Source: Bdellovibrionales bacterium (lineage in GTDB: Bacteria > Bdellovibrionota > Bdellovibrionia > Bdellovibrionales > UBA1609). Taken from it: a stretch of DNA of 52,134 nucleotides. The notes below the pieces were generated by a model. The model searched no databases and was not told where the DNA came from. It worked only from the letters and a program-made list of their open reading frames with translations. Each line of letters starts with the position of its first letter. Position 1 is the stretch's first letter. The translations under genes were made by a program, and so were the position numbers. Below are positions 1-52,134 of the stretch, in pieces. The stretch is from assembly GCA_013216195.1 (NCBI GenBank), contig JABSOQ010000010.1, positions 1-52,134 on the forward strand. Direction: 5' to 3'.

Positions 1-158
1 CCAAAAAACATGTTGGCCGGGGTGAGTAAGGTCGGGATCACATAAATGTGCATGCTCATACGTCTGCGCAACCGCCGGGTTCTTTCGCCGAGTGGTTTCC
101 GAGGCTGATGACCATCGTTGTCTCTTTTGCGGTTAAACTTCAGTTGAGGTGTTTTCAT
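1..158 (-). CDS. pssA: CDP-diacylglycerol-serine O-phosphatidyltransferase, N-terminal part (runs off window)
   Basis: Only the first 52 or so codons are inside the window; the gene continues past base 1. PssA joins CDP-diacylglycerol and serine to give phosphatidylserine, the precursor of phosphatidylethanolamine, in the inner membrane. Seen: an ATG at 158 behind a GGAGGGG ribosome-binding site, a basic N-terminal stretch, then a segment reading HIYVIPTLLTPANMFFG, which resembles the first membrane segment of PssA proteins (pattern IYLLPNLFTLGNLFCG). It begins 4 nt after the stop of the lipid-kinase-like gene on the same strand, so the two are probably co-transcribed. The catalytic CDP-alcohol phosphotransferase motif lies outside the window, so the call rests on the N-terminus and the context. 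Confidence 0.7.
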   Translation of the reverse strand, partial: MKTPQLKFNRKRDNDGHQPRKPLGERTRRLRRRMSMHIYVIPTLLTPANMFF

Positions 159-162
159 AGAG

Positions 163-825
163 CTAGGCCCCTCCAAAGACAGCAAACAAGACCCAAAGAA
201 AGCTTGAGCTCAGCACGGGATAAGTCAAATTGTCGTCGAGCTTAAAGATGGGAACCAATTCGGTAATGGCACCAACGAGACCTGCAATAACACTCACTAT
301 GAGCAGCCGGTCTGTCATCAAGTTTTGAAAATAGAAATAGACAGCAGAGATCACAAAGCAAACAAAGAAGGCCGCCATTGAACCCTGCAAGGTTTTGTTG
401 CCAATGATTTTGTCTTTCCCAAGCCTTAAGCCGACGTAGCTGGCGACGGGGTCACCAATGGCCAAAAACAAGAGCGAGAGCGTCACCACATCGTCTGAGA
501 AGAGGTAGACAATAGTAGTTACACCAATCATTAACCAAGTTAAGCCCGCCATTGAATCGCGTTCTCGCTCACGCATAACAGGGCTCATCAACTGACAGAC
601 AATTTTGTTAACAGAGCTTACACTGTGTCGAATGCTGTCGACTGCAATAGCAAGCAGGGTGATAACGAAAGCGATCTGCAGACCATCAGCACGAGTGTTG
701 GTGTGGTACAAATATATGACCACCATCACTCCCAAAAAGTGCCAGATTTTTCTAGCCAGATGCAGGTCAGATTTAGTTTTTAGTGGCATCGACCGACCCG
801 GCCGAAGAGCAGTGATCTCATTCAC
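163..825 (-). CDS. CTP-dependent diacylglycerol/polyprenol kinase family membrane protein
   Basis: 220-residue multi-pass membrane protein resembling the SEC59/DGK1/VTE5 family, whose members phosphorylate dolichol, phytol or diacylglycerol with CTP. Support: an early HLARKIWHFLGV segment (the family often carries R-K-x-x-H near its N-terminus), the motif LAIGDPVASYVGLRLGK (family pattern GDxxAxxxGxxxG), then NKTLQGSMAAF (family pattern KTxxGSxA). About six hydrophobic segments are visible. The start is a GTG; the next ATG (789) has no ribosome-binding site. It sits directly upstream of pssA on the same strand, consistent with a role in phospholipid supply. The substrate cannot be told from sequence. 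Confidence 0.72.
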   Translation of the reverse strand: MNEITALRPGRSMPLKTKSDLHLARKIWHFLGVMVVIYLYHTNTRADGLQIAFVITLLAIAVDSIRHSVSSVNKIVCQLMSPVMRERERDSMAGLTWLMIGVTTIVYLFSDDVVTLSLLFLAIGDPVASYVGLRLGKDKIIGNKTLQGSMAAFFVCFVISAVYFYFQNLMTDRLLIVSVIAGLVGAITELVPIFKLDDNLTYPVLSSSFLWVLFAVFGGA

Positions 826-1037
826 AACTGTCCTAACTCACTTCGCAAAAATTGTCTCGTTTGTGTCTGAAAACTACACCCAAATTGTTAGAAAAATCAA
901 CAACTTACAGGTTGGTCTCTGACTTTGAAATGAAACTGACACGAGCAGAGCTTCACGTTAAACAGGCTTAGGAATTAGCAGTAATTACAGATAGTTAGAG
1001 TTGTTTATCTGGTCTGGGGTTTGCACATTTGTTGATC

Positions 1038-1865
1038 ATGATGCGTGCTTTTTGTCTAATTTGGCTATTCATACCCGCGGTTGGCTTCGGTCAGACCGAC
1101 GAAGATGTGGTGGGTTACCACCCCGGTTACGTGATGGATGTCGAGTATGAGCAAACCAGCCGCACTGAAGAATTCAACATTTTCTCGTCACCCCCAGGGG
1201 ATAAAAAAAGAGATTTAAGAGGAGTCATTTTTGACAAGATCTTAAGCCGTGAGTTTCGCTACCGCTACGAGCAGCAGTTTGGTCGGTCTGCCGTCGAAAG
1301 AAACGTTATCAACCCGAGTCGGTTTGATCAGTATTTTTACCGTACAAGTGTTGGCGTCACTCTCGAAGAAGATGCCGAGAGAAAGCAAATTTTCGGTGAG
1401 TACATGACTAAGCGACTAGCTGAGCATCATATCGATCAGTACGCGAAATCAACCCCCGAACTGAGACGAGTTTACGAGCTAAAAGATCGCTTAAGTAAGG
1501 TGAAGGTGGAAGTGAAGCAAGGCTATAAGTTGGATATGAACTATTCGCTCTCGGGTAACTTTTTTCAAGTTCGCCTGAAGAATCCAAAAGACCTCGATGC
1601 TCGAGTTTTTATGCAGATGGACCCACAAGCCTTCGGCCCGGGGGCCGTACAAGACACGCGCCTTACGCTTGGGGGTAGGCTTGATCGATTATGGAGGTTC
1701 ACAACAGATGCCTTTATTGAGCGAGAAGGTGGCCGCTTTGTGATTAGGCGTAGCCTGTTGCCAGGTGTGAGTTCTTCATTGACCCTTTCGCACTTTCCAT
1801 TCAAACCAGAGCGCAATCAGCGAGAAGAGACTCTGGGTATCTTGGGTATAGCGTGGACTCAATAG
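1038..1865 (+). CDS. Secreted protein of unknown function
   Basis: About 275 residues with a clear signal peptide (MMRAFCLIWLFIPAVGFGQ) and a presumed cut after GFG. The mature part is rich in charged and aromatic residues; its last third (from about residue 150) has alternating beta-like stretches such as SLSGNFFQVRL, LTLGGRLDRLW and RFVIRRSLLPGVSSSLTL, suggesting a beta-rich envelope protein. I do not recognise the family. Possible starts are TTG 1029, ATG 1038 and ATG 1041; 1038 is chosen for a compact signal peptide, although no strong ribosome-binding site settles it. It converges on the next gene, leaving only 10 bases between the two stops. Confidence 0.6.
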   Translation: MMRAFCLIWLFIPAVGFGQTDEDVVGYHPGYVMDVEYEQTSRTEEFNIFSSPPGDKKRDLRGVIFDKILSREFRYRYEQQFGRSAVERNVINPSRFDQYFYRTSVGVTLEEDAERKQIFGEYMTKRLAEHHIDQYAKSTPELRRVYELKDRLSKVKVEVKQGYKLDMNYSLSGNFFQVRLKNPKDLDARVFMQMDPQAFGPGAVQDTRLTLGGRLDRLWRFTTDAFIEREGGRFVIRRSLLPGVSSSLTLSHFPFKPERNQREETLGILGIAWTQ

Positions 1866-1875
1866 GCAATTGAAG

Positions 1876-2364
1876 CTACTTTCTTGTAACCACAAGCTCG
1901 GCTGCAAGCTGCTCTTTGCCGTCATTCAAGAATGAAACCTGAATCGCGTTTGTGCCTTTGTTGAGACTGAGATAGTCCGACGAGAATTTTGATTTCGCCC
2001 TTTGAAATACTGAAGCCTCAAAACCATTTGTTATATTTTTGATGGCGAGTTCACCTTTTAGGCTCTTGCAATTTTGACCAACCAGCCTCATCTGCTCAGA
2101 TTCACTGTTGAGGCGAATCACTTTCTTTTCTCCGATACACTCAAGATCAACTGTTGAGATGTTCGGGCTGTGTTGCTGAATTCTACTCAAAGTCGATGAG
2201 GTGACTTTCAGCAAAGAAGCGGGAGCTCGTTCGTCTTTTAACCTCTGCATTTCTCTTTTAATTCGATGTGAAGGTCTGCCATTCGTGGCGTAGACTCCTG
2301 CACCTAGCACTAAGACCAGTGCCAATGTGAGTTTGCATAATCCCCAAATTTCGTCTTCGTTCAA
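1876..2364 (-). CDS. Membrane-anchored protein of unknown function
   Basis: 162 residues: one N-terminal hydrophobic segment (about residues 9-26, LCKLTLALVLVLGAGVYA), then a basic/helical stretch and a beta-rich C-terminal domain ending in ATNAIQ-like alternation (LNKGTNAIQVSFLNDGKEQ). Two cysteines (in LECIG and QNCKSL) could form a disulfide if the domain is periplasmic. The C-terminal half reads like a small Ig-like or bacterial surface beta-sandwich domain, but this is only an impression. No recognised family. Monocistronic; the next upstream gene on this strand is about 240 bases away, with nothing else visible in between. Confidence 0.5.
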   Translation of the reverse strand: MNEDEIWGLCKLTLALVLVLGAGVYATNGRPSHRIKREMQRLKDERAPASLLKVTSSTLSRIQQHSPNISTVDLECIGEKKVIRLNSESEQMRLVGQNCKSLKGELAIKNITNGFEASVFQRAKSKFSSDYLSLNKGTNAIQVSFLNDGKEQLAAELVVTRK

Positions 2365-2608
2365 TTTGACCGCCTCTTCCCATGAGATTCAAAGTGGCTA
2401 CAGAGAGCATTTTTGCTCATAGCCTCTAGTAAAGAGTTCGGGAAATGGCAGAGGAACTTAAGCTCGCATCAAATTGAAACACAATTTACGAGCGGTAAGG
2501 TATCGAAATTATTAAGTAAAATAGCAACTGCTAAGAGCTCGACTTTGCTCCCGCCAAAAAATAGTCGTTAGCCAAGTAGAGAATTTGTGCTAGCCGAATG
2601 GGCGAGTC

Positions 2609-3268
2609 TTACTTTTGCTTGTCTTTCTTTTTCTGCAGTTTTTTACGCCGCTTTTTGACTTTGCCTACGATCTTGCTGGCGGTCTCAGAGGGAGAGGTCG
2701 TGTTGTACATGCCGGTCAGCTTTCGGTGATTTCTGACGTCTTTGGTGATCTCAATTTCGGCCTTTTTGATTTTTTTGACAATTGAAAATAGCTCCTGGCT
2801 CTCGACAAGCTCAGGGCGAATCTCGCTCATGAGATTCTCTAGCACAAAAATAGAGGTGGCCCTGTAGACAACCGGAAGCTTTTTCATTTCGAGGGAAGCA
2901 ATTGCGTCTGTGGCAATACCATTAAGTGCATCAGTATAGGCGTTGTAGTTCATTAGCTCCTTTTTCACTCCAGGAGCAAGTTTGGCAACCATGTTGTCTT
3001 TGTCTGGTCTTGAGAAAATAATCTTGAGTGCTTTGGTCAAGGCGTCAATTGCTGGTTGATCTCCAGATTCGGGGTCCCCCTCCTCTTCACTTTGTATCGA
3101 GATGTTTTTCGCCTTCAGTATCTGGGCCTCGACCATCTCTCTCATTTCGTCATAGTCTTTAATTTGCAGTTCGTTGTATTTCAAACGTAACAGTTCGGCC
3201 TGAGAACTTGCGGGCAGTAGCGCAACGGCCATCGTCAGAGAGACAAAAAGGGCAGCAACTGTGTGCAT
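2609..3268 (-). CDS. Secreted helical protein of unknown function with basic tail
   Basis: 219 residues. A signal peptide (hydrophobic residues 4-20, ending near ASSQAE) follows an ATG with a strong GGAGGAT ribosome-binding site. The mature protein is mostly helical and charged, and the C-terminus is very basic: KIVGKVKKRRKKLQKKKDKQ makes up the last 20 or so residues. Such a tail could bind nucleic acid, lipid A phosphates or cell-wall polymers in the periplasm; this is inference. It is divergent from the DsbA-like lipoprotein gene with about 220 bases between them, which must hold both promoters. No family recognised. Confidence 0.55.
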   Translation of the reverse strand: MHTVAALFVSLTMAVALLPASSQAELLRLKYNELQIKDYDEMREMVEAQILKAKNISIQSEEEGDPESGDQPAIDALTKALKIIFSRPDKDNMVAKLAPGVKKELMNYNAYTDALNGIATDAIASLEMKKLPVVYRATSIFVLENLMSEIRPELVESQELFSIVKKIKKAEIEITKDVRNHRKLTGMYNTTSPSETASKIVGKVKKRRKKLQKKKDKQK

Positions 3269-3492
3269 GACAATCCTCCAAAGGTCCAGGAATGAGAGAA
3301 TTTTAATTTCAAAGCATTCAGAGTATAACTTTCTGGTTCTGAAATGGCACTGATTTTCGAGGGTTTACAGGCCCTGAGTCTCAAAATGAGACGCCTTAAC
3401 TAGCTGCTCGATTTTTTGTTAAGTCTGTTGTGAAATTGTGTAAGTATTGAAGTCTATTAAAAAATGAAATCCCAAATTTAAGGAGAGAAACC

Positions 3493-4278
3493 TTGAGAAA
3501 CACTATGCGACTCATATTTGCACTGACTGCTTTGGCATTCATCTCTGCTTGTGCGCCTTCAGCCAAGCAAATGGAGAAGCTTGTTGCAGACAACCCTGAG
3601 ATTCTTTTTACAGCCATCGAGAAAAACCCTCAAAAGTTTATCGATGTTGTAAACGCAGCTGCCAAGTCGGCTCAGAGCCAGGCTCGTCAAAAGCAGGCTG
3701 AGGCTGAAGAGAAAAGAATGGAAGAAGAATTCAGCAATCCAAAAACCCCTGAGATTCAGGCGTCTCGTGCTGTCTTCGGTCCGAAAGATGCTCCGATCAC
3801 CATTGTTGAGTACAGCGACTTTCAGTGCCCTTACTGTCAGCGTGGATACAACACCGTAAAAGAAGTTATGGAAGCTTACGGCGACAAAGTGAAAGTCGTT
3901 TACAAGCACCTGCCTTTGGATTTTCACCCAGAAGCCATGCCTGCTGCTCAGTACTATGAGGCTATTGCTATGCAGAGTGCGTCTAAAGCCAAGAAATTTC
4001 ACGATGCAGTTTTCGAAGCAGGACCAAAAATGTTGGGTTCTGGCAAAACAGCTTTCTTAGATAAAATGGCAAAGAAAGCCGGAGCTAACATGTCAAAATT
4101 GAAGAAAGACATGGATTCAGCTGCCGTGAAAAACATCATCGAAGCTGATATGTCTGAAGCAAGAAAGTTTGGTTTCAGCGGAACTCCAGGTTTCTTGGTG
4201 AATGGTGTGTCTTTGAAAGGCGCTTACCCGTTTCCTGAGTTCAAAAAGGTGATCGATCGTCACCTCGATAAGAAGTAA
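3493..4278 (+). CDS. DsbA-like thioredoxin-fold lipoprotein
   Basis: 261 residues. The N-terminus has a lipoprotein signal ending in a lipobox (FISAC, Cys 20), so it should be anchored in the envelope. A helical, charged linker (about residues 22-88) precedes a thioredoxin-fold domain (about 90-258) with the redox motif FQCPYCQRG, i.e. CPYC, and a downstream cis-Pro segment GFSGTPGFLVNG. This is the architecture of the DSBA-like Thioredoxin_4 family (DsbG/BdbD-like), which makes or isomerises disulfides in exported proteins. The start is TTG at 3493: AGGAG at 3481-3485 is 7 bases from it, whereas the ATG at 3505 is too far. A terminator follows. Many cysteine-bearing secreted proteins in this window could be clients. 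Confidence 0.88.
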   Translation: MRNTMRLIFALTALAFISACAPSAKQMEKLVADNPEILFTAIEKNPQKFIDVVNAAAKSAQSQARQKQAEAEEKRMEEEFSNPKTPEIQASRAVFGPKDAPITIVEYSDFQCPYCQRGYNTVKEVMEAYGDKVKVVYKHLPLDFHPEAMPAAQYYEAIAMQSASKAKKFHDAVFEAGPKMLGSGKTAFLDKMAKKAGANMSKLKKDMDSAAVKNIIEADMSEARKFGFSGTPGFLVNGVSLKGAYPFPEFKKVIDRHLDKK

Positions 4279-4300
4279 GCTTCTTGTAGAAAAGTTAAAT

Positions 4301-4332
4301 AAAAAAAGCAGTCTATTGGGCTGCTTTTTTTT
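4301..4332 (+). terminator. Rho-independent terminator after the DsbA-like gene
   Basis: Stem AAAAAAAGCAG / CTGCTTTTTTTT around a 9-base loop, ending in eight T. It lies 22 bases after the stop codon. Confidence 0.85.
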
Positions 4333-4393
4333 GTCGAGATCAGTTTTTGTGGCCCGAGCACCTCAAGGCTCGGGGCGAAGAGGCACTCACAAT

Positions 4394-5137
4394 CTACAAA
4401 ACAACTTTGATCTTTGTTTCAGGGTCGATCTGAACTTCGTTTTTCTTCATCTTGCAGGCGAGCGCAGTGATCTTTAGGCCTTTCTTCTTAGCCTCTCTGA
4501 GTTTGCGGCCGTAGACTGGGTCGATTTCGTCAGCGGGTTTGAAAACCTTTGCGTCTTGTCTTTGAACCACAAAAACAAACTCACAGCTGTGACCTTGCTC
4601 AAGCAATTCTACCAACTCATCGATGTGCTTTTGGCCTCGGGTAGTAACTGCGTCTGGAAACTTGGCCGTACCCTCTTCACACATGGTCACGTTTTTGATC
4701 TCGACGAAATGAAATTTCGAGTTCGCAAAGTCTTCGCGTGAGATTTTTTGATCGGCTTTTAGCTCGCCTTTGGGTTTCCAGACGACCATGTCTATGCGAC
4801 TCTTGTCGCTAATTTTGACCTCTTTTTGACCGCCCTTGAAGGTCTTCCAAAGGTGACCTGCCTGGTAGGCCTCCCAAACCAAGTGGTTGGCTAGGTTGGT
4901 GTTAACCCCCACCCAAGACGAGGGAGATTTTACCATTAACAGGGTGTAAGGTAGCTTTCTCTTTGGGTCATCACTGACGCTAAAACGACAGGCTTGGCCC
5001 TCTTCGAGACAGCCCTTGAGGCTACCCGAGATGGGCACGTGAGCTGTAATGGTTTCATCTTGATAATCGATATCGGCAAAAAACCGCTTGTAGCGCTTTT
5101 TAAACGTTCCCTCTTGCACAGGTAGCTCAATTTTCAC
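4394..5137 (-). CDS. sfsA: SfsA family protein (sugar fermentation stimulation protein homologue)
   Basis: SfsA proteins are a conserved family with a PD-(D/E)xK-like nuclease core and reported DNA binding; the cellular role is still unclear. Family hallmarks seen in order: KKRYKRFFADI, GSLKGCLEEG, SWVGVNTNLANHLVWEA, KSRIDMVVW, FVEIKNVTM, FPDAVTTRGQKHIDEL, FVFVVQRQDAKVFKPADE and IDPVYGRKLREA. I place the start at GTG 5137, because GGGAGAG sits 7 bases upstream and the resulting protein (247 residues, starting MKIELPVQEG) has the usual family length. The frame is open further back to a GTG at 5224, but this would leave almost no room for a promoter before the divergent lipA. With the 5137 start, 107 bases separate the two genes. 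Confidence 0.9.
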   Translation of the reverse strand: MKIELPVQEGTFKKRYKRFFADIDYQDETITAHVPISGSLKGCLEEGQACRFSVSDDPKRKLPYTLLMVKSPSSWVGVNTNLANHLVWEAYQAGHLWKTFKGGQKEVKISDKSRIDMVVWKPKGELKADQKISREDFANSKFHFVEIKNVTMCEEGTAKFPDAVTTRGQKHIDELVELLEQGHSCEFVFVVQRQDAKVFKPADEIDPVYGRKLREAKKKGLKITALACKMKKNEVQIDPETKIKVVL

Positions 5138-5244
5138 GTTTTCTCTCCCACAGAAATCTCTCAAAAACCCCATCCAACTGGACTTTCTAGGCTCTTCTGC
5201 TAGAACATATCTCTTAGAGACCACCCATGTTTCAAGGAGTTTTT

Positions 5245-6201
5245 ATGGCAAATCAGGCCACAAAATCAGCCAGCGCTGTAGCTGCCTCAGCAGCTCCAGC
5301 TAAGCCCACTCGTCGCAGGCAGCCAAAGCCCAGCTGGATCAAAATTAGGCCTCCAGCGGGTGAAAAGTACCTTGAAATCAAAAACATGATGAAAGAGCTG
5401 AACATTGCGACGGTCTGCCAAGAAGCGCAGTGCCCAAACATTGCTGAGTGCTGGTCGGGTGGCACGGCGACGATGATGCTCATGGGTGAAGTTTGCACTC
5501 GGGGTTGCAGGTTCTGTGACGTCAAGACTGGTAACCCTAAAGGAGTTCTCGACGAGAACGAGCCAGAGAATGTGGCGACTGCAGTTTCAAAGATGGATTT
5601 GGACTACCTTGTGCTTACAAGTGTCGATCGCGATGATGTTGAAGATGAGGGCTCGGGACATTTTGCCAAAACTGTCCGCCTTCTGAAGGAGAAGCGGCCT
5701 GATCTGATTGTAGAGGTTTTGACGCCAGATTTTAGTGGTAACCCCGAGTTCGTGCACAAGCTTGTCGATGCTAAGCCAGATGTATTTGCACACAATATTG
5801 AAACGGTGAAAAGGCTTACCAAAACCGTTCGAGACCCTCGAGCTGGCTATCAGCAGAGCCTAGATGTTCTAAAAATGGTGAAAGACCGTGACCCAACCCG
5901 TTACACGAAGTCTTCTATTATGCTGGGGCTCGGTGAAACCGCCGATGAGATCAGAGAGGCTCTACAAGACCTGATCGATGTTGGATGCGATGTGGTAACT
6001 TTTGGGCAGTATCTGCAGCCGCAAAGACGCCATTTAAAGGTTGAGAAGTTCTACACGCCAGATGAGTTCAAAGAGTGGCAAGCTGAGGCAGAGGCCATGG
6101 GCTTTTTGTATGTTGCAAGTGGGCCGCTTGTGCGAAGCTCCTACCGTGCAGGAGAGTTTTTCATGAAGGGCGTCATCGAAAAAAAGCGAAACGTTGAATA
6201 A
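5245..6201 (+). CDS. lipA: Lipoyl synthase
   Basis: Radical SAM enzyme that inserts two sulfurs into octanoyl groups on lipoyl domains. 318 residues. The auxiliary cluster motif CQEAQCPNIAEC (CX4CX5C) is followed by the radical-SAM motif CTRGCRFC (CX3CX2C), and the C-terminus carries VRSSYRAGEF, the family's RSSY motif that ligates the auxiliary cluster. AAGGAG at 5234-5239 fixes the start at ATG 5245 rather than the upstream ATG 5227. The first 30 residues are an Ala/Lys-rich extension not typical of the core enzyme. It is followed by the E2, lpd and lipB genes, so the cofactor and its users are encoded together. Confidence 0.97.
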   Translation: MANQATKSASAVAASAAPAKPTRRRQPKPSWIKIRPPAGEKYLEIKNMMKELNIATVCQEAQCPNIAECWSGGTATMMLMGEVCTRGCRFCDVKTGNPKGVLDENEPENVATAVSKMDLDYLVLTSVDRDDVEDEGSGHFAKTVRLLKEKRPDLIVEVLTPDFSGNPEFVHKLVDAKPDVFAHNIETVKRLTKTVRDPRAGYQQSLDVLKMVKDRDPTRYTKSSIMLGLGETADEIREALQDLIDVGCDVVTFGQYLQPQRRHLKVEKFYTPDEFKEWQAEAEAMGFLYVASGPLVRSSYRAGEFFMKGVIEKKRNVE

Positions 6202-6292
6202 ATATCAGAAAATTTAAGTTGAAGTCCTATCTCGTAGAGATAAACGTAGTAACGGTTCATTTTCATTCGGAATGTGAGAGGAGAGCAGAGTC

Positions 6293-7603
6293 ATGGCGAC
6301 TAAAGATGTGAATTTACCAGATATTGGTGAAGGTGTAACAGAAGGTGAGTTGGTTCAGTGGTTAGTTGCTGTTGGCGACTCCGTCGAAGCCGATCAACCA
6401 ATTGCAGAAGTCATGACTGATAAAGCAACTGTTGAAGTGCCGAGCCCTTACGCTGGCACTGTAAAAGAGCTCAAGGCCGAAGAGGGAGACGTGATCCCGA
6501 TTGAAACTGTGATGTTGGTGTTAAATGAGTCGGGCGCAGGTGCAGCGGCAAGTGCTCCGGCCCCTGCTGCCGAGCCAGAGCCAGTTGCTGCCCCAGCTCC
6601 TCAGCCACAAACTAACGGTGGCTCTCATGCACCACAACCAGCAGCAGCTACGCCGGCTTCAGCAGGAGCTTCTGCTGAGATGTACCCACCAGTGGCCGAC
6701 AGCACAGTTTTGGCAACTCCTGGTACTCGTCGACTTGCGAGAGAGATGAGTGTCGACATTAACCAGCTACAAGGTTCTGGTCTTGCTGGCCGAGTGACCC
6801 GAGATGACGTGTTGAGTGCCAAAGGCGGCGCTGGTGCGGTTTCAGCTGGTTCACCAAGTGTTCAAATGCCTGCACCAAGCTATCAAGGTCAACCTGGCGA
6901 TATGGAAGAGCGAGTCTCGATGAGAGGTATTCGCAAAAAGATCGCTGAGAACATGCAAATGGCAAAACGAGTGGTGCCTCACTTTACACTCATGGAAGAG
7001 GTCAATGTGACCTCATTGGTGAAAATGCGAACTGAAGCTAAGGCTATGGGTGAGCGCAAGGGCGTGAAAGTGACTTACTTGCCATTCGTAATGAAGGCTC
7101 TGATTGCGACATTACGTGAGTTTCCGATGTTCAATGCCAGTATCGATGACGAAGCTTCAGAGATCGTTTACAAAAAGTTCTTCAACATCGGGTTTGCTGC
7201 GGATACACCAAACGGCTTGTTGGTGCCAGTGATCAAAAATGCAGATCAGAAAACAATTCTACAGTTGAGTGCTGAAATTGTTGATCTTGCTACACGCGCT
7301 CGAGAAGGCAAACTGCAGCTAGACGAGATGCGTGGCGCAACCATGACAATCACAAATATTGGTTCGGTCGGCGGTGTTTATGCGACTCCGATCATCAATC
7401 ACCCAGAAGTTGCCATCTTGGGCATGTACAAGATGGAAGACAAGCCTGTGATGATCAATGGTAAGTTTAGAGCTCAGAAAATGATGAATTACACCATCAC
7501 TTGTGATCACCGTTTGATTGATGGGGCTGTTGCCGCCAACTTCATGAAGGCCTTCGCGAGCCGTATCGAATCGCCGAGTGCCTTGATGCTAGATATGATT
7601 TAA
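6293..7603 (+). CDS. 2-oxoacid dehydrogenase E2 (dihydrolipoyl acyltransferase)
   Basis: 436 residues. Lipoyl domain at about 1-80, with the lipoyl-lysine in VMTDKATVEVP (Lys 44); Ala/Pro-rich flexible linker at about 82-130; peripheral subunit-binding domain at about 138-176 (LATPGTRRLAREM, GLAGRVTRDDVL); catalytic domain from about 205, ending with the acyltransferase signature CDHRLIDGA (His 406, Asp 410). It moves acyl groups from E1 to CoA in pyruvate or branched-chain 2-oxoacid dehydrogenase. A single lipoyl domain and the LPDIGEG start fit the branched-chain type, but many pyruvate dehydrogenases look alike. No E1 gene is adjacent. A good ribosome-binding site (GAGGAGAG) precedes the ATG. 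Substrate of LipA and LipB encoded in the same cluster. Confidence 0.93.
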   Translation: MATKDVNLPDIGEGVTEGELVQWLVAVGDSVEADQPIAEVMTDKATVEVPSPYAGTVKELKAEEGDVIPIETVMLVLNESGAGAAASAPAPAAEPEPVAAPAPQPQTNGGSHAPQPAAATPASAGASAEMYPPVADSTVLATPGTRRLAREMSVDINQLQGSGLAGRVTRDDVLSAKGGAGAVSAGSPSVQMPAPSYQGQPGDMEERVSMRGIRKKIAENMQMAKRVVPHFTLMEEVNVTSLVKMRTEAKAMGERKGVKVTYLPFVMKALIATLREFPMFNASIDDEASEIVYKKFFNIGFAADTPNGLLVPVIKNADQKTILQLSAEIVDLATRAREGKLQLDEMRGATMTITNIGSVGGVYATPIINHPEVAILGMYKMEDKPVMINGKFRAQKMMNYTITCDHRLIDGAVAANFMKAFASRIESPSALMLDMI

Positions 7604-7632
7604 GAGTTTCAAAATGAATTAAGACTTGAGAT

Positions 7633-7662
7633 GAGGGCACCCAAAAAGAGCCCTCTTCTTTT
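7633..7662 (+). terminator. Intercistronic hairpin between E2 and lpd genes
   Basis: GAGGGC and GCCCTC (7633-7638 / 7650-7655) form a 6-bp stem with an 11-base loop, followed by TTCTTTT. It ends just before the lpd ribosome-binding site (AGGAG). It could act as a weak terminator or mRNA-end stabiliser lowering E3 relative to E2, or separate two transcripts. Confidence 0.5.
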
Positions 7663-7674
7663 AGGAGAGAAAAG

Positions 7675-9126
7675 ATGAGCGAAGTTTATGATGTTTGTGT
7701 GATTGGTTCTGGGCCTGGTGGCTACGTTGCGGCGATTCGTTCGGCACAATTGGGAATGAAAACAGCCATTATTGAACGCGAGTGGCTAGGTGGTGTTTGC
7801 TTGAACGTCGGGTGTATCCCTTCGAAAGCTATGATCACCGCTGGTCATTTTCTACATAAGATGCAGCACGACGGTAAATCAATGGGTTTTACAGTCGGTA
7901 AAATTGATTTTGATATGAAGCAGTTGAAGACTTGGAAGCAGTCTGTTTGCGACAAAATGTCTGGCGGAGTGAGTCAGCTTCTAAAAGGTAACAAAGTCGA
8001 CATCATCATGGGTGTAGCTGATTTTAAGAACTCTGGTGAAATCACAGTTCAAACTAAAGAGGGGCCAAAGGCGGTGAAAGCCAAAAACTTCATCGTCGCC
8101 ACAGGCTCTAGACCTATTGATATTCCAGGTTTTCAGGCAGATGAGACTGATGTGTTGTCATCTACAGGTGCACTCGATCTTGAAGAGGTGCCAAAGAACT
8201 TGGTGGTCATCGGTGGTGGCTACATTGGTTTAGAAATCAGCTCTTACATGAAAAACTTAGGTGCAGAGGTGGTTGTACTTGAAGCTTCAGACGCCCTTTT
8301 GAAAGGCATGGCCGACCCAGAGTGTGTTCAAGTTGTGGCGAGAAAACTAAAAAAGAATGGCGTGACTGTTCATCTTAATGCCTTCGCAAAGTCTTGGAAG
8401 AAATCTGGTAAGAGCCTTGAGGTCACAGCCGAAGTGAAAGGCAAGATGGAGACTTTCAAAGCCGACAAGGTTTTACTTACAGTTGGTAGAAAGCCAAACT
8501 CTGATGAAATGAATTTCAAAGCAGCAGGGGTTAAAGTTGACAGTAAAGGCTTTATTGAAGTGAACCCTCAGAGAAAGACAAGCGCTCCAGGTATCTATGC
8601 CATTGGAGATATAGCTGGTCAGCCAATGCTAGCACACAAGGCCTCTCATGAAGGTGTAATGGTCGCAGAAGTTATTGCTTGTCAAAACCGAGTTTACGAC
8701 GCCAAGACTGTGCCTGCTGTTATCTTTGTTGATCCTGAAATTGCCTCAGCTGGTATGACCGAAGAGGAGTGCAAAGCGGCTGGTTACACAGATCTCAAAG
8801 TTGGCAAGTTTCCGTTTGGTGCTAATGGCCGAGCGGTTTCAATGATGCATACTGATGGCTTTGTAAAGATGATTGCAGATGCAAATAACAATGTGCTTCT
8901 TGGTGTTCACATTGTGGGGCCCGAGGCGAGCAATTTGATTTCAGAGGCTGCTCTGGCGATTGAAATGGGAGCCACTCTTGAAGACTTGGCTCTGACCATT
9001 CATCCGCACCCAACGCTCGGTGAGACTATGATGGAAGCTGCAGAGGCCACATTGGGGCATGCCATTCACATCATTCAAAAGCCATTGGCTAAAGGTGGTA
9101 AGTCTGGAGCTTCGGCGCGTGCTTGA
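7675..9126 (+). CDS. lpd: Dihydrolipoyl dehydrogenase (E3)
   Basis: FAD enzyme that reoxidises dihydrolipoyl groups of E2 with NAD+. 483 residues, the normal length. FAD-binding GSGPGGYVAA at residues 11-20; redox-active disulfide GGVCLNVGCIPSK (Cys 42 and Cys 47); NAD-binding GGGYIGLEISSY near 180; second FAD motif GIYAIGDIAG near 305; C-terminal interface with the catalytic HPHPTLGE (His-x-x-x-x-Glu). AGGAGAG lies upstream of the ATG. The 3' end overlaps the proposed lipB start by 8 bases. It probably serves all the lipoyl-dependent complexes of the cell. Confidence 0.97.
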   Translation: MSEVYDVCVIGSGPGGYVAAIRSAQLGMKTAIIEREWLGGVCLNVGCIPSKAMITAGHFLHKMQHDGKSMGFTVGKIDFDMKQLKTWKQSVCDKMSGGVSQLLKGNKVDIIMGVADFKNSGEITVQTKEGPKAVKAKNFIVATGSRPIDIPGFQADETDVLSSTGALDLEEVPKNLVVIGGGYIGLEISSYMKNLGAEVVVLEASDALLKGMADPECVQVVARKLKKNGVTVHLNAFAKSWKKSGKSLEVTAEVKGKMETFKADKVLLTVGRKPNSDEMNFKAAGVKVDSKGFIEVNPQRKTSAPGIYAIGDIAGQPMLAHKASHEGVMVAEVIACQNRVYDAKTVPAVIFVDPEIASAGMTEEECKAAGYTDLKVGKFPFGANGRAVSMMHTDGFVKMIADANNNVLLGVHIVGPEASNLISEAALAIEMGATLEDLALTIHPHPTLGETMMEAAEATLGHAIHIIQKPLAKGGKSGASARA

Positions 9127-9871
9127 GTTTCAAGACTGGGGTCTGATTGATTATCAGGAAGCTGCTGAAAAGCAGCTTTCTTTGTTAGAGAAGGTCGCAA
9201 GCGGTGAAATGCCTGATCAAGTTGTTTTCTGTTGGCACCCTCCGGTTGTGACGTTGGGGCGCTCATCGCGCCCAAGTGATTTGCAAGGTTGGCAGGGCGA
9301 TGTTGTCGAGACCTCAAGAGGAGGTCGTGCAACTTATCACGGGCCAGAGCAGTTGGTGATTTACCCGATTCTAGATCTTAAAAAGTCTCGCAAGAACTTA
9401 AGAGCCAAAGATATTCACCAGTACTTGCGTTTACTCGAAGAGGCGCTGATTGCCGGGGTCAGAGAGCTCGGGGTCGAGGCTCGGAACCGACCACTTTGGC
9501 TACAGAAACAAGTTACAGACCATGAAGAGAGTTCACAAACTGACACAAGTTCATCGACCCAAACTGCCCCTGAGGGGCTCTCGCAATCGAGCTCAGCAGG
9601 TGATGGAGCTAAAGATGATCTTCTTTACACTGGAGTTTGGGTAGGGGATCAAAAGCTTGCCTCTATAGGAATCGCTGTTAAAAAATGGTCGACATATCAC
9701 GGTGCAGCTGTGAATTTATGGACTTCAGAGACAGCGTTTCAAGGCATTTCACCCTGCGGATTTCAACAGAATACAATGACTCAAATTGAGACAGTCATAG
9801 GCCAGAGACTAGTCCAGCAAGACCTTATTCGGGTGCTTAAGCCCCACCTTACTACTGCATTTGAAGTATGA
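9119..9871 (+). CDS. lipB: Octanoyltransferase with an unusual Ser/Thr-rich insertion
   Basis: Transfers octanoyl from acyl carrier protein to lipoyl domains, the step before LipA. Signature residues in the 250-residue protein: SRGGRATYHGPEQLVIYP near 67-83, catalytic Lys in KLASIGIAV (Lys 179) and catalytic Cys in ISPCGFQ (Cys 213). The 34-residue Lys-Cys spacing is normal for LipB. Start chosen at GTG 9119: GGAG at 9106-9109 is well spaced and the protein then starts LEFQDWGLIDYQEA, as LipB proteins do; the frame is open back to ATG 9059 inside lpd. Odd feature: residues 128-167 are a low-complexity stretch (SSQTDTSSSTQTAP) where most LipB proteins go straight from the R-N-R loop to TGVWV. 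Translationally coupled to lpd. Confidence 0.94.
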   Translation: MLEFQDWGLIDYQEAAEKQLSLLEKVASGEMPDQVVFCWHPPVVTLGRSSRPSDLQGWQGDVVETSRGGRATYHGPEQLVIYPILDLKKSRKNLRAKDIHQYLRLLEEALIAGVRELGVEARNRPLWLQKQVTDHEESSQTDTSSSTQTAPEGLSQSSSAGDGAKDDLLYTGVWVGDQKLASIGIAVKKWSTYHGAAVNLWTSETAFQGISPCGFQQNTMTQIETVIGQRLVQQDLIRVLKPHLTTAFEV

Positions 9872-9923
9872 GGTTACCCTAATCAAAGGCTGTTCTATAA
9901 TATAGAAGAGTTGTGGGAGAGTG

Positions 9924-11201
9924 ATGAAGAGTCGTCAGTTTGGGGCCTTTTGCGGGCTTCTCAAGCATTTGAATCGTGCCTACTCAGGACAGTTGGCTGT
10001 GCTATTCAAAGCATGTGTAGCTGCGCTTGTGGCGACGGCTTTGGTTGCAAGCGGGCAAGATCGTCAGGGCCCCAACGATTTTCTCACCACAGAGACATTT
10101 ACAGTAAACGAAGGCAACATTTACTTTGGCTTTGTCGACAGGGGGGATGGCACCCTTCAGGGAACTCGAGCCATGCCGTACCGGTTGCGTAATCCCATCC
10201 AAGCAGGCGACGAACTTCAGTTTGCTGGTCATGTTGTTATGAGAGACGCTCGTGGTATCGAACGAGTCTACTACCGAATGTTCCACCAGCCAGCAGGAAC
10301 AGAAGGCTTCACTAATATCACTCGTGATCTCGACCTGAACCCAGCTCACGACCAAGGGCAGAGAAGAAATCTAGCTCGTCCCGAAGTTTTTATTTCTGCA
10401 GATGATTTGATTGACCACATTGGTTCAGAGGTTGAGGGTTGCGATATTTTGCCCAACGAAGCCGCCGGGCTTGGCACCCTACGCCCGCTGATGCGAACCA
10501 ATGTTCTGCAAGATCTTGCAAACATCGAAACATTGAGAGACCAAGACCCGTCTGAATGGAACATTGAGATTCCGGCACTGAACAACGTCAGTAACGTCGG
10601 AGACTTCAACCCTGACTGTCTAAACTTTGTTGAGGGAGAAGGGAGTTTGGGCCCTTGGGGCCAGTTCATCGTATCTGAAATGATCGGCACCAACCGGGGT
10701 CAGACCTATCACGTCGATGTTGACCCCCGAGAGTGGTTCGAAGTCCCAGCTGGCTACTTCGGTGACGCTTGCCCGAATTACAATAGTCTAAGCACAGACA
10801 GAAAGCTCGCAGTTTGGGTTTCGGCAATAGCAGGGCTAGCTATGAAAGAGTCGTCGTGTAACGAAGATGCTGGGGCTCAGGGCACCAACTCTTGGGCTGA
10901 GGGCCTTCTGCAAGGGCCATCAAACTGGGGACCATCAGGTAGTGAAATCGGCCGTGGCAAGCGAAACGAAGGCTGTAATGCTCGTGAGAGCAACCTCAGA
11001 AACTATGAGGATGCTCTGAGTTGCGGTTTACAAATTCTTGGCGATACTCTGTGTGGGGCTTATTCTATTAATGGTGCCATCACATGCCGCCCAGACAGGC
11101 GGCAGCAGCGGTTTTTCAATGGTGGTGGGTATTTTGAGCCATTGAGAAGTAGCCAAGCTTTGATTCGTGAGCAGGTTTCGAGAGTACGGGGGTGCAGATG
11201 A
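9924..11201 (+). CDS. Exported lytic-transglycosylase-like protein
   Basis: 425 residues, exported by a long N-region plus hydrophobic stretch (about residues 25-43). Most of the first 270 residues resemble nothing I know. The C-terminal third holds AMKESSCN (Glu 309) followed 18 residues later by AEGLLQ (327-330), then DALSCGLQILGDTLCG. This E-S...A-x-GLLQ pattern is the core of the lysozyme-like transglycosylase fold (SLT: ES...GLMQ), where the Glu is the catalytic acid that cuts peptidoglycan. Six or more cysteines in the C-terminal part suggest disulfides. GGGAG supports ATG 9924 over GTG 9921. ATGA overlap with the next gene implies joint expression and probably a joint role. Confidence 0.6.
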   Translation: MKSRQFGAFCGLLKHLNRAYSGQLAVLFKACVAALVATALVASGQDRQGPNDFLTTETFTVNEGNIYFGFVDRGDGTLQGTRAMPYRLRNPIQAGDELQFAGHVVMRDARGIERVYYRMFHQPAGTEGFTNITRDLDLNPAHDQGQRRNLARPEVFISADDLIDHIGSEVEGCDILPNEAAGLGTLRPLMRTNVLQDLANIETLRDQDPSEWNIEIPALNNVSNVGDFNPDCLNFVEGEGSLGPWGQFIVSEMIGTNRGQTYHVDVDPREWFEVPAGYFGDACPNYNSLSTDRKLAVWVSAIAGLAMKESSCNEDAGAQGTNSWAEGLLQGPSNWGPSGSEIGRGKRNEGCNARESNLRNYEDALSCGLQILGDTLCGAYSINGAITCRPDRRQQRFFNGGGYFEPLRSSQALIREQVSRVRGCR

Positions 11202-11734
11202 GCAAATTTGAGGGGGCATGGAAGATTCTCGTAGCGAGCCTGCTAGTCTTGACCTTCTGTGCAAATGCTCAATATCGAGAAGATGAGGCGGCAGTTGCGC
11301 CTCAGACCATGAAGTCTTTAAAAGCTTGGTTGCAAGAAAAAGTAAATATTGTTGAGGGTAGTCACCAAGTCGTGAGAGCTGAAAGTGGTGAGCGCTGCCT
11401 GGGTGAAGGAGAGCTCACGATGAGCATTGAGCAAGGAGCCTATGTGACCATAAGCCTTGCTCATCATGTATTGAGCTACGGTTTAGGCAAACAGCCTTAT
11501 GTGAACAAAGAGCTTTTTCAGGGGTGTACGATAAGAGTGGCCGTTAGTGAAACTGACGCAGGTTTTAGTATTCTGCAAAGTAGAAGTTGTGGTGATTCTG
11601 TTTTGAACACCAAGCAAGTCATCAGCAAAATGCCTAGCGGATTCAAACTGCAAAATTTTAGAAAAAAAGGCGACGCTGATTGGAATATGTGGATCAGCTG
11701 CCTCTATCAAAAAGTCTCAGATACCGTAAGGTAA
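11198..11734 (+). CDS. Small secreted protein, coupled to the transglycosylase-like gene
   Basis: 178 residues from ATG 11198, which overlaps the previous stop (ATGA); an ATG two codons earlier is also possible. Signal peptide: ILVASLLVLTFCANA, likely cut before QYRED. The mature protein has five cysteines (GERCLG, QGCTIR, SRSCGD, SCLYQ region), suggesting periplasmic disulfides. I do not recognise a family. Translational coupling makes a partner, inhibitor or chaperone of the upstream enzyme plausible, but nothing in its own sequence shows this. The 3' side holds an inverted repeat (ATCGCCT...AGGCGAT, 11734-11771), possibly a two-way transcription end with exbD. Confidence 0.6.
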   Translation: MSKFEGAWKILVASLLVLTFCANAQYREDEAAVAPQTMKSLKAWLQEKVNIVEGSHQVVRAESGERCLGEGELTMSIEQGAYVTISLAHHVLSYGLGKQPYVNKELFQGCTIRVAVSETDAGFSILQSRSCGDSVLNTKQVISKMPSGFKLQNFRKKGDADWNMWISCLYQKVSDTVR

Positions 11735-11784
11735 TCGCCTCTATCAAGACTTGCTAGGTGCAAAGGCGATGGTTTGATTAACTC

Positions 11785-12192
11785 TTACTTATTGTCGATT
11801 GTGATCGCAAATTTCTTTACGCCACCAGATTTTACGGCATCAATAACAGCCACCACTTGCCCGTGAGGCACGTCTCTGTCTGCTGAAATGATAGCTTGCA
11901 CGTCAGGCTTTTGAGCAGACATCTCTGTAGCATAATTTTTGATTGCCTCTTCAGATGATTCTTCACCATTCAACAGAATTTGGCCACCCTTGGTGATCGT
12001 GATACCGAGCTTGCTAGGAGTCGTTTCATCTCCACTAGCTGCCTTTGGAAGGTTCACGTTAATACTGGGTTTCATGATTAACGGCGTTGTAACCATAAAG
12101 ATGATCAAAATCACCAGAATGATATCTACGAAGGGAACAATGTTAATCTCTGCTATGGGCTCGTCTGAGTCACCACCAACTTTAGCTGCCAT
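11785..12192 (-). CDS. exbD: ExbD/TolR family biopolymer transport protein
   Basis: 135 residues. Short cytoplasmic N-terminus, one membrane segment (about 20-40) with the conserved proton-path aspartate (PFVDIILVILIIF, Asp 23) and a periplasmic domain ending AVIDAVKSGGVKKFAITID, all typical of ExbD/TolR. With ExbB it forms a proton-driven motor that energises TonB-dependent outer-membrane import or Tol-Pal. The start lies 5 bases after the exbB stop, and AAAGGA sits within the exbB end. No tonB or tolA is nearby. ExbD and TolR cannot be separated by sequence alone. Confidence 0.92.
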   Translation of the reverse strand: MAAKVGGDSDEPIAEINIVPFVDIILVILIIFMVTTPLIMKPSINVNLPKAASGDETTPSKLGITITKGGQILLNGEESSEEAIKNYATEMSAQKPDVQAIISADRDVPHGQVVAVIDAVKSGGVKKFAITIDNK

Positions 12193-12197
12193 GGCTC

Positions 12198-12830
12198 TTA
12201 GCCCTTTCCTTTAGAGCTTTTTGCATACGCCAAGCAGAGTTCGCGAACCGAATCTAGGCTCTGCATGACGCTCTTAACCTGCTTCGAGAAGTAGTTGAAA
12301 GCGATAATCGCTGGAATCGCAACGATCAAACCAATTGCAGTCGCGACAAGCGCTTCTGAGATACCTTGCATAACTGCAGAGGCCTCACCTTGGCTTTGTG
12401 CTAAGCCTCTGAAGGCGTCCATGATACCGAAAACAGTACCCAAAAGGCCGATGAACGGGGCGTTTGACCCAACGGTTGCTAAGAAGTTGAGGTAGCGTTC
12501 AAGTTTAGGCTTCTCAACTAATGAATACGAATTGAAGAGCTCTTCTAAGCCATCAGCCCCTTTCTCTTTGACGTGTCTCATGCCGTAGGCCAGGGCTCGT
12601 CCTTCAAGGGTTTGTTTGTCGCGGCTCATCTGCTCGATTTCAGAGAGATCGCTGCTTTGCAGGGTTTCGCTGATTTGCGATGCAATTTTCTTACTTTCTG
12701 ACTTAACTTTGCCAAGCGTAATGAATCGCTCGAGAATAAAAGCTAAGCTGAATACACTAAGAAGAATGAGGATCCAGAGAGTGATGTCATGACCGAATTG
12801 AGCAATGACAAAAAATTTGTCCGTAAGCAT
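12198..12830 (-). CDS. exbB: ExbB/TolQ/MotA family proton channel
   Basis: 210 residues with three membrane segments: about 12-32 (DITLWILILLSVFSLAF), 105-130 (FIGLLGTVFGIMDAFRGLA) and 150-172 (ALVATAIGLIVAIPAIIAFNYF). The last two carry the hallmark GLLGTV and ATAxGLxVAIPA sequences of ExbB/TolQ. ATG 12830 is chosen because AAGGAGC precedes it by 7 bases; the frame is open 19 codons further but without a ribosome-binding site. Partner of the downstream exbD. Divergent from the sulfatase-like lipoprotein gene with only 60 bases between starts. Confidence 0.92.
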   Translation of the reverse strand: MLTDKFFVIAQFGHDITLWILILLSVFSLAFILERFITLGKVKSESKKIASQISETLQSSDLSEIEQMSRDKQTLEGRALAYGMRHVKEKGADGLEELFNSYSLVEKPKLERYLNFLATVGSNAPFIGLLGTVFGIMDAFRGLAQSQGEASAVMQGISEALVATAIGLIVAIPAIIAFNYFSKQVKSVMQSLDSVRELCLAYAKSSKGKG

Positions 12831-12890
12831 TTTGGGCTCCTTTTTTACGCCGAAACGATTATCTCCGGGCAGGGTAGGTAGGGTCAAGAG

Positions 12891-14756
12891 ATGGGGTTAA
12901 ATAGTATCGTGAGTGGCATGCTGAAGTTGCCTACTGTTATCCAAATGCTAGTCACTCTAATAGTTTTTACACAGCTAACCGGCTGTAGTTGGGGAGAGAA
13001 AAGGGCCAAGTCTCTGATTGTCATAGCTGTAGAGGGCTTGGCTTTTGAGTCTTTTACTTGCTCCAATCTTGGCGATGACCCCGGTCAGGCAAGAGGATTC
13101 TACGCTTTTTGTGAAGAGGCTGTTCGATTCACTCACGCCTATGCCCCTTCTCCGCTTTCAAGCCCGGCATTGGCATCAATATTTACTGGGGTCTATCCTG
13201 TGGAGCATGGTCTCAGAGATCATGGTGAGACTTTCTTGCCAGCGTCTTGGCTTACGGTACCTGAGGTGGCGATCAAGAAAGGTTACCGAACAGCCTTTAT
13301 TTCCTCTGGGCCACCCGTGCTCTACAAATCGGGTCTGGGGCAAGGCTTTGAGTCTTTTCGTGATTCGGTAAACCTGAACGCAGGCAAAACGTTTAGGCCG
13401 GCTGACACTTTGGTTACAGAGGCGGTCAATTGGTTGCGCGATGACCTGGCCCGGCCCAACTTTTTGGTGATTTACCTGTCTGATCTGCAGTACCCGAATC
13501 AAACGACATTGAACAACGAAGGAGAGATTCGCAGTCAAACCTCTCAAAGCCAGCTTGAAGAAATAGATGAATCAATTGGCAACCTCGTCAACTCTCTAAA
13601 GGGTTTAGGTTTGTGGGACTCCTCCACGGTTGTGCTGGCTGGGCTTAACGGAGGCCTGTTAGAAAAAGACCCCAGAGAAGAGCGGGGAGTGAATCTGTAC
13701 ACCGAGAACATTCAAGTGAAGCTTCTTATCAAACCTAAGCGTAAAAAAAGAGACAAGGGTCTGCAGTGGAAGGTTGATCAAAATGTCACATTGGCAGATG
13801 TGGGCCAAACCCTGTTTGACTACTTAGAAACTACACCTTCAAAAGCGAGTCAGTACAACACACTCTCTTTGCGGCCGGTGCTCGAGTCACTTGAAAACAG
13901 TTTACCAGAGAAGCGGATGATCCCGATCGAGTCGGCTTGGGCGTCTTGGCGCGACGTCGGAATTCCGAGGCTCAGTATTCGAATGAATCAGTACCTCTAC
14001 ATTTTTGACAAGCGGGTCAGGTTCTATAACACCATCTATGATCGTCTTGAACGCTCGCAGATCGACCTAAAAGATCCGCTAGCCCTTGATTCGCTAGCCG
14101 AGATTGAGGGTTTTGTGTCGTCTTTGCCATATAAGCGCTGGAGGCCTTACTCCGAGACACTTCGAGAAAAGCTCCTGCTGTCTAGAAAGTACTTTTCTGA
14201 AAACCCAAACCACAAAGAGCTAGCGCGAACCCTTAAGCATTTGTCTTTGCACCGATCTTGGGATGACCAGGTCTGGGGTTGGAGAGCTCGCCTAAATTTG
14301 AAAACTCAAGATTGGGACGACCTACTCAAAATCGGCAAGGCTCAAGGTAAGGCTCATTGGGCTTTTGTAGCTCTTAAAAACCTCAAGAATGACAACCTTG
14401 CCGAGCCAGAGCTACCGCTCACTGGCTGCGCTGAGTATTTGATTGAACCGAAGAGTAAGATTTCTCCGCAAAGTTGTCTCGACTCTACTTTTCGTAAGTT
14501 TTTGTCATGGGCGTCTGAGTCTGACCCAGTGAAAGTTGAGCGTAAAAAAGAGAGATTTCTCAGGCACTACAGGTGGGTTCAATTGGAGCAACTCACTTAT
14601 GGTTTGAACTATCGAAGCGGATTGACTTGGTCGACTGACACTCAAGATTTATCTATGCCAAGCTGGACAGAACTGGCTCTAGCTCTTCCGAGGTATGCGG
14701 GCTTTAGACGTCAGGTTCAAAAATTCACCGAAAAACAGATCGCCCTAGTAGATTGA
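12891..14756 (+). CDS. Lipoprotein with degenerate sulfatase/alkaline-phosphatase fold
   Basis: 621 residues. Lipobox QLTGC (Cys 32). Residues 40-330 follow the sulfatase layout (LIVIAVEGLAFESF, SPLSSPALASIFTG, GYRTAFISSG, STVVLAGLNGG), but the active-site residues are changed. The nucleophile motif is S-S-P-A-L (90-94) instead of C/S-x-P-x-R; the first metal-binding Asp is replaced (VEGL instead of DDL or DTL); the late D-H/N-G motif reads LNGG. I infer a non-catalytic or strongly altered member. The C-terminal half (about 340-621) is helical and not recognisable. Start ATG 12891 is uncertain; ATG 12918 also gives a good lipoprotein signal. Divergent from exbB/exbD. Confidence 0.72.
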   Translation: MGLNSIVSGMLKLPTVIQMLVTLIVFTQLTGCSWGEKRAKSLIVIAVEGLAFESFTCSNLGDDPGQARGFYAFCEEAVRFTHAYAPSPLSSPALASIFTGVYPVEHGLRDHGETFLPASWLTVPEVAIKKGYRTAFISSGPPVLYKSGLGQGFESFRDSVNLNAGKTFRPADTLVTEAVNWLRDDLARPNFLVIYLSDLQYPNQTTLNNEGEIRSQTSQSQLEEIDESIGNLVNSLKGLGLWDSSTVVLAGLNGGLLEKDPREERGVNLYTENIQVKLLIKPKRKKRDKGLQWKVDQNVTLADVGQTLFDYLETTPSKASQYNTLSLRPVLESLENSLPEKRMIPIESAWASWRDVGIPRLSIRMNQYLYIFDKRVRFYNTIYDRLERSQIDLKDPLALDSLAEIEGFVSSLPYKRWRPYSETLREKLLLSRKYFSENPNHKELARTLKHLSLHRSWDDQVWGWRARLNLKTQDWDDLLKIGKAQGKAHWAFVALKNLKNDNLAEPELPLTGCAEYLIEPKSKISPQSCLDSTFRKFLSWASESDPVKVERKKERFLRHYRWVQLEQLTYGLNYRSGLTWSTDTQDLSMPSWTELALALPRYAGFRRQVQKFTEKQIALVD

Positions 14757-14770
14757 TGAGTTGTTTGATT

Positions 14771-15547
14771 TTAGATGTAAGTGGCCTCGGGGTCGTAGAA
14801 GACTTTGATTTCTATATTCGACTTTCTTTGAAACTTTGAAAGAATCGTATACAGTTCGTCTTCCGTTGCAGGCGAAATATCGGGGTTATTTGTCGAATCT
14901 TTCGCAAGCGTGTGGATGTGAATTGATTTGGGCTTCACTATGCCGACCACTTCCATCCATTCGTCTAGTTCGTCAGCATCGAGGTTTGAGTTTTGCCCCT
15001 GAAAGAAAACGCTCTGAATGATGCAATCACTGAGTTTTCGGGCTCCAGAGGTGACTTTCGACATGTTTCCGCGAATTAGAGGCGCATTGACAGCTTTAAA
15101 GCCAGTTTCGCTCGCCGCATCGATTTTGATCACTCGCTCATCATACAAATTGAGTGTTTCAACGGTTCGTCTGTTTTCTATGTGAGCTCCGTTAGTCAAA
15201 ATGATCAATTTCGCATTAGGTAAGACTTCTTGCTGAACTTTTCGCAGTCTTTCAGTGAGCTGATCTATCTCAAGATGAAGAGTGGGCTCTCCATTGCCAG
15301 ACACTAAAAGAGAGTCTATTGAAGTATTTTGAGTAACAGACTCGGTAATGATCTCTCGCAAGGCTGATTCAATTGCATCAACCGATGGAAACTCCATTTG
15401 CTTTTTTACCTGATTCATTCTGATTTCAGTGGGGCCGAGATTGCAATAAACGCAATTGTAGGAGCAGACTTTTTGGTCTCCCAAGGGGTTAATCTCAATA
15501 CTCATGCCAAAGCGCAGGCTTTGCCTGGGTGAAAGTGCTAACTTCAT
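14771..15547 (-). CDS. Radical SAM protein
   Basis: 258 residues. The radical-SAM motif is CSYNCVYC (CX3CX2C), preceded by SLRFGMSIEINPLGD; later come the glycine-rich SLLVSGNGEPTLH (SAM-binding GGE-like segment), LIILTNGAHI and VIKIDAASETGFKAVN. This pattern fits the COG0731-like Fe-S oxidoreductases, a group related to wyosine base enzymes but with many uncharacterised members. Only the SAM cluster cysteines are evident; no second iron-sulfur cluster motif is seen. Last gene of the FHA/Tad operon, 20 bases behind the phosphatase-like gene, so it may be co-transcribed although its link to that system is unclear. Convergent with the sulfatase-like gene. Confidence 0.85.
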   Translation of the reverse strand: MKLALSPRQSLRFGMSIEINPLGDQKVCSYNCVYCNLGPTEIRMNQVKKQMEFPSVDAIESALREIITESVTQNTSIDSLLVSGNGEPTLHLEIDQLTERLRKVQQEVLPNAKLIILTNGAHIENRRTVETLNLYDERVIKIDAASETGFKAVNAPLIRGNMSKVTSGARKLSDCIIQSVFFQGQNSNLDADELDEWMEVVGIVKPKSIHIHTLAKDSTNNPDISPATEDELYTILSKFQRKSNIEIKVFYDPEATYI

Positions 15548-15567
15548 TACTGTTTATGGTCTCAAAT

Positions 15568-16254
15568 TCACGAGGTGGTGTCTACAACTCCAAGCCAGAA
15601 CGGCATGTGCTGGTCTTGCTTGACCAATTCGTCGGTCATAGAGTCTAGGTTTGCGTCGGAACTGTCCATGGATAAGAAGCGAGAGGTGGCAAACGAGCGA
15701 CTCAACAGTGCAATGCGGTCGCCATCTTGTATGCCATAAGAATGAACACTTAGATTGACCTGTGGCTCTAGCCCCATGAGGGTTGCTGGAATTGGGGCCA
15801 ACATTTTGCCTGGAGGACTCAACGAAACTGATAGATCCACGTTTGTGGCAAGTGGTGCAATTGGGTAGGACTCTCGAAGAAGAAACACCTGGGGCTGACC
15901 AATTTGAATAAAGCTGAATTCACCACCAAGTATGGTGCCCACAAATATCTCAAGACCTGATTCGTACTCGGCTTTGTTATCTTCTTGATAGAGTACCTTG
16001 TTTGCTAACTGCACACAGGAGCGCAAATTGTTTGCTGCTTGCGAAAGTGACGTCATTTTATCTAAGGCTGAGGTGGCCTCACCATCGCTCTGTGAAGATA
16101 GGTAGAGATCTACAATGTTCTCGACCACTTTTTTAGCGCCAGATCGATGCCCCCATGGGGTCGCAACTATAATCAGGCTGGCATCTTTTTCTATGTGCAG
16201 AATTGGGCTAGGTCGAAAAAGTTTGCCAGAGTAGGACCTCTCGTCAAACTTCAC
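15568..16254 (-). CDS. PPM (PP2C)-phosphatase-like protein lacking metal ligands
   Basis: 228 residues. The order of segments mirrors PP2C phosphatases: LIIVATPWGHRSGAKKVVEN (usual VxDGxGGHxxGxxAS), FVGTILGGEFSFIQIGQPQ (usual TxxxxxxxxxxxxxNxGDSR), GIQDGDRIALLSRSFA (usual LxxGDxxLLxSDG). In each place the metal-binding Asp is gone: D-G becomes T-P, GDSR becomes GQPQ, SDG becomes SRS. I infer a pseudophosphatase, perhaps a phosphopeptide-binding or scaffold protein. GTG start overlaps the upstream stop by one base (TAGTG), so it is translationally coupled to the double-FHA gene. The assignment rests on motif alignment by eye and could be wrong; the pairing with FHA proteins supports it. Confidence 0.6.
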   Translation of the reverse strand: MKFDERSYSGKLFRPSPILHIEKDASLIIVATPWGHRSGAKKVVENIVDLYLSSQSDGEATSALDKMTSLSQAANNLRSCVQLANKVLYQEDNKAEYESGLEIFVGTILGGEFSFIQIGQPQVFLLRESYPIAPLATNVDLSVSLSPPGKMLAPIPATLMGLEPQVNLSVHSYGIQDGDRIALLSRSFATSRFLSMDSSDANLDSMTDELVKQDQHMPFWLGVVDTTS

Positions 16255-18350
16255 TAGATACCTTCACCATACTTTTTCAGCTTGCGTTTCGCTTTTTTGT
16301 AGTAGTCGTCAAACTCTAAGTCGTTTTGCATGATCTTCTTCCATTTTTCTTTAGCAGCCTCGACATTGCCTAGACTTTCTTCGAGGATACTATCTTCGTA
16401 AATGGATTTCATTTCTTTTCTGAGATCAGACAGGGTTTCCTTCTTAAGAGTGATCGCTTTTTTGTTTTTAGGGCTCTCTTTGGTAGCGACATCGCAGATT
16501 TGGTAGGCCTTTTTGTACTGGGCATTACTTCGAAGCGCCTCGCACTCTGTGAGAAGAGCCTCGACCTTTTGATTCAACATCGCCTTAACGCTAGCAAGCT
16601 CTCGTTTGGCATCAGTTTTCTCTTTTTTCAGAGATGGGTAGCCGCCATTTAAGAATTTTTCGTATTGCTTCGAAGCGGCATTCAGTTGATCTTCTGCCTG
16701 AAGTTTTTGTGCTTTTTTAAACTCTCTACGGCCCGCCGCAATTCTTCTCGCCACTGCAGCTTGCCTTTGTTTTGCTTGTGCCTTTTCAGCATCTCGTCTC
16801 TCAAGTCTTTCGATAAGAGCCTGAATTCTAGGGTTCGCGGGGTTGAGCTCAATCGCATCTGACATACAGGTTCTGAGTTGCTGAACAGTAGTGGTTAGGC
16901 CAATCGAGCTCTCACAGGTGTCGACAATGGCCTGAATTCGCTGCTCTGTTTCGCGTTGTCGTTTTTCTCTCGCAGCTCTGTCTTTTTCAACCTTTAACAG
17001 CTGTGCGCCCTGCTCACAGAAAGTTTTAAGTTCTTTTGAGTTTTCGTAGAGCGGAATGATGCCATGAAGATCTCTTAGCTCTGATAGACAGTTTGCGTAT
17101 TTGAGGTTGTGAAAGTGCTGTTGGGCAAGGTTAAACTTATCTTTAACTGCAGCTTGCTGTTCAGGGGTCAGTTTTTCAAAAGTTACAGAATTCTTGCCTG
17201 TCTGCCCAGGGTTTTGGCTTGGTAAATTCTTGTTTCCGCCATCATCTAACAAAAGCCCGAGCAAGACTAGGGGGGTCAGGACAGCTATCGCTATTCGGAC
17301 CTTATGCTTTTGAAAATCGAAGCCAGATTTTTCTGGTTCAGAGCCAGGGTATTGTCCACCAGGTAGTTGAGCGGGTGGGTGCATCGGGTAAGGGTAGGGA
17401 TTTACGTAGCCAGGGTTTGGAAACTGGTTAGTTAAAACCATACCCTTTTCAGCCATCTCGATCTGTTGCTCAAAATTAGGATCGCGAACCTCAAGGTTGA
17501 TGTTGATATCCATGATCTGAATCAGATCACCACTGATGAGCTTCACTTTGTTGTTTGGCTTTAGAGATTCGCCATTTAATTCTGTGCCATTGGCGCTGCC
17601 TAAGTCTTGTAGAAAGAACTGATCTTGCTCTCTAGTGATCTTGAAGTGATTGCGGCTAACGTGGCTATCATTGATATAGATCTCGCAAGCTCGCTCTCGG
17701 CCAGCTACCCAAGATGGGCCGTCATCATCAAGCTGAATCAATTCATCACGACCCGTTTCCGTGCCTGTGATCGCCATATTAAGAATGCGGGCCTTTTTGG
17801 GACCACCCATTCCATGTGGGCCAACTAGGGCTGGTAAGTTTGCGGCATTTACGGTTTCGTCTTCGCCACTAAAGCCTTGCTGCATACCGTGTGGGTTGCC
17901 TTGTACCGCTGGTAAATTGGTATTGGGTTCGTGAGTGCCATCATTGGTGCCGTCTTCAGGTTCTTGCGGGTCTGTACCATGTGGCACAAGAGCTCCACCG
18001 GCTTGGTGGTCAGGTTCCTCTTCTTGTTCCGGCTCTTCGTACTCGGGCTGCTCCTCCTCAACTTCTTCTTTCAGAATGAAGTAATAAGGGTAAACCTCAA
18101 AGCTCATATCATTGCTCAGTTCAGATTCACCTGCAAAAGTCTCGTCGATGACCAAATTGTTCATCTTTGACAGCAGCTCAACTCGCCACTGCTCGTCGAA
18201 TCTTAAGACTAAGTGCTTTCGAGAAATACCCTTGTCAGCGCCAAGTACTACATCGCAACTTTGATCGCGACCGATGAAGTACTCTTGTTCTTCATCTAAC
18301 TCTATTTCTGCGAAAGGCTTTCGCCCTTTTAAGACAACAAGCTTAGCCAT
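16254..18350 (-). CDS. Double FHA-domain membrane protein with periplasmic helical repeat region
   Basis: 698 residues. FHA domain 1 at about 1-92 (GR 27-28, SRKH 43-46), a long acidic/Pro-rich linker (93-185), FHA domain 2 at about 187-287 (GR 217-218, SRNH 232-235, NGT 254-256), a Pro/Tyr-rich stretch, one membrane segment (351-368, VRIAIAVLTPLVLLGLLL), then about 330 residues of charged helices with TPR-like spacing (ALIERLERRDAEKAQAKQRQ and similar). FHA domains bind phosphothreonine peptides; here they should be cytoplasmic and the helical part periplasmic. The linker has a repeated NLPA...PHGM element. Start ATG 18350 shares its A with the previous stop (TAATG). No kinase gene is nearby. 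Confidence 0.88.
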   Translation of the reverse strand: MAKLVVLKGRKPFAEIELDEEQEYFIGRDQSCDVVLGADKGISRKHLVLRFDEQWRVELLSKMNNLVIDETFAGESELSNDMSFEVYPYYFILKEEVEEEQPEYEEPEQEEEPDHQAGGALVPHGTDPQEPEDGTNDGTHEPNTNLPAVQGNPHGMQQGFSGEDETVNAANLPALVGPHGMGGPKKARILNMAITGTETGRDELIQLDDDGPSWVAGRERACEIYINDSHVSRNHFKITREQDQFFLQDLGSANGTELNGESLKPNNKVKLISGDLIQIMDININLEVRDPNFEQQIEMAEKGMVLTNQFPNPGYVNPYPYPMHPPAQLPGGQYPGSEPEKSGFDFQKHKVRIAIAVLTPLVLLGLLLDDGGNKNLPSQNPGQTGKNSVTFEKLTPEQQAAVKDKFNLAQQHFHNLKYANCLSELRDLHGIIPLYENSKELKTFCEQGAQLLKVEKDRAAREKRQRETEQRIQAIVDTCESSIGLTTTVQQLRTCMSDAIELNPANPRIQALIERLERRDAEKAQAKQRQAAVARRIAAGRREFKKAQKLQAEDQLNAASKQYEKFLNGGYPSLKKEKTDAKRELASVKAMLNQKVEALLTECEALRSNAQYKKAYQICDVATKESPKNKKAITLKKETLSDLRKEMKSIYEDSILEESLGNVEAAKEKWKKIMQNDLEFDDYYKKAKRKLKKYGEGI

Positions 18351-19339
18351 TAGAAGTTTTCTCCTAACTGAGCTTCGCAAGCTTCAAAATGAGCCTTTGC
18401 TTGTTTAAATCTTTTGTCAGATTTATCTCGAACCTTAACCCTTACTGTACGCATAGCGCTCATGCAGGCTCTAAACTGATTTCTTTCGCGATGGTCTTTT
18501 CCGAGCCTTAAATTATATTGTACTATCTCATCGAACTTTCTGTTACTGAGACCCAAATAGCGCTGACATAAAGTATGGTCGGGGTACAGACTTAAGCAGG
18601 TCTGAAAAGCGTCACGAGCTCGACCAAAGAGCCCTTTTCGGTAATCTCGCGAGCCTTTGATATAGGCAGCTTGAGCCTCTCGGTACTGAGCCGTGCGTTT
18701 GTTGCTCTTGCGAGCCTCGACTTCTTTTGAGAGACGCAACTGTTCAGAAGCTTCAATTTCAGCCTCAAGGTCGGCCTCTTGTGTGATTTTTGTTGGTGGT
18801 TTCTTTGTGTCCGTGTCCGAGGTCAAAAGATAAACCAGTGCTCCTAAAACAACGACAACAACAATCATAAACATCGGTGATTTTTGCTGGCGCGATTGGT
18901 TCTTGGCAGCATTCTTTTTGGATTTTGAATTTACTGGAGCACCTGTGGGAGCAAATGCACCAGCTTGTTCTCGCACAGCTAGGCCATTGTTAGGTGGGGG
19001 AGCGAGTGCAGGTGCGGGAGCAACAAAAGTAATATGAGTTTCGCCCATTGATAGTGTAACCCCAGGCAGAAGTAAGGCTGTGGTCACGGGTTGTCCGTTC
19101 ACTGAAACTGGATTCTTAGGGCTAAGACTTTCAACAGAGTAGCCTTGTGGTGTGAGGCGAATGACAGCATGGTGCCTAGAGCATTTGGTATCATGCTTGA
19201 GAACCAGATCATTTTCTGAAGAGCGGCCAATTGTCAGCTTCTTGCCGATCAAGGCGAAAGACTGCCCTTCCATGGGGCCTGTGGCCACACGGAGATGAGG
19301 TTGGCTGTTGTTGCTAGGCTGTAGTGCCCCTGCGCCCAT
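18350..19339 (-). CDS. FHA-domain membrane protein with C-terminal TPR-like region
   Basis: 329 residues. FHA domain at about 14-107 with the binding-loop residues GR (38-39) and SRHH (54-57); the later loop reads NGQ (81-83) rather than NGT. Then an Ala/Pro linker, a basic patch (139-153), one membrane segment (156-173, FMIVVVVVLGALVYLLTS), and a helical TPR-like domain (about 185-325) with several cysteines (FQTCLSLYPDHTLCQRYLG, FRACMSAM, HFEACEAQL). TPR-like parts often bind partner proteins, here on the periplasmic side. Its start lies 2 bases after the upstream FHA-sensor stop, with GAGGAGG within that gene. Same layout as the next gene, suggesting duplication. Confidence 0.87.
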   Translation of the reverse strand: MGAGALQPSNNSQPHLRVATGPMEGQSFALIGKKLTIGRSSENDLVLKHDTKCSRHHAVIRLTPQGYSVESLSPKNPVSVNGQPVTTALLLPGVTLSMGETHITFVAPAPALAPPPNNGLAVREQAGAFAPTGAPVNSKSKKNAAKNQSRQQKSPMFMIVVVVVLGALVYLLTSDTDTKKPPTKITQEADLEAEIEASEQLRLSKEVEARKSNKRTAQYREAQAAYIKGSRDYRKGLFGRARDAFQTCLSLYPDHTLCQRYLGLSNRKFDEIVQYNLRLGKDHRERNQFRACMSAMRTVRVKVRDKSDKRFKQAKAHFEACEAQLGENF

Positions 19340-19341
19340 TG

Positions 19342-20997
19342 CTATTCAGCCTCCTCTGCTCCAGCCGGGAACAAAACACACACAAAGTAGGCGATACCTT
19401 GAGAGCCTTGAACACTACTGAGAGCAATTTGATAATCGTCACCACCAAAATCAATTTGATCAGTTGCAATTTGATCAGGTGCCATTTCATTTCTGCCAAT
19501 AAGATCTTCTAAATTTGCTTTTAGTGCCTGGTCTGTGATTGTGCCCACAGGTTGCGACATCAAATCATTAGCGTGAATACGAGTGGCTTCTTCAAAAGCC
19601 TCATTCACTGCTGTCACAGTTCGATCTGAGGCATTGATGGCAATGGCACCAAAGCCGATGAGTTGTACAACATTGCTCATCTCTTGAAAGCGATCGGCCT
19701 CAAAGGTGAGAGCTCCCCCGCCGTCACCGCCACTTGAGCCGGTTCGAGATAGCGCACTTGAAATATTATTTCCGAGCTCCTTGAGCACATCAAATTCATA
19801 ATCGACCTCGATCTGCGAGGTCTCGTTTTTGAGCGCATCATTCAGCTGACGGTTAATGCTTGCAATTGGGTAGTGAATCATCTTGTACAAGAAGAAAAAC
19901 AAAATACTGCCCACTATCAGCGCAATAAAAAGAGTTTGAATGAACAAGCTCAGGGTTTTACCGTCATCAATCGCTAAGGAGCCCATGTCAAAGACTACAA
20001 CAGAGTAGGCAGTGATGGCCCGTGAACCCGTCTCTGGGTTGTAGAACTCCATAGGTGCCATTGCGACAACAGTGTCGGAGTCTACTTGCTTGACGCTTTC
20101 GCGTCCCATTAAGCGACCTTCATGAATATATTGAATATCTGGGTAGCTTCCAGCCTTGCTTGGTGGTGCAATGATCGCACCACCATCGACAGTTGAAATA
20201 ACAAATGCTTTTGTCACACCGGCACGATCAAGGGCAAAAGCCACTGAAATGTTGGTGGTGAGGCCTTGACTGAGAGGAGCTGCGTTGATTTTGGCAAGAG
20301 TCTTCGCAATGGTGAGCGCATGCTCTTGGCTCTCTCGCTCAACACTCGCTTTGAGTATGCGAAGTAGCGGAATGGTCGAGAGTGAAGTGACCAAAATGAT
20401 GAATGCGCCCATGAAAATACCAAGAACCCATTTGAACTCGAGCATTTGAGGCAGTTTGTAAATTCCTGGCAGTACCACATCATCAAGGTACTCTTGAATT
20501 CGCTCTTGTATTGTTTCAGGCTCGAAGTCTTCGTCTTCCTCGTTGTCTTCATCGGGATTCATTTGGTCTGGCATGGCCTGGGCATTGAGTGCAGCATTGC
20601 CATGGAACTGGGCCATCTGTTGCTGTTGATACATGGGATGACCTTGAGGTTGCGGAAAGGCCTGCATGCCAGGGCCAGGATGAACGTATTGCCTAGCAGT
20701 TGTTAAGTTCTGAGGATCACATATTTCAATGTACACATCGTGGAAGGCAAGCTTGTCTCCGGCTTGCAGCAGTTTCTTGCGAACCTGGACGCCGTTCACG
20801 AAAGTGCCGTTACGAGAGTCGAGGTCTTTGACAATGACCTTCTCACCATTGCTGGCGATTTGGGCGTGATTTTTTGAGACCCCATTGCTCATTAGGGCGA
20901 CATCACACTCCTGCGAACGACCGATTGTCATAACACCCTCTTTGATGGGTATGACCTGTCCTGATTGTGGCCCTGTTAGGATCTTAATCAATAACAT
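19342..20997 (-). CDS. FHA-domain transmembrane sensor with PAS-like C-terminus, no output domain
   Basis: 551 residues. FHA domain at about 1-95 (GR 26-27, SKNH 41-44, NGT 63-65); Gln/Pro-rich and acidic linker; membrane segment 1 at about 190-210 (WVLGIFMGAFIILV); an extracytoplasmic sensor-like domain of about 150 residues; membrane segment 2 near 365-388 (LFIALIVGSILFFFLYKMI) with a HAMP-like follow-on (HYPIASINRQLNDAL); PAS-like domain at about 455-551 (QLIGFGAIAINASDRTVTAV). It looks like a chemosensor or histidine-kinase input half with an FHA in front and no kinase, cyclase or methyl-accepting output. AGGAG precedes ATG 20997. It overlaps the DUF192 gene by 14 bases. Confidence 0.87.
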   Translation of the reverse strand: MLLIKILTGPQSGQVIPIKEGVMTIGRSQECDVALMSNGVSKNHAQIASNGEKVIVKDLDSRNGTFVNGVQVRKKLLQAGDKLAFHDVYIEICDPQNLTTARQYVHPGPGMQAFPQPQGHPMYQQQQMAQFHGNAALNAQAMPDQMNPDEDNEEDEDFEPETIQERIQEYLDDVVLPGIYKLPQMLEFKWVLGIFMGAFIILVTSLSTIPLLRILKASVERESQEHALTIAKTLAKINAAPLSQGLTTNISVAFALDRAGVTKAFVISTVDGGAIIAPPSKAGSYPDIQYIHEGRLMGRESVKQVDSDTVVAMAPMEFYNPETGSRAITAYSVVVFDMGSLAIDDGKTLSLFIQTLFIALIVGSILFFFLYKMIHYPIASINRQLNDALKNETSQIEVDYEFDVLKELGNNISSALSRTGSSGGDGGGALTFEADRFQEMSNVVQLIGFGAIAINASDRTVTAVNEAFEEATRIHANDLMSQPVGTITDQALKANLEDLIGRNEMAPDQIATDQIDFGGDDYQIALSSVQGSQGIAYFVCVLFPAGAEEAE

Positions 20998-21337
20998 TGA
21001 GCTGGTCTCCTGGCTGTACTTCTCTATTGCTGAGTGCTCCCGCAGTGAACTCGAAAACATCTTTTGCGCCCCAGCCGCCATAAAAAATGAGGCGCCAAGG
21101 GCCAACATCTCGGTGAACTGATGTCACTTTCAAGTTGCGATCAACGAAAATCACATCTAATCGAAACTTCATAAAAAAAGTATGAATTGAAGGGCACTTG
21201 TGAATCCACAAAGTGCGGTTGCTGTCGAGCGTTTCACGGCCCAATAAGCCTTTGTTTCTTTGCGCAAAGGTTGAAGCCACTTCAACAAAATTAGCTAGAG
21301 TCTGACCGTTTGATGTGTTCACGAGTTGGCTCATCAT
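20984..21337 (-). CDS. DUF192 family protein
   Basis: 117 residues matching DUF192: VASTFAQRNKGLLGRETLD, then LWIHKCPSIHTFFMKFRLDVIFVD (family pattern FWMKNTxIPLDIxFxD), GGWGAKDVFEFTAG (pattern A-x-x-VLEL-x-AG) and GDQLNVI at the end. Family members are small, often periplasmic or lipid-anchored proteins of unknown function; this one shows no obvious signal peptide, so it may be cytoplasmic. The ATG follows the tadC stop with no gap (TAG-ATG), and the gene overlaps the next FHA-sensor gene, so it is locked into the Tad/FHA operon. Confidence 0.88.
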   Translation of the reverse strand: MMSQLVNTSNGQTLANFVEVASTFAQRNKGLLGRETLDSNRTLWIHKCPSIHTFFMKFRLDVIFVDRNLKVTSVHRDVGPWRLIFYGGWGAKDVFEFTAGALSNREVQPGDQLNVID

Positions 21338-22255
21338 CTACTTGCCCCCGTAAAAGAACTGAAGAATAACGGGAGAGAAAACCATGATAAAAACGGCCGG
21401 CAGAATGAACACCATCATCGGAATCAGCATTTTCTGAGTCGCCTCGGCACCAGCTTTTTCGGCACGGACGAAACGTTCAAGTCTCATTTGCTCAGACTGG
21501 TCTTTCAGTACCTGAGAGATACTTGCACCAGTAGAGTCCGAGTCGACGACTACTGCAATGAAACTTGTAATCTCGCTCATGTCGAGGCGAGCCACCATGC
21601 CCCTTAGCGCATCAGCTCGTGAGCTACCGATCTTGATATCTTTGAGAACTGTTCGAAATTCGTTAGCAAGTACGCTGTCGTCTTCTGCTTTTTCGACAAT
21701 TCGCTCAATACCTCCAACGAAGTCGAGCCCGGCCTCCGTACACAGTGCCAGTAGGTCAATGAAAAAAGGCAATTCCACAATCACTGAGGTGTACCGCATT
21801 TTCTTTTGTTGGTTGCAGTAGAGCCCAGGAAAAACGATACCGAAGGCTCCGATCGCTCCCGCTGCCCAGTAAGGGTAACCAAGTTGCAGGGCGAAGTTCA
21901 GCACTACAAACACAATCGGGAACATGATTCCCCACAGAATCTGCAAGCCGATGTACTCATCAACGTTGATGGTACGTGAGAGACCAGCTGTGAGAATTCT
22001 CTTCTCAACTTTCTTTCGGTAGTTTTGGCTCTTAATTCGTTGTGCATGTTGCAGGGTAAAGTTGTGAACCAGAGGGCGAGAGTAGTTGATGAACGAAGAA
22101 TCTGACTTGTTCGGCTCATCGCCAGAGGCCCACGCAAGCGCATCGGCATCTGCGTTGTTGGTGAACACAGACGAAACGAAGAGGTACACGGAAAGAGCAA
22201 ATAGCCCCAACCCACTGAGGAGAATCACATACAAATTTAAATCCTGGCTTAACAT
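21338..22255 (-). CDS. tadC: Tad pilus inner-membrane protein TadC (GspF/T2SF family)
   Basis: 305 residues. Membrane segments at about 7-31, 102-121 and 127-148, and 277-301; the T2SF domain lies between them, with the TadC-type sequence LPFFIDLLALCTEAGLDFVGG and the later SQVLKDQSEQMRLERFVRAE. TadC with TadB forms the platform on which the ATPase TadA drives assembly of Flp/Tad pili. The other tad genes are not in the window. First gene of a seven-gene minus-strand operon that continues with DUF192 and FHA proteins; AAAGGTGAG precedes the ATG. Its start is only 30 bases from the divergent maf start, so promoters must overlap coding sequence. Confidence 0.85.
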   Translation of the reverse strand: MLSQDLNLYVILLSGLGLFALSVYLFVSSVFTNNADADALAWASGDEPNKSDSSFINYSRPLVHNFTLQHAQRIKSQNYRKKVEKRILTAGLSRTINVDEYIGLQILWGIMFPIVFVVLNFALQLGYPYWAAGAIGAFGIVFPGLYCNQQKKMRYTSVIVELPFFIDLLALCTEAGLDFVGGIERIVEKAEDDSVLANEFRTVLKDIKIGSSRADALRGMVARLDMSEITSFIAVVVDSDSTGASISQVLKDQSEQMRLERFVRAEKAGAEATQKMLIPMMVFILPAVFIMVFSPVILQFFYGGK

Positions 22256-22285
22256 CTCTCACCTTTGTGTGGTCTAAAGATATCT

Positions 22286-22891
22286 ATGTATGACTTGATT
22301 TTGGCTTCGGCCTCACCGCGGAGACGCCAACTGCTAGAAAAAGCAGGTTTTGATTTCTCCGTTCATACAGTTAAAGTATCGGAAAATATTGAGGAAAACC
22401 TGAATTCTAGGGATGCCGTAGAGGACATTTCTAAACGCAAAGCGTTAGCCTTTCTGGAACAGCATAAACTATTGAATTTAAAAGGAAAAATAGTGGTTAC
22501 TGGCGACACTATGGTCTGCCGAGAGCAAGAACTGCTCGGAAAACCAAGAAATCCCGAGCAAGCAGTAGAGTTTTTGCGATCTTTGTCGGGGGGAACTCAC
22601 TCTGTGATCACAGCCCTAAGCCTAGTTATAGATGGCTCCTCTGAGGGCATTAAGACCTTGGTCACAGAGACTCTGGTCGAGTTTCATGAGTTAACAGAGG
22701 GGCAGATCCAAGACTATATCGCTACCGGAGAGCCTATGGACAAGGCCGGGGCCTATGCCATACAAGGGGGCGGTAAAGAGTTTGTGAAATCGACCACCGG
22801 ATCTTGGTCAAACGTGGTAGGTCTTCCTGTTGAAGAGTTAGAGAATTGGCTGAAAGAATTGGGTTATGAAGTCCGTAGAAGACAATCTTAA
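22286..22891 (+). CDS. maf: Maf family nucleotide pyrophosphatase
   Basis: 201 residues. Maf proteins hydrolyse non-canonical or canonical nucleoside triphosphates and are linked to septum formation control. Signature: LILASASPRRRQLLEKAG at the N-terminus, then VVTGDTMV, LGKPRNPEQA, LRSLSGGTHSVITAL, EPMDKAGAYAIQGGG and GSWSNVVGLPVE. The start is taken at ATG 22286 (MYDLILASAS), matching the family; the frame is open 7 codons earlier. Heads a plus-strand run maf-yggS-proC with overlapping ends, a common arrangement near divIVA and cell-division genes. Confidence 0.95.
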   Translation: MYDLILASASPRRRQLLEKAGFDFSVHTVKVSENIEENLNSRDAVEDISKRKALAFLEQHKLLNLKGKIVVTGDTMVCREQELLGKPRNPEQAVEFLRSLSGGTHSVITALSLVIDGSSEGIKTLVTETLVEFHELTEGQIQDYIATGEPMDKAGAYAIQGGGKEFVKSTTGSWSNVVGLPVEELENWLKELGYEVRRRQS

Positions 22892-23567
22892 ATCTATTCG
22901 CGAAGAAATTTTGCTCGCTTGTCGTAAATCGAATCGTGATGAAGCAGAAGTGCAAGTGATTGCGGTCACAAAGCGACAGGGTCATGACGTCTTGAACGAG
23001 GCTCTGAGTGTGGGTTTGAAGGACTTTGCTGAAAACTACGCGCAAGAAGCTGCTGAAAAGCAAAAGGTAATGGCGGGTAGGGGTATCAACTGGCATTTTA
23101 TTGGCAGCATTCAAACCAACAAACTAAGAAACATCGTTGGGGCGTTTGAGATGATTCATTCTGTTGACCGATTGAAGGTAGCAAGTGAAATGCAAAAGAT
23201 CGCGGCTAGCCAAGGTTTAAAACAAAAGGCGCTTCTGCAAGTCAATATGGCAGGCGAAAAGAGTAAGTCGGGCACCGCTCCCGAAGATGTTCTCAATTTT
23301 TTCAGAGACACTGAGGGTTTTGATTGTATTGAGTGGTGTGGCCTGATGCTTATGCCACCATTCGCCAATCAACCTGAGCAAAACCGAGGTTTATTTCGCA
23401 AAGGGCGCGAAATGCTATTGCAAATTCAAGCCGAGGTGTCGTGGCTGAACAACGATCGCTTTATCCCGTTGTCTATGGGAACAAGCCAAGACTACGCGGT
23501 TGCGGTTGAAGAAGGTGCAACGATGATTAGAGTTGGTGAGAGGCTTTTGGGAAAGAGAGTTGTGTGA
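22866..23567 (+). CDS. yggS: YggS/PROSC family pyridoxal-phosphate homeostasis protein
   Basis: 233 residues, usual length. PLP-binding Lys in VIAVTKRQ, followed by FAENYAQEAAEK (family GENYxQE), WHFIGSIQTNKLRNIVG, IHSVDRLKVA, LLQVNMAGEKSKSG, GLMLMPPFA and LSMGTSQDYAVAVEEGATMIRVGERLLG. The protein buffers PLP and affects amino- and keto-acid pools; it has no known catalytic activity. Overlaps maf by 26 bases and proC by one, so it is translationally coupled on both sides. Confidence 0.95.
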   Translation: MKSVEDNLKSIREEILLACRKSNRDEAEVQVIAVTKRQGHDVLNEALSVGLKDFAENYAQEAAEKQKVMAGRGINWHFIGSIQTNKLRNIVGAFEMIHSVDRLKVASEMQKIAASQGLKQKALLQVNMAGEKSKSGTAPEDVLNFFRDTEGFDCIEWCGLMLMPPFANQPEQNRGLFRKGREMLLQIQAEVSWLNNDRFIPLSMGTSQDYAVAVEEGATMIRVGERLLGKRVV

Positions 23568-24391
23568 TGGACCCATTTGTAAAGAACTTGAAAATCGGTT
23601 TTCTAGGTGCTGGCAACATGACTCAGACAATCGTGAAGGGTTGGCTTGAGCAGCAGGTTTTGCCTGCAAATCACGTTTACTGCACCAACCGTTCTGAAGC
23701 CAAATTGCAAAAGTTTGTTGATCAAACTGGAATCAACGGCATGAGCTCGAACGAAGAACTCATAGATGTCTGTGATGTCGTGATCTTGGCCATGAAGCCA
23801 CAAGACCTGCTGTTGGCTGTAGAAGAGGTGCAGCCATGCTTCAAGCCAGATCAGGTGATTTTAAGCTTAGCTGCTGGAATACCCATACGTGCGATTCAAA
23901 AAAACCTTAACGCCTCGGTTCGCATCGCGAGGCTGATGCCAAACACGCCTTTAAAAATTGGTGAAGGTGTTATGGGCTATGCCACCAGTAAAGAGGCTGA
24001 AGATTTGAAAGCCTTGATAGAGAGTTTATTTAACCCAATTGCTCTAACGGTCGAGGCGAATGAGGGCGAAACCTTTGAAGCCCTAACCGTCGGTGCTGCT
24101 AGTGGGGTTGGTTTCGTATTTGAGCTCATGATCTATTGGCAGGAGTGGCTTGAAGAACACAACTTTGAGCCTCAAGTTGCTCGAGAGATGACAGTGCAAA
24201 CCTTTTTAGGAGCAGCAATGCTAGCTCAAAAAGAAGAATCCACCCAACTCGAGCAATTGCTTGCTAAGGTCACGTCTAAAAAGGGGGTGACAGCCGCTGG
24301 GCTGCAGTCAATGCGGGAGCTCGAAATTGAAAGGGGTTTGCGGTACAGTTTCGAAAAGGCCGTTATGCGAGATAAAGAGCTGGCAAAATAG
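23567..24391 (+). CDS. proC: Pyrroline-5-carboxylate reductase
   Basis: 274 residues. Last step of proline synthesis: NAD(P)H reduction of pyrroline-5-carboxylate. Rossmann motif IGFLGAGNMTQTIVKGWL near the N-terminus; VILAMKPQDL; LSLAAGIP; RLMPNTPLKIGEGVMGY (family RxMPNTP); C-terminal helical domain with LTVGAASGVGFVFELM and the final VTSKKGVTAAGLQSM (family TSPGGTTxxGL). ATG 23567 overlaps the yggS stop (TGATG); a GTG one codon upstream is also possible. Confidence 0.94.
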   Translation: MDPFVKNLKIGFLGAGNMTQTIVKGWLEQQVLPANHVYCTNRSEAKLQKFVDQTGINGMSSNEELIDVCDVVILAMKPQDLLLAVEEVQPCFKPDQVILSLAAGIPIRAIQKNLNASVRIARLMPNTPLKIGEGVMGYATSKEAEDLKALIESLFNPIALTVEANEGETFEALTVGAASGVGFVFELMIYWQEWLEEHNFEPQVAREMTVQTFLGAAMLAQKEESTQLEQLLAKVTSKKGVTAAGLQSMRELEIERGLRYSFEKAVMRDKELAK

Positions 24392-24414
24392 CTCAGCTCT
24401 CTAAGTTTGAGAGA

Positions 24415-24888
24415 TCAATTTTCAATATCGTTGATCACATTCACAAGATTCTTCTCGTGATCCATTGTCCAGACATCAATTGTTTCATCGTCATCGAGGT
24501 TACCATATGCAACTATTTTAAATGTGGTATTGGTAACCCCACAATCGGCGCAGTGCTGTTGCGCAACCGGATCAGTGGCTGGATCTAAAACCACTGTGTA
24601 CAAAGAATTGCCTCCTGAAATCGAAGCATAGTCTTGTGACCATGTTTCAAATGACTGAGCCGTAAATTTGCCGAATTCAGCACTATCAGCCTGAAAGGTA
24701 ATGTAGGCGCTACTTAGGGTTGATTTCGCCTCTACCTGCTTCGCCTTCGATTGAAATTGCTTGAACTTTGGTACCATAACAATCGAGGCAACGATGCCTA
24801 CGACTATTAGCAAAAAGAAGACCGCGCCTATACCGACTAGAATTTTGGTCAAAGTTGACCAGCCTTTTTTCTCTTGTTGTTCTGACAT
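24415..24888 (-). CDS. Pilin-like protein without a prepilin-peptidase site
   Basis: 157 residues. A hydrophilic N-terminus of 10 residues, then one long hydrophobic helix (about 14-40, LVGIGAVFFLLIVVGIVASI) continuing as an amphipathic helix (VPKFKQFQSKAKQVEAKSTL), then a globular part with a CADC pair and the ending GNLDDDETIDVWTMD. The helix-plus-globular layout and the D-D-x-x-x-DVWT ending resemble type IV pilins of deltaproteobacterial type, but the usual G-F-T-L-I-E cleavage site is absent, so it is probably a membrane-anchored pilin-like protein. GGGAGAG precedes ATG 24888. It sits, in reverse orientation, between proC and divIVA. Function unknown. Confidence 0.6.
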   Translation of the reverse strand: MSEQQEKKGWSTLTKILVGIGAVFFLLIVVGIVASIVMVPKFKQFQSKAKQVEAKSTLSSAYITFQADSAEFGKFTAQSFETWSQDYASISGGNSLYTVVLDPATDPVAQQHCADCGVTNTTFKIVAYGNLDDDETIDVWTMDHEKNLVNVINDIEN

Positions 24889-25106
24889 CTGTCTCTCCCT
24901 GTTGAATTTGAATGGCTGGACTTGAATTATCGCCAGCAGATCCGGGCCTGGCAAAAACTTGGAGCTGTCTTTAACCGCAATCTGGTCTTTGTGGTGTCAT
25001 ACATAGGCCATGGGCAGGGTCCGAACGCGTTGTGTTAGGACTTCGGCATTGTTGATACCAGATGGGAGGTTCCATACCATCGTAAGATAAGTAGGGGGAA
25101 GAAATC

Positions 25107-25664
25107 ATGAAGATTGCTCCAATAGATATAGCTCACAAGACATTTGGAAGAAAAATTGGGGGCTTTGACCCAGAAGAAGTCATGGACTTCTTGCGCGCAG
25201 TTTCGGATGAATTCGAAGGTGTGATTCGCGAAAGAAATGCACTAAAAGAAGCGCTTAGAGAAAAAGAGCTGGCGATCACTGAATACAAAGAGCGAGATGA
25301 GTTGCTCAAGAGCACGATCACGACTGCGACAAAAATGGCCGACAAAATTCAAAAAGACGCCGAACGTGAAGCGAAGTTGATTTTACAAGACGCTGATCAA
25401 AAGGCAGACATGATTCAACGAGATGCTCGTGATTCACTAAAGAAAATCTATCAAGACATAACAGACCTCAAAAGGTTGCGTCTGCAGTTTGAAAACAATA
25501 TGAAGGCCCTTATCCAGTCTCACTTGACCATGCTTGATCAAGGTCAAAAGGTTCTACCGAATCCGCCAATCGAGCCAAAGCTTAATGTTGAAATTGAAGA
25601 GCGAGTGAGTCGTCATGACGATCTTGAATCTCGCATTAATGAGTCTATTAGTAATCAAGTGTAA
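25107..25664 (+). CDS. divIVA: DivIVA domain protein
   Basis: 185 residues. The N-terminal membrane-curvature domain is clear: MKIAPIDIAHKTFGRKIGGF followed by DPEEVMDFLRAVSDEFE (family pattern L-x-P-x-D-I-x-x-K-x-F-x-x-x-x-x-G-Y-D-x-x-E-V-D-x-F-L). A long coiled coil (about 35-150) follows. DivIVA proteins gather at curved membrane and recruit cell-division or polar factors. The maf-yggS-proC-divIVA order matches the division-gene neighbourhood of many bacteria, which supports the call. AAGTAGGGGG lies before the ATG, and a strong terminator follows. Confidence 0.92.
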   Translation: MKIAPIDIAHKTFGRKIGGFDPEEVMDFLRAVSDEFEGVIRERNALKEALREKELAITEYKERDELLKSTITTATKMADKIQKDAEREAKLILQDADQKADMIQRDARDSLKKIYQDITDLKRLRLQFENNMKALIQSHLTMLDQGQKVLPNPPIEPKLNVEIEERVSRHDDLESRINESISNQV

Positions 25665-25685
25665 CAAGACCAAATACAGTCTGAG

Positions 25686-25716
25686 AAAAAGCCGCGCAAT
25701 TTGTGCGGCTTTTTTT
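25686..25716 (+). terminator. Rho-independent terminator after divIVA
   Basis: AAAAAGCCGC and GCGGCTTTTTTT form a GC-rich stem with a run of T, 22 bases after the divIVA stop. Confidence 0.9.
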
Positions 25717-25726
25717 GTATTGAAGG

Positions 25727-26155
25727 CTATGGTTGTTTCGACACCTTCAGGCGAACCCTTGTGGCTCCGGGCTCTTTACCGCCCCATCGCTCGGTAGTTT
25801 TGAATGCAGACAATTCGAGCAGTTCAAATTCGAGACCAGCAAAGTCGGTTTTTTCACCGTTCTCGTAGTGCTGGTTCAGCTCCACTCTTTTCTCTTGCCC
25901 TTCTGCTTTTAGCATCAGAACAATCAAGGGAAAGCCAGCCTCGCCCCCACCATCTGGTGATTCAGGGTGAGCTGGGCCCCGCCCTTCGAAGCTATCGAGA
26001 AACTCTATTGTCACATGAAGCACCTTCACAGTTTGCTTGAGTTGAATCTCAAGAGTCTTGAGCTCTTCTTGCATGCTTTTGATCCTCTCTTTGCTCTGAC
26101 AGCCTAAGGAGCCAAGACAGAGCAAGCTAGTCAGGAGCAGTGTGAAAGTCTTCAT
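25727..26155 (-). CDS. Lipoprotein of unknown function
   Basis: 142 residues from ATG 26155 (an earlier ATG at 26179 is possible but lengthens the signal). Lipobox LGSLGC (Cys 19). A helical stretch of about 35 residues (ERIKSMQEELKTLEIQLKQT) could be a short coiled coil; the rest is beta-rich, with GLEFELLELSAFKT and ATRVRLKVSKQ. No family recognised. Converges on divIVA. Confidence 0.6.
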   Translation of the reverse strand: MKTFTLLLTSLLCLGSLGCQSKERIKSMQEELKTLEIQLKQTVKVLHVTIEFLDSFEGRGPAHPESPDGGGEAGFPLIVLMLKAEGQEKRVELNQHYENGEKTDFAGLEFELLELSAFKTTERWGGKEPGATRVRLKVSKQP

Positions 26156-26204
26156 TGTGCTATTGTGTTTTGAAAGCACTTAGCATGTAAAGAGAAACCA
26201 AAAG

Positions 26205-27326
26205 TTATTCTAGGTCATCAATTGTCGAATCAATGGCGTCATCAATGTCGATCGGTCGTCGCCGTCTGCGTCGCCTTTTTCGCTTTTTCGGTTTGGGCTT
26301 GAACAGGCCCTCGTCATAACGCTCTTCTTTGAGTTCAAAATCACTGTCGGGGTCAACTCGACCGCCTCTGCGTCTTTTGGCCCGAGCTCGTTTTATGTCT
26401 GTACGGTTGGTATTGATGTCAGCTCCACCCCAGCGAAATTCTAAGCCTGCTACGATACCAATGCCTTCTGCAGCATTCAGACCGTTAAGCGTTTTGGTAA
26501 CACCAATCATCAGATTTGCCTTTTTTGACAAAGCCACATCAAAGCTGATTTGTGAATTTAACAAAGAAGGGTCGACGGCATAGTAGCGAAGGCTTCCAGC
26601 ATTGAGTCTATCGGTGACATCAGTTCTCTCCTTAGGATTGTCTGAGAACTCATCAAACGTATTGCTAAAAAAACCAAACACAGAGCCGAACACAGAGAAA
26701 TCACTGAACATGAGACGGGCACCGGCAGAATAAGGTATTCGAGCAGAGCGACCCTCGGTCAAAAACTGATAGTGTAGCGACCCGAGCAGCTCAAATCTGC
26801 TAAAGAGGTATCCGTAGCGAGCACCAATCAAGGCTTGGTTTGCAGCTTCTCCATTAATGGCATCATCGCCAGCCACGGGATCGATAGTGTTCAGTGCAAG
26901 AACCCCACGTGCTTCAAGATAGAGCCTCTGGCTAAGTGTGTAGACCGGTGCGTAGACCAGGCCCAAACTCACTTCGTTGAGCTCCGAGTTAGTTCGAACT
27001 TCATTTTCGTCTTGCGAGGTTACGAAGTTGATGCGTGCGCCAGTCGTCAGTCTCCAAACAGGGGCGATGTCATATGAGCCTCTCAAGCGAGTGTTGATCT
27101 CAGAAAAAGAGTGCTCATCATCAAGCTGTTCAAAAGCTCCGCCTTGATCATCATAGTTGGCTGTTGAGCTAAAGTACTGTGTAACAGCAGAAAATTGCAT
27201 TTGATTTGGCGACATCGGCGCATAGTCATAATTCGGAGTCAGGGGATCTATCGCATAAGCTTGAAACCCTGCCAGAGACAATGAGGCTGCAGTTACCGTC
27301 AACAATGTCATGAGAACAGTTCGCAT
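26205..27326 (-). CDS. Outer-membrane beta-barrel protein with basic C-terminal tail
   Basis: 373 residues. Signal peptide (LMTLLTVTAASLSLAGFQAYA) and then many alternating strands (EINTRLRGSYDIAPVWRLTT, RLYLEARGVLALN, ALIGARYGYLFSRFELLGSL, IGIVAGLEFRWGG), typical of a transmembrane barrel of about 10-14 strands. Past the last strand there is an unusual tail of about 75 residues, full of Arg, Lys and Asp, with a run of seven Arg (KRKRRRRRRRP) and an acidic end (IDIDDAIDSTIDDLE). The start ATG 27326 is chosen for the signal peptide; no strong ribosome-binding site is seen. Divergent from the MFS gene. Confidence 0.72.
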   Translation of the reverse strand: MRTVLMTLLTVTAASLSLAGFQAYAIDPLTPNYDYAPMSPNQMQFSAVTQYFSSTANYDDQGGAFEQLDDEHSFSEINTRLRGSYDIAPVWRLTTGARINFVTSQDENEVRTNSELNEVSLGLVYAPVYTLSQRLYLEARGVLALNTIDPVAGDDAINGEAANQALIGARYGYLFSRFELLGSLHYQFLTEGRSARIPYSAGARLMFSDFSVFGSVFGFFSNTFDEFSDNPKERTDVTDRLNAGSLRYYAVDPSLLNSQISFDVALSKKANLMIGVTKTLNGLNAAEGIGIVAGLEFRWGGADINTNRTDIKRARAKRRRGGRVDPDSDFELKEERYDEGLFKPKPKKRKRRRRRRRPIDIDDAIDSTIDDLE

Positions 27327-27464
27327 AAGAGTTACTAGGATACCATGAACACGCTCAGCTTGTACTAAATGGCCTAAAAATCTGAGATTTTTTTGCTCGA
27401 ATTGTTGCGAGTTTTGACAGTGGGGCACTACTCAATCTTAGCCCAGTATGTTTAACTGCCAACT

Positions 27465-28688
27465 ATGTCACAGAAAAAGCAGATATTTATCGTCTTTATG
27501 ACTGTTTTCATCGACTTAGTTGGGTTCGGTATCATCATACCGCTATCTCCTTATCTCGCCAGAGAGTTTGGCGGTGATGCCTTTCAGGTCGGTCTGTTGA
27601 TGGCCATTTACTCATTTTTTCAGTTCTTGTTTGCGCCCGTTTGGGGAGGATTGAGTGATAAGTACGGCCGTCGCCCAATCATTTTGTTGAGCTTGTTTGG
27701 TGCTGGTATCTCTCATTTGATTTTTGCTTTTGGTAGTGCCCTCTGGATATTGTTTGTGGCCAGGGCCTTGGCCGGCTTGTTTGGTGCCAATATCTCAACA
27801 GCGATGGCCTATATGGCTGATATCACCGAAGAGAAGGATCGATCAAAGGGCATGGGCCTAATTGGTGCCGCCTTTGGATTAGGCTTCGTTCTTGGCCCAA
27901 CAATCGGCTCTGGAATGGCTGAAGTCGGAAACATGATCTCGACAGCTCCGCCTTTTGGTGACAGCTTTGCCGCAGTCTTCGCCTCTTTGATTTGTTTGGC
28001 GAACTTCGTGTTTGCATACTTTGCTCTACCAGAGAGCTTGAAGCTTGAGGAGGGTCAAGCTCAATACCATCAGAAGAAAAGGCGTCTCTTACTTTTGAAG
28101 TCTTATTTACCCAGGCCAATCACTGGTAGATTGATGATTGCATTTTTTCTTCTGACCTTGGGAATGGCACATATGGAGGCCTCCTTGTTTTTGTTCGTGC
28201 AAGACAAGTTCTCCTGGAGCCTGATATCTGCAGGTCTCGGTTTTGCTTATGTTGGTCTGATTATGGTGTTCACTCAAGGCTACTTGATTCGAAAGCTACT
28301 CCCAAAATATGGGGAGAAGAAACTTATGTTGATAGGCCTGTTTTTCGTTGGTTTCGGTCTAGCTGGAATCGGTTTTGCCGACGAAATTTGGGCTCTTGCT
28401 CTCGTGGTAACGTTTCTGAGTCTTGGCGTTGGTATGGCAAACCCCTCATTAACTGGTAGCATCTCGCTATCAGCGGGCAAGCAAGACCAGGGGAGTGTGT
28501 TAGGCGCTAATCAGAGCCTTTCAGCTCTAGCCAGAATCATCGGCCCCGCTTTGGGAGGTTGGTTCTATAGAGAAATTAGTATTGCTTCACCATTTTTTAT
28601 ATCGGGTCTATTTGCATTCATGGCGTTGGTACTTGTTGTCGTGAAGCTCGACAGCTTGCCATCGAAAGGTCAGGTTCAAGATGTCTGA
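27465..28688 (+). CDS. MFS transporter, TetA/DHA1-like drug exporter family
   Basis: 407 residues with about 12 membrane segments. Motif A after segment 2: GGLSDKYGRRPIIL; motif C-like GLIGAAFGLGFVLGPTIGSG, typical of proton-driven exporters (DHA1, TetA-like). The central loop reads LKLEEGQAQYHQKKRRLLLL. Probably exports small hydrophobic compounds; substrate cannot be predicted. The 3' end overlaps the rhodanese-like gene by 8 bases, so both are probably co-translated. Confidence 0.9.
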   Translation: MSQKKQIFIVFMTVFIDLVGFGIIIPLSPYLAREFGGDAFQVGLLMAIYSFFQFLFAPVWGGLSDKYGRRPIILLSLFGAGISHLIFAFGSALWILFVARALAGLFGANISTAMAYMADITEEKDRSKGMGLIGAAFGLGFVLGPTIGSGMAEVGNMISTAPPFGDSFAAVFASLICLANFVFAYFALPESLKLEEGQAQYHQKKRRLLLLKSYLPRPITGRLMIAFFLLTLGMAHMEASLFLFVQDKFSWSLISAGLGFAYVGLIMVFTQGYLIRKLLPKYGEKKLMLIGLFFVGFGLAGIGFADEIWALALVVTFLSLGVGMANPSLTGSISLSAGKQDQGSVLGANQSLSALARIIGPALGGWFYREISIASPFFISGLFAFMALVLVVVKLDSLPSKGQVQDV

Positions 28689-29025
28689 TTATTTTGAAAT
28701 CGGTTATTTTCAGTTAGAGAACTTGTCGATGAATCAAGTTCAGTTCTATTTCTTTGACATCTCTATGAGCCGACTACAGGTTTCAGATGAACCACTAAAA
28801 AGTATGTTGCAGTCAATGATCGGCATGGAGCCTGAGGACATAGAGCCTTACTTAAAAGAAAAAGATGAAGCTAAAACAGTTCCGATTGTTCTGTTGTGCG
28901 AGGACGGTGTTCGATCACGAAAATGGGCAGAGAAGCTCAGTGATGCAGGCTATATCAATGTCAACGTTATTGAAGAGGGTTTCAAGGGTTTAGAAGAAGA
29001 GGCCAACTCGCTAACTCACAGCTGA
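28681..29025 (+). CDS. Rhodanese-like protein
   Basis: 114 residues. Contains the rhodanese active-site loop: IVLLCEDGVRSRKWAEKLSD (Cys in C-E-D-G-V-R-S, family CxxxxRS) followed by GYINVNVIEEGFKGLE (family G-[FY]-x-x-V-x-x-L-x-GG). The start of the domain is unusual (FYFFDISMSRLQVSD in place of LIDVRxxxE), so it is a divergent member. Rhodaneses carry sulfur on the Cys for transfer. Start taken at ATG 28681, overlapping the MFS gene; ATG 28729 is an alternative. Confidence 0.78.
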   Translation: MSDYFEIGYFQLENLSMNQVQFYFFDISMSRLQVSDEPLKSMLQSMIGMEPEDIEPYLKEKDEAKTVPIVLLCEDGVRSRKWAEKLSDAGYINVNVIEEGFKGLEEEANSLTHS

Positions 29026-29042
29026 CCTCTGTGCCATATAAC

Positions 29043-29423
29043 TCAGTTGACGTCGCGTGCGTACTTGTCGTCTGCAGGCTCAGACATAAGAAACTTAATC
29101 AGGATGTACACGAGAATTGAGCCACCAAGAGACCAGAGCGGTGAGAGAATCGCCAAAAACCTTACAACCCCCACATCTAAATCGAGTTTGCGAGCAATCA
29201 TGCTACAAACGCCAAGAATTTTTGCTTCATAAGCTGTATTAAGCTGATCTTGTCTTGGAAGAGAAAAAGCTAGGGCTAGATAAGCGAAAAAGCCACAGCC
29301 CCCAAAAAGGCAAGAGATTGCAAAACCCAATCTCAATAGGCCAAGGTCAATATCAAGTACCTCGCTCAGGCCCTTGCAAACACCTGCCACAGCTCCATCA
29401 TCAGATCGGTAAAAAGCTTTCAT
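29043..29423 (-). CDS. Tandem PspC-domain membrane protein
   Basis: 126 residues holding two PspC-like units. The first is GAVAGVCKGLSEVLDIDLGL with a hydrophobic helix (FAISCLFGGCGFFAYLALAF); the second is KILGVCSMIARKLDLDVGVV with another (ILSPLWSLGGSILVYILI). PspC proteins sense inner-membrane stress or toxins. The usual single PspC is about 60-70 residues, so this is a duplication. AGGAGG precedes ATG 29423, which fixes the start. Confidence 0.88.
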   Translation of the reverse strand: MKAFYRSDDGAVAGVCKGLSEVLDIDLGLLRLGFAISCLFGGCGFFAYLALAFSLPRQDQLNTAYEAKILGVCSMIARKLDLDVGVVRFLAILSPLWSLGGSILVYILIKFLMSEPADDKYARDVN

Positions 29424-29735
29424 ATCGGGCCTCCTGGGAGTTATGGGTTTGCTCCGACAGGGCAAACTGTACCAAGGCTTCTGAAATAACTCAAAAAAAT
29501 GGCTCGGCTTGACGCTTAAAGATAAGAGGCTTGATCGCTAGGCATCTTGCCCTAAGACTTGGTAACCAGGGATTGAGTAAAAATTTCCAAAATACTGAAA
29601 TCACTGACATTTTTCGGATGCCCTGGGTTGCTAAGTGACAGATTTGGCCCTTGATTTGATCTGAGTCGTGGCTATTTTCGATTTCAGCTTGGCCAGAACA
29701 TTGCTGTTAGTTGGCTCGAAACAAGGAATGGGTTT
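29424..29735. other. Intergenic region between the PspC and small secreted protein genes
   Basis: 312 bases between divergent genes, presumably with both promoters. An imperfect inverted repeat (AACCAGGG near 29560 and CCCTGGGTT near 29620) is present, but I see no clear promoter or gene. Confidence 0.4.
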
Positions 29736-29999
29736 GTGAACAGGATTGCATATCAAGTGTTGCTTATGGCGTTGCTGGGTGGTTTTGCGACTGCGGCGGA
29801 GGCACGTTTGCACGCAGAAAAACCAAAAGGGCTGCAAAAGCCTACCACTGACATCGAGTTGGCTCTTTCGGCGGCAACAGAAGTCGAGGCTTTGAACTCA
29901 GGTGTGCTGAGTGCTGAAAGAGGGGTATTCAACCCAAAAGTGGCCCTTCCTGGTCAGGACTCAAAGCCAGGGCCTTCCTTGTCTAACAAGTCTCAATAG
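29736..29999 (+). CDS. Small secreted protein of unknown function
   Basis: 87 residues. A GTG start with AAGGA 8 bases upstream leads into a signal peptide (IAYQVLLMALLGGFATAAEA). The mature part is short, polar and rich in Ala, Ser, Lys and Pro, with no cysteines and no visible fold; it may be disordered. It ends 40 bases before valS, on the same strand, with no terminator between. I rate it likely real because of the ribosome-binding site and signal peptide, but no family supports it. Confidence 0.45.
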   Translation: MNRIAYQVLLMALLGGFATAAEARLHAEKPKGLQKPTTDIELALSAATEVEALNSGVLSAERGVFNPKVALPGQDSKPGPSLSNKSQ

Positions 30000-30039
30000 T
30001 TTATCTTCTGCCTTCATTTTAAGAGTGCAGGAGTCACAA

Positions 30040-32709
30040 ATGGAAATGTCAGATCGCTACGATCCGAGTGAAGTTGAGCAAAGAATTTATGCCTGGTGGC
30101 AGTCTTCGAATTATTTTCGATCTGAAGACGTCTCAACGAAGCCTCCTTTTTCTACGATTCTTCCTCCTCCTAATGTCACAGGCTCTTTGCACTTGGGGCA
30201 TGCACTTGACCACACAATTCAAGACGTACTCGTTCGTTGGAAGCGGATGTCAGGCTTCAACACACTTTGGCTGCCAGGAACGGACCATGCTGGTATTGCG
30301 ACTCAGTCGGTTGTTGAGAAGAAGCTAAAAAAAGAAGGCAAGAGCCGTCAAGACCTCGGAAGAGATGCTTTCGTTGATGAGGTTTGGTCATGGAAAGAGC
30401 AGTACGGTGGGCGCATTGTAGAACAGATGAAGAGGCTTGGCGATTCTTGCGATTGGGATCGCCATGTGTTCACTCTTGACGAGAATGTTTCACAAGCCGT
30501 AAAAAAAGTTTTCGTTCAGCTCTATGAAAAAGGCTGGATCTACAAGGGCACCAGGCTCATCAACTGGAGTCCGTCGTTGGAGTCTGCACTTTCTGACCTT
30601 GAGGTCGACTACAAAGAAGTCAAAGGTAACCTCTATCACATTCGCTATGACTTAGAAGATGGCTCTGGCTCTCTCACCATTGCGACCACTCGGCCTGAAA
30701 CTCTTTTGGCAGATACTGCCGTGGCCGTGAACCCTGATGATGAAAGATATGCGAGCTTCATTGGCAGAAAATTAAAGTTGCCATTGCTAGACAGAAGCAT
30801 TCCGGTGATTGCAGATGAACACGTTGAAACCGAATTTGGAACAGGTGCCTTAAAAGTTACACCGGCACATGATTTCAGCGACTATGAGATCGGCAAGAGA
30901 CACAATCTTGAGATGATCAACATGCTCAACAAAAACGGCACTCTTAATGAAGCAGCCGGAGAGTATGCTGGTCTCAAGGTTTTTGAGGCCAGAAAAAAGG
31001 TCGTAGAAGATCTTGAAGCCAAAGAACAGTTGTTAAAAACAGAGCCCCACACTCATCAAGTCGGTCACTGTTCACGGAGTGGTTGCGTGGTTGAGCCACT
31101 TTTGAGCGATCAGTGGTTCGTTAAGACAGAGCATTTAGCTGAGCCAGCAAAGCGAGTTGTAGAGAGCGGCACGATCACCTTTGAGCCCGAGTCTTGGACA
31201 AAAACCTACCTGCACTGGATGGATATCATTCAAGACTGGTGCATCTCTAGACAGCTCTGGTGGGGTCACAGAATACCAGCCTACTACTGTGAGCAGGGGA
31301 ATGTGACAGTTTCAGAGGGCCAGCCAACTGAGTGCGCAGTCTGTGGTTCTGCCAACCTGAAGCAAGACGAGGATGTTCTCGACACTTGGTTTTCGAGTGG
31401 GCTTTGGCCTTTTTCAACAATGGGTTGGCCCGAGGAAACCGAAACTCAAAAGACTTTCTACCCAACAAACGTGCTGGTTACTGGCCATGACATCATTTTC
31501 TTTTGGGTAGCCCGAATGATTATGGCCGGGCTTGAGTTCAAGAAAGACGTGCCATTTCGTAAGGTCTACATTCATGGTCTTATTCGAGATGCTCAAGGTA
31601 AGAAAATGTCGAAATCAACGGGCAATGCCGAAGACCCGCTTGAGTTGATAGATGAATTCGGCGCTGACGCTCTTCGGTTTACTTTGATGGCTCAAATTGC
31701 CTCAGGTCGTGACCTGAAATTCTCAAAGCAAAGACTCGAAGGCTATCGTAATTTTATGAACAAGGTTTGGAACGCCACACGATTTGCACTAGGTGCTTTC
31801 GATGGATTTGATGCTTCTAAGATAGAGCCAGGCACTGTTTTGAACTCGAACGATCTGTCTGATCCTGATCAATGGATTATTCATAAGATTGGCCAATGTG
31901 AGGCCGAGGTCGATGCGGCTCTTTCGAGCTACCGCTTTTCTGATGCCACTCATGCTGTTTACTCATTTGTTTGGCATGAATTGTGTGATTGGTATCTTGA
32001 GTTTATCAAGCCTGTAATCTATGGCGAAGATTCGAAAGAGAAGACAGCCACACAAACTGTTTTGGTTCAGGTACTGAATCGGGCGGTTCGATTGCTGCAT
32101 CCATTTGCGCCATTCATTTCAGAAGAGATTTACCAAAAGCTTCCGATCAAGGGTGAGGCTTGCATTGTTGACACTTACCCAACACCAAAGAATGACAAAG
32201 ACTGGTTAGAGATGGGTTCGGAGACTGTTGCGACAGAGTTGGATCTTGTGCGAGAAGTGATTACCGCTATTCGCAATATTCGTGGAGAGAACCGAATCAA
32301 GCCGGGTGTAGAGATCAAGACTGTACTGGCTCCAAAAGATGACAAGAGCCAAAAGATACTTGGTGGCAATAAAGAGTACATACGTTCATTAGCAAAAGTT
32401 GGCGAGCTTTTGATTCAGCCAGATGTCGACATGAACAAGTCTGCAGTCACCCCAGTTAGAATGGGAGACCTGTCGGTCGAAGTTGTTGTACCTCTTGAGG
32501 GTCTTGTCGACTTTGCCGAAGAGGTGAAGCGAATTTCGAAGAACATCGAGAAGTTGCAAAAAGAGCTCGGCTCTCTTTCAAAAAGGTTGAGTAACGAGAA
32601 CTTTTTAAAGAATGCACCTGAAGACGTTGTTACCCAGGGCAAAAAGCAAATGGAAGACCTGAAAACTCAGATTGAGAGTTTAGAAGCGTCAAAGCTTCGT
32701 CTTTCTTAG
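30040..32709 (+). CDS. valS: Valyl-tRNA synthetase
   Basis: 889 residues, the usual length. Class I synthetase that charges tRNA-Val. HIGH motif in PPPNVTGSLHLGHALDH; editing domain with TIATTRPETLLADTAVAVNP; KMSKS motif in QGKKMSKSTGN; anticodon-binding region near 650-760; C-terminal coiled-coil arm of about 65 residues (EEVKRISKNIEKLQKELGSL), as in bacterial ValRS. The start is ATG 30040 because CAGGAG precedes it and the protein then begins with the family's DRYDPSEVEQRIY; the frame is open to 29911. A strong terminator follows. Confidence 0.97.
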   Translation: MEMSDRYDPSEVEQRIYAWWQSSNYFRSEDVSTKPPFSTILPPPNVTGSLHLGHALDHTIQDVLVRWKRMSGFNTLWLPGTDHAGIATQSVVEKKLKKEGKSRQDLGRDAFVDEVWSWKEQYGGRIVEQMKRLGDSCDWDRHVFTLDENVSQAVKKVFVQLYEKGWIYKGTRLINWSPSLESALSDLEVDYKEVKGNLYHIRYDLEDGSGSLTIATTRPETLLADTAVAVNPDDERYASFIGRKLKLPLLDRSIPVIADEHVETEFGTGALKVTPAHDFSDYEIGKRHNLEMINMLNKNGTLNEAAGEYAGLKVFEARKKVVEDLEAKEQLLKTEPHTHQVGHCSRSGCVVEPLLSDQWFVKTEHLAEPAKRVVESGTITFEPESWTKTYLHWMDIIQDWCISRQLWWGHRIPAYYCEQGNVTVSEGQPTECAVCGSANLKQDEDVLDTWFSSGLWPFSTMGWPEETETQKTFYPTNVLVTGHDIIFFWVARMIMAGLEFKKDVPFRKVYIHGLIRDAQGKKMSKSTGNAEDPLELIDEFGADALRFTLMAQIASGRDLKFSKQRLEGYRNFMNKVWNATRFALGAFDGFDASKIEPGTVLNSNDLSDPDQWIIHKIGQCEAEVDAALSSYRFSDATHAVYSFVWHELCDWYLEFIKPVIYGEDSKEKTATQTVLVQVLNRAVRLLHPFAPFISEEIYQKLPIKGEACIVDTYPTPKNDKDWLEMGSETVATELDLVREVITAIRNIRGENRIKPGVEIKTVLAPKDDKSQKILGGNKEYIRSLAKVGELLIQPDVDMNKSAVTPVRMGDLSVEVVVPLEGLVDFAEEVKRISKNIEKLQKELGSLSKRLSNENFLKNAPEDVVTQGKKQMEDLKTQIESLEASKLRLS

Positions 32710-32745
32710 TTCTTTTCGAGCTTTTAGTTTTGAGGCGAAGAGAAT

Positions 32746-32777
32746 AAAAAAAGCCAGGCAGCAGGCCTGGCTTTTTT
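32746..32777 (+). terminator. Terminator after valS, usable in both directions
   Basis: AAAAAAGCCAGGC / GCCTGGCTTTTTT with a 5-base loop; A run on one side and T run on the other, so it can also end the convergent gene at 32811. Confidence 0.92.
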
Positions 32778-32810
32778 ATTTTTACAGCAATACTGAATAC
32801 GCAATGCTGA

Positions 32811-33539
32811 TCAATCGTAGGCTTTGTCGCGACCGTCACCAGTTACGAAGAACTTAACTTGTTGAGCACTGACCTTCATTGGAGTCTCAACTTTCCATTT
32901 CATGGCGAGCTCCATACCTGCAATTGGGTTTTTCATTGGTCCGATATTTAGCACCTGCTCGGCATCAGCTGTGGCGTCAAATTTGAAGCCCCAGGCCACA
33001 TCAATGTTCATTGGCGTAACACTGACATTTGCAAGGTAAGCACCAGTCTCTTCAAATTGGCCACCATAGGTGTAGAAGAGTCGGTATTTGAACTTTACTA
33101 CTTCCATGCCGAAGCCGTTTTTGTAAGTGATTTCGTAAGCATTTGAGTTTGGCAGTTCCCAGTTGGAAAGGCCTGTCCAGCAGTTAACACCTTGAGGTAG
33201 TGCATTTGCTGACATCTCGTTGACGTTCACCACGGGTTTGTTGGCAATGATGACTTCCCAGATTTGTTTTCCGTAGTTGATAATTTGATCAATGACTACA
33301 GTGTTTAAGCCGCCATTGGTTGGTCTGCTCCATGGGCTAATTTCTGATGAAGAGCACTCATCTAAAAGTGTGTCTATTGTGTGCTGATCGAGCTGTGTGT
33401 CTTCGACTTGCTCGATTGAGTAGCTCTCAACTGAGAAGTACTTTTCTGCGTTTTCTTGTGAAAGTGGGCTGATAATTGTGTTAGCTCCAGCACCGAAAGC
33501 TGTTAGACATCCTGCCAACAGGATCATGACTCTGTTCAT
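32811..33539 (-). CDS. Secreted protein of unknown function
   Basis: 242 residues. Signal peptide MNRVMILLAGCLTAFGAGA, likely cut before NTIIS (the Cys 11 inside it lacks a lipobox context). The mature protein has Trp/Tyr-rich beta stretches: VVKFKYRLFYTYGGQFEETG, ANVSVTPMNIDVAWGFKFDA, GMELAMKWKVETPMKVSAQQ, and a C-terminal VKFFVTGDGRD. Overall it reads as a beta-sandwich envelope protein. The ribosome-binding site is a strong AAGGGGGG. No family recognised. Confidence 0.6.
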   Translation of the reverse strand: MNRVMILLAGCLTAFGAGANTIISPLSQENAEKYFSVESYSIEQVEDTQLDQHTIDTLLDECSSSEISPWSRPTNGGLNTVVIDQIINYGKQIWEVIIANKPVVNVNEMSANALPQGVNCWTGLSNWELPNSNAYEITYKNGFGMEVVKFKYRLFYTYGGQFEETGAYLANVSVTPMNIDVAWGFKFDATADAEQVLNIGPMKNPIAGMELAMKWKVETPMKVSAQQVKFFVTGDGRDKAYD

Positions 33540-33843
33540 ATTCCCCCCTTAATTTTTGAACCGGCCCAGTCAAAGGGCCAGTTTGTTGTAGCAAAAGCGG
33601 GGTCTAGTTGAAATAGTTACCTGGTAAATTTGTCTAGAAACCAACCATTTGTTGTCGCTAAATCGCTAGAAGGAGCTCTGGTTGCAGCTCACATTAGACG
33701 CAAAGAGTTATTTTTGTAAGATCAATTAAGACGAGATCGCATAATATGCTTATCTCTGCAACATAAGCCTTGAAGGGTTGTCGCCTTATCGATTCACGAT
33801 GACCGAGTCAGCCCAGTACTTTTTCAGCCCGCAATTGCTGCTG
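33540..33843. other. Intergenic region upstream of the 32.8-33.5 kb secreted protein gene
   Basis: 304 bases between two minus-strand genes. It must hold the promoter of the secreted protein gene and the 3' end of the oxygenase transcript. A small inverted repeat GGCCC...GGGCC lies at 33563-33579. I see no gene. Confidence 0.4.
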
Positions 33844-34788
33844 CTAAATCAAGCCGATCTCTTTGAGTCTCTGCATCAAGAAGTCTTGTGCCAAGATATC
33901 AGGATACTTAGCCCCTTCGCCTTTACATGAAGACAGGCAGCTCAACATAGCCTCAGGGTTGGGGTGAATGAAATATGGCATTGAATATCGGCTTGTGTTT
34001 GCACCCTCTGGGTTGACCACCCGGTGGGTTGTCGCCGGGATCACTTCGTTAGTGATACGCGATAACATGTCGCCAGAGTCGACGATCAAGTTGTTTGGGT
34101 CGGTTTCAATTGGCAGCCACTTGCCATCTCGATCAAGCAACTCAAGGCCGCTTGCAGATGCGCTTACCAGAATTGTGATGAGGTTAATGTCTTCATGAGC
34201 GGCAGCTCGAACGCACCTAGGATCAACCCCTTCGGGGATAGGTGGGTAGTGAAGAAGTCTTAAAATAGAGTTACCGTCTTGGGTCATCTGCTTAAAGTAA
34301 TCTCTTTCAACTTCTAGGGGGCCAGTTAAGGCTTCAAGAATGATGTCGCCGCAGAAGTCTAAAGATTCATACATTTTCAAGAAGGTCTCTCGAAAATCGG
34401 TGAGTTCTTCTACCCAGATATTACGAGGGTATTGTTCGCCATATTTATGAGAAGGGGCGAGCTCACGGCCCACATGCCAAAACTCTTTTAGGTCAGGCAC
34501 CGACTGGTCTTTTGCATGCTCTTTACCAAAAGGAGTGTAGCCTCTTTGACCTCCACCCTCAGGGTTGATCAGTTCAAGTTTTCTTTGCTCTGGCAGGTCA
34601 AACAATTGCTGGCTCAGGCTGTAAGCTTTCTCGAGCAAATCAACATGAATGGGATGGTCTTTTAAAATGATAAAGCCGTACTCTTTTAACCCGCTGAACA
34701 GTTCAGATACGAAATGCTCGCGATCGCTCGCTTCGCCCTCTGTGTAGGCGTTTAGGCTCAGTTCAGGTACACGTTTTGAATTCGACAT
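33844..34788 (-). CDS. 2-oxoglutarate/Fe(II) oxygenase, isopenicillin-N-synthase-like
   Basis: 314 residues. N-terminal DIOX_N region (FVSELFSGLKEYGFIILKDH), then the double-stranded beta-helix domain with the iron triad: His and Asp in AAAHEDINLITILV (H-x-D), distal His in TTHRVVNPEG, and the 2-oxoglutarate Arg in TSRYSMPYFIHPN (R-x-S). These are all the residues of the plant-type 2OG dioxygenase superfamily. Bacterial members hydroxylate or desaturate small molecules; the substrate is unknown. GAGGGGG precedes the ATG. Stands alone. Confidence 0.92.
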   Translation of the reverse strand: MSNSKRVPELSLNAYTEGEASDREHFVSELFSGLKEYGFIILKDHPIHVDLLEKAYSLSQQLFDLPEQRKLELINPEGGGQRGYTPFGKEHAKDQSVPDLKEFWHVGRELAPSHKYGEQYPRNIWVEELTDFRETFLKMYESLDFCGDIILEALTGPLEVERDYFKQMTQDGNSILRLLHYPPIPEGVDPRCVRAAAHEDINLITILVSASASGLELLDRDGKWLPIETDPNNLIVDSGDMLSRITNEVIPATTHRVVNPEGANTSRYSMPYFIHPNPEAMLSCLSSCKGEGAKYPDILAQDFLMQRLKEIGLI

Positions 34789-34999
34789 TGAGACCCCCTC
34801 TGTTAGCTATTGCTTAATGTTTTGGCATGGATAGGTCAATCACTGAGATAGCAGAAGCTATTTAGAGCTACAGAATGAAAAATTAACCGGCTTGGGAGTC
34901 TGGCGAGTCAGTAAGACAAACCCGACTAGACAAAGGCAGAGCATTTTCAACAGGGCGAAATGGTGACACAATAATTCTTGTCTATATATGGAGGCTTCA

Positions 35000-35743
35000 A
35001 TGAATTTTAAGATTCTAACCCTTGTGATGTTTTTGTTTAGCCCATTTGCGCTAGCTCAATATGGCGGAGGGGGAGGCCTTTTTTCAGGTGAATTTTCGCT
35101 AGGTATTTAATGAGGTATCACGGCTACGGCTCAAGGTGATATCAACACTCTGCAATCGCGAGCAAACTCAAGAGAGACGATTACAACAAGCTCTCTTGGT
35201 AACGCTTGGGAAATCGCAGGTTACATGCAGTACCGATACAGTAACTCCTTTCTTGCCGTACAATTGAGACCTGCATTCTTTCTGCAGTCTGAAGATGGTA
35301 ACGCCTCTAATGGTGAAGACTATGAGTATGGTGTTTCAGGCTACACGATTTTTCCAGTAGCGAAGTTTCATATGCTAGAAGACGACTCAATCAAATTTTT
35401 CACCACAATTGGTCTTGGCTTTGGTTACGTATCTGGCGAGATCGTTGAGGGGCCAGCATCTGTAGAATTTTCGGGTACTGATATTGGCTATCAAGTGGGC
35501 CTGGGGGCCGAGTTTTGCTTTCTTGGAGGGTTTCACTGCCTCACTGTTGAGGGGAATTACCGATTTCTCGTTATTGATAGAGTAACGGCAGATGATTTTT
35601 CTGGCACCAATTTCGACGACGGTTCGATTACACAGCCAAACGATGGTCGAACGGCTGGAGAAGTCGAATTTGATAATCGCGATCTACGAATTGATTTGTC
35701 AGGCATCCAAGGCCTAGTGGGCTATGTCTACCACTTCAAATAG
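35000..35743 (+). pseudogene. Outer-membrane beta-barrel protein gene broken by tandem in-frame stops
   Basis: ATG 35000, with GGAGG before it, starts a signal peptide (LTLVMFLFSPFALAQ) and then a glycine-rich start of a barrel (FSGEFSLGI). The frame then meets TAA TGA (35108-35113) and continues, still in frame, as GITATAQGDINTLQSRANS and an intact barrel of about 200 residues (YMQYRYSNSFLAVQLRPAFF, YGVSGYTIFPVAKFHM, FTTIGLGFGYVSGE, GLVGYVYHF at the end). The first stop-free part after the break only starts at ATG 35225. The 12-base segment GGTATTTAATGA looks inserted: removing it between two GGTAT copies restores a continuous frame (SLGITATAQGD). I call it a pseudogene or switchable gene. 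Confidence 0.7.
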
Positions 35744-35755
35744 AAAGCAGCTGAG

Positions 35756-36733
35756 ATGAAAGCAAAACTGTGGGGAGTCAGGGGCTCATTGCCGGCACCT
35801 TATACGCCGGAGTACCTTGAAAAAAAAGTCAGAGGTCTACTGCAAGACTATGGCGAATACCTGAAAGACAACGCCGAAGGTGATGTCGATGGGTTTTTAA
35901 ATCAGACTGAGAGGCATCGCTATCAAGGTTTTGGTGGTCACACAGCTTGTGTAGAGATTTCGACAGACTCGTCACAACTCGTAATTGATGGTGGCAGTGG
36001 GCTTCGTCGGCTAGGCGAAAAGATGATGCTTGGACCAGCCGGGCTGGGCCGCGGAGAGATGCACATTCTTATGACCCATTTTCATTGGGATCACATCATT
36101 GGCTTGCCATTTTTTATTCCGTTGTTTGTGCCGGGCAATGATATTCACTTTTATGCGGTTCAAGAAGATCTTGAAGAAAGAATTCGGGCCGTATTCAGAA
36201 AGCCCAACTTCCCCGTACCTTATGAAGCTTTACCTTCAAAGATTCATTACCATCAAATTGCAGCAAGGCAGCCAAAAGCGGTTGGAGATATTGTCGTGAC
36301 ACCTTACGAGCTTGACCACCCCGACCCGTGCTGGGGTTTGAGAATAGAGAACAAGGGTAGAGTTTTAACCTACGCTGTCGATACCGAGTGTAACAGATTG
36401 AGTCGTAAAGAGATGGGTGAAGATGCTAAGCTCTATGAAAATTCACACGTGTTGATATTTGACGCACAGTACTCGTTTCTTGAAGCAGCAGAGAAGGTGA
36501 ACTGGGGGCATGCATCGGCTCCAGTTGGTTTGGACCTAGCTATTCGAGAGGGCATTGAAAGAGTTTACTTTGTGCATCATGATCCGGCAGCGAGCGACGA
36601 GAAGATAATGAAGTCGGCGGCACAAACTGCGGAATACTTCAATAAGCTTAAAGAAACCTATGTGAAGAAAAATGAGCCATTGCCAAATGTGGAGTGGTCA
36701 TTTGCTCCCGAAGGAATTACCATAGAAATCTGA
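35756..36733 (+). CDS. MBL-fold metallo-hydrolase
   Basis: 325 residues. Starts KLWGVRGSLPAP, a common opening of one MBL-fold subgroup; metal-binding motif LMTHFHWDHIIGLPFF (H-x-H-x-D-H); later GRVLTYAVDTE (metal-bridging Asp), LIFDAQYSFLEAAEKVNWGHAS (distal His) and VYFVHHDP. The domain has an extra insertion of about 30 residues near the start (KKVRGLLQDYGEYL). Family members hydrolyse phosphodiesters, lactones or cyclic nucleotides; substrate unknown. 12 bases after the broken barrel gene, and followed by the STAS-like gene, so possibly in one transcript. Confidence 0.9.
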   Translation: MKAKLWGVRGSLPAPYTPEYLEKKVRGLLQDYGEYLKDNAEGDVDGFLNQTERHRYQGFGGHTACVEISTDSSQLVIDGGSGLRRLGEKMMLGPAGLGRGEMHILMTHFHWDHIIGLPFFIPLFVPGNDIHFYAVQEDLEERIRAVFRKPNFPVPYEALPSKIHYHQIAARQPKAVGDIVVTPYELDHPDPCWGLRIENKGRVLTYAVDTECNRLSRKEMGEDAKLYENSHVLIFDAQYSFLEAAEKVNWGHASAPVGLDLAIREGIERVYFVHHDPAASDEKIMKSAAQTAEYFNKLKETYVKKNEPLPNVEWSFAPEGITIEI

Positions 36734-36759
36734 ATTGTTCCTTGAAAGAGGTTAGTGAA

Positions 36760-37254
36760 TTGAAGCAATTTGAAGTTGAAGCTGAACAAAGCGGTGAGCA
36801 ATTAACACTAAGATTCAGTGGCTTTTTAAATGAAGAAGCCGATTTTACACAAATACCAGAATCTCAGGCACAAAACGTGGCTTTAAACCTTGAGCAGCTC
36901 GAGGGTTCGAACTCTCTGGGGCTCAAGAAATGGATCAGTTGGATCACGCCTGTTTCACAAACTGCTCAGATTACTATTGAAAAGGCACCACCTGAAATTG
37001 TGAATCAGATGTCAATATTGAGTGGCTTTGTGCCAAAGGGAGCAAAAGTGAGCTCTATCTTTGTGCCTTATTATTGTGATTCTTGTGGTCACGAAGAAAA
37101 CATATTGTTTGAAAATGGCTCTGGCTTTGTTACAGGTACAGCTGCAACAAAGCCCGGCTACCGTATCGATGATCGGCCATGTACCCAATGTGGTGCTGAT
37201 GCTGAAGCCGATGTGTTGCCAGAAGCCTATTTTAAGTTCCTCTTTCAGAAGTAG
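36760..37254 (+). CDS. STAS-like protein with C-terminal zinc ribbon
   Basis: About 164 residues from TTG 36760 (AGAGG 8 bases upstream; TTG 36742 also possible). The N-terminal part, about 1-95, alternates strand and helix as in STAS domains: LKQFEVEAEQSGEQLTLRFS, NVALNLEQLEGSNSLGLKKW (STAS: xIDLSxVxxIDSxGxxxL). Then a zinc ribbon, YYCDSCGHEE (first C-x-x-C) and RPCTQCGADAE (second C-x-x-C), about 37 residues apart. STAS proteins bind anti-sigma factors or other partners, so a regulatory scaffold is plausible. It ends 5 bases before rnr. Not assigned to a named family. Confidence 0.65.
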   Translation: MKQFEVEAEQSGEQLTLRFSGFLNEEADFTQIPESQAQNVALNLEQLEGSNSLGLKKWISWITPVSQTAQITIEKAPPEIVNQMSILSGFVPKGAKVSSIFVPYYCDSCGHEENILFENGSGFVTGTAATKPGYRIDDRPCTQCGADAEADVLPEAYFKFLFQK

Positions 37255-37259
37255 AGATA

Positions 37260-39371
37260 TTGAATCGTTCGAATAGACGCAGACAGAAGCCAGCAGCCTC
37301 TAAACCAATAAAAAAAATGAAAGTGCTTGAGGGCGTTGTGAAACGCCATCCCGATGGGTTTGGCTTTTTCGTTCCAGACAAGAGCGACATGCCTGATGTC
37401 TACATACCAAAGCATGACATGGTTGGGGTTATGTCGAATGACCGAATACTTGTGAATGTCTACCCAGAACCAGGTGGCAAACGTTTTCGAGGCGAAGTCA
37501 TGAAGGTGATTGATCGCGGTCAGCAGGTGGTTACAGGCTTTTTGCATGAACTCGGTGACGCGTACTTTTTGAAAGACACAAGTCACGCGTGGGGAGAAGA
37601 CCTAACCATTGAGAACCCACATCGCTATGACATCAAAGAAGGCGTGTGGGTCTTGGCTCGTATTCGAAGCTTTCCTGGTGATCCAAAGGGGTTCTCTGGT
37701 GATGTTGAGAGCATTGTCGAAGATATTGAAAACCCTTTGAATGATGCCCTTAGGGTGTTGTCGACTTCAGGTATCCCTCATCAGTTTTCAGCGGAAACTT
37801 TGAAACAAGCCGATCAATTGAGTGAAGAGGTTGCTGAATCTGATAAGAAAGGTCGTATTGATCTTAGGGAAATGCCTTTGATTACCATTGATGGTGTGAC
37901 CGCTAAAGACTTCGACGACGCCATCTTTGTTGAGACCAACAACAAAGGCTTTCGCCTTGTTGTGGCTATTGCCGACGTCAGTCACTATGTGAAAATCGAT
38001 AGCCCAATTGATAAAGATGCCTATGAAAGAGGAACTAGTACTTACTTTCCGAATTTCGTTTCGCCCATGTTGCCAGAAGTTCTTTCAAATGGGCTCTGCA
38101 GTTTGAAGCCAAAAGTTGATCGACTTGCCATGGTAGCTGACACTCAGCTCGATTTTCAGGGTGAGTTGGTTGAAGCCAACTTTTATGAAGCCGTGATCAA
38201 CTCGCATGCGAGAGTGACCTATGGGCAAGCACAAGAGGTTATCGATGGTGACCACGATTTGTTTGAGCGAGATGTTGTAGGCACTATTCTTCAGGCAGCA
38301 GATTTAGCGAAGATCCTGATGGCTAGACGTTTTAAAAATGGAGCCTTGAACCTAGAGATACCAGAGACTGAGATAGAGCTCGACGACACAGGTGAGCCGA
38401 TTGATATCATGAAGTCAGAAAGGCTTTTTGCTCATAAGCTCATTGAAGAAATGATGCTGACGGCGAATGTTGCCGTTGCTTTGCACTTCACCAAAAATGA
38501 GATACCAGCTCTGTACCGCATACACGACCAGCCAAAACCAGAGGCAATTGAAAAGCTCAATGCATTTTTGAAGACTCTGGGTTCTACCAAGATGGTGTCT
38601 GGCGGAGGCATGCAGAAGAAATTGACGAAGACACTGCAAGAGTACCAGGGGCATCCTAAAGAGAAGGTTATGAGCATTTTGATTTTGCGCTCGATGTCTC
38701 AAGCTCAATACAGTGCGCACAATATTGGGCATTTTGGTCTTGGCTTTGAAGACTACTCTCACTTTACCTCTCCCATCAGAAGGTATCCCGATTTGATTGT
38801 GCATAGATTGCTTAAGGCTTCACTCAAGCTTGGCAAAGGCTATCATTTGAGGCCTGAGGATATACTAGAGACTGATGGCTCAGTGCTAAGTGCTCACGAG
38901 CAAAGATCCGTGAAGGCAGAGCGTCAAATTCATGCCATTAAGAAAGCTCGCTTCATGCGAAGGCATATTGGTGAAGAATTTGAGGGAATCATTAGCTCTG
39001 TTACGAAATTTGGTTTATTTGTTCTGATTCGGCATTTCGACATCGATGGGCTGATCCGAGTCGACGATTTGGGTTTTGGCTGTGAGTTCGATGAAGAGAA
39101 TTTGCAGATGGTGGTTGGACGCAGTGGAAAAACCTACTCAATCGGCGATCCTATTGAAATCACTGTGGCTTCTGTGAATATTGATGACGGCAGAATTGAC
39201 TTTGTGCCGGCAGGGGGAGAAAAACGTTCCGATGATTCTGAAAAAGCGGCCAAATCCCCTTCAAAACGCAAATCGGCTAAAAACAATAGCCGGGGTGTTC
39301 GCAAGGCACGGGTTTCAGGATCTGGTAGAAAGACTAAATCTCGGAAGAAGTCTCGCAAAAAAAATAACTGA
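37260..39371 (+). CDS. rnr: Ribonuclease R
   Basis: 703 residues. 3'-5' exoribonuclease that degrades structured RNA. Cold-shock-like N-terminal domains (GVVKRHPDGFGFFVPD), RNB catalytic domain with ITIDGVTAKDFDDAIF (the Asp cluster for Mg2+), HFGLGFEDYSHFTSPIRRYPDLIVHRLL (RNB hallmark), C-terminal S1 domain (about 570-650, FEGIISSVTKFGLFVLI), then a Lys/Ser/Arg-rich tail of about 50 residues. Starts with TTG 37260 (weak AGAGATA before it); ATG 37318 is an alternative. The last 140 bases, the tail, also encode the start of ubiB in another frame. Confidence 0.95.
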   Translation: MNRSNRRRQKPAASKPIKKMKVLEGVVKRHPDGFGFFVPDKSDMPDVYIPKHDMVGVMSNDRILVNVYPEPGGKRFRGEVMKVIDRGQQVVTGFLHELGDAYFLKDTSHAWGEDLTIENPHRYDIKEGVWVLARIRSFPGDPKGFSGDVESIVEDIENPLNDALRVLSTSGIPHQFSAETLKQADQLSEEVAESDKKGRIDLREMPLITIDGVTAKDFDDAIFVETNNKGFRLVVAIADVSHYVKIDSPIDKDAYERGTSTYFPNFVSPMLPEVLSNGLCSLKPKVDRLAMVADTQLDFQGELVEANFYEAVINSHARVTYGQAQEVIDGDHDLFERDVVGTILQAADLAKILMARRFKNGALNLEIPETEIELDDTGEPIDIMKSERLFAHKLIEEMMLTANVAVALHFTKNEIPALYRIHDQPKPEAIEKLNAFLKTLGSTKMVSGGGMQKKLTKTLQEYQGHPKEKVMSILILRSMSQAQYSAHNIGHFGLGFEDYSHFTSPIRRYPDLIVHRLLKASLKLGKGYHLRPEDILETDGSVLSAHEQRSVKAERQIHAIKKARFMRRHIGEEFEGIISSVTKFGLFVLIRHFDIDGLIRVDDLGFGCEFDEENLQMVVGRSGKTYSIGDPIEITVASVNIDDGRIDFVPAGGEKRSDDSEKAAKSPSKRKSAKNNSRGVRKARVSGSGRKTKSRKKSRKKNN

Positions 39372-40899
39372 TCCAGGGCTTGAGGGGTTAACAGCTGCAG
39401 CTAGAACTCGTTTAGCCTTCGAGGCCCTTGGGCCAACTTTCGTAAAATTGGGTCAGTTGCTTGCGACTCGTCCAGATTTGATTCCGCTTGATTTTGTTGA
39501 AGAGTTCAAAAAACTTCACGACCAGGCTCCCACACTTCCTTTTGAAGACATTCGTAAAGTGCTCGATAGCCATTTTGATCGTGAATTGTCAGACGTGTTT
39601 TCATCATTTGATGAGAAGCCTTTGGCTGCAGCAAGTATCGCTCAGGTGCACCAGGCCGTTTTGCTGACTGGTGAAGAGGTGGTGGTTAAAGTCCAGAGAC
39701 CTGGTATCGACAAGACGATCAAAGAAGATCTTAGTGTTCTGTACTTTCTTGCCAAGCTGATCAATCGGTATGTGGCTGAAGCTAAATTGCTAAACCCTGT
39801 CGGCATTGTCGATGAGTTCTTCAAATCACTTGAGCTCGAAACCAACTTTGTGGTTGAAGCCAATAACATTCGCCGTTTTCAACAGAGCTTCAAAGATGAT
39901 GAAGACATTGTGATCCCGAGAGTTAGGGCTGAAATGTCAGGCCGAAGAGTCCTGGTGATGGAAAAGCTTAAGGGTATTCCGTTAAGTCAGAAGAATGCTC
40001 TCGATCAAGAGGGTATCGACCCTGAGCAGATCTTGAAAAAAGGCCTAAGGGCTTATTTGAAAATGGTGTTCATGGATGGCCTGTTTCATGGAGACCTCCA
40101 TGCCGGCAATATTTTTGTCTTGCCTAACAACCAAGTTGGGTTGATTGATTTTGGTGTTGTGGGTCGACTTAACGACAAAACGCAAGGTGCCATTGTGAAC
40201 ATGATGTTGGCTTTGGCTAGCGAAGACTATGATCGCTTGGCCTATCAATATGTTGATCTCGCTCCATACTCAGAAAAAGTTGACGTCGATCGCTTGGCTC
40301 GTCAGCTGCGAGATCTCATAGCCCCTTACTTTGGTTTGACTCTAAAAAATGTGAATGTCGGCAAGCTTCTCATGGACTCAACCGCGGTTGCCGCCAGTCA
40401 CCAGTTGGTGTTGCCCTCAGAGCTGGTGATGTTCTTTAAATCATTGGTGACCGTAGAGGGAATGGCCAGGTTGATCTCTTCAGAGTTTGATTTGTTGTCA
40501 GCTTCGCTCGAATTTGCTGATGAGTTGATCTATCATCGCTACAAACCACAGAAAGTATTGAAAGATGTGAGTGAGGTAGGTCGAGATGTTGTCTCGTTGA
40601 TTCAGTATTTGCCTAGGCAAATTAGGCAATTTGCGAGAAAGGTCAACAACCCCGACTATTCAGTCAAAGTGAGCATTTCTGAGATTGATCGCCACAGCCA
40701 GGCTGTCGACCGTGGCGCCTCGGTTATCTTTCTTGGTTTGGTGTCTGCAGCACTCACGATAAGTTCAACTATGATTTTGGTTGCAGACTTAGATTTGCCA
40801 ACCATCCTGGGGCTGCCAGCTCTCTCTGTAGTTGGGTACTCTCTTGCTGCAGCATTGGCGCTGATGGGCCTACGAACCAAAGCTTCAAAAAAGCATTAG
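39232..40899 (+). CDS. ubiB: ABC1/UbiB family atypical kinase
   Basis: 555 residues. UbiB proteins are atypical kinases/ATPases needed for ubiquinone (or related isoprenoid lipid) synthesis. Motifs: NANRLKTIAGVFARHGFQDL (typical N-terminus), GPTFVKLGQLLATRPDLIP (KxGQ, residues 72-75), LAAASIAQVHQA (Ala-rich loop), EEVVVKVQRPGI (Lys), LETNFVVEANN (ExD-like), FHGDLHAGNIF (catalytic loop), VGLIDFGVVG (DFG-like), and two C-terminal membrane segments (about 505-545). Starts at ATG 39232 (GGGGGAG 12 bases before), inside rnr. The N-terminus is family-like, so the overlap with rnr is real and not an annotation artefact. Role in quinone synthesis is inferred from family. Confidence 0.92.
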   Translation: MILKKRPNPLQNANRLKTIAGVFARHGFQDLVERLNLGRSLAKKITDPGLEGLTAAARTRLAFEALGPTFVKLGQLLATRPDLIPLDFVEEFKKLHDQAPTLPFEDIRKVLDSHFDRELSDVFSSFDEKPLAAASIAQVHQAVLLTGEEVVVKVQRPGIDKTIKEDLSVLYFLAKLINRYVAEAKLLNPVGIVDEFFKSLELETNFVVEANNIRRFQQSFKDDEDIVIPRVRAEMSGRRVLVMEKLKGIPLSQKNALDQEGIDPEQILKKGLRAYLKMVFMDGLFHGDLHAGNIFVLPNNQVGLIDFGVVGRLNDKTQGAIVNMMLALASEDYDRLAYQYVDLAPYSEKVDVDRLARQLRDLIAPYFGLTLKNVNVGKLLMDSTAVAASHQLVLPSELVMFFKSLVTVEGMARLISSEFDLLSASLEFADELIYHRYKPQKVLKDVSEVGRDVVSLIQYLPRQIRQFARKVNNPDYSVKVSISEIDRHSQAVDRGASVIFLGLVSAALTISSTMILVADLDLPTILGLPALSVVGYSLAAALALMGLRTKASKKH

Positions 40900-40945
40900 A
40901 TTCATTCGTGCCCTGAGTGATTTGACGTTCAAAGAAAGTGATCAG

Positions 40946-41386
40946 ATGCAGTTACAGCTTTTAGACGACATATCAGTACAGCAAGCAGCCAAGGTTTGCC
41001 AAGAGTTAGCGCATCAGATCTTTGATTCTCTTGAGCCAAACAAAATTCAATCTCGACTTGAAGGCAAGTCTGCCATCAGTCTGTTTACTCTTCATGAAAA
41101 CGATCTGTTGATTGGATTTAAGCTAGGGTATGAGTTGACCCCAGAGTTGTACTACAGTTGGTTGGGCGGCGTTAGGCCGACACATCGAGGGCAAGGGCTA
41201 GCAGGTCAGCTAATGCAAGCCCAGCATGACTGGGCAAAAAATCGAGGTTATCAGGCAATTGAAACTCGCACTTCAAATATGTGGAAGCCGATGCTGATTC
41301 TCAATTTGAAGTCTGGCTTTGATATTGTCGACTTCTCAACTAATGAGAGAGGGCTCAAGATACATCTGCAGAAGAAATTAAGTTAA
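40946..41386 (+). CDS. GNAT family N-acetyltransferase
   Basis: 146 residues from ATG 40946 (the frame is open to TTG 40922). Acetyl-CoA-binding region: YYSWLGGVRPTHRGQGLAGQLMQ, the R/Q-x-x-G-x-G/A loop, followed by AQHDWAKNRGYQAIETRTSN and NLKSGFDIVDF (typical GNAT end N-x-x-x-x-x-x-x-x-x-GF). Substrate unknown. Follows ubiB by about 50 bases on the same strand; a terminator comes after it. Confidence 0.88.
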   Translation: MQLQLLDDISVQQAAKVCQELAHQIFDSLEPNKIQSRLEGKSAISLFTLHENDLLIGFKLGYELTPELYYSWLGGVRPTHRGQGLAGQLMQAQHDWAKNRGYQAIETRTSNMWKPMLILNLKSGFDIVDFSTNERGLKIHLQKKLS

Positions 41387-41426
41387 AGTCTGCCTAGCGG
41401 GGCTTATGGCAAATCTCCGCGACTTT

Positions 41427-41459
41427 AAAAAAAACCGGCGGTTTTTAGGCGCCGGCTTT
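41427..41459. terminator. Bidirectional terminator between GNAT and beta-barrel genes
   Basis: AAAACCGGCG / CGCCGGCTTT with a 9-base loop, A run upstream and T run downstream. It lies between two convergent genes and can serve either. Confidence 0.82.
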
Positions 41460-41483
41460 ACTCAATCAGATTTTAAGTTTTAA

Positions 41484-42104
41484 TTAGAACGTCAAACCCA
41501 TGTTGAAGTCTAAAGTTGCTGTAGTGCCAATGCTTTCGAAGTCTTCATCACTCACTGTTGTCACGTTACGAGTGTCGTATCTCTCTTGAATAGGCGAAGT
41601 CAGACCGAGACCCAAGTTCATGTTAAAGCTTGTCCAGGCCCACTGATAACCAAGCACAGCACCAGCAGCTAAAATTTCTGCAGAAGCTGACTGATCAATC
41701 ACTTTGTCTTGAACTTCGATATTAAGGTTTCTGATAATACCAGATAGGTACCAAGTGTCAGACATGATTGAGTTGGTTAAGCCAACATCAACACGGGCTC
41801 CGATTTCATTGTAAGAAAAATCAAACTCATCAGCATCACGAGTCGTGTCTGATGAAACAGCTGCTCTTAGTGGAGCCTGGTTGAACAACAAGCCACCCAT
41901 GACACCGACACTCACTCGGTCGTGCACAGCAACTTGAACGTTACCCATAGCGATACCAACAAGAGCTTGAATTGGGGCCAATCTCACGTTCACTGTCTTG
42001 TCTGATGGGCTTGAATAAGTGTTTTGGCTAACACTCTCACCTTGAGCAAAAGCAGTTGAGGCAAACCCGAATAGGGCCAAACTTAGAATCAATCGTGCGT
42101 ACAT
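41484..42104 (-). CDS. Outer-membrane beta-barrel protein
   Basis: 206 residues. Signal peptide ARLILSLALFGFASTAFAQ after ATG 42104, which has AAGGAG in front; the frame is open 29 codons further upstream without a start site. Strands such as TVNVRLAPIQALVGIAMGNV, RVSVGVMGGLLFNQ, NEIGARVDVGLTNS, TWYLSGIIRNLNIEV and SFNMNLGLGLTSP alternate hydrophobic residues; the chain ends in TLDFNMGLTF, a terminal aromatic residue as in barrel proteins recognised by BamA. About eight strands are suggested. No specific function. Confidence 0.75.
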   Translation of the reverse strand: MYARLILSLALFGFASTAFAQGESVSQNTYSSPSDKTVNVRLAPIQALVGIAMGNVQVAVHDRVSVGVMGGLLFNQAPLRAAVSSDTTRDADEFDFSYNEIGARVDVGLTNSIMSDTWYLSGIIRNLNIEVQDKVIDQSASAEILAAGAVLGYQWAWTSFNMNLGLGLTSPIQERYDTRNVTTVSDEDFESIGTTATLDFNMGLTF

Positions 42105-42416
42105 AAATTTCTCCTTCTTCACTTTCTTTCTTTTTTTTGAATCTTGTGCTGAAAGCTCAGTTACCCAAAGGGAGGGCTGTATTCTCAGCATGCATTTTCG
42201 AACGATGGGCTAATGTGCAAGGGTGGGTCCACCCCAAGATCACCTCGTTTCATTAAAGCCTTTCCGACTATTTCTAAAAAACAGAGTAATAATAGGTGTT
42301 TGTGGCGGGGGTTGCTGGCTAGGGGTTCAGGCCCATTGTAAGACCCTACAGGAATTAAGGCCTAAAACGGAACCAGCAGCAAATATTGTCATCAATTGCA
42401 GGTCCAGAGTAATGCT

Positions 42417-43400
42417 CTAGAGGCGGTGCTCGACTTCATCACCTGAGTGAAATGCTGAAACTTGTTTGCAAACTGTTGCAGAGATTTCGATCAATGCATT
42501 TTCTGTGAGATAGCCCTGGTGAGAGGTGATAATCACATTGGGGAAGGTCATCAGCCTCGCCAAAGTGTCATCGTCTAGAATTCTCTCAGAAAAGTCTTTT
42601 AAGAAGAACTCAGACTCTTCTTCGTAGACATCTAAGGCAGCTGCGCCAATCTTTTTAGATTTTAGCCCCCTAATCAGCGACGAAGTCTCGACCAGGCCTC
42701 CACGACTGGTGTTGACAAGAACTAATCCTGACTTCATTTTCTCGATGCTTTGAGAGTTGATCATGTGATGTGTATTTTTATTTAGAGGAGCATGAAGCAC
42801 GACGATATCGCTCTTTATGAAAAGATCTTCAAGGGCAACATATCTGACGAGGCTCTCGAGTTCTGGCTCTGGTTGCGGATCATGAGCTAGCATGATTGCA
42901 CCAAAGCCAGACAGTAATTTGGCAAAACTAGATCCGATCCTGCCAGTTCCGACAATTCCAATGGTTTTGTCTTTTAAGTCAAAGCCAACTAAGCCATTGA
43001 GTGTGAAGTTCATCTCTCGAGTTCTGGTAAAACTCTTGTGAACCTTGCGTGTCAGGTTGATTAGTAAAGCTAGGCTAAATTCGGCTACTGACTGTGGTGA
43101 GTATTCTGGGACCCTGCAAATTTGTAGTTTCAGTTGTTGCAAAGCCTCGCCATCAACATTGTTATATCCCGCGCATCTTAGGGCAATTAGCTCAACGCCA
43201 ACTTCTTCGAGCCCCTTCAGCACCTCGCTCGACAGTTCATCGTTTACAAAGCAGCTGATAGCCTTGTGACCATGGCATAGAGGCAGAGTTTTCGAGTCAA
43301 GCCGCGCTGACAAGCATTCAAGCTGCAGGCCCATGGCTTTGGCTTGTTCTTCAAGATAGGGCCTCTCATAGTCTTTTACGTCAAAAGCTAGCAGCTTCAT
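42417..43400 (-). CDS. ldhA: D-lactate dehydrogenase-type 2-hydroxyacid dehydrogenase
   Basis: 327 residues, the normal length of fermentative D-LDH. Catalytic Arg in LIALRCAGYNNVD, NAD-binding GIVGTGRIGSSFAKLL, catalytic Glu region LDVYEEESEFF, catalytic His in IITSHQGYLTENAL. Reduces pyruvate to D-lactate with NADH. Closest by motifs to LdhA rather than to SerA or glyoxylate reductases (RCAGxxNVD and SHQ/TxFxT-type ends). Starts 2 bases after the uspA stop, so it is in the same transcript as uspA and the c-haem lipoprotein. Confidence 0.88.
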   Translation of the reverse strand: MKLLAFDVKDYERPYLEEQAKAMGLQLECLSARLDSKTLPLCHGHKAISCFVNDELSSEVLKGLEEVGVELIALRCAGYNNVDGEALQQLKLQICRVPEYSPQSVAEFSLALLINLTRKVHKSFTRTREMNFTLNGLVGFDLKDKTIGIVGTGRIGSSFAKLLSGFGAIMLAHDPQPEPELESLVRYVALEDLFIKSDIVVLHAPLNKNTHHMINSQSIEKMKSGLVLVNTSRGGLVETSSLIRGLKSKKIGAAALDVYEEESEFFLKDFSERILDDDTLARLMTFPNVIITSHQGYLTENALIEISATVCKQVSAFHSGDEVEHRL

Positions 43401-43402
43401 GG

Positions 43403-44335
43403 TCAATTCGGGTCTTTATGCAGTAAAAACACTGGTCGGTGAGATTGCCTAGCGAGTTGTCTGCCAACGCTACCAATCAGAATGCTAGAGATCCGAGAGC
43501 TTTTTGAGAGAACCGCTACCATATCAGCTTTCGATACTTTTGCTTGTTCGAGAATAGAGTCGGTAATAAAGCCTGGAGTCTCGTCAATCACCACTCGGGT
43601 TGCAACACCAGATTTTTTTGCGATAGCAGCCCAGCCATCGAGCTTCTTTTTCATTTGTTTTTGTTCTTTGCTTAAGAACTGCTGCACCGATACCCAGCCA
43701 CCACCAGCGATATGAACACCTGTCTGCACAATGGGCTCGATAGGGTCGGGCAGTTTATGATAAAGAACAACTTTTGCCCTAGCTGATTTGGCCGTCTTAA
43801 GAAGTCTCTGAAATGCTATTTTAGAATCGGCAGATCCATCGGTAGCAAAAAGAATAGTCTTAAGCTGGGTAATTGCTGGAGCCTCTGGGTTCACAAGAAT
43901 CAAGGGAACTTTTGTTTGCAAAAGCGTCGTCTCAGAGAAACTGCCCATAACGAATCGAGCAATTCCAGACCTGGCATGAGTCGAAAGTAAAACAGCAGCC
44001 GCACCGTGCCGTTTGGCATAGTTAATCAGTTTTTTTGAGTCACCGGTAAGTGATAAAGTTTGATTCACAATAATCTTCGGTGGCAGAGTCTCGACGTCGA
44101 GTTTTGATAAGACTCGCTTCATCTTTTCAATTGCTTTTGGCTTGAAGTCTTTGATCCAGCCTGAAGAGAAATCACCAGTGAAGTTAAAGCCTTCAGGGCT
44201 GAGAATGTAGACGGGCTCAATCTCTGCGCCCATTGCTGAGGCTATGGCTTTCACGTTCCCTGCGGCTTGTTGCACTCTCTTGGTGGACTTTACGAATGGG
44301 TCTAAGGCCCACATTACCTTTTTAGATTTAGCCAT
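43403..44335 (-). CDS. Tandem universal stress protein (UspA family)
   Basis: 310 residues with two Usp domains. Domain 1 (about 5-148): KKVMWALDPFVKSTKRVQQA, then AAAVLLSTHARSGIARFVMG. Domain 2 (about 155-310): KTILFATDGSADSKIAFQRL and DMVAVLSKSSRISSILIGSV, ending with SVGRQLARQSHRPVFLLHKD (pattern GS-x-x-x-x-x-x-x-x-x-x-P-V). The ATP-binding G-x-x-G-x-x-x-x-x-x-x-x-x-G-S is degenerate. AAGGAG precedes the ATG. In an operon behind the c-haem lipoprotein gene and before ldhA, suggesting a response to redox or energy stress. Confidence 0.9.
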   Translation of the reverse strand: MAKSKKVMWALDPFVKSTKRVQQAAGNVKAIASAMGAEIEPVYILSPEGFNFTGDFSSGWIKDFKPKAIEKMKRVLSKLDVETLPPKIIVNQTLSLTGDSKKLINYAKRHGAAAVLLSTHARSGIARFVMGSFSETTLLQTKVPLILVNPEAPAITQLKTILFATDGSADSKIAFQRLLKTAKSARAKVVLYHKLPDPIEPIVQTGVHIAGGGWVSVQQFLSKEQKQMKKKLDGWAAIAKKSGVATRVVIDETPGFITDSILEQAKVSKADMVAVLSKSSRISSILIGSVGRQLARQSHRPVFLLHKDPN

Positions 44336-44358
44336 TTTGAACTCTCCTTATAATTTAT

Positions 44359-45552
44359 TTATTCAAAAAATCCCCAGTCTGAAATGTCAGAGGTATCTTT
44401 TTCAACGAGTGCTCTTAAGTTGAATAGCCTCTTTGAAACATACTTCGGGAGAGGTGCACCTTGATAAGGGGTGTAAGAGTCTCGGAAGACACCTTCAAGC
44501 CGCAGGTAGCACTTCTTTGCCAGAGTAGAAAAAGGAGAGTGACGGATGCATGATTCATAGTAAGTCTCATGAAGCGTCCAAAAGTTGATATCTCTTAAAG
44601 ATTCAGCTGCAAGCCCTGCGTAGTAGAGGGCTTGGCCGAAGAGCTTAGAGTTAGAGTCATCTGATAAGATTTCATGAATGATGCTACTAGCACGTAAATA
44701 GTGAACGAGCCCAGCCTTACCATAAACTGATGACTGAGATAGTTTCCAGCCTCTTGCCATCAATGTGTAAGAGTACTTCAGCTTTTCAGATGGCTTCATG
44801 TTGGCCTCAGACTTGTCGCTCTTCCAGCTCTTGATTGCACTCTTCCACTGGCGGGCGTTCAGGCGAAGAAAGATTGGGGCTGTTTTAGAGTCTACAATTC
44901 TGGAAACCAATTCATTTGCGAGGTCAGGGTCGCGCTTAACTCTCACTGCAATAGCCAGAGCCTTTTCACCACTAGACTCGAGGTCAGATGAACTTGCTTT
45001 TCGGTTTTTGTCATAAATAATTTCGTCGTAGGTCTGCAACGCCTTGTCGAAATCTCTCACAGACATGAGAAATTCGGCTCGGTCAAGTGGCCTCATTTTA
45101 TTGAGCTTGGCAAAAGATGAGAAGTCCCAGTCAGAGCGACCAGAGTCAGTCCGAGAATGGCAAGAGATGCAGTAGTTGGTTGTGTCTTTTATAAGAAACC
45201 GAGCGTGCTTTTTGTTGCCCTTTTTGAACTCTTTCAGAGCTTGATCGACATCATTTTCGAACTTCTTAGAAACGAAAGCCAAAGAAGGGTCAGCCTCAGG
45301 TTTTTTTTGCACCTTTATAGAGTGAGCCGAACTTGCAAAGTTCTCGATTTCACTTTCTATTCTTTTTTCATTGGCAGGGTCGAAAAACATTTCGGGTTGT
45401 GAAACTGTTGGTAACAGCTGACCAAGAGAGTGGCCGAGTTTACCCATATTGGCTCGCCATGAGTTGAGATTTTCAGCCTTCTGTTCTGCGGTTTCTTTTT
45501 GAGCACAGCCGATTGAGAAAGCTGTCAGTGCGAGAATCAAAAACCATTTCAT
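44359..45552 (-). CDS. Envelope lipoprotein with a single c-type haem motif
   Basis: 397 residues. Lipoprotein signal FLILALTAFSIGCAQ (Cys 16) after ATG 45552 with AAGGAG. A helical domain follows with FEN DVDQALKEFKKG-like spacing, and then DTTNYCISCHSRTD, the C-x-x-C-H haem-attachment motif. The C-terminal two thirds are helical with repeated aromatic and basic residues (TPR-like: RAEFLMSVRDFDKALQTYDE, ALAIAVRVKRDPDLANEL). The single CXXCH suggests covalent haem, perhaps as an electron carrier or redox/gas sensor in the envelope, but the axial ligand is not obvious. First gene of the operon with uspA and ldhA. Confidence 0.72.
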   Translation of the reverse strand: MKWFLILALTAFSIGCAQKETAEQKAENLNSWRANMGKLGHSLGQLLPTVSQPEMFFDPANEKRIESEIENFASSAHSIKVQKKPEADPSLAFVSKKFENDVDQALKEFKKGNKKHARFLIKDTTNYCISCHSRTDSGRSDWDFSSFAKLNKMRPLDRAEFLMSVRDFDKALQTYDEIIYDKNRKASSSDLESSGEKALAIAVRVKRDPDLANELVSRIVDSKTAPIFLRLNARQWKSAIKSWKSDKSEANMKPSEKLKYSYTLMARGWKLSQSSVYGKAGLVHYLRASSIIHEILSDDSNSKLFGQALYYAGLAAESLRDINFWTLHETYYESCIRHSPFSTLAKKCYLRLEGVFRDSYTPYQGAPLPKYVSKRLFNLRALVEKDTSDISDWGFFE

Positions 45553-45763
45553 GAAAGTCTCCTTCAAATAATTGTGGATATTGCTTTCAACACTTTGCTA
45601 AAGCTGTGCCCTAGAGTCGCAAAGAGGCTCTGTTTTTGATTGAGTGATTTTAGCTATTTAGGTCGCTCGACCTGAGATTTGATAAGAAGTAATGGGTTAA
45701 TTTGTCTCGCGCATGGAGCGCTTGTCTCAAGAAGCTAGACTGAAATGGGTCAACAAATCATAT

Positions 45764-45783
45764 GGGCCTCTGGCGTGAGGCCC
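45764..45783. terminator. GC-rich hairpin downstream of the 45.8 kb gene
   Basis: Perfect 7-bp inverted repeat GGGCCTC / GAGGCCC with a 6-base loop. No T run on either side, so it could be a terminator that needs help, or an mRNA-protecting hairpin. Confidence 0.45.
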
Positions 45784-45794
45784 GGTTGGCTGGC

Positions 45795-46223
45795 TTAGTA
45801 CCTGTCAGTTACAGCGAATCTAGTGCAAAGATTTTTGCTGCTGATTCCGAAGCAAGAAATCGATCGGCCATTGAGTGAGATCGACAGTGAAGTGTTGGTT
45901 AGAGATTCTCTTAAGTGTAGAGTGGCCGGCTCATCCTCATTTAGAATAAGGTCGCCATTTGAATCGACCTTCACCACGAATCTGTGGGTTGTGTACATCA
46001 TTTCGCCAACCATAATGACTTGCTCCTCTTGAAACTCGAGGGCTCTGTAGCAAATGCCTTCGCAAGCTTCTTTTGGTTGCTTAAAAGTTTCGCGGGTGAG
46101 CTCGGGTAAATTGACTTCGTGAATCTGTGCAGGGTTAGTGACCAGCGCTACCGAACTCGGTTGGCCCTCAAAAGCTAAAGCTGGTAGTGATATAATAAGA
46201 AGAGCGATTGATATGAATTTCAT
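45795..46223 (-). CDS. Small secreted protein with two cysteine pairs
   Basis: 142 residues from ATG 46223. Signal peptide MKFISIALLIISLPALA. Four cysteines: CEGIC (C-x-x-x-C) in the middle and CFGISSKNLC near the end, so two disulfides are likely. The rest is beta-rich (EEQVIMVGEMMYTTHRFVVK, TNTSLSISLNGRSISC). No family recognised. Confidence 0.55.
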   Translation of the reverse strand: MKFISIALLIISLPALAFEGQPSSVALVTNPAQIHEVNLPELTRETFKQPKEACEGICYRALEFQEEQVIMVGEMMYTTHRFVVKVDSNGDLILNEDEPATLHLRESLTNTSLSISLNGRSISCFGISSKNLCTRFAVTDRY

Positions 46224-46399
46224 GTTTTCCCCCAAGTGATGTTTGTAACAATCACAACGTGTTTCTGCCTGCAGGTCTAGCTGAGGCGCAGCTAACGCCA
46301 GCTGTTACTTAGTGTTTGATGGAGTAGCCTTCGGCTTAATTGTCATTGCTTGATTCGAGGTCCGTGTGGCAAAAGTGTGTACAAATAAAAGGGGGTTAC

Positions 46400-46666
46400 A
46401 TGAATCGATTGTTTTTACTGGCTTCTTTGGTGGGGCTAACTTCTGGGGCAACAGCATATGCAGACATGAGCGCTTCTAATCTGCTTTTGTGCCGGCAAGA
46501 TTGCTATGCCCAGAATTTACCAGCTTATGCTCTAAAAGCTTGTATGTATAAGTGCGAGAAGTTGATCGATATGCCAGCGCCAAGTCTAAACTATTGCAAC
46601 ACTGACGAGCCTGATTGTGAGCGCGATACTGGCGATGATGATGGCTCAGCTTGGTTGTCTAAATAG
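46400..46666 (+). CDS. Small secreted protein with twin CX3C motif
   Basis: 88 residues. AAGGGGG before ATG 46400, signal peptide NRLFLLASLVGLTSGATAYA. The mature part is about 65 residues with six cysteines: C-R-Q-D-C, twelve residues, C-M-Y-K-C, then C-N-T-D-E-P-D-C. Two CX3C units spaced by 12 residues form a helical hairpin clamped by disulfides in known twin-CX3C and CHCH proteins; the resemblance is structural only. The end is acidic (RDTGDDDG). The frame is open 20 codons upstream but without a start site. Family unknown. Confidence 0.6.
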   Translation: MNRLFLLASLVGLTSGATAYADMSASNLLLCRQDCYAQNLPAYALKACMYKCEKLIDMPAPSLNYCNTDEPDCERDTGDDDGSAWLSK

Positions 46667-46681
46667 TAAATGCACAGTGGC

Positions 46682-46720
46682 CTAGGTATGAAGTTGAGGA
46701 GTTTCTCAGCTCATACCTAG
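46682..46720. terminator. Long hairpin after the twin-CX3C gene
   Basis: CTAGGTATGA / TCATACCTAG is a perfect 10-bp inverted repeat enclosing a second stem, GTTGAG / CTCAGC (one G-T pair), with a single bulged A and a 6-base loop. A 16-bp stem in all. No T run follows; a second hairpin AGACACC / GGTGTCT follows at 46743-46758 with pyrimidine-rich DNA after it. Together they may end the transcript. Confidence 0.6.
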
Positions 46721-46757
46721 CCGTCTAAGTTGTGAATGAGGTAGACACCGTGGTGTC

Positions 46758-46838
46758 TTCTTCCTATTCATTTACCGACCAACCGACCAACCGACCGACT
46801 GACTGACTGACGAGTCTGTCTGAATTTCTTCCTATTCA
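46758..46838. repeat. Tetranucleotide microsatellite between 13-bp direct repeats
   Basis: Nine ACCG/ACCA/ACTG units in a row (46774-46809; ACYR consensus) end in three identical ACTG. The tract is flanked by two exact copies of TTCTTCCTATTCA (46758-46770 and 46826-46838). It lies about 260 bases upstream of the sulfatase start and is not coding in any long frame. Confidence 0.85.
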
Positions 46839-47068
46839 AATCAAGTAGCCCAATTTTTGATTGATTGAGACTGTCTCAGTTTGAAAACGACACTGGTGAC
46901 TTCAGAAATTTCAGTTACTTAACCCTCTTCTCCGACAATATTGTTACCCAATCTCACGCTCATAATTGATGAAATAAAAGTGTAACAAGAGTCCTTTGTG
47001 GTGAAGACTTGGTTTCTAAGACCTTTACCCTTCAGGTGCTCTCAAATTTTTTGAACCCGGGGGGATAT

Positions 47069-49213
47069 ATGAGTGTAAAAATCGTTTTGTCATTTTTGGC
47101 GCTTTGCACATCGTTAGTAGTGGCTGGTATTCCAGCTGAAGCTTCTTCTGCTACGCCGAATATTGTGATTATCATGTTAGATGATGCCGGCCAGGCTGAC
47201 TGGATTGATCCAAGAATCGCACCTAATGTTAATAAGTTTCGGCAGAGTTCGACTTTGTTTCCAGCTTTCTATACAGCCCCTATGTGCGCACCAACTCGTA
47301 TTAGCATGCTGTCGGGTAGGTCTCACGTCGATTACTCCATGCTCTGGGTTTGCGGTTCAGATGCCAAATATGGCATTCCCAATTCAGATGCGACTATTCC
47401 TCAAAGCTTAGCAAAAAGGGGTTACACGACCGCTACAATTGGTAAGTGGCACGCGAGCGTAAAAGACACAAAGAAGGCCGCTGAGACTTACGCTGCGGCG
47501 AAAGAGTTCGGCGCTGACCAAAAGTTTCATTACCACTACATTCCTGATGGTGTTGTGGGTACAGGCTATTACAAAATCAACTACAAAAATGGCAAGCCAA
47601 ATGTAGCCAACTTCAATGGCACAGAAGGGGTCATCGGGAAGCACAAAGTTGATGCCACAGCCGATCAGGTAATAGCGAAAATTGAGCAGTTCAAAAGAGC
47701 TAAGCAAAAGAAGCCATTCTACTTACAATACTGGTTGAACGCTCCTCACGGCCCTCATGAGCCGTCGGTGCGCATGTTTAAAAATGCTAGCCAAAGAGCC
47801 GAGTACATTCGCTACAAAGAGGCGATTTTTAGTGGCAAAGACAATGCATTTCGTATCAGCTACAAGAAAAAGAACGACAGATTGCTTTATGAGAAGCTGT
47901 TGCAACAAGCTGATGAGAACATTGGTCGTGTCTTAAAGACGTTAAAGCAGAATGATCCCTACTTAAAGAACACAATTATTCTTATTACGAGTGACAATGG
48001 TGGAACTCATAATACGCGAAAGCCAGGCAATACCTATGGCAACCATGACCATTTGGGCCGCCGTTTAAGGGGTTACAAAACAGAACTATTCGAAGGCGGA
48101 ATCAGGCAAAACCTTTTAGTGCAAATGCCTTATCAAACCAAATCGAGAATTGACAACACAGTGATCAGCGTTATGGATTTGTTCCCTACTTATTTACACC
48201 TTGCGAAGAGCCGCCCTTGGGTTGGCGAAAAAGAGCACTTTGATGGCATAAGCTTTCACAAAAGGCTTCTTCCGCCTTATCAAACCCTTCATAGAACAAA
48301 GCCGATCTTCTCAACTTTTAAAGTTCAAAATGAGCATGTCGATGTTACCACAGGTAACGACAGCACAAACTTTGCTGTTCGTAAAGGGCGATGGAAACTC
48401 ATTCGAGACGTCCAAGGAGGGTGTACACCTTGCCTTTTTGATTTCTCTACAGGGTACAATGATGAGTCAATGGCCAATAACGTGGCAGAAAGACACCCAG
48501 AGTTGGTGAAGCAACTTCGCGAAGAGTATCTTGAATGGTTTTTGCAAACTACACGAATGAAGGCCAAGCAAGTTGCTAAGTCTGCAGGTGTGGTCTCTTC
48601 AGCCTACACAATCAAAGGCTTCAAAGCCAATGGTCCTAGCGAAGTAGTAACGGACTACACATTTGGGTCTTCTTCTGCCAAAAAGTATGTGAAGCTTGAG
48701 AACAACATCAAGTTTGATGTCAATCGACTAGACTTCACTTTCACAGCTAGAATCACGCCAGCCAGGTTGGTGCCGGGCCGCTGGGCGGTAATTGCGATGC
48801 GAAAGGGCACATGGGAGTTTCGACTGACACCCACTGGTCAATTGCAAGTTCTGGTCTTCGACAAAAACGGCAACGCAAGCTACACCACCACAGGCGCAAG
48901 GCTAAAGGCAGGGGTTGAGTATGACATTGCTTTTTCAATATACAGTTTTAAAAGTCTGAACTCTGTTGTGAGAATCTACGCTCGTGGCGCCAAAGAAGAT
49001 GTCAAAGAGCCCGAAAGGCTTTATCAGCTTGCAAGACGAGAGTCATTTAAGGGCTTGAGATCAAATAATAACACAATATTTTTAGGTGCAGACCCAAGTA
49101 GTACGAGAGTATCCTTTGAAGGCCGACTGAAGGCGCCAAGAATTTACCATTCTCCGCTGAGAAGAGGTGAAATGGGTTATGGTATGCGCTGGTGGGGGAA
49201 TGTCTACGACTAG
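47069..49213 (+). CDS. Secreted formylglycine-type sulfatase with C-terminal LamG-like domain
   Basis: 714 residues. Signal peptide IVLSFLALCTSLVVAGIPAEA. Sulfatase domain at about 28-520: IVIIMLDDAGQADW (metal-binding Asp pair), APMCAPTRISMLSGR (C73-x-P75-x-R77, the site converted to formylglycine), ATIGKWHAS (Lys-x-His), ITSDNGGTHN (metal-binding D-N). The last 190 residues (from about 525) resemble a concanavalin/LamG domain (FTFTARITPARLVPGRWAVI, NNTIFLGADPS), often used for binding polysaccharides. It should cut sulfate esters outside the cytoplasm, provided a maturase is encoded elsewhere. ATG 47069 is chosen for the GGGGGG before it and for the signal peptide. Ends at a strong terminator. 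Confidence 0.9.
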   Translation: MSVKIVLSFLALCTSLVVAGIPAEASSATPNIVIIMLDDAGQADWIDPRIAPNVNKFRQSSTLFPAFYTAPMCAPTRISMLSGRSHVDYSMLWVCGSDAKYGIPNSDATIPQSLAKRGYTTATIGKWHASVKDTKKAAETYAAAKEFGADQKFHYHYIPDGVVGTGYYKINYKNGKPNVANFNGTEGVIGKHKVDATADQVIAKIEQFKRAKQKKPFYLQYWLNAPHGPHEPSVRMFKNASQRAEYIRYKEAIFSGKDNAFRISYKKKNDRLLYEKLLQQADENIGRVLKTLKQNDPYLKNTIILITSDNGGTHNTRKPGNTYGNHDHLGRRLRGYKTELFEGGIRQNLLVQMPYQTKSRIDNTVISVMDLFPTYLHLAKSRPWVGEKEHFDGISFHKRLLPPYQTLHRTKPIFSTFKVQNEHVDVTTGNDSTNFAVRKGRWKLIRDVQGGCTPCLFDFSTGYNDESMANNVAERHPELVKQLREEYLEWFLQTTRMKAKQVAKSAGVVSSAYTIKGFKANGPSEVVTDYTFGSSSAKKYVKLENNIKFDVNRLDFTFTARITPARLVPGRWAVIAMRKGTWEFRLTPTGQLQVLVFDKNGNASYTTTGARLKAGVEYDIAFSIYSFKSLNSVVRIYARGAKEDVKEPERLYQLARRESFKGLRSNNNTIFLGADPSSTRVSFEGRLKAPRIYHSPLRRGEMGYGMRWWGNVYD

Positions 49214-49242
49214 GCCCAGACAATTTGTGCAATCATAACGAG

Positions 49243-49277
49243 AACTCCTGAACTTTACGTTCAGGAGTTTTGCTTTT
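49243..49277 (+). terminator. Terminator after the sulfatase
   Basis: AACTCCTGAA / TTCAGGAGTT, a 10-bp stem with a 7-base loop, followed by a T-rich stretch. Also lies just past the stop of the minus-strand microprotein gene. Confidence 0.88.
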
Positions 49278-49371
49278 AGAAGCTAGTAATGTTCATTGCC
49301 ACTAAAGCAATTGCGAAAGTCATTGCAACGATAAAGAATAAGCCTGTCCATTCTTGAACCTGTGTGTTCAT
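49276..49371 (-). CDS. 31-residue membrane microprotein downstream of flagellin
   Basis: Short reading frame with AAGGAGGG in front of its ATG, one of the best ribosome-binding sites in the window. The 31 residues are a polar start (MNTQVQEWTG) and one membrane helix (LFFIVAMTFAIALVAM) ending NITSF. It follows the flagellin gene on the same strand with 59 bases between, in which an imperfect CGAGAGG...CCTCG hairpin occurs. Size and shape fit small single-pass membrane proteins that bind and tune larger membrane complexes. No homologue can be named. Confidence 0.65.
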   Translation of the reverse strand: MNTQVQEWTGLFFIVAMTFAIALVAMNITSF

Positions 49372-49430
49372 CTTTCCCTCCTTGGTGAAAGCGACCCGAG
49401 AGGCCCATCAGCCCCTCGAGATCATTCGGT

Positions 49431-50264
49431 TTACGATAAGAGCGATAGAGCTAGGTTTTGCTTTTGGTTGGCTTGACCTAGTACAGAAACACCCGCTTGC
49501 ATCAAAATACTGTTTCTAGTCATCTCAGCAGTTTCTTCAGCGATATCCGCATCTCTGATACGAGAGTTGGCTGCTGAAAGGTTCTCGTGAGCAATTGCCA
49601 AGTTGTTAATCGTGGAGCTCAGGCGGTTTTGCATGGCTCCAAAATTGGCTCTCATTGCGTTCACTGAGATCATAGCTGTGTCGACCATGTCGATACTTGC
49701 TTGTGCTTGCTCTTTGGTAGAAACAGACTCTGCTGTCATCCCTAATGCCTCAAGCGAAGAGTTGGCTGCTGATGTATTGAAAGAAATTCTGTCTTTAAAC
49801 GGATCGTTATGAACCCCGACCTGAATATCAATCACTCCACCAGTACCGTTCAAAAGGTCGCGACCGTTAAACTTGGTCACTTCTGCAACCCTTTGGATCT
49901 CCGATTTAAGCTGCTGATATTCGACATCGATAAACTTTCTTTCGATATCTCCAATCGTATCTGATGCTGACTGTACGCCGAGCTCTCTTAAACGAATCAA
50001 CATGTTCGAGATTTCGTTTAAGCCACCTTCAGCGACTTGAACCAAAGACACACCATCGTTGGCGTTTCTGTTGGCTTGTTTCATCCCGCGAATCTGACCA
50101 CGTAAGTTTTCAGAGATCGCAAGCCCTGCAGCATCGTCTGCAGCTTGGTTAATTCGGTAACCTGAAGAGAGTCTCGCAAGTGAGCGCTCCATTCTTAGGT
50201 TTGTCCCAAACAAGTTCTTCTGGGCATTTAGTGATGCTACGTTGGTAGCAATTCTGAGTGACAT
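49431..50264 (-). CDS. fliC: Flagellin
   Basis: 277 residues, short for a flagellin, with only the D0/D1 parts: N-terminal SLRIATNVASLNAQKNL, SLARLSSGYRINQAADDAAG and LAISENLRGQIRGMKQA; C-terminal SSTINNLAIAHENLSAANSR, IRDADIAEETAEMTRNSILM and QAGVSVLGQANQKQN. No variable D2/D3 domain. It polymerises into the flagellar filament after export by the flagellar type III system. The ATG has GGGAGG in front, which lies within a small upstream reading frame. No other flagellar gene is in the window. Confidence 0.97.
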   Translation of the reverse strand: MSLRIATNVASLNAQKNLFGTNLRMERSLARLSSGYRINQAADDAAGLAISENLRGQIRGMKQANRNANDGVSLVQVAEGGLNEISNMLIRLRELGVQSASDTIGDIERKFIDVEYQQLKSEIQRVAEVTKFNGRDLLNGTGGVIDIQVGVHNDPFKDRISFNTSAANSSLEALGMTAESVSTKEQAQASIDMVDTAMISVNAMRANFGAMQNRLSSTINNLAIAHENLSAANSRIRDADIAEETAEMTRNSILMQAGVSVLGQANQKQNLALSLLS

Positions 50265-50265
50265 A

Positions 50266-50283
50266 TCATCCTCCCTGTGTCAT
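50266..50283 (-). promoter_or_regulatory. Five-codon leader ORF overlapping the flagellin ribosome-binding site
   Basis: ATG ACA CAG GGA GGA TGA, preceded by an ideal AAGGAGG (50289-50295) with 5 bases of spacing. Its codons include the GGGAGG that serves the flagellin ATG, and it stops one base before that ATG. Translation of the leader would pass ribosomes over the flagellin site; coupling or attenuation is possible. Confidence 0.5.
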
Positions 50284-50319
50284 CTCATCCTCCTTGATAT
50301 GTGCCATTCCGTTGGCGTC

Positions 50320-50336
50320 GGACACATTCTGTGTCC
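50320..50336. promoter_or_regulatory. Palindrome in the flagellin leader
   Basis: GGACACA-TTC-TGTGTCC is a perfect 7-bp inverted repeat with a 3-base centre, 56 bases before the flagellin start. It could be a dimeric regulator's operator or, if transcribed, an RNA hairpin at the 5' end. Confidence 0.5.
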
Positions 50337-50597
50337 CGGGTTAAAAATTTGCTTTGTTCATCAAGGATGAGGGGGGAGAAAGGCATTCACTGGCTTTAAT
50401 AAGCTGTAGTGAGACTTACTTTTCGTTCCCGAATCCTTGGGAGAACAAAGAACAATCCTTTTGTTCTATGTGTCAGATCGGGAAATTTTTGCCTCATATT
50501 GAGTCTAGTTTCTGCTTTGCATCTATGTTTGAAATGCCAAAGTTGGCACAGCAGTGCTTTTTAGGGGCTTTGACGGGTAGTCGGTCTGGGCTTACAG

Positions 50598-51623
50598 CTA
50601 GTTACTAGCTTTAAGTAGGGCCGAAAAAGCACTTTCAGCTAGAAGCCTGTAGCCAAGCCTAGTGCAGTGACCAAAGTCACCAGCAAACTTGTCAGAGAAA
50701 ACTGCGGCCTCACCTTTTTCTCGAATTGCGGCTTTGAAGTTTTCTTGATTGGGTACAAAGACAACAGGTTGGGTGATGGGGCTCACAAGTTCTTTCAAAA
50801 AGTTCAAGTCTCGCAGAGGGTATTGCATAAGAATAAGTTTACTTCCAGAACGAAGTGCAAGACGAATGAGACTGCGGTAGTTTCTTCTTAGGGTCTTGTA
50901 CATCTCTACGTTTTTGTAAGCTTCACCAGTTTCGTTGTTAAGTCGCTCAAGCCAGTTGTAGCCATTGTCTTCAAGAGGCCTTCTTCTGACATACTCTTTT
51001 GCTAGCAACGAGGCGTTCTCATATTGCTTTTTTAGGTGTTTGTTTTCGGCAATCTTAAGAAGGTCTTCTGTGGCAATGGCTTTGTAACTTGCTTCAGCAA
51101 CTGGGTCGTTAAAGAAATTGCCTGTGCCACCAAAGAGAAGGTCTTTAATTGAATAGAAACTCAAGATTAGAAACCTTGGCGTTAGCAGCCACCTATGAAC
51201 TAGGCTGTTAGATGACAGACTCTCGTAGGTTCTCACATCAATGAGGTCATTAATGCCCATCATGACAATCGTGAATTCTGGGGCCGAATTGTTGAAGTAG
51301 TCAGTGACTCTTTTTATCGTCGATGTAGACGTTTCAGCCTTCTTACCTGCATTAATCACAGAGTATTGGTTTGGGTTTGCGGCATCGAGCATGCCTTGCA
51401 GCTGACTAGGAAAGCTGTCTTGCTCATTGACTCCGTGGCCATAGACCATGGACTCTCCTATAATCAAGATCTTTGTCTTCGCCTCCGTCGAGCTTGTTGA
51501 ATAAGAAGCTGGTGAGTCATACGCTAGCGCAAGCTGGCTGACCTGCAATACGACCTCTAAGGTAGCTATTGCAGCTGTTATTAGAAGTAAAAAGGCGGCT
51601 GAGTAGAATACAACGTGTTTCAC
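50598..51623 (-). CDS. SGNH/GDSL-type hydrolase, membrane-anchored
   Basis: 341 residues. N-terminal membrane anchor (VVFYSAAFLLLITAAIATLEVVL at about 4-26), then the SGNH blocks: ILIIGESMVYGHG (block I with Ser 58; GES instead of GDS), SVINAGKKAE (block II Gly region), IVMMGINDLID (block III G-x-N-D) and FGHCTRLGYRLLAES (block V D-x-x-H with the catalytic Asp/His). The domain lies outside the cytoplasm and may remove acyl groups from a cell-wall or capsule polymer; family members vary widely. Starts at GTG 51623. Stands alone. Confidence 0.82.
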   Translation of the reverse strand: MKHVVFYSAAFLLLITAAIATLEVVLQVSQLALAYDSPASYSTSSTEAKTKILIIGESMVYGHGVNEQDSFPSQLQGMLDAANPNQYSVINAGKKAETSTSTIKRVTDYFNNSAPEFTIVMMGINDLIDVRTYESLSSNSLVHRWLLTPRFLILSFYSIKDLLFGGTGNFFNDPVAEASYKAIATEDLLKIAENKHLKKQYENASLLAKEYVRRRPLEDNGYNWLERLNNETGEAYKNVEMYKTLRRNYRSLIRLALRSGSKLILMQYPLRDLNFLKELVSPITQPVVFVPNQENFKAAIREKGEAAVFSDKFAGDFGHCTRLGYRLLAESAFSALLKASN

Positions 51624-51810
51624 AGTAAGACCCAGTCTACAGAGTAATTGGCCGCAAATTAAGCCTAAAAAGACAGCCCCTGTAACAAAAATTGTAGGGC
51701 TTAATATCTAGTCATTCGTGCTATTGGTGCTCAATTGGCGTTCACTGATACGCGATTTGGCATAAGACTTGATGATTAAAGGCAGTTGTTTGAAATCGTA
51801 GGAGAAGATA

Positions 51811-52134
51811 ATGGGAACACGCTGGACGTTAGTGGCCATTTCAGGCTTGGTGATCAAAGTTTCTGCTGAGGCGGCAAGCTGGCAAGATTTTTTGAAAAGT
51901 TGCGGTTTTCAGGCTCGCAGCGCCGCTGCCAGAGCGCGCCTAGTTGAGGCTCCCACCACTCTTGATCAGTTCTTGGTGAGATCACCTCTAGACTACAGCA
52001 AAGCCACAGAACCAGCAGTCAACCCTCTCAATGCCTATTCGACCCCAGACTTTGGCTTGCAAACACCACACTTCAAGAAAATGAAGGCTATGTCTGAAGA
52101 GCGAGAGGCAGAGCTTCTGTTTGCAATACGAGAT
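51811..52134 (+). CDS. Exported protein of unknown function, N-terminal part (runs off window)
   Basis: ATG 51811 with TAGGAGAAG in front. The first 108 codons are open to the window edge: a short signal-like start (TRWTLVAISGLVIKVSAEA) then a polar, Ala/Arg-rich stretch (GFQARSAAARARLVEAPTT) and YSTPDFGLQTPHF. No stop codon is seen, so the gene continues. No family recognised. Confidence 0.6.
   Translation, partial: MGTRWTLVAISGLVIKVSAEAASWQDFLKSCGFQARSAAARARLVEAPTTLDQFLVRSPLDYSKATEPAVNPLNAYSTPDFGLQTPHFKKMKAMSEEREAELLFAIRD

Follow-up and report, generated by a model that had tools for sequence, protein, structure and literature searches.

In Bdellovibrio bacteriovorus, disruption of genes in the Bd0470-Bd0475 operon abolishes predation at different steps: a Bd0470 mutant shows no prey attachment, killing or rounding, and a Bd0474 mutant attaches to prey and neither kills nor rounds it (PMC6561027). 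The gene bd0470 is down-regulated during host-independent growth (PMC3818213); two-hybrid work showed Bd0474 to bind the TPR protein Bd0075, and an interaction of Bd0473 with Bd0475, the latter termed hypothetical, has been modelled with an ipTM of 0.604 (PMC12034629). A comparable apparatus is the Kil system of Myxococcus xanthus, a Tad-like pilus of predators in which FHA proteins are over-represented, for which Bdellovibrionales were named as carriers and for which Seef et al. suggested a phosphorylation cascade by analogy to the T6SS (PMC8460266). In the T6SS itself, the PpkA-PppA-Fha1 pathway couples FHA readers and a PP2C eraser to a machine used upon contact. Within B. bacteriovorus, gating of invasion by a phosphothreonine-binding FHA domain is supported structurally for DgcB; a missing kinase is suspected, and Bd3148 was put forward as a candidate by Meek et al. 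(PMC6733907).

The stretch of DNA analysed here (the window; 52,134 nucleotides from a Bdellovibrionales bacterium) carries the counterpart of Bd0470-Bd0475, with six genes in identical order, and Bdellovibrio-type loci in our set (L048 and L127) match the published lengths of 674 aa for Bd0474 and 228 aa for Bd0475. A sequence-only reading of the window had taken this combination of genes for an undescribed system, which it is not, since both the operon (PMC6561027, PMC12034629) and the FHA-rich Kil system (PMC8460266) have been published; the operon, the predation role of its tadC and FHA3 genes and its kinship to Kil are already known. What appears to be new is that the sixth gene has changed from a phosphatase to a pseudophosphatase in an operon that retains its phosphothreonine readers. 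The open-licence publications that call Bd0475 hypothetical describe neither a degenerate PP2C nor intact relatives, and among open-licence papers we found no report of its PP2C nature or of its catalytic loss.

Read along the minus strand, the operon is headed by tadC (21338..22255; Pfam T2SSF, 62.7 bits), encoding the inner-membrane platform of a Tad (type IVb/IVc) pilus, and this gene is followed by that of a small DUF192 (COG1430) protein (20984..21337; Pfam DUF192, 71.5 bits) whose slot is conserved phylum-wide, the FHA proteins FHA1 (19342..20997), FHA2 (18350..19339) and FHA3 (16254..18347), and the PP2C-like protein (15568..16254). The starts of FHA1 and FHA3 were revised, most likely to 20997 and 18347, where their homologues begin in alignments, and the gaps between successive genes are then 0, -14, 2, 2, -1 and 20 bases, in agreement with the original description of seven tightly packed minus-strand genes at 14771-22255 separated by 0-20 bases or overlapping; their ORFs and domains were likewise confirmed. 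The six genes are presumably co-transcribed; in promoter and terminator scans, signals were no commoner than in shuffled sequences. The seventh gene, encoding a radical SAM protein (14771..15547, minus strand; Pfam Radical_SAM, 33.7 bits), does adjoin the others in the window, but it lies next to the block in only about 24 loci of the order and in none from other classes, and it is therefore an occasional downstream neighbour outside the conserved unit rather than a member of a seven-gene operon.

The six-gene unit is conserved far beyond chance. Its order was the same in all 18 order-level loci first fetched, and across the roughly 170 loci scanned in Bdellovibrionota, from the order and from other classes, it recurred in essentially every locus with enough contig. 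The proposal in the sequence-only reading had been tied to conservation of gene order among relatives, and the order from tadC to the PP2C gene is indeed kept phylum-wide. Of 153 genomes from the phylum, 151 yielded a TadC ortholog in profile searches, and contig searches with TadC as the query returned Bdellovibrionota-type loci only. In one genome (G004) both TadC and the PP2C-like protein are missing and the FHA genes present, on contig C40, belong to a different locus; this double absence resembles a co-loss, or it may instead reflect a contig gap. In family f11, outside the order, the genes from tadC to FHA3 are kept and the sixth slot holds no PP2C (L185, L192, L197, L201, L203 and L205), so the PP2C protein is not obligatory. 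Beside the operon, the window has a sulfatase-family gene (12891-14756, plus strand) and TolQ/TolR-type genes (12198-12887 and 11785-12192, both minus strand); because the same genes also neighbour the operon in the Bdellovibrio-type locus L048, synteny reaches past the operon itself.

Association of an FHA/PP2C block with a single tadC gene might be an accident of history, with the block controlling a function other than the pilus, such as gliding. Two features would fit such an origin: in Bdellovibrionales, tadB and the ATPase gene, like the remaining Tad genes, lie at a second locus (L153 and L155), away from tadC and the block, and the FHA-TPR architecture is GltG-like. We consider this highly improbable, because tadC heads the operon everywhere, predation phenotypes are reported for both Bd0470 and Bd0474 (PMC6561027) and a complete Tad locus, including pilin, prepilin peptidase, CpaB, secretin, a fused ParA-T2SSE ATPase and TadB, directly adjoins the block in other classes. 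Through this contiguity, the connection of the FHA/PP2C block with the Tad pilus extends beyond a single gene, in line with the link to the Tad platform suggested from the window, where the TadC-type T2SSF membrane protein is present and the linked ATPase, TadB, CpaB, secretin, pilin and prepilin peptidase are supplied by the loci of relatives. Searches of the window's own assembly (G000, 296 contigs) did not find TadB or the ParA-fused Tad ATPase, yielding only weaker CpaF-like ATPases on contigs C13 and C266; since the sister species has the Tad ATPase, TadB and other Tad genes at its second locus (L155), an assembly gap is the probable reason. In two classes, the gene that immediately follows tadB encodes a protein of about 570-590 aa with RHS-repeat/DUF6531 domains (L155:357-2057 and L182:260-2032), and ORFs of similar length follow tadB in L166 and L173; this protein could be a secreted or tip-related Tad part.

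The locus is akin to Kil in being a Tad-like cluster that is rich in FHA proteins and belongs to a lineage of predators, and contact-dependent killing of prey of the Kil kind is supported by mutants for its B. bacteriovorus counterparts (PMC6561027). The two differ in their ATPases: that of Kil has an N-terminal FHA domain, whereas the Tad ATPases of L155 and L182 are fused to a CbiA/ParA-type domain. Moreover, neither a phosphatase nor DUF192 is mentioned in the main text of the Kil paper (PMC8460266).

The operon encodes four FHA domains above the Pfam cut-off, spread over three proteins. That all three are membrane-anchored, as had been proposed from the sequence, was confirmed, and FHA1 proved richer than described: its AlphaFold model (pLDDT 86.6) places, in order, an FHA domain, a membrane helix, a periplasmic sensor-like domain, a second membrane helix, a HAMP-like coil and a PAS domain, a predicted layout because of which FHA1 resembles a membrane sensor that lacks a kinase domain. 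In a fold search with the complete model, the matches were chiefly to its FHA part and to the sensor kinase WalK. FHA2, the counterpart of Bd0473, consists of an FHA domain (47.5 bits), a membrane segment and periplasmic TPR-like helices with a weak TPR_2 match, and FHA3, the counterpart of Bd0474, has two FHA domains (FHA3a and FHA3b; 98.9 bits over the FHA stretches) ahead of a membrane segment and similar helices. The TPR repeats attributed to FHA2 and FHA3 fell below Pfam cut-offs in the window; however, TPR has been described for Bd0474 (PMC12034629).

The binding pockets bear on whether these domains would read phosphothreonine. The pocket Arg, Ser and Asn are complete in FHA1 and FHA3b and nearly so in FHA2, and FHA3a lacks the Asn. 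Conservation follows the same division: R, S, H and N are 96-100% conserved in FHA1, R, S and N are 96-100% conserved in FHA3b, and FHA2 has R and S at 100% and Asn at 82%, whereas in FHA3a the Asn is mostly lost both inside and outside the order. The near-invariance of the pockets of FHA1, FHA2 (for R and S) and FHA3b applies to the order and to its relatives alike. FHA-like domains can also act without phosphate, as in YscD and GltG-like proteins, and the FHA domains here could accordingly be structural, phospho-independent docking modules, as in the SctD/YscD rings of the T3SS, with the FHA-TPR and PP2C-like proteins forming a scaffold at the base of the pilus and Bdellovibrionales having no phosphorylation signal at this locus. 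All three FHA proteins have Yop-YscD_cpl matches, along with weak matches to type_III_yscD and GltG, and both the loss of the phosphatase in the order and that of the pocket Asn in FHA3a are compatible with such a role. Phosphate-independent docking is opposed by the near-complete retention of R, S and N in FHA1 and FHA3b, and of R and S in FHA2, after the loss of the phosphatase; kinases are present, and the FHA domain of DgcB in B. bacteriovorus binds phosphothreonine (PMC6733907). We therefore view a purely structural role as rather unlikely.

The sixth protein matches nothing in Pfam or NCBIfam, and its affinities emerge from its predicted structure. Its AlphaFold model is compact and confident (pLDDT 95), and the best Foldseek matches are tPphA (E 5e-13), PstP and PppA of the T6SS, with a match probability of 1.00 and a TM of ~0.65-0.70 to tPphA pointing to a PP2C beta-sandwich. 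A profile of the proteins from the order gave weak PDB matches (E 0.013), all of them to PP2C enzymes. Outside the order, most orthologs in the slot are recognised as PP2C by Pfam (up to 46 bits), and that of L165 matches PP2C in the PDB by phmmer with an E of 1e-16. The possibility that weak PP2C matches in other classes represent unrelated phosphatases was rejected for 19 of 20.

Although the fold is predicted to be that of a phosphatase, the catalytic residues are gone throughout the order. The metal-binding residues (ED, DGxGG, SDG, DN) are complete in 42 and partly kept in 15 of the 59 PP2C-type slot proteins outside Bdellovibrionales, and the metal-binding Asp set is kept in none of the 76 within, including the protein in the window, where TPWGH takes the place of DGxGG (residues 32-36; 16147..16161, minus strand) in an alignment with intact orthologs. 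These counts leave out a free-standing PP2C (L183) and five slots of other classes that hold no PP2C (L186, L193, L196, L207 and L215, the last of which may reflect a wrong choice of frame). The same contrast is obtained without alignment, with DGxGG in 0 of 75 proteins inside the order versus 56 of 59 outside. The protein had been thought to look inactive, and both halves of that view, PP2C-like and lacking catalytic residues, are borne out. In a quick tree of TadC, the order forms a single branch with a support of 100, and intact PP2C forms are found on either side of the root, which was placed at the midpoint and whose position was not inferred; partial degeneration arose several more times in other lineages. 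The simplest history suggested by these sequences is an active PP2C ancestor whose catalytic residues all disappeared at the base of the order. That intact and dead forms are the same gene, with no replacement, is judged from their position, the profile match between them and a shared loop, and the intact orthologs outside the order would, from their residues, be catalytically active. A parallel exists in metazoan PHLPP2, reported to be a PP2C-fold protein that was retained after losing its activity in an ancestor (PMC12002173); the present protein, by contrast, is bacterial and single-domain, belongs to a pilus operon and has relatives whose copies in that slot are intact.

Genes that lose their catalytic residues may simply be decaying, and the PP2C-like gene could be a passenger under relaxed selection, held only by its position at the end of the operon. 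The repeated partial degeneration in other lineages and the slot without PP2C in f11 are in keeping with such decay. Unlike a decaying gene, however, this one is matched exactly once in 94 of the 99 Bdellovibrionales genomes, mostly at 30-50% identity over its full length; it encodes a confident, compact fold; and T61, N93, E102, G119, G161 and W220 are invariant. In addition, a D-x-[DE]-x-T-x-P loop (DGEATSA in the window, residues 57-63 with the Thr at T61; 16066..16086, minus strand) is present in 68 of 75 proteins of the order and 51 of 59 outside, versus 0.4% of shuffles. We thus find a passenger improbable. The loop is specific to this PP2C family, and the stretch aligns to a gap in tPphA. 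Its Thr occurs in 100% of the 42 intact forms and 97% of the pseudo forms of the order. Because the loop is kept in both living and dead PP2C proteins, it suggests a binding function independent of catalysis. An extension of this idea, in which the loop Thr is itself phosphorylated and read by the FHA domains of the operon, so that the pseudophosphatase would act as a phospho-ligand or decoy, a signal carrier gating the pilus at prey contact, seems to us unlikely.

A phosphothreonine signal needs a writer, and the domain and ORF searches found no kinase gene within the operon. Five Hanks kinases above the Pfam cut-off are encoded in the window genome, all outside the operon, and at least one occurs in each of the 26 genomes tested, among which no relation was seen between kinase number and the state of the phosphatase. 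The expectation that the writer lies elsewhere is thereby sustained, and the suggestion that the signal might be something other than phosphorylation becomes less likely in view of the phosphothreonine pockets, the relatives with intact catalytic residues in the slot and the Hanks kinases in every genome checked. A candidate writer is a Hanks kinase of 712 aa that carries a PEGA domain (L161:2716-4854, minus strand), kinases of similar length being found in most genomes of the phylum that we checked. The window also contains a 572 aa ORF (39181-40899, plus strand) with a sub-threshold protein-kinase match, like those in frames of about 575 aa in many relatives, and this ORF is probably a UbiB/ABC1-type protein. 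The locus shares with the T6SS pathway a contact-used machine, FHA readers and a PP2C protein with PppA among its closest folds; it differs in that the machine is a Tad pilus, the PP2C is dead in the order, and no cognate kinase is encoded beside the phosphatase and FHA proteins.

We judge it reasonably probable that the operon encodes, along with the TadC platform of a predation-type Tad pilus, an arm for phosphothreonine signalling whose PP2C eraser was turned into a non-catalytic binding part in Bdellovibrionales, as the catalytic residues are gone in the Bdellovibrio branch and kept in relatives outside. Upon an encounter with prey, a kinase encoded elsewhere would phosphorylate a target; FHA1, as a membrane sensor, together with FHA2 and FHA3 would bind phosphothreonine on the cytoplasmic side; and the FHA proteins would relay this state across the membrane to the periplasmic TPR-like domains, thereby gating how the pilus is assembled or how it acts at the contact pole. 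The ancestral sixth gene would have encoded an active PP2C phosphatase that reset the switch. All of its catalytic residues would then have disappeared in the ancestor of Bdellovibrionales, with the fold, the place and the D-x-E-x-T-x-P loop being kept, and the dead protein would serve in binding rather than catalysis, with FHA2 as its probable docking partner. The gene cluster, its synteny with the full Tad locus, the disappearance of the catalytic residues and the persistence of the FHA pockets are observed, and the PP2C fold is predicted, whereas phospho-gating of the pilus, the direction of signalling, the kinase, the docking role and the function of the pseudophosphatase are inferred. Several observations count against such a signalling arm: the operon is free of kinases, the f11 slot holds no PP2C, TadB and the Tad ATPase are missing from the window assembly, the pocket Asn of FHA3a is mostly lost, the docking of Bd0473 and Bd0475 is a model of modest score, and FHA-like domains do not always require phosphate. 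To our knowledge, no phosphorylation or phospho-site has been reported for the proteins of this operon.

The loss of PP2C catalytic residues at one ancestor, followed by retention of the protein across an entire order, provides a clear bacterial case of this kind of change. The hypothetical protein Bd0475 can now be identified as a pseudophosphatase, and its intact-enzyme relatives in the same slot offer ready comparisons. For the question of how Bdellovibrio senses its prey and fires its invasion apparatus, an operon essential for predation is now tied to a likely phosphothreonine switch.
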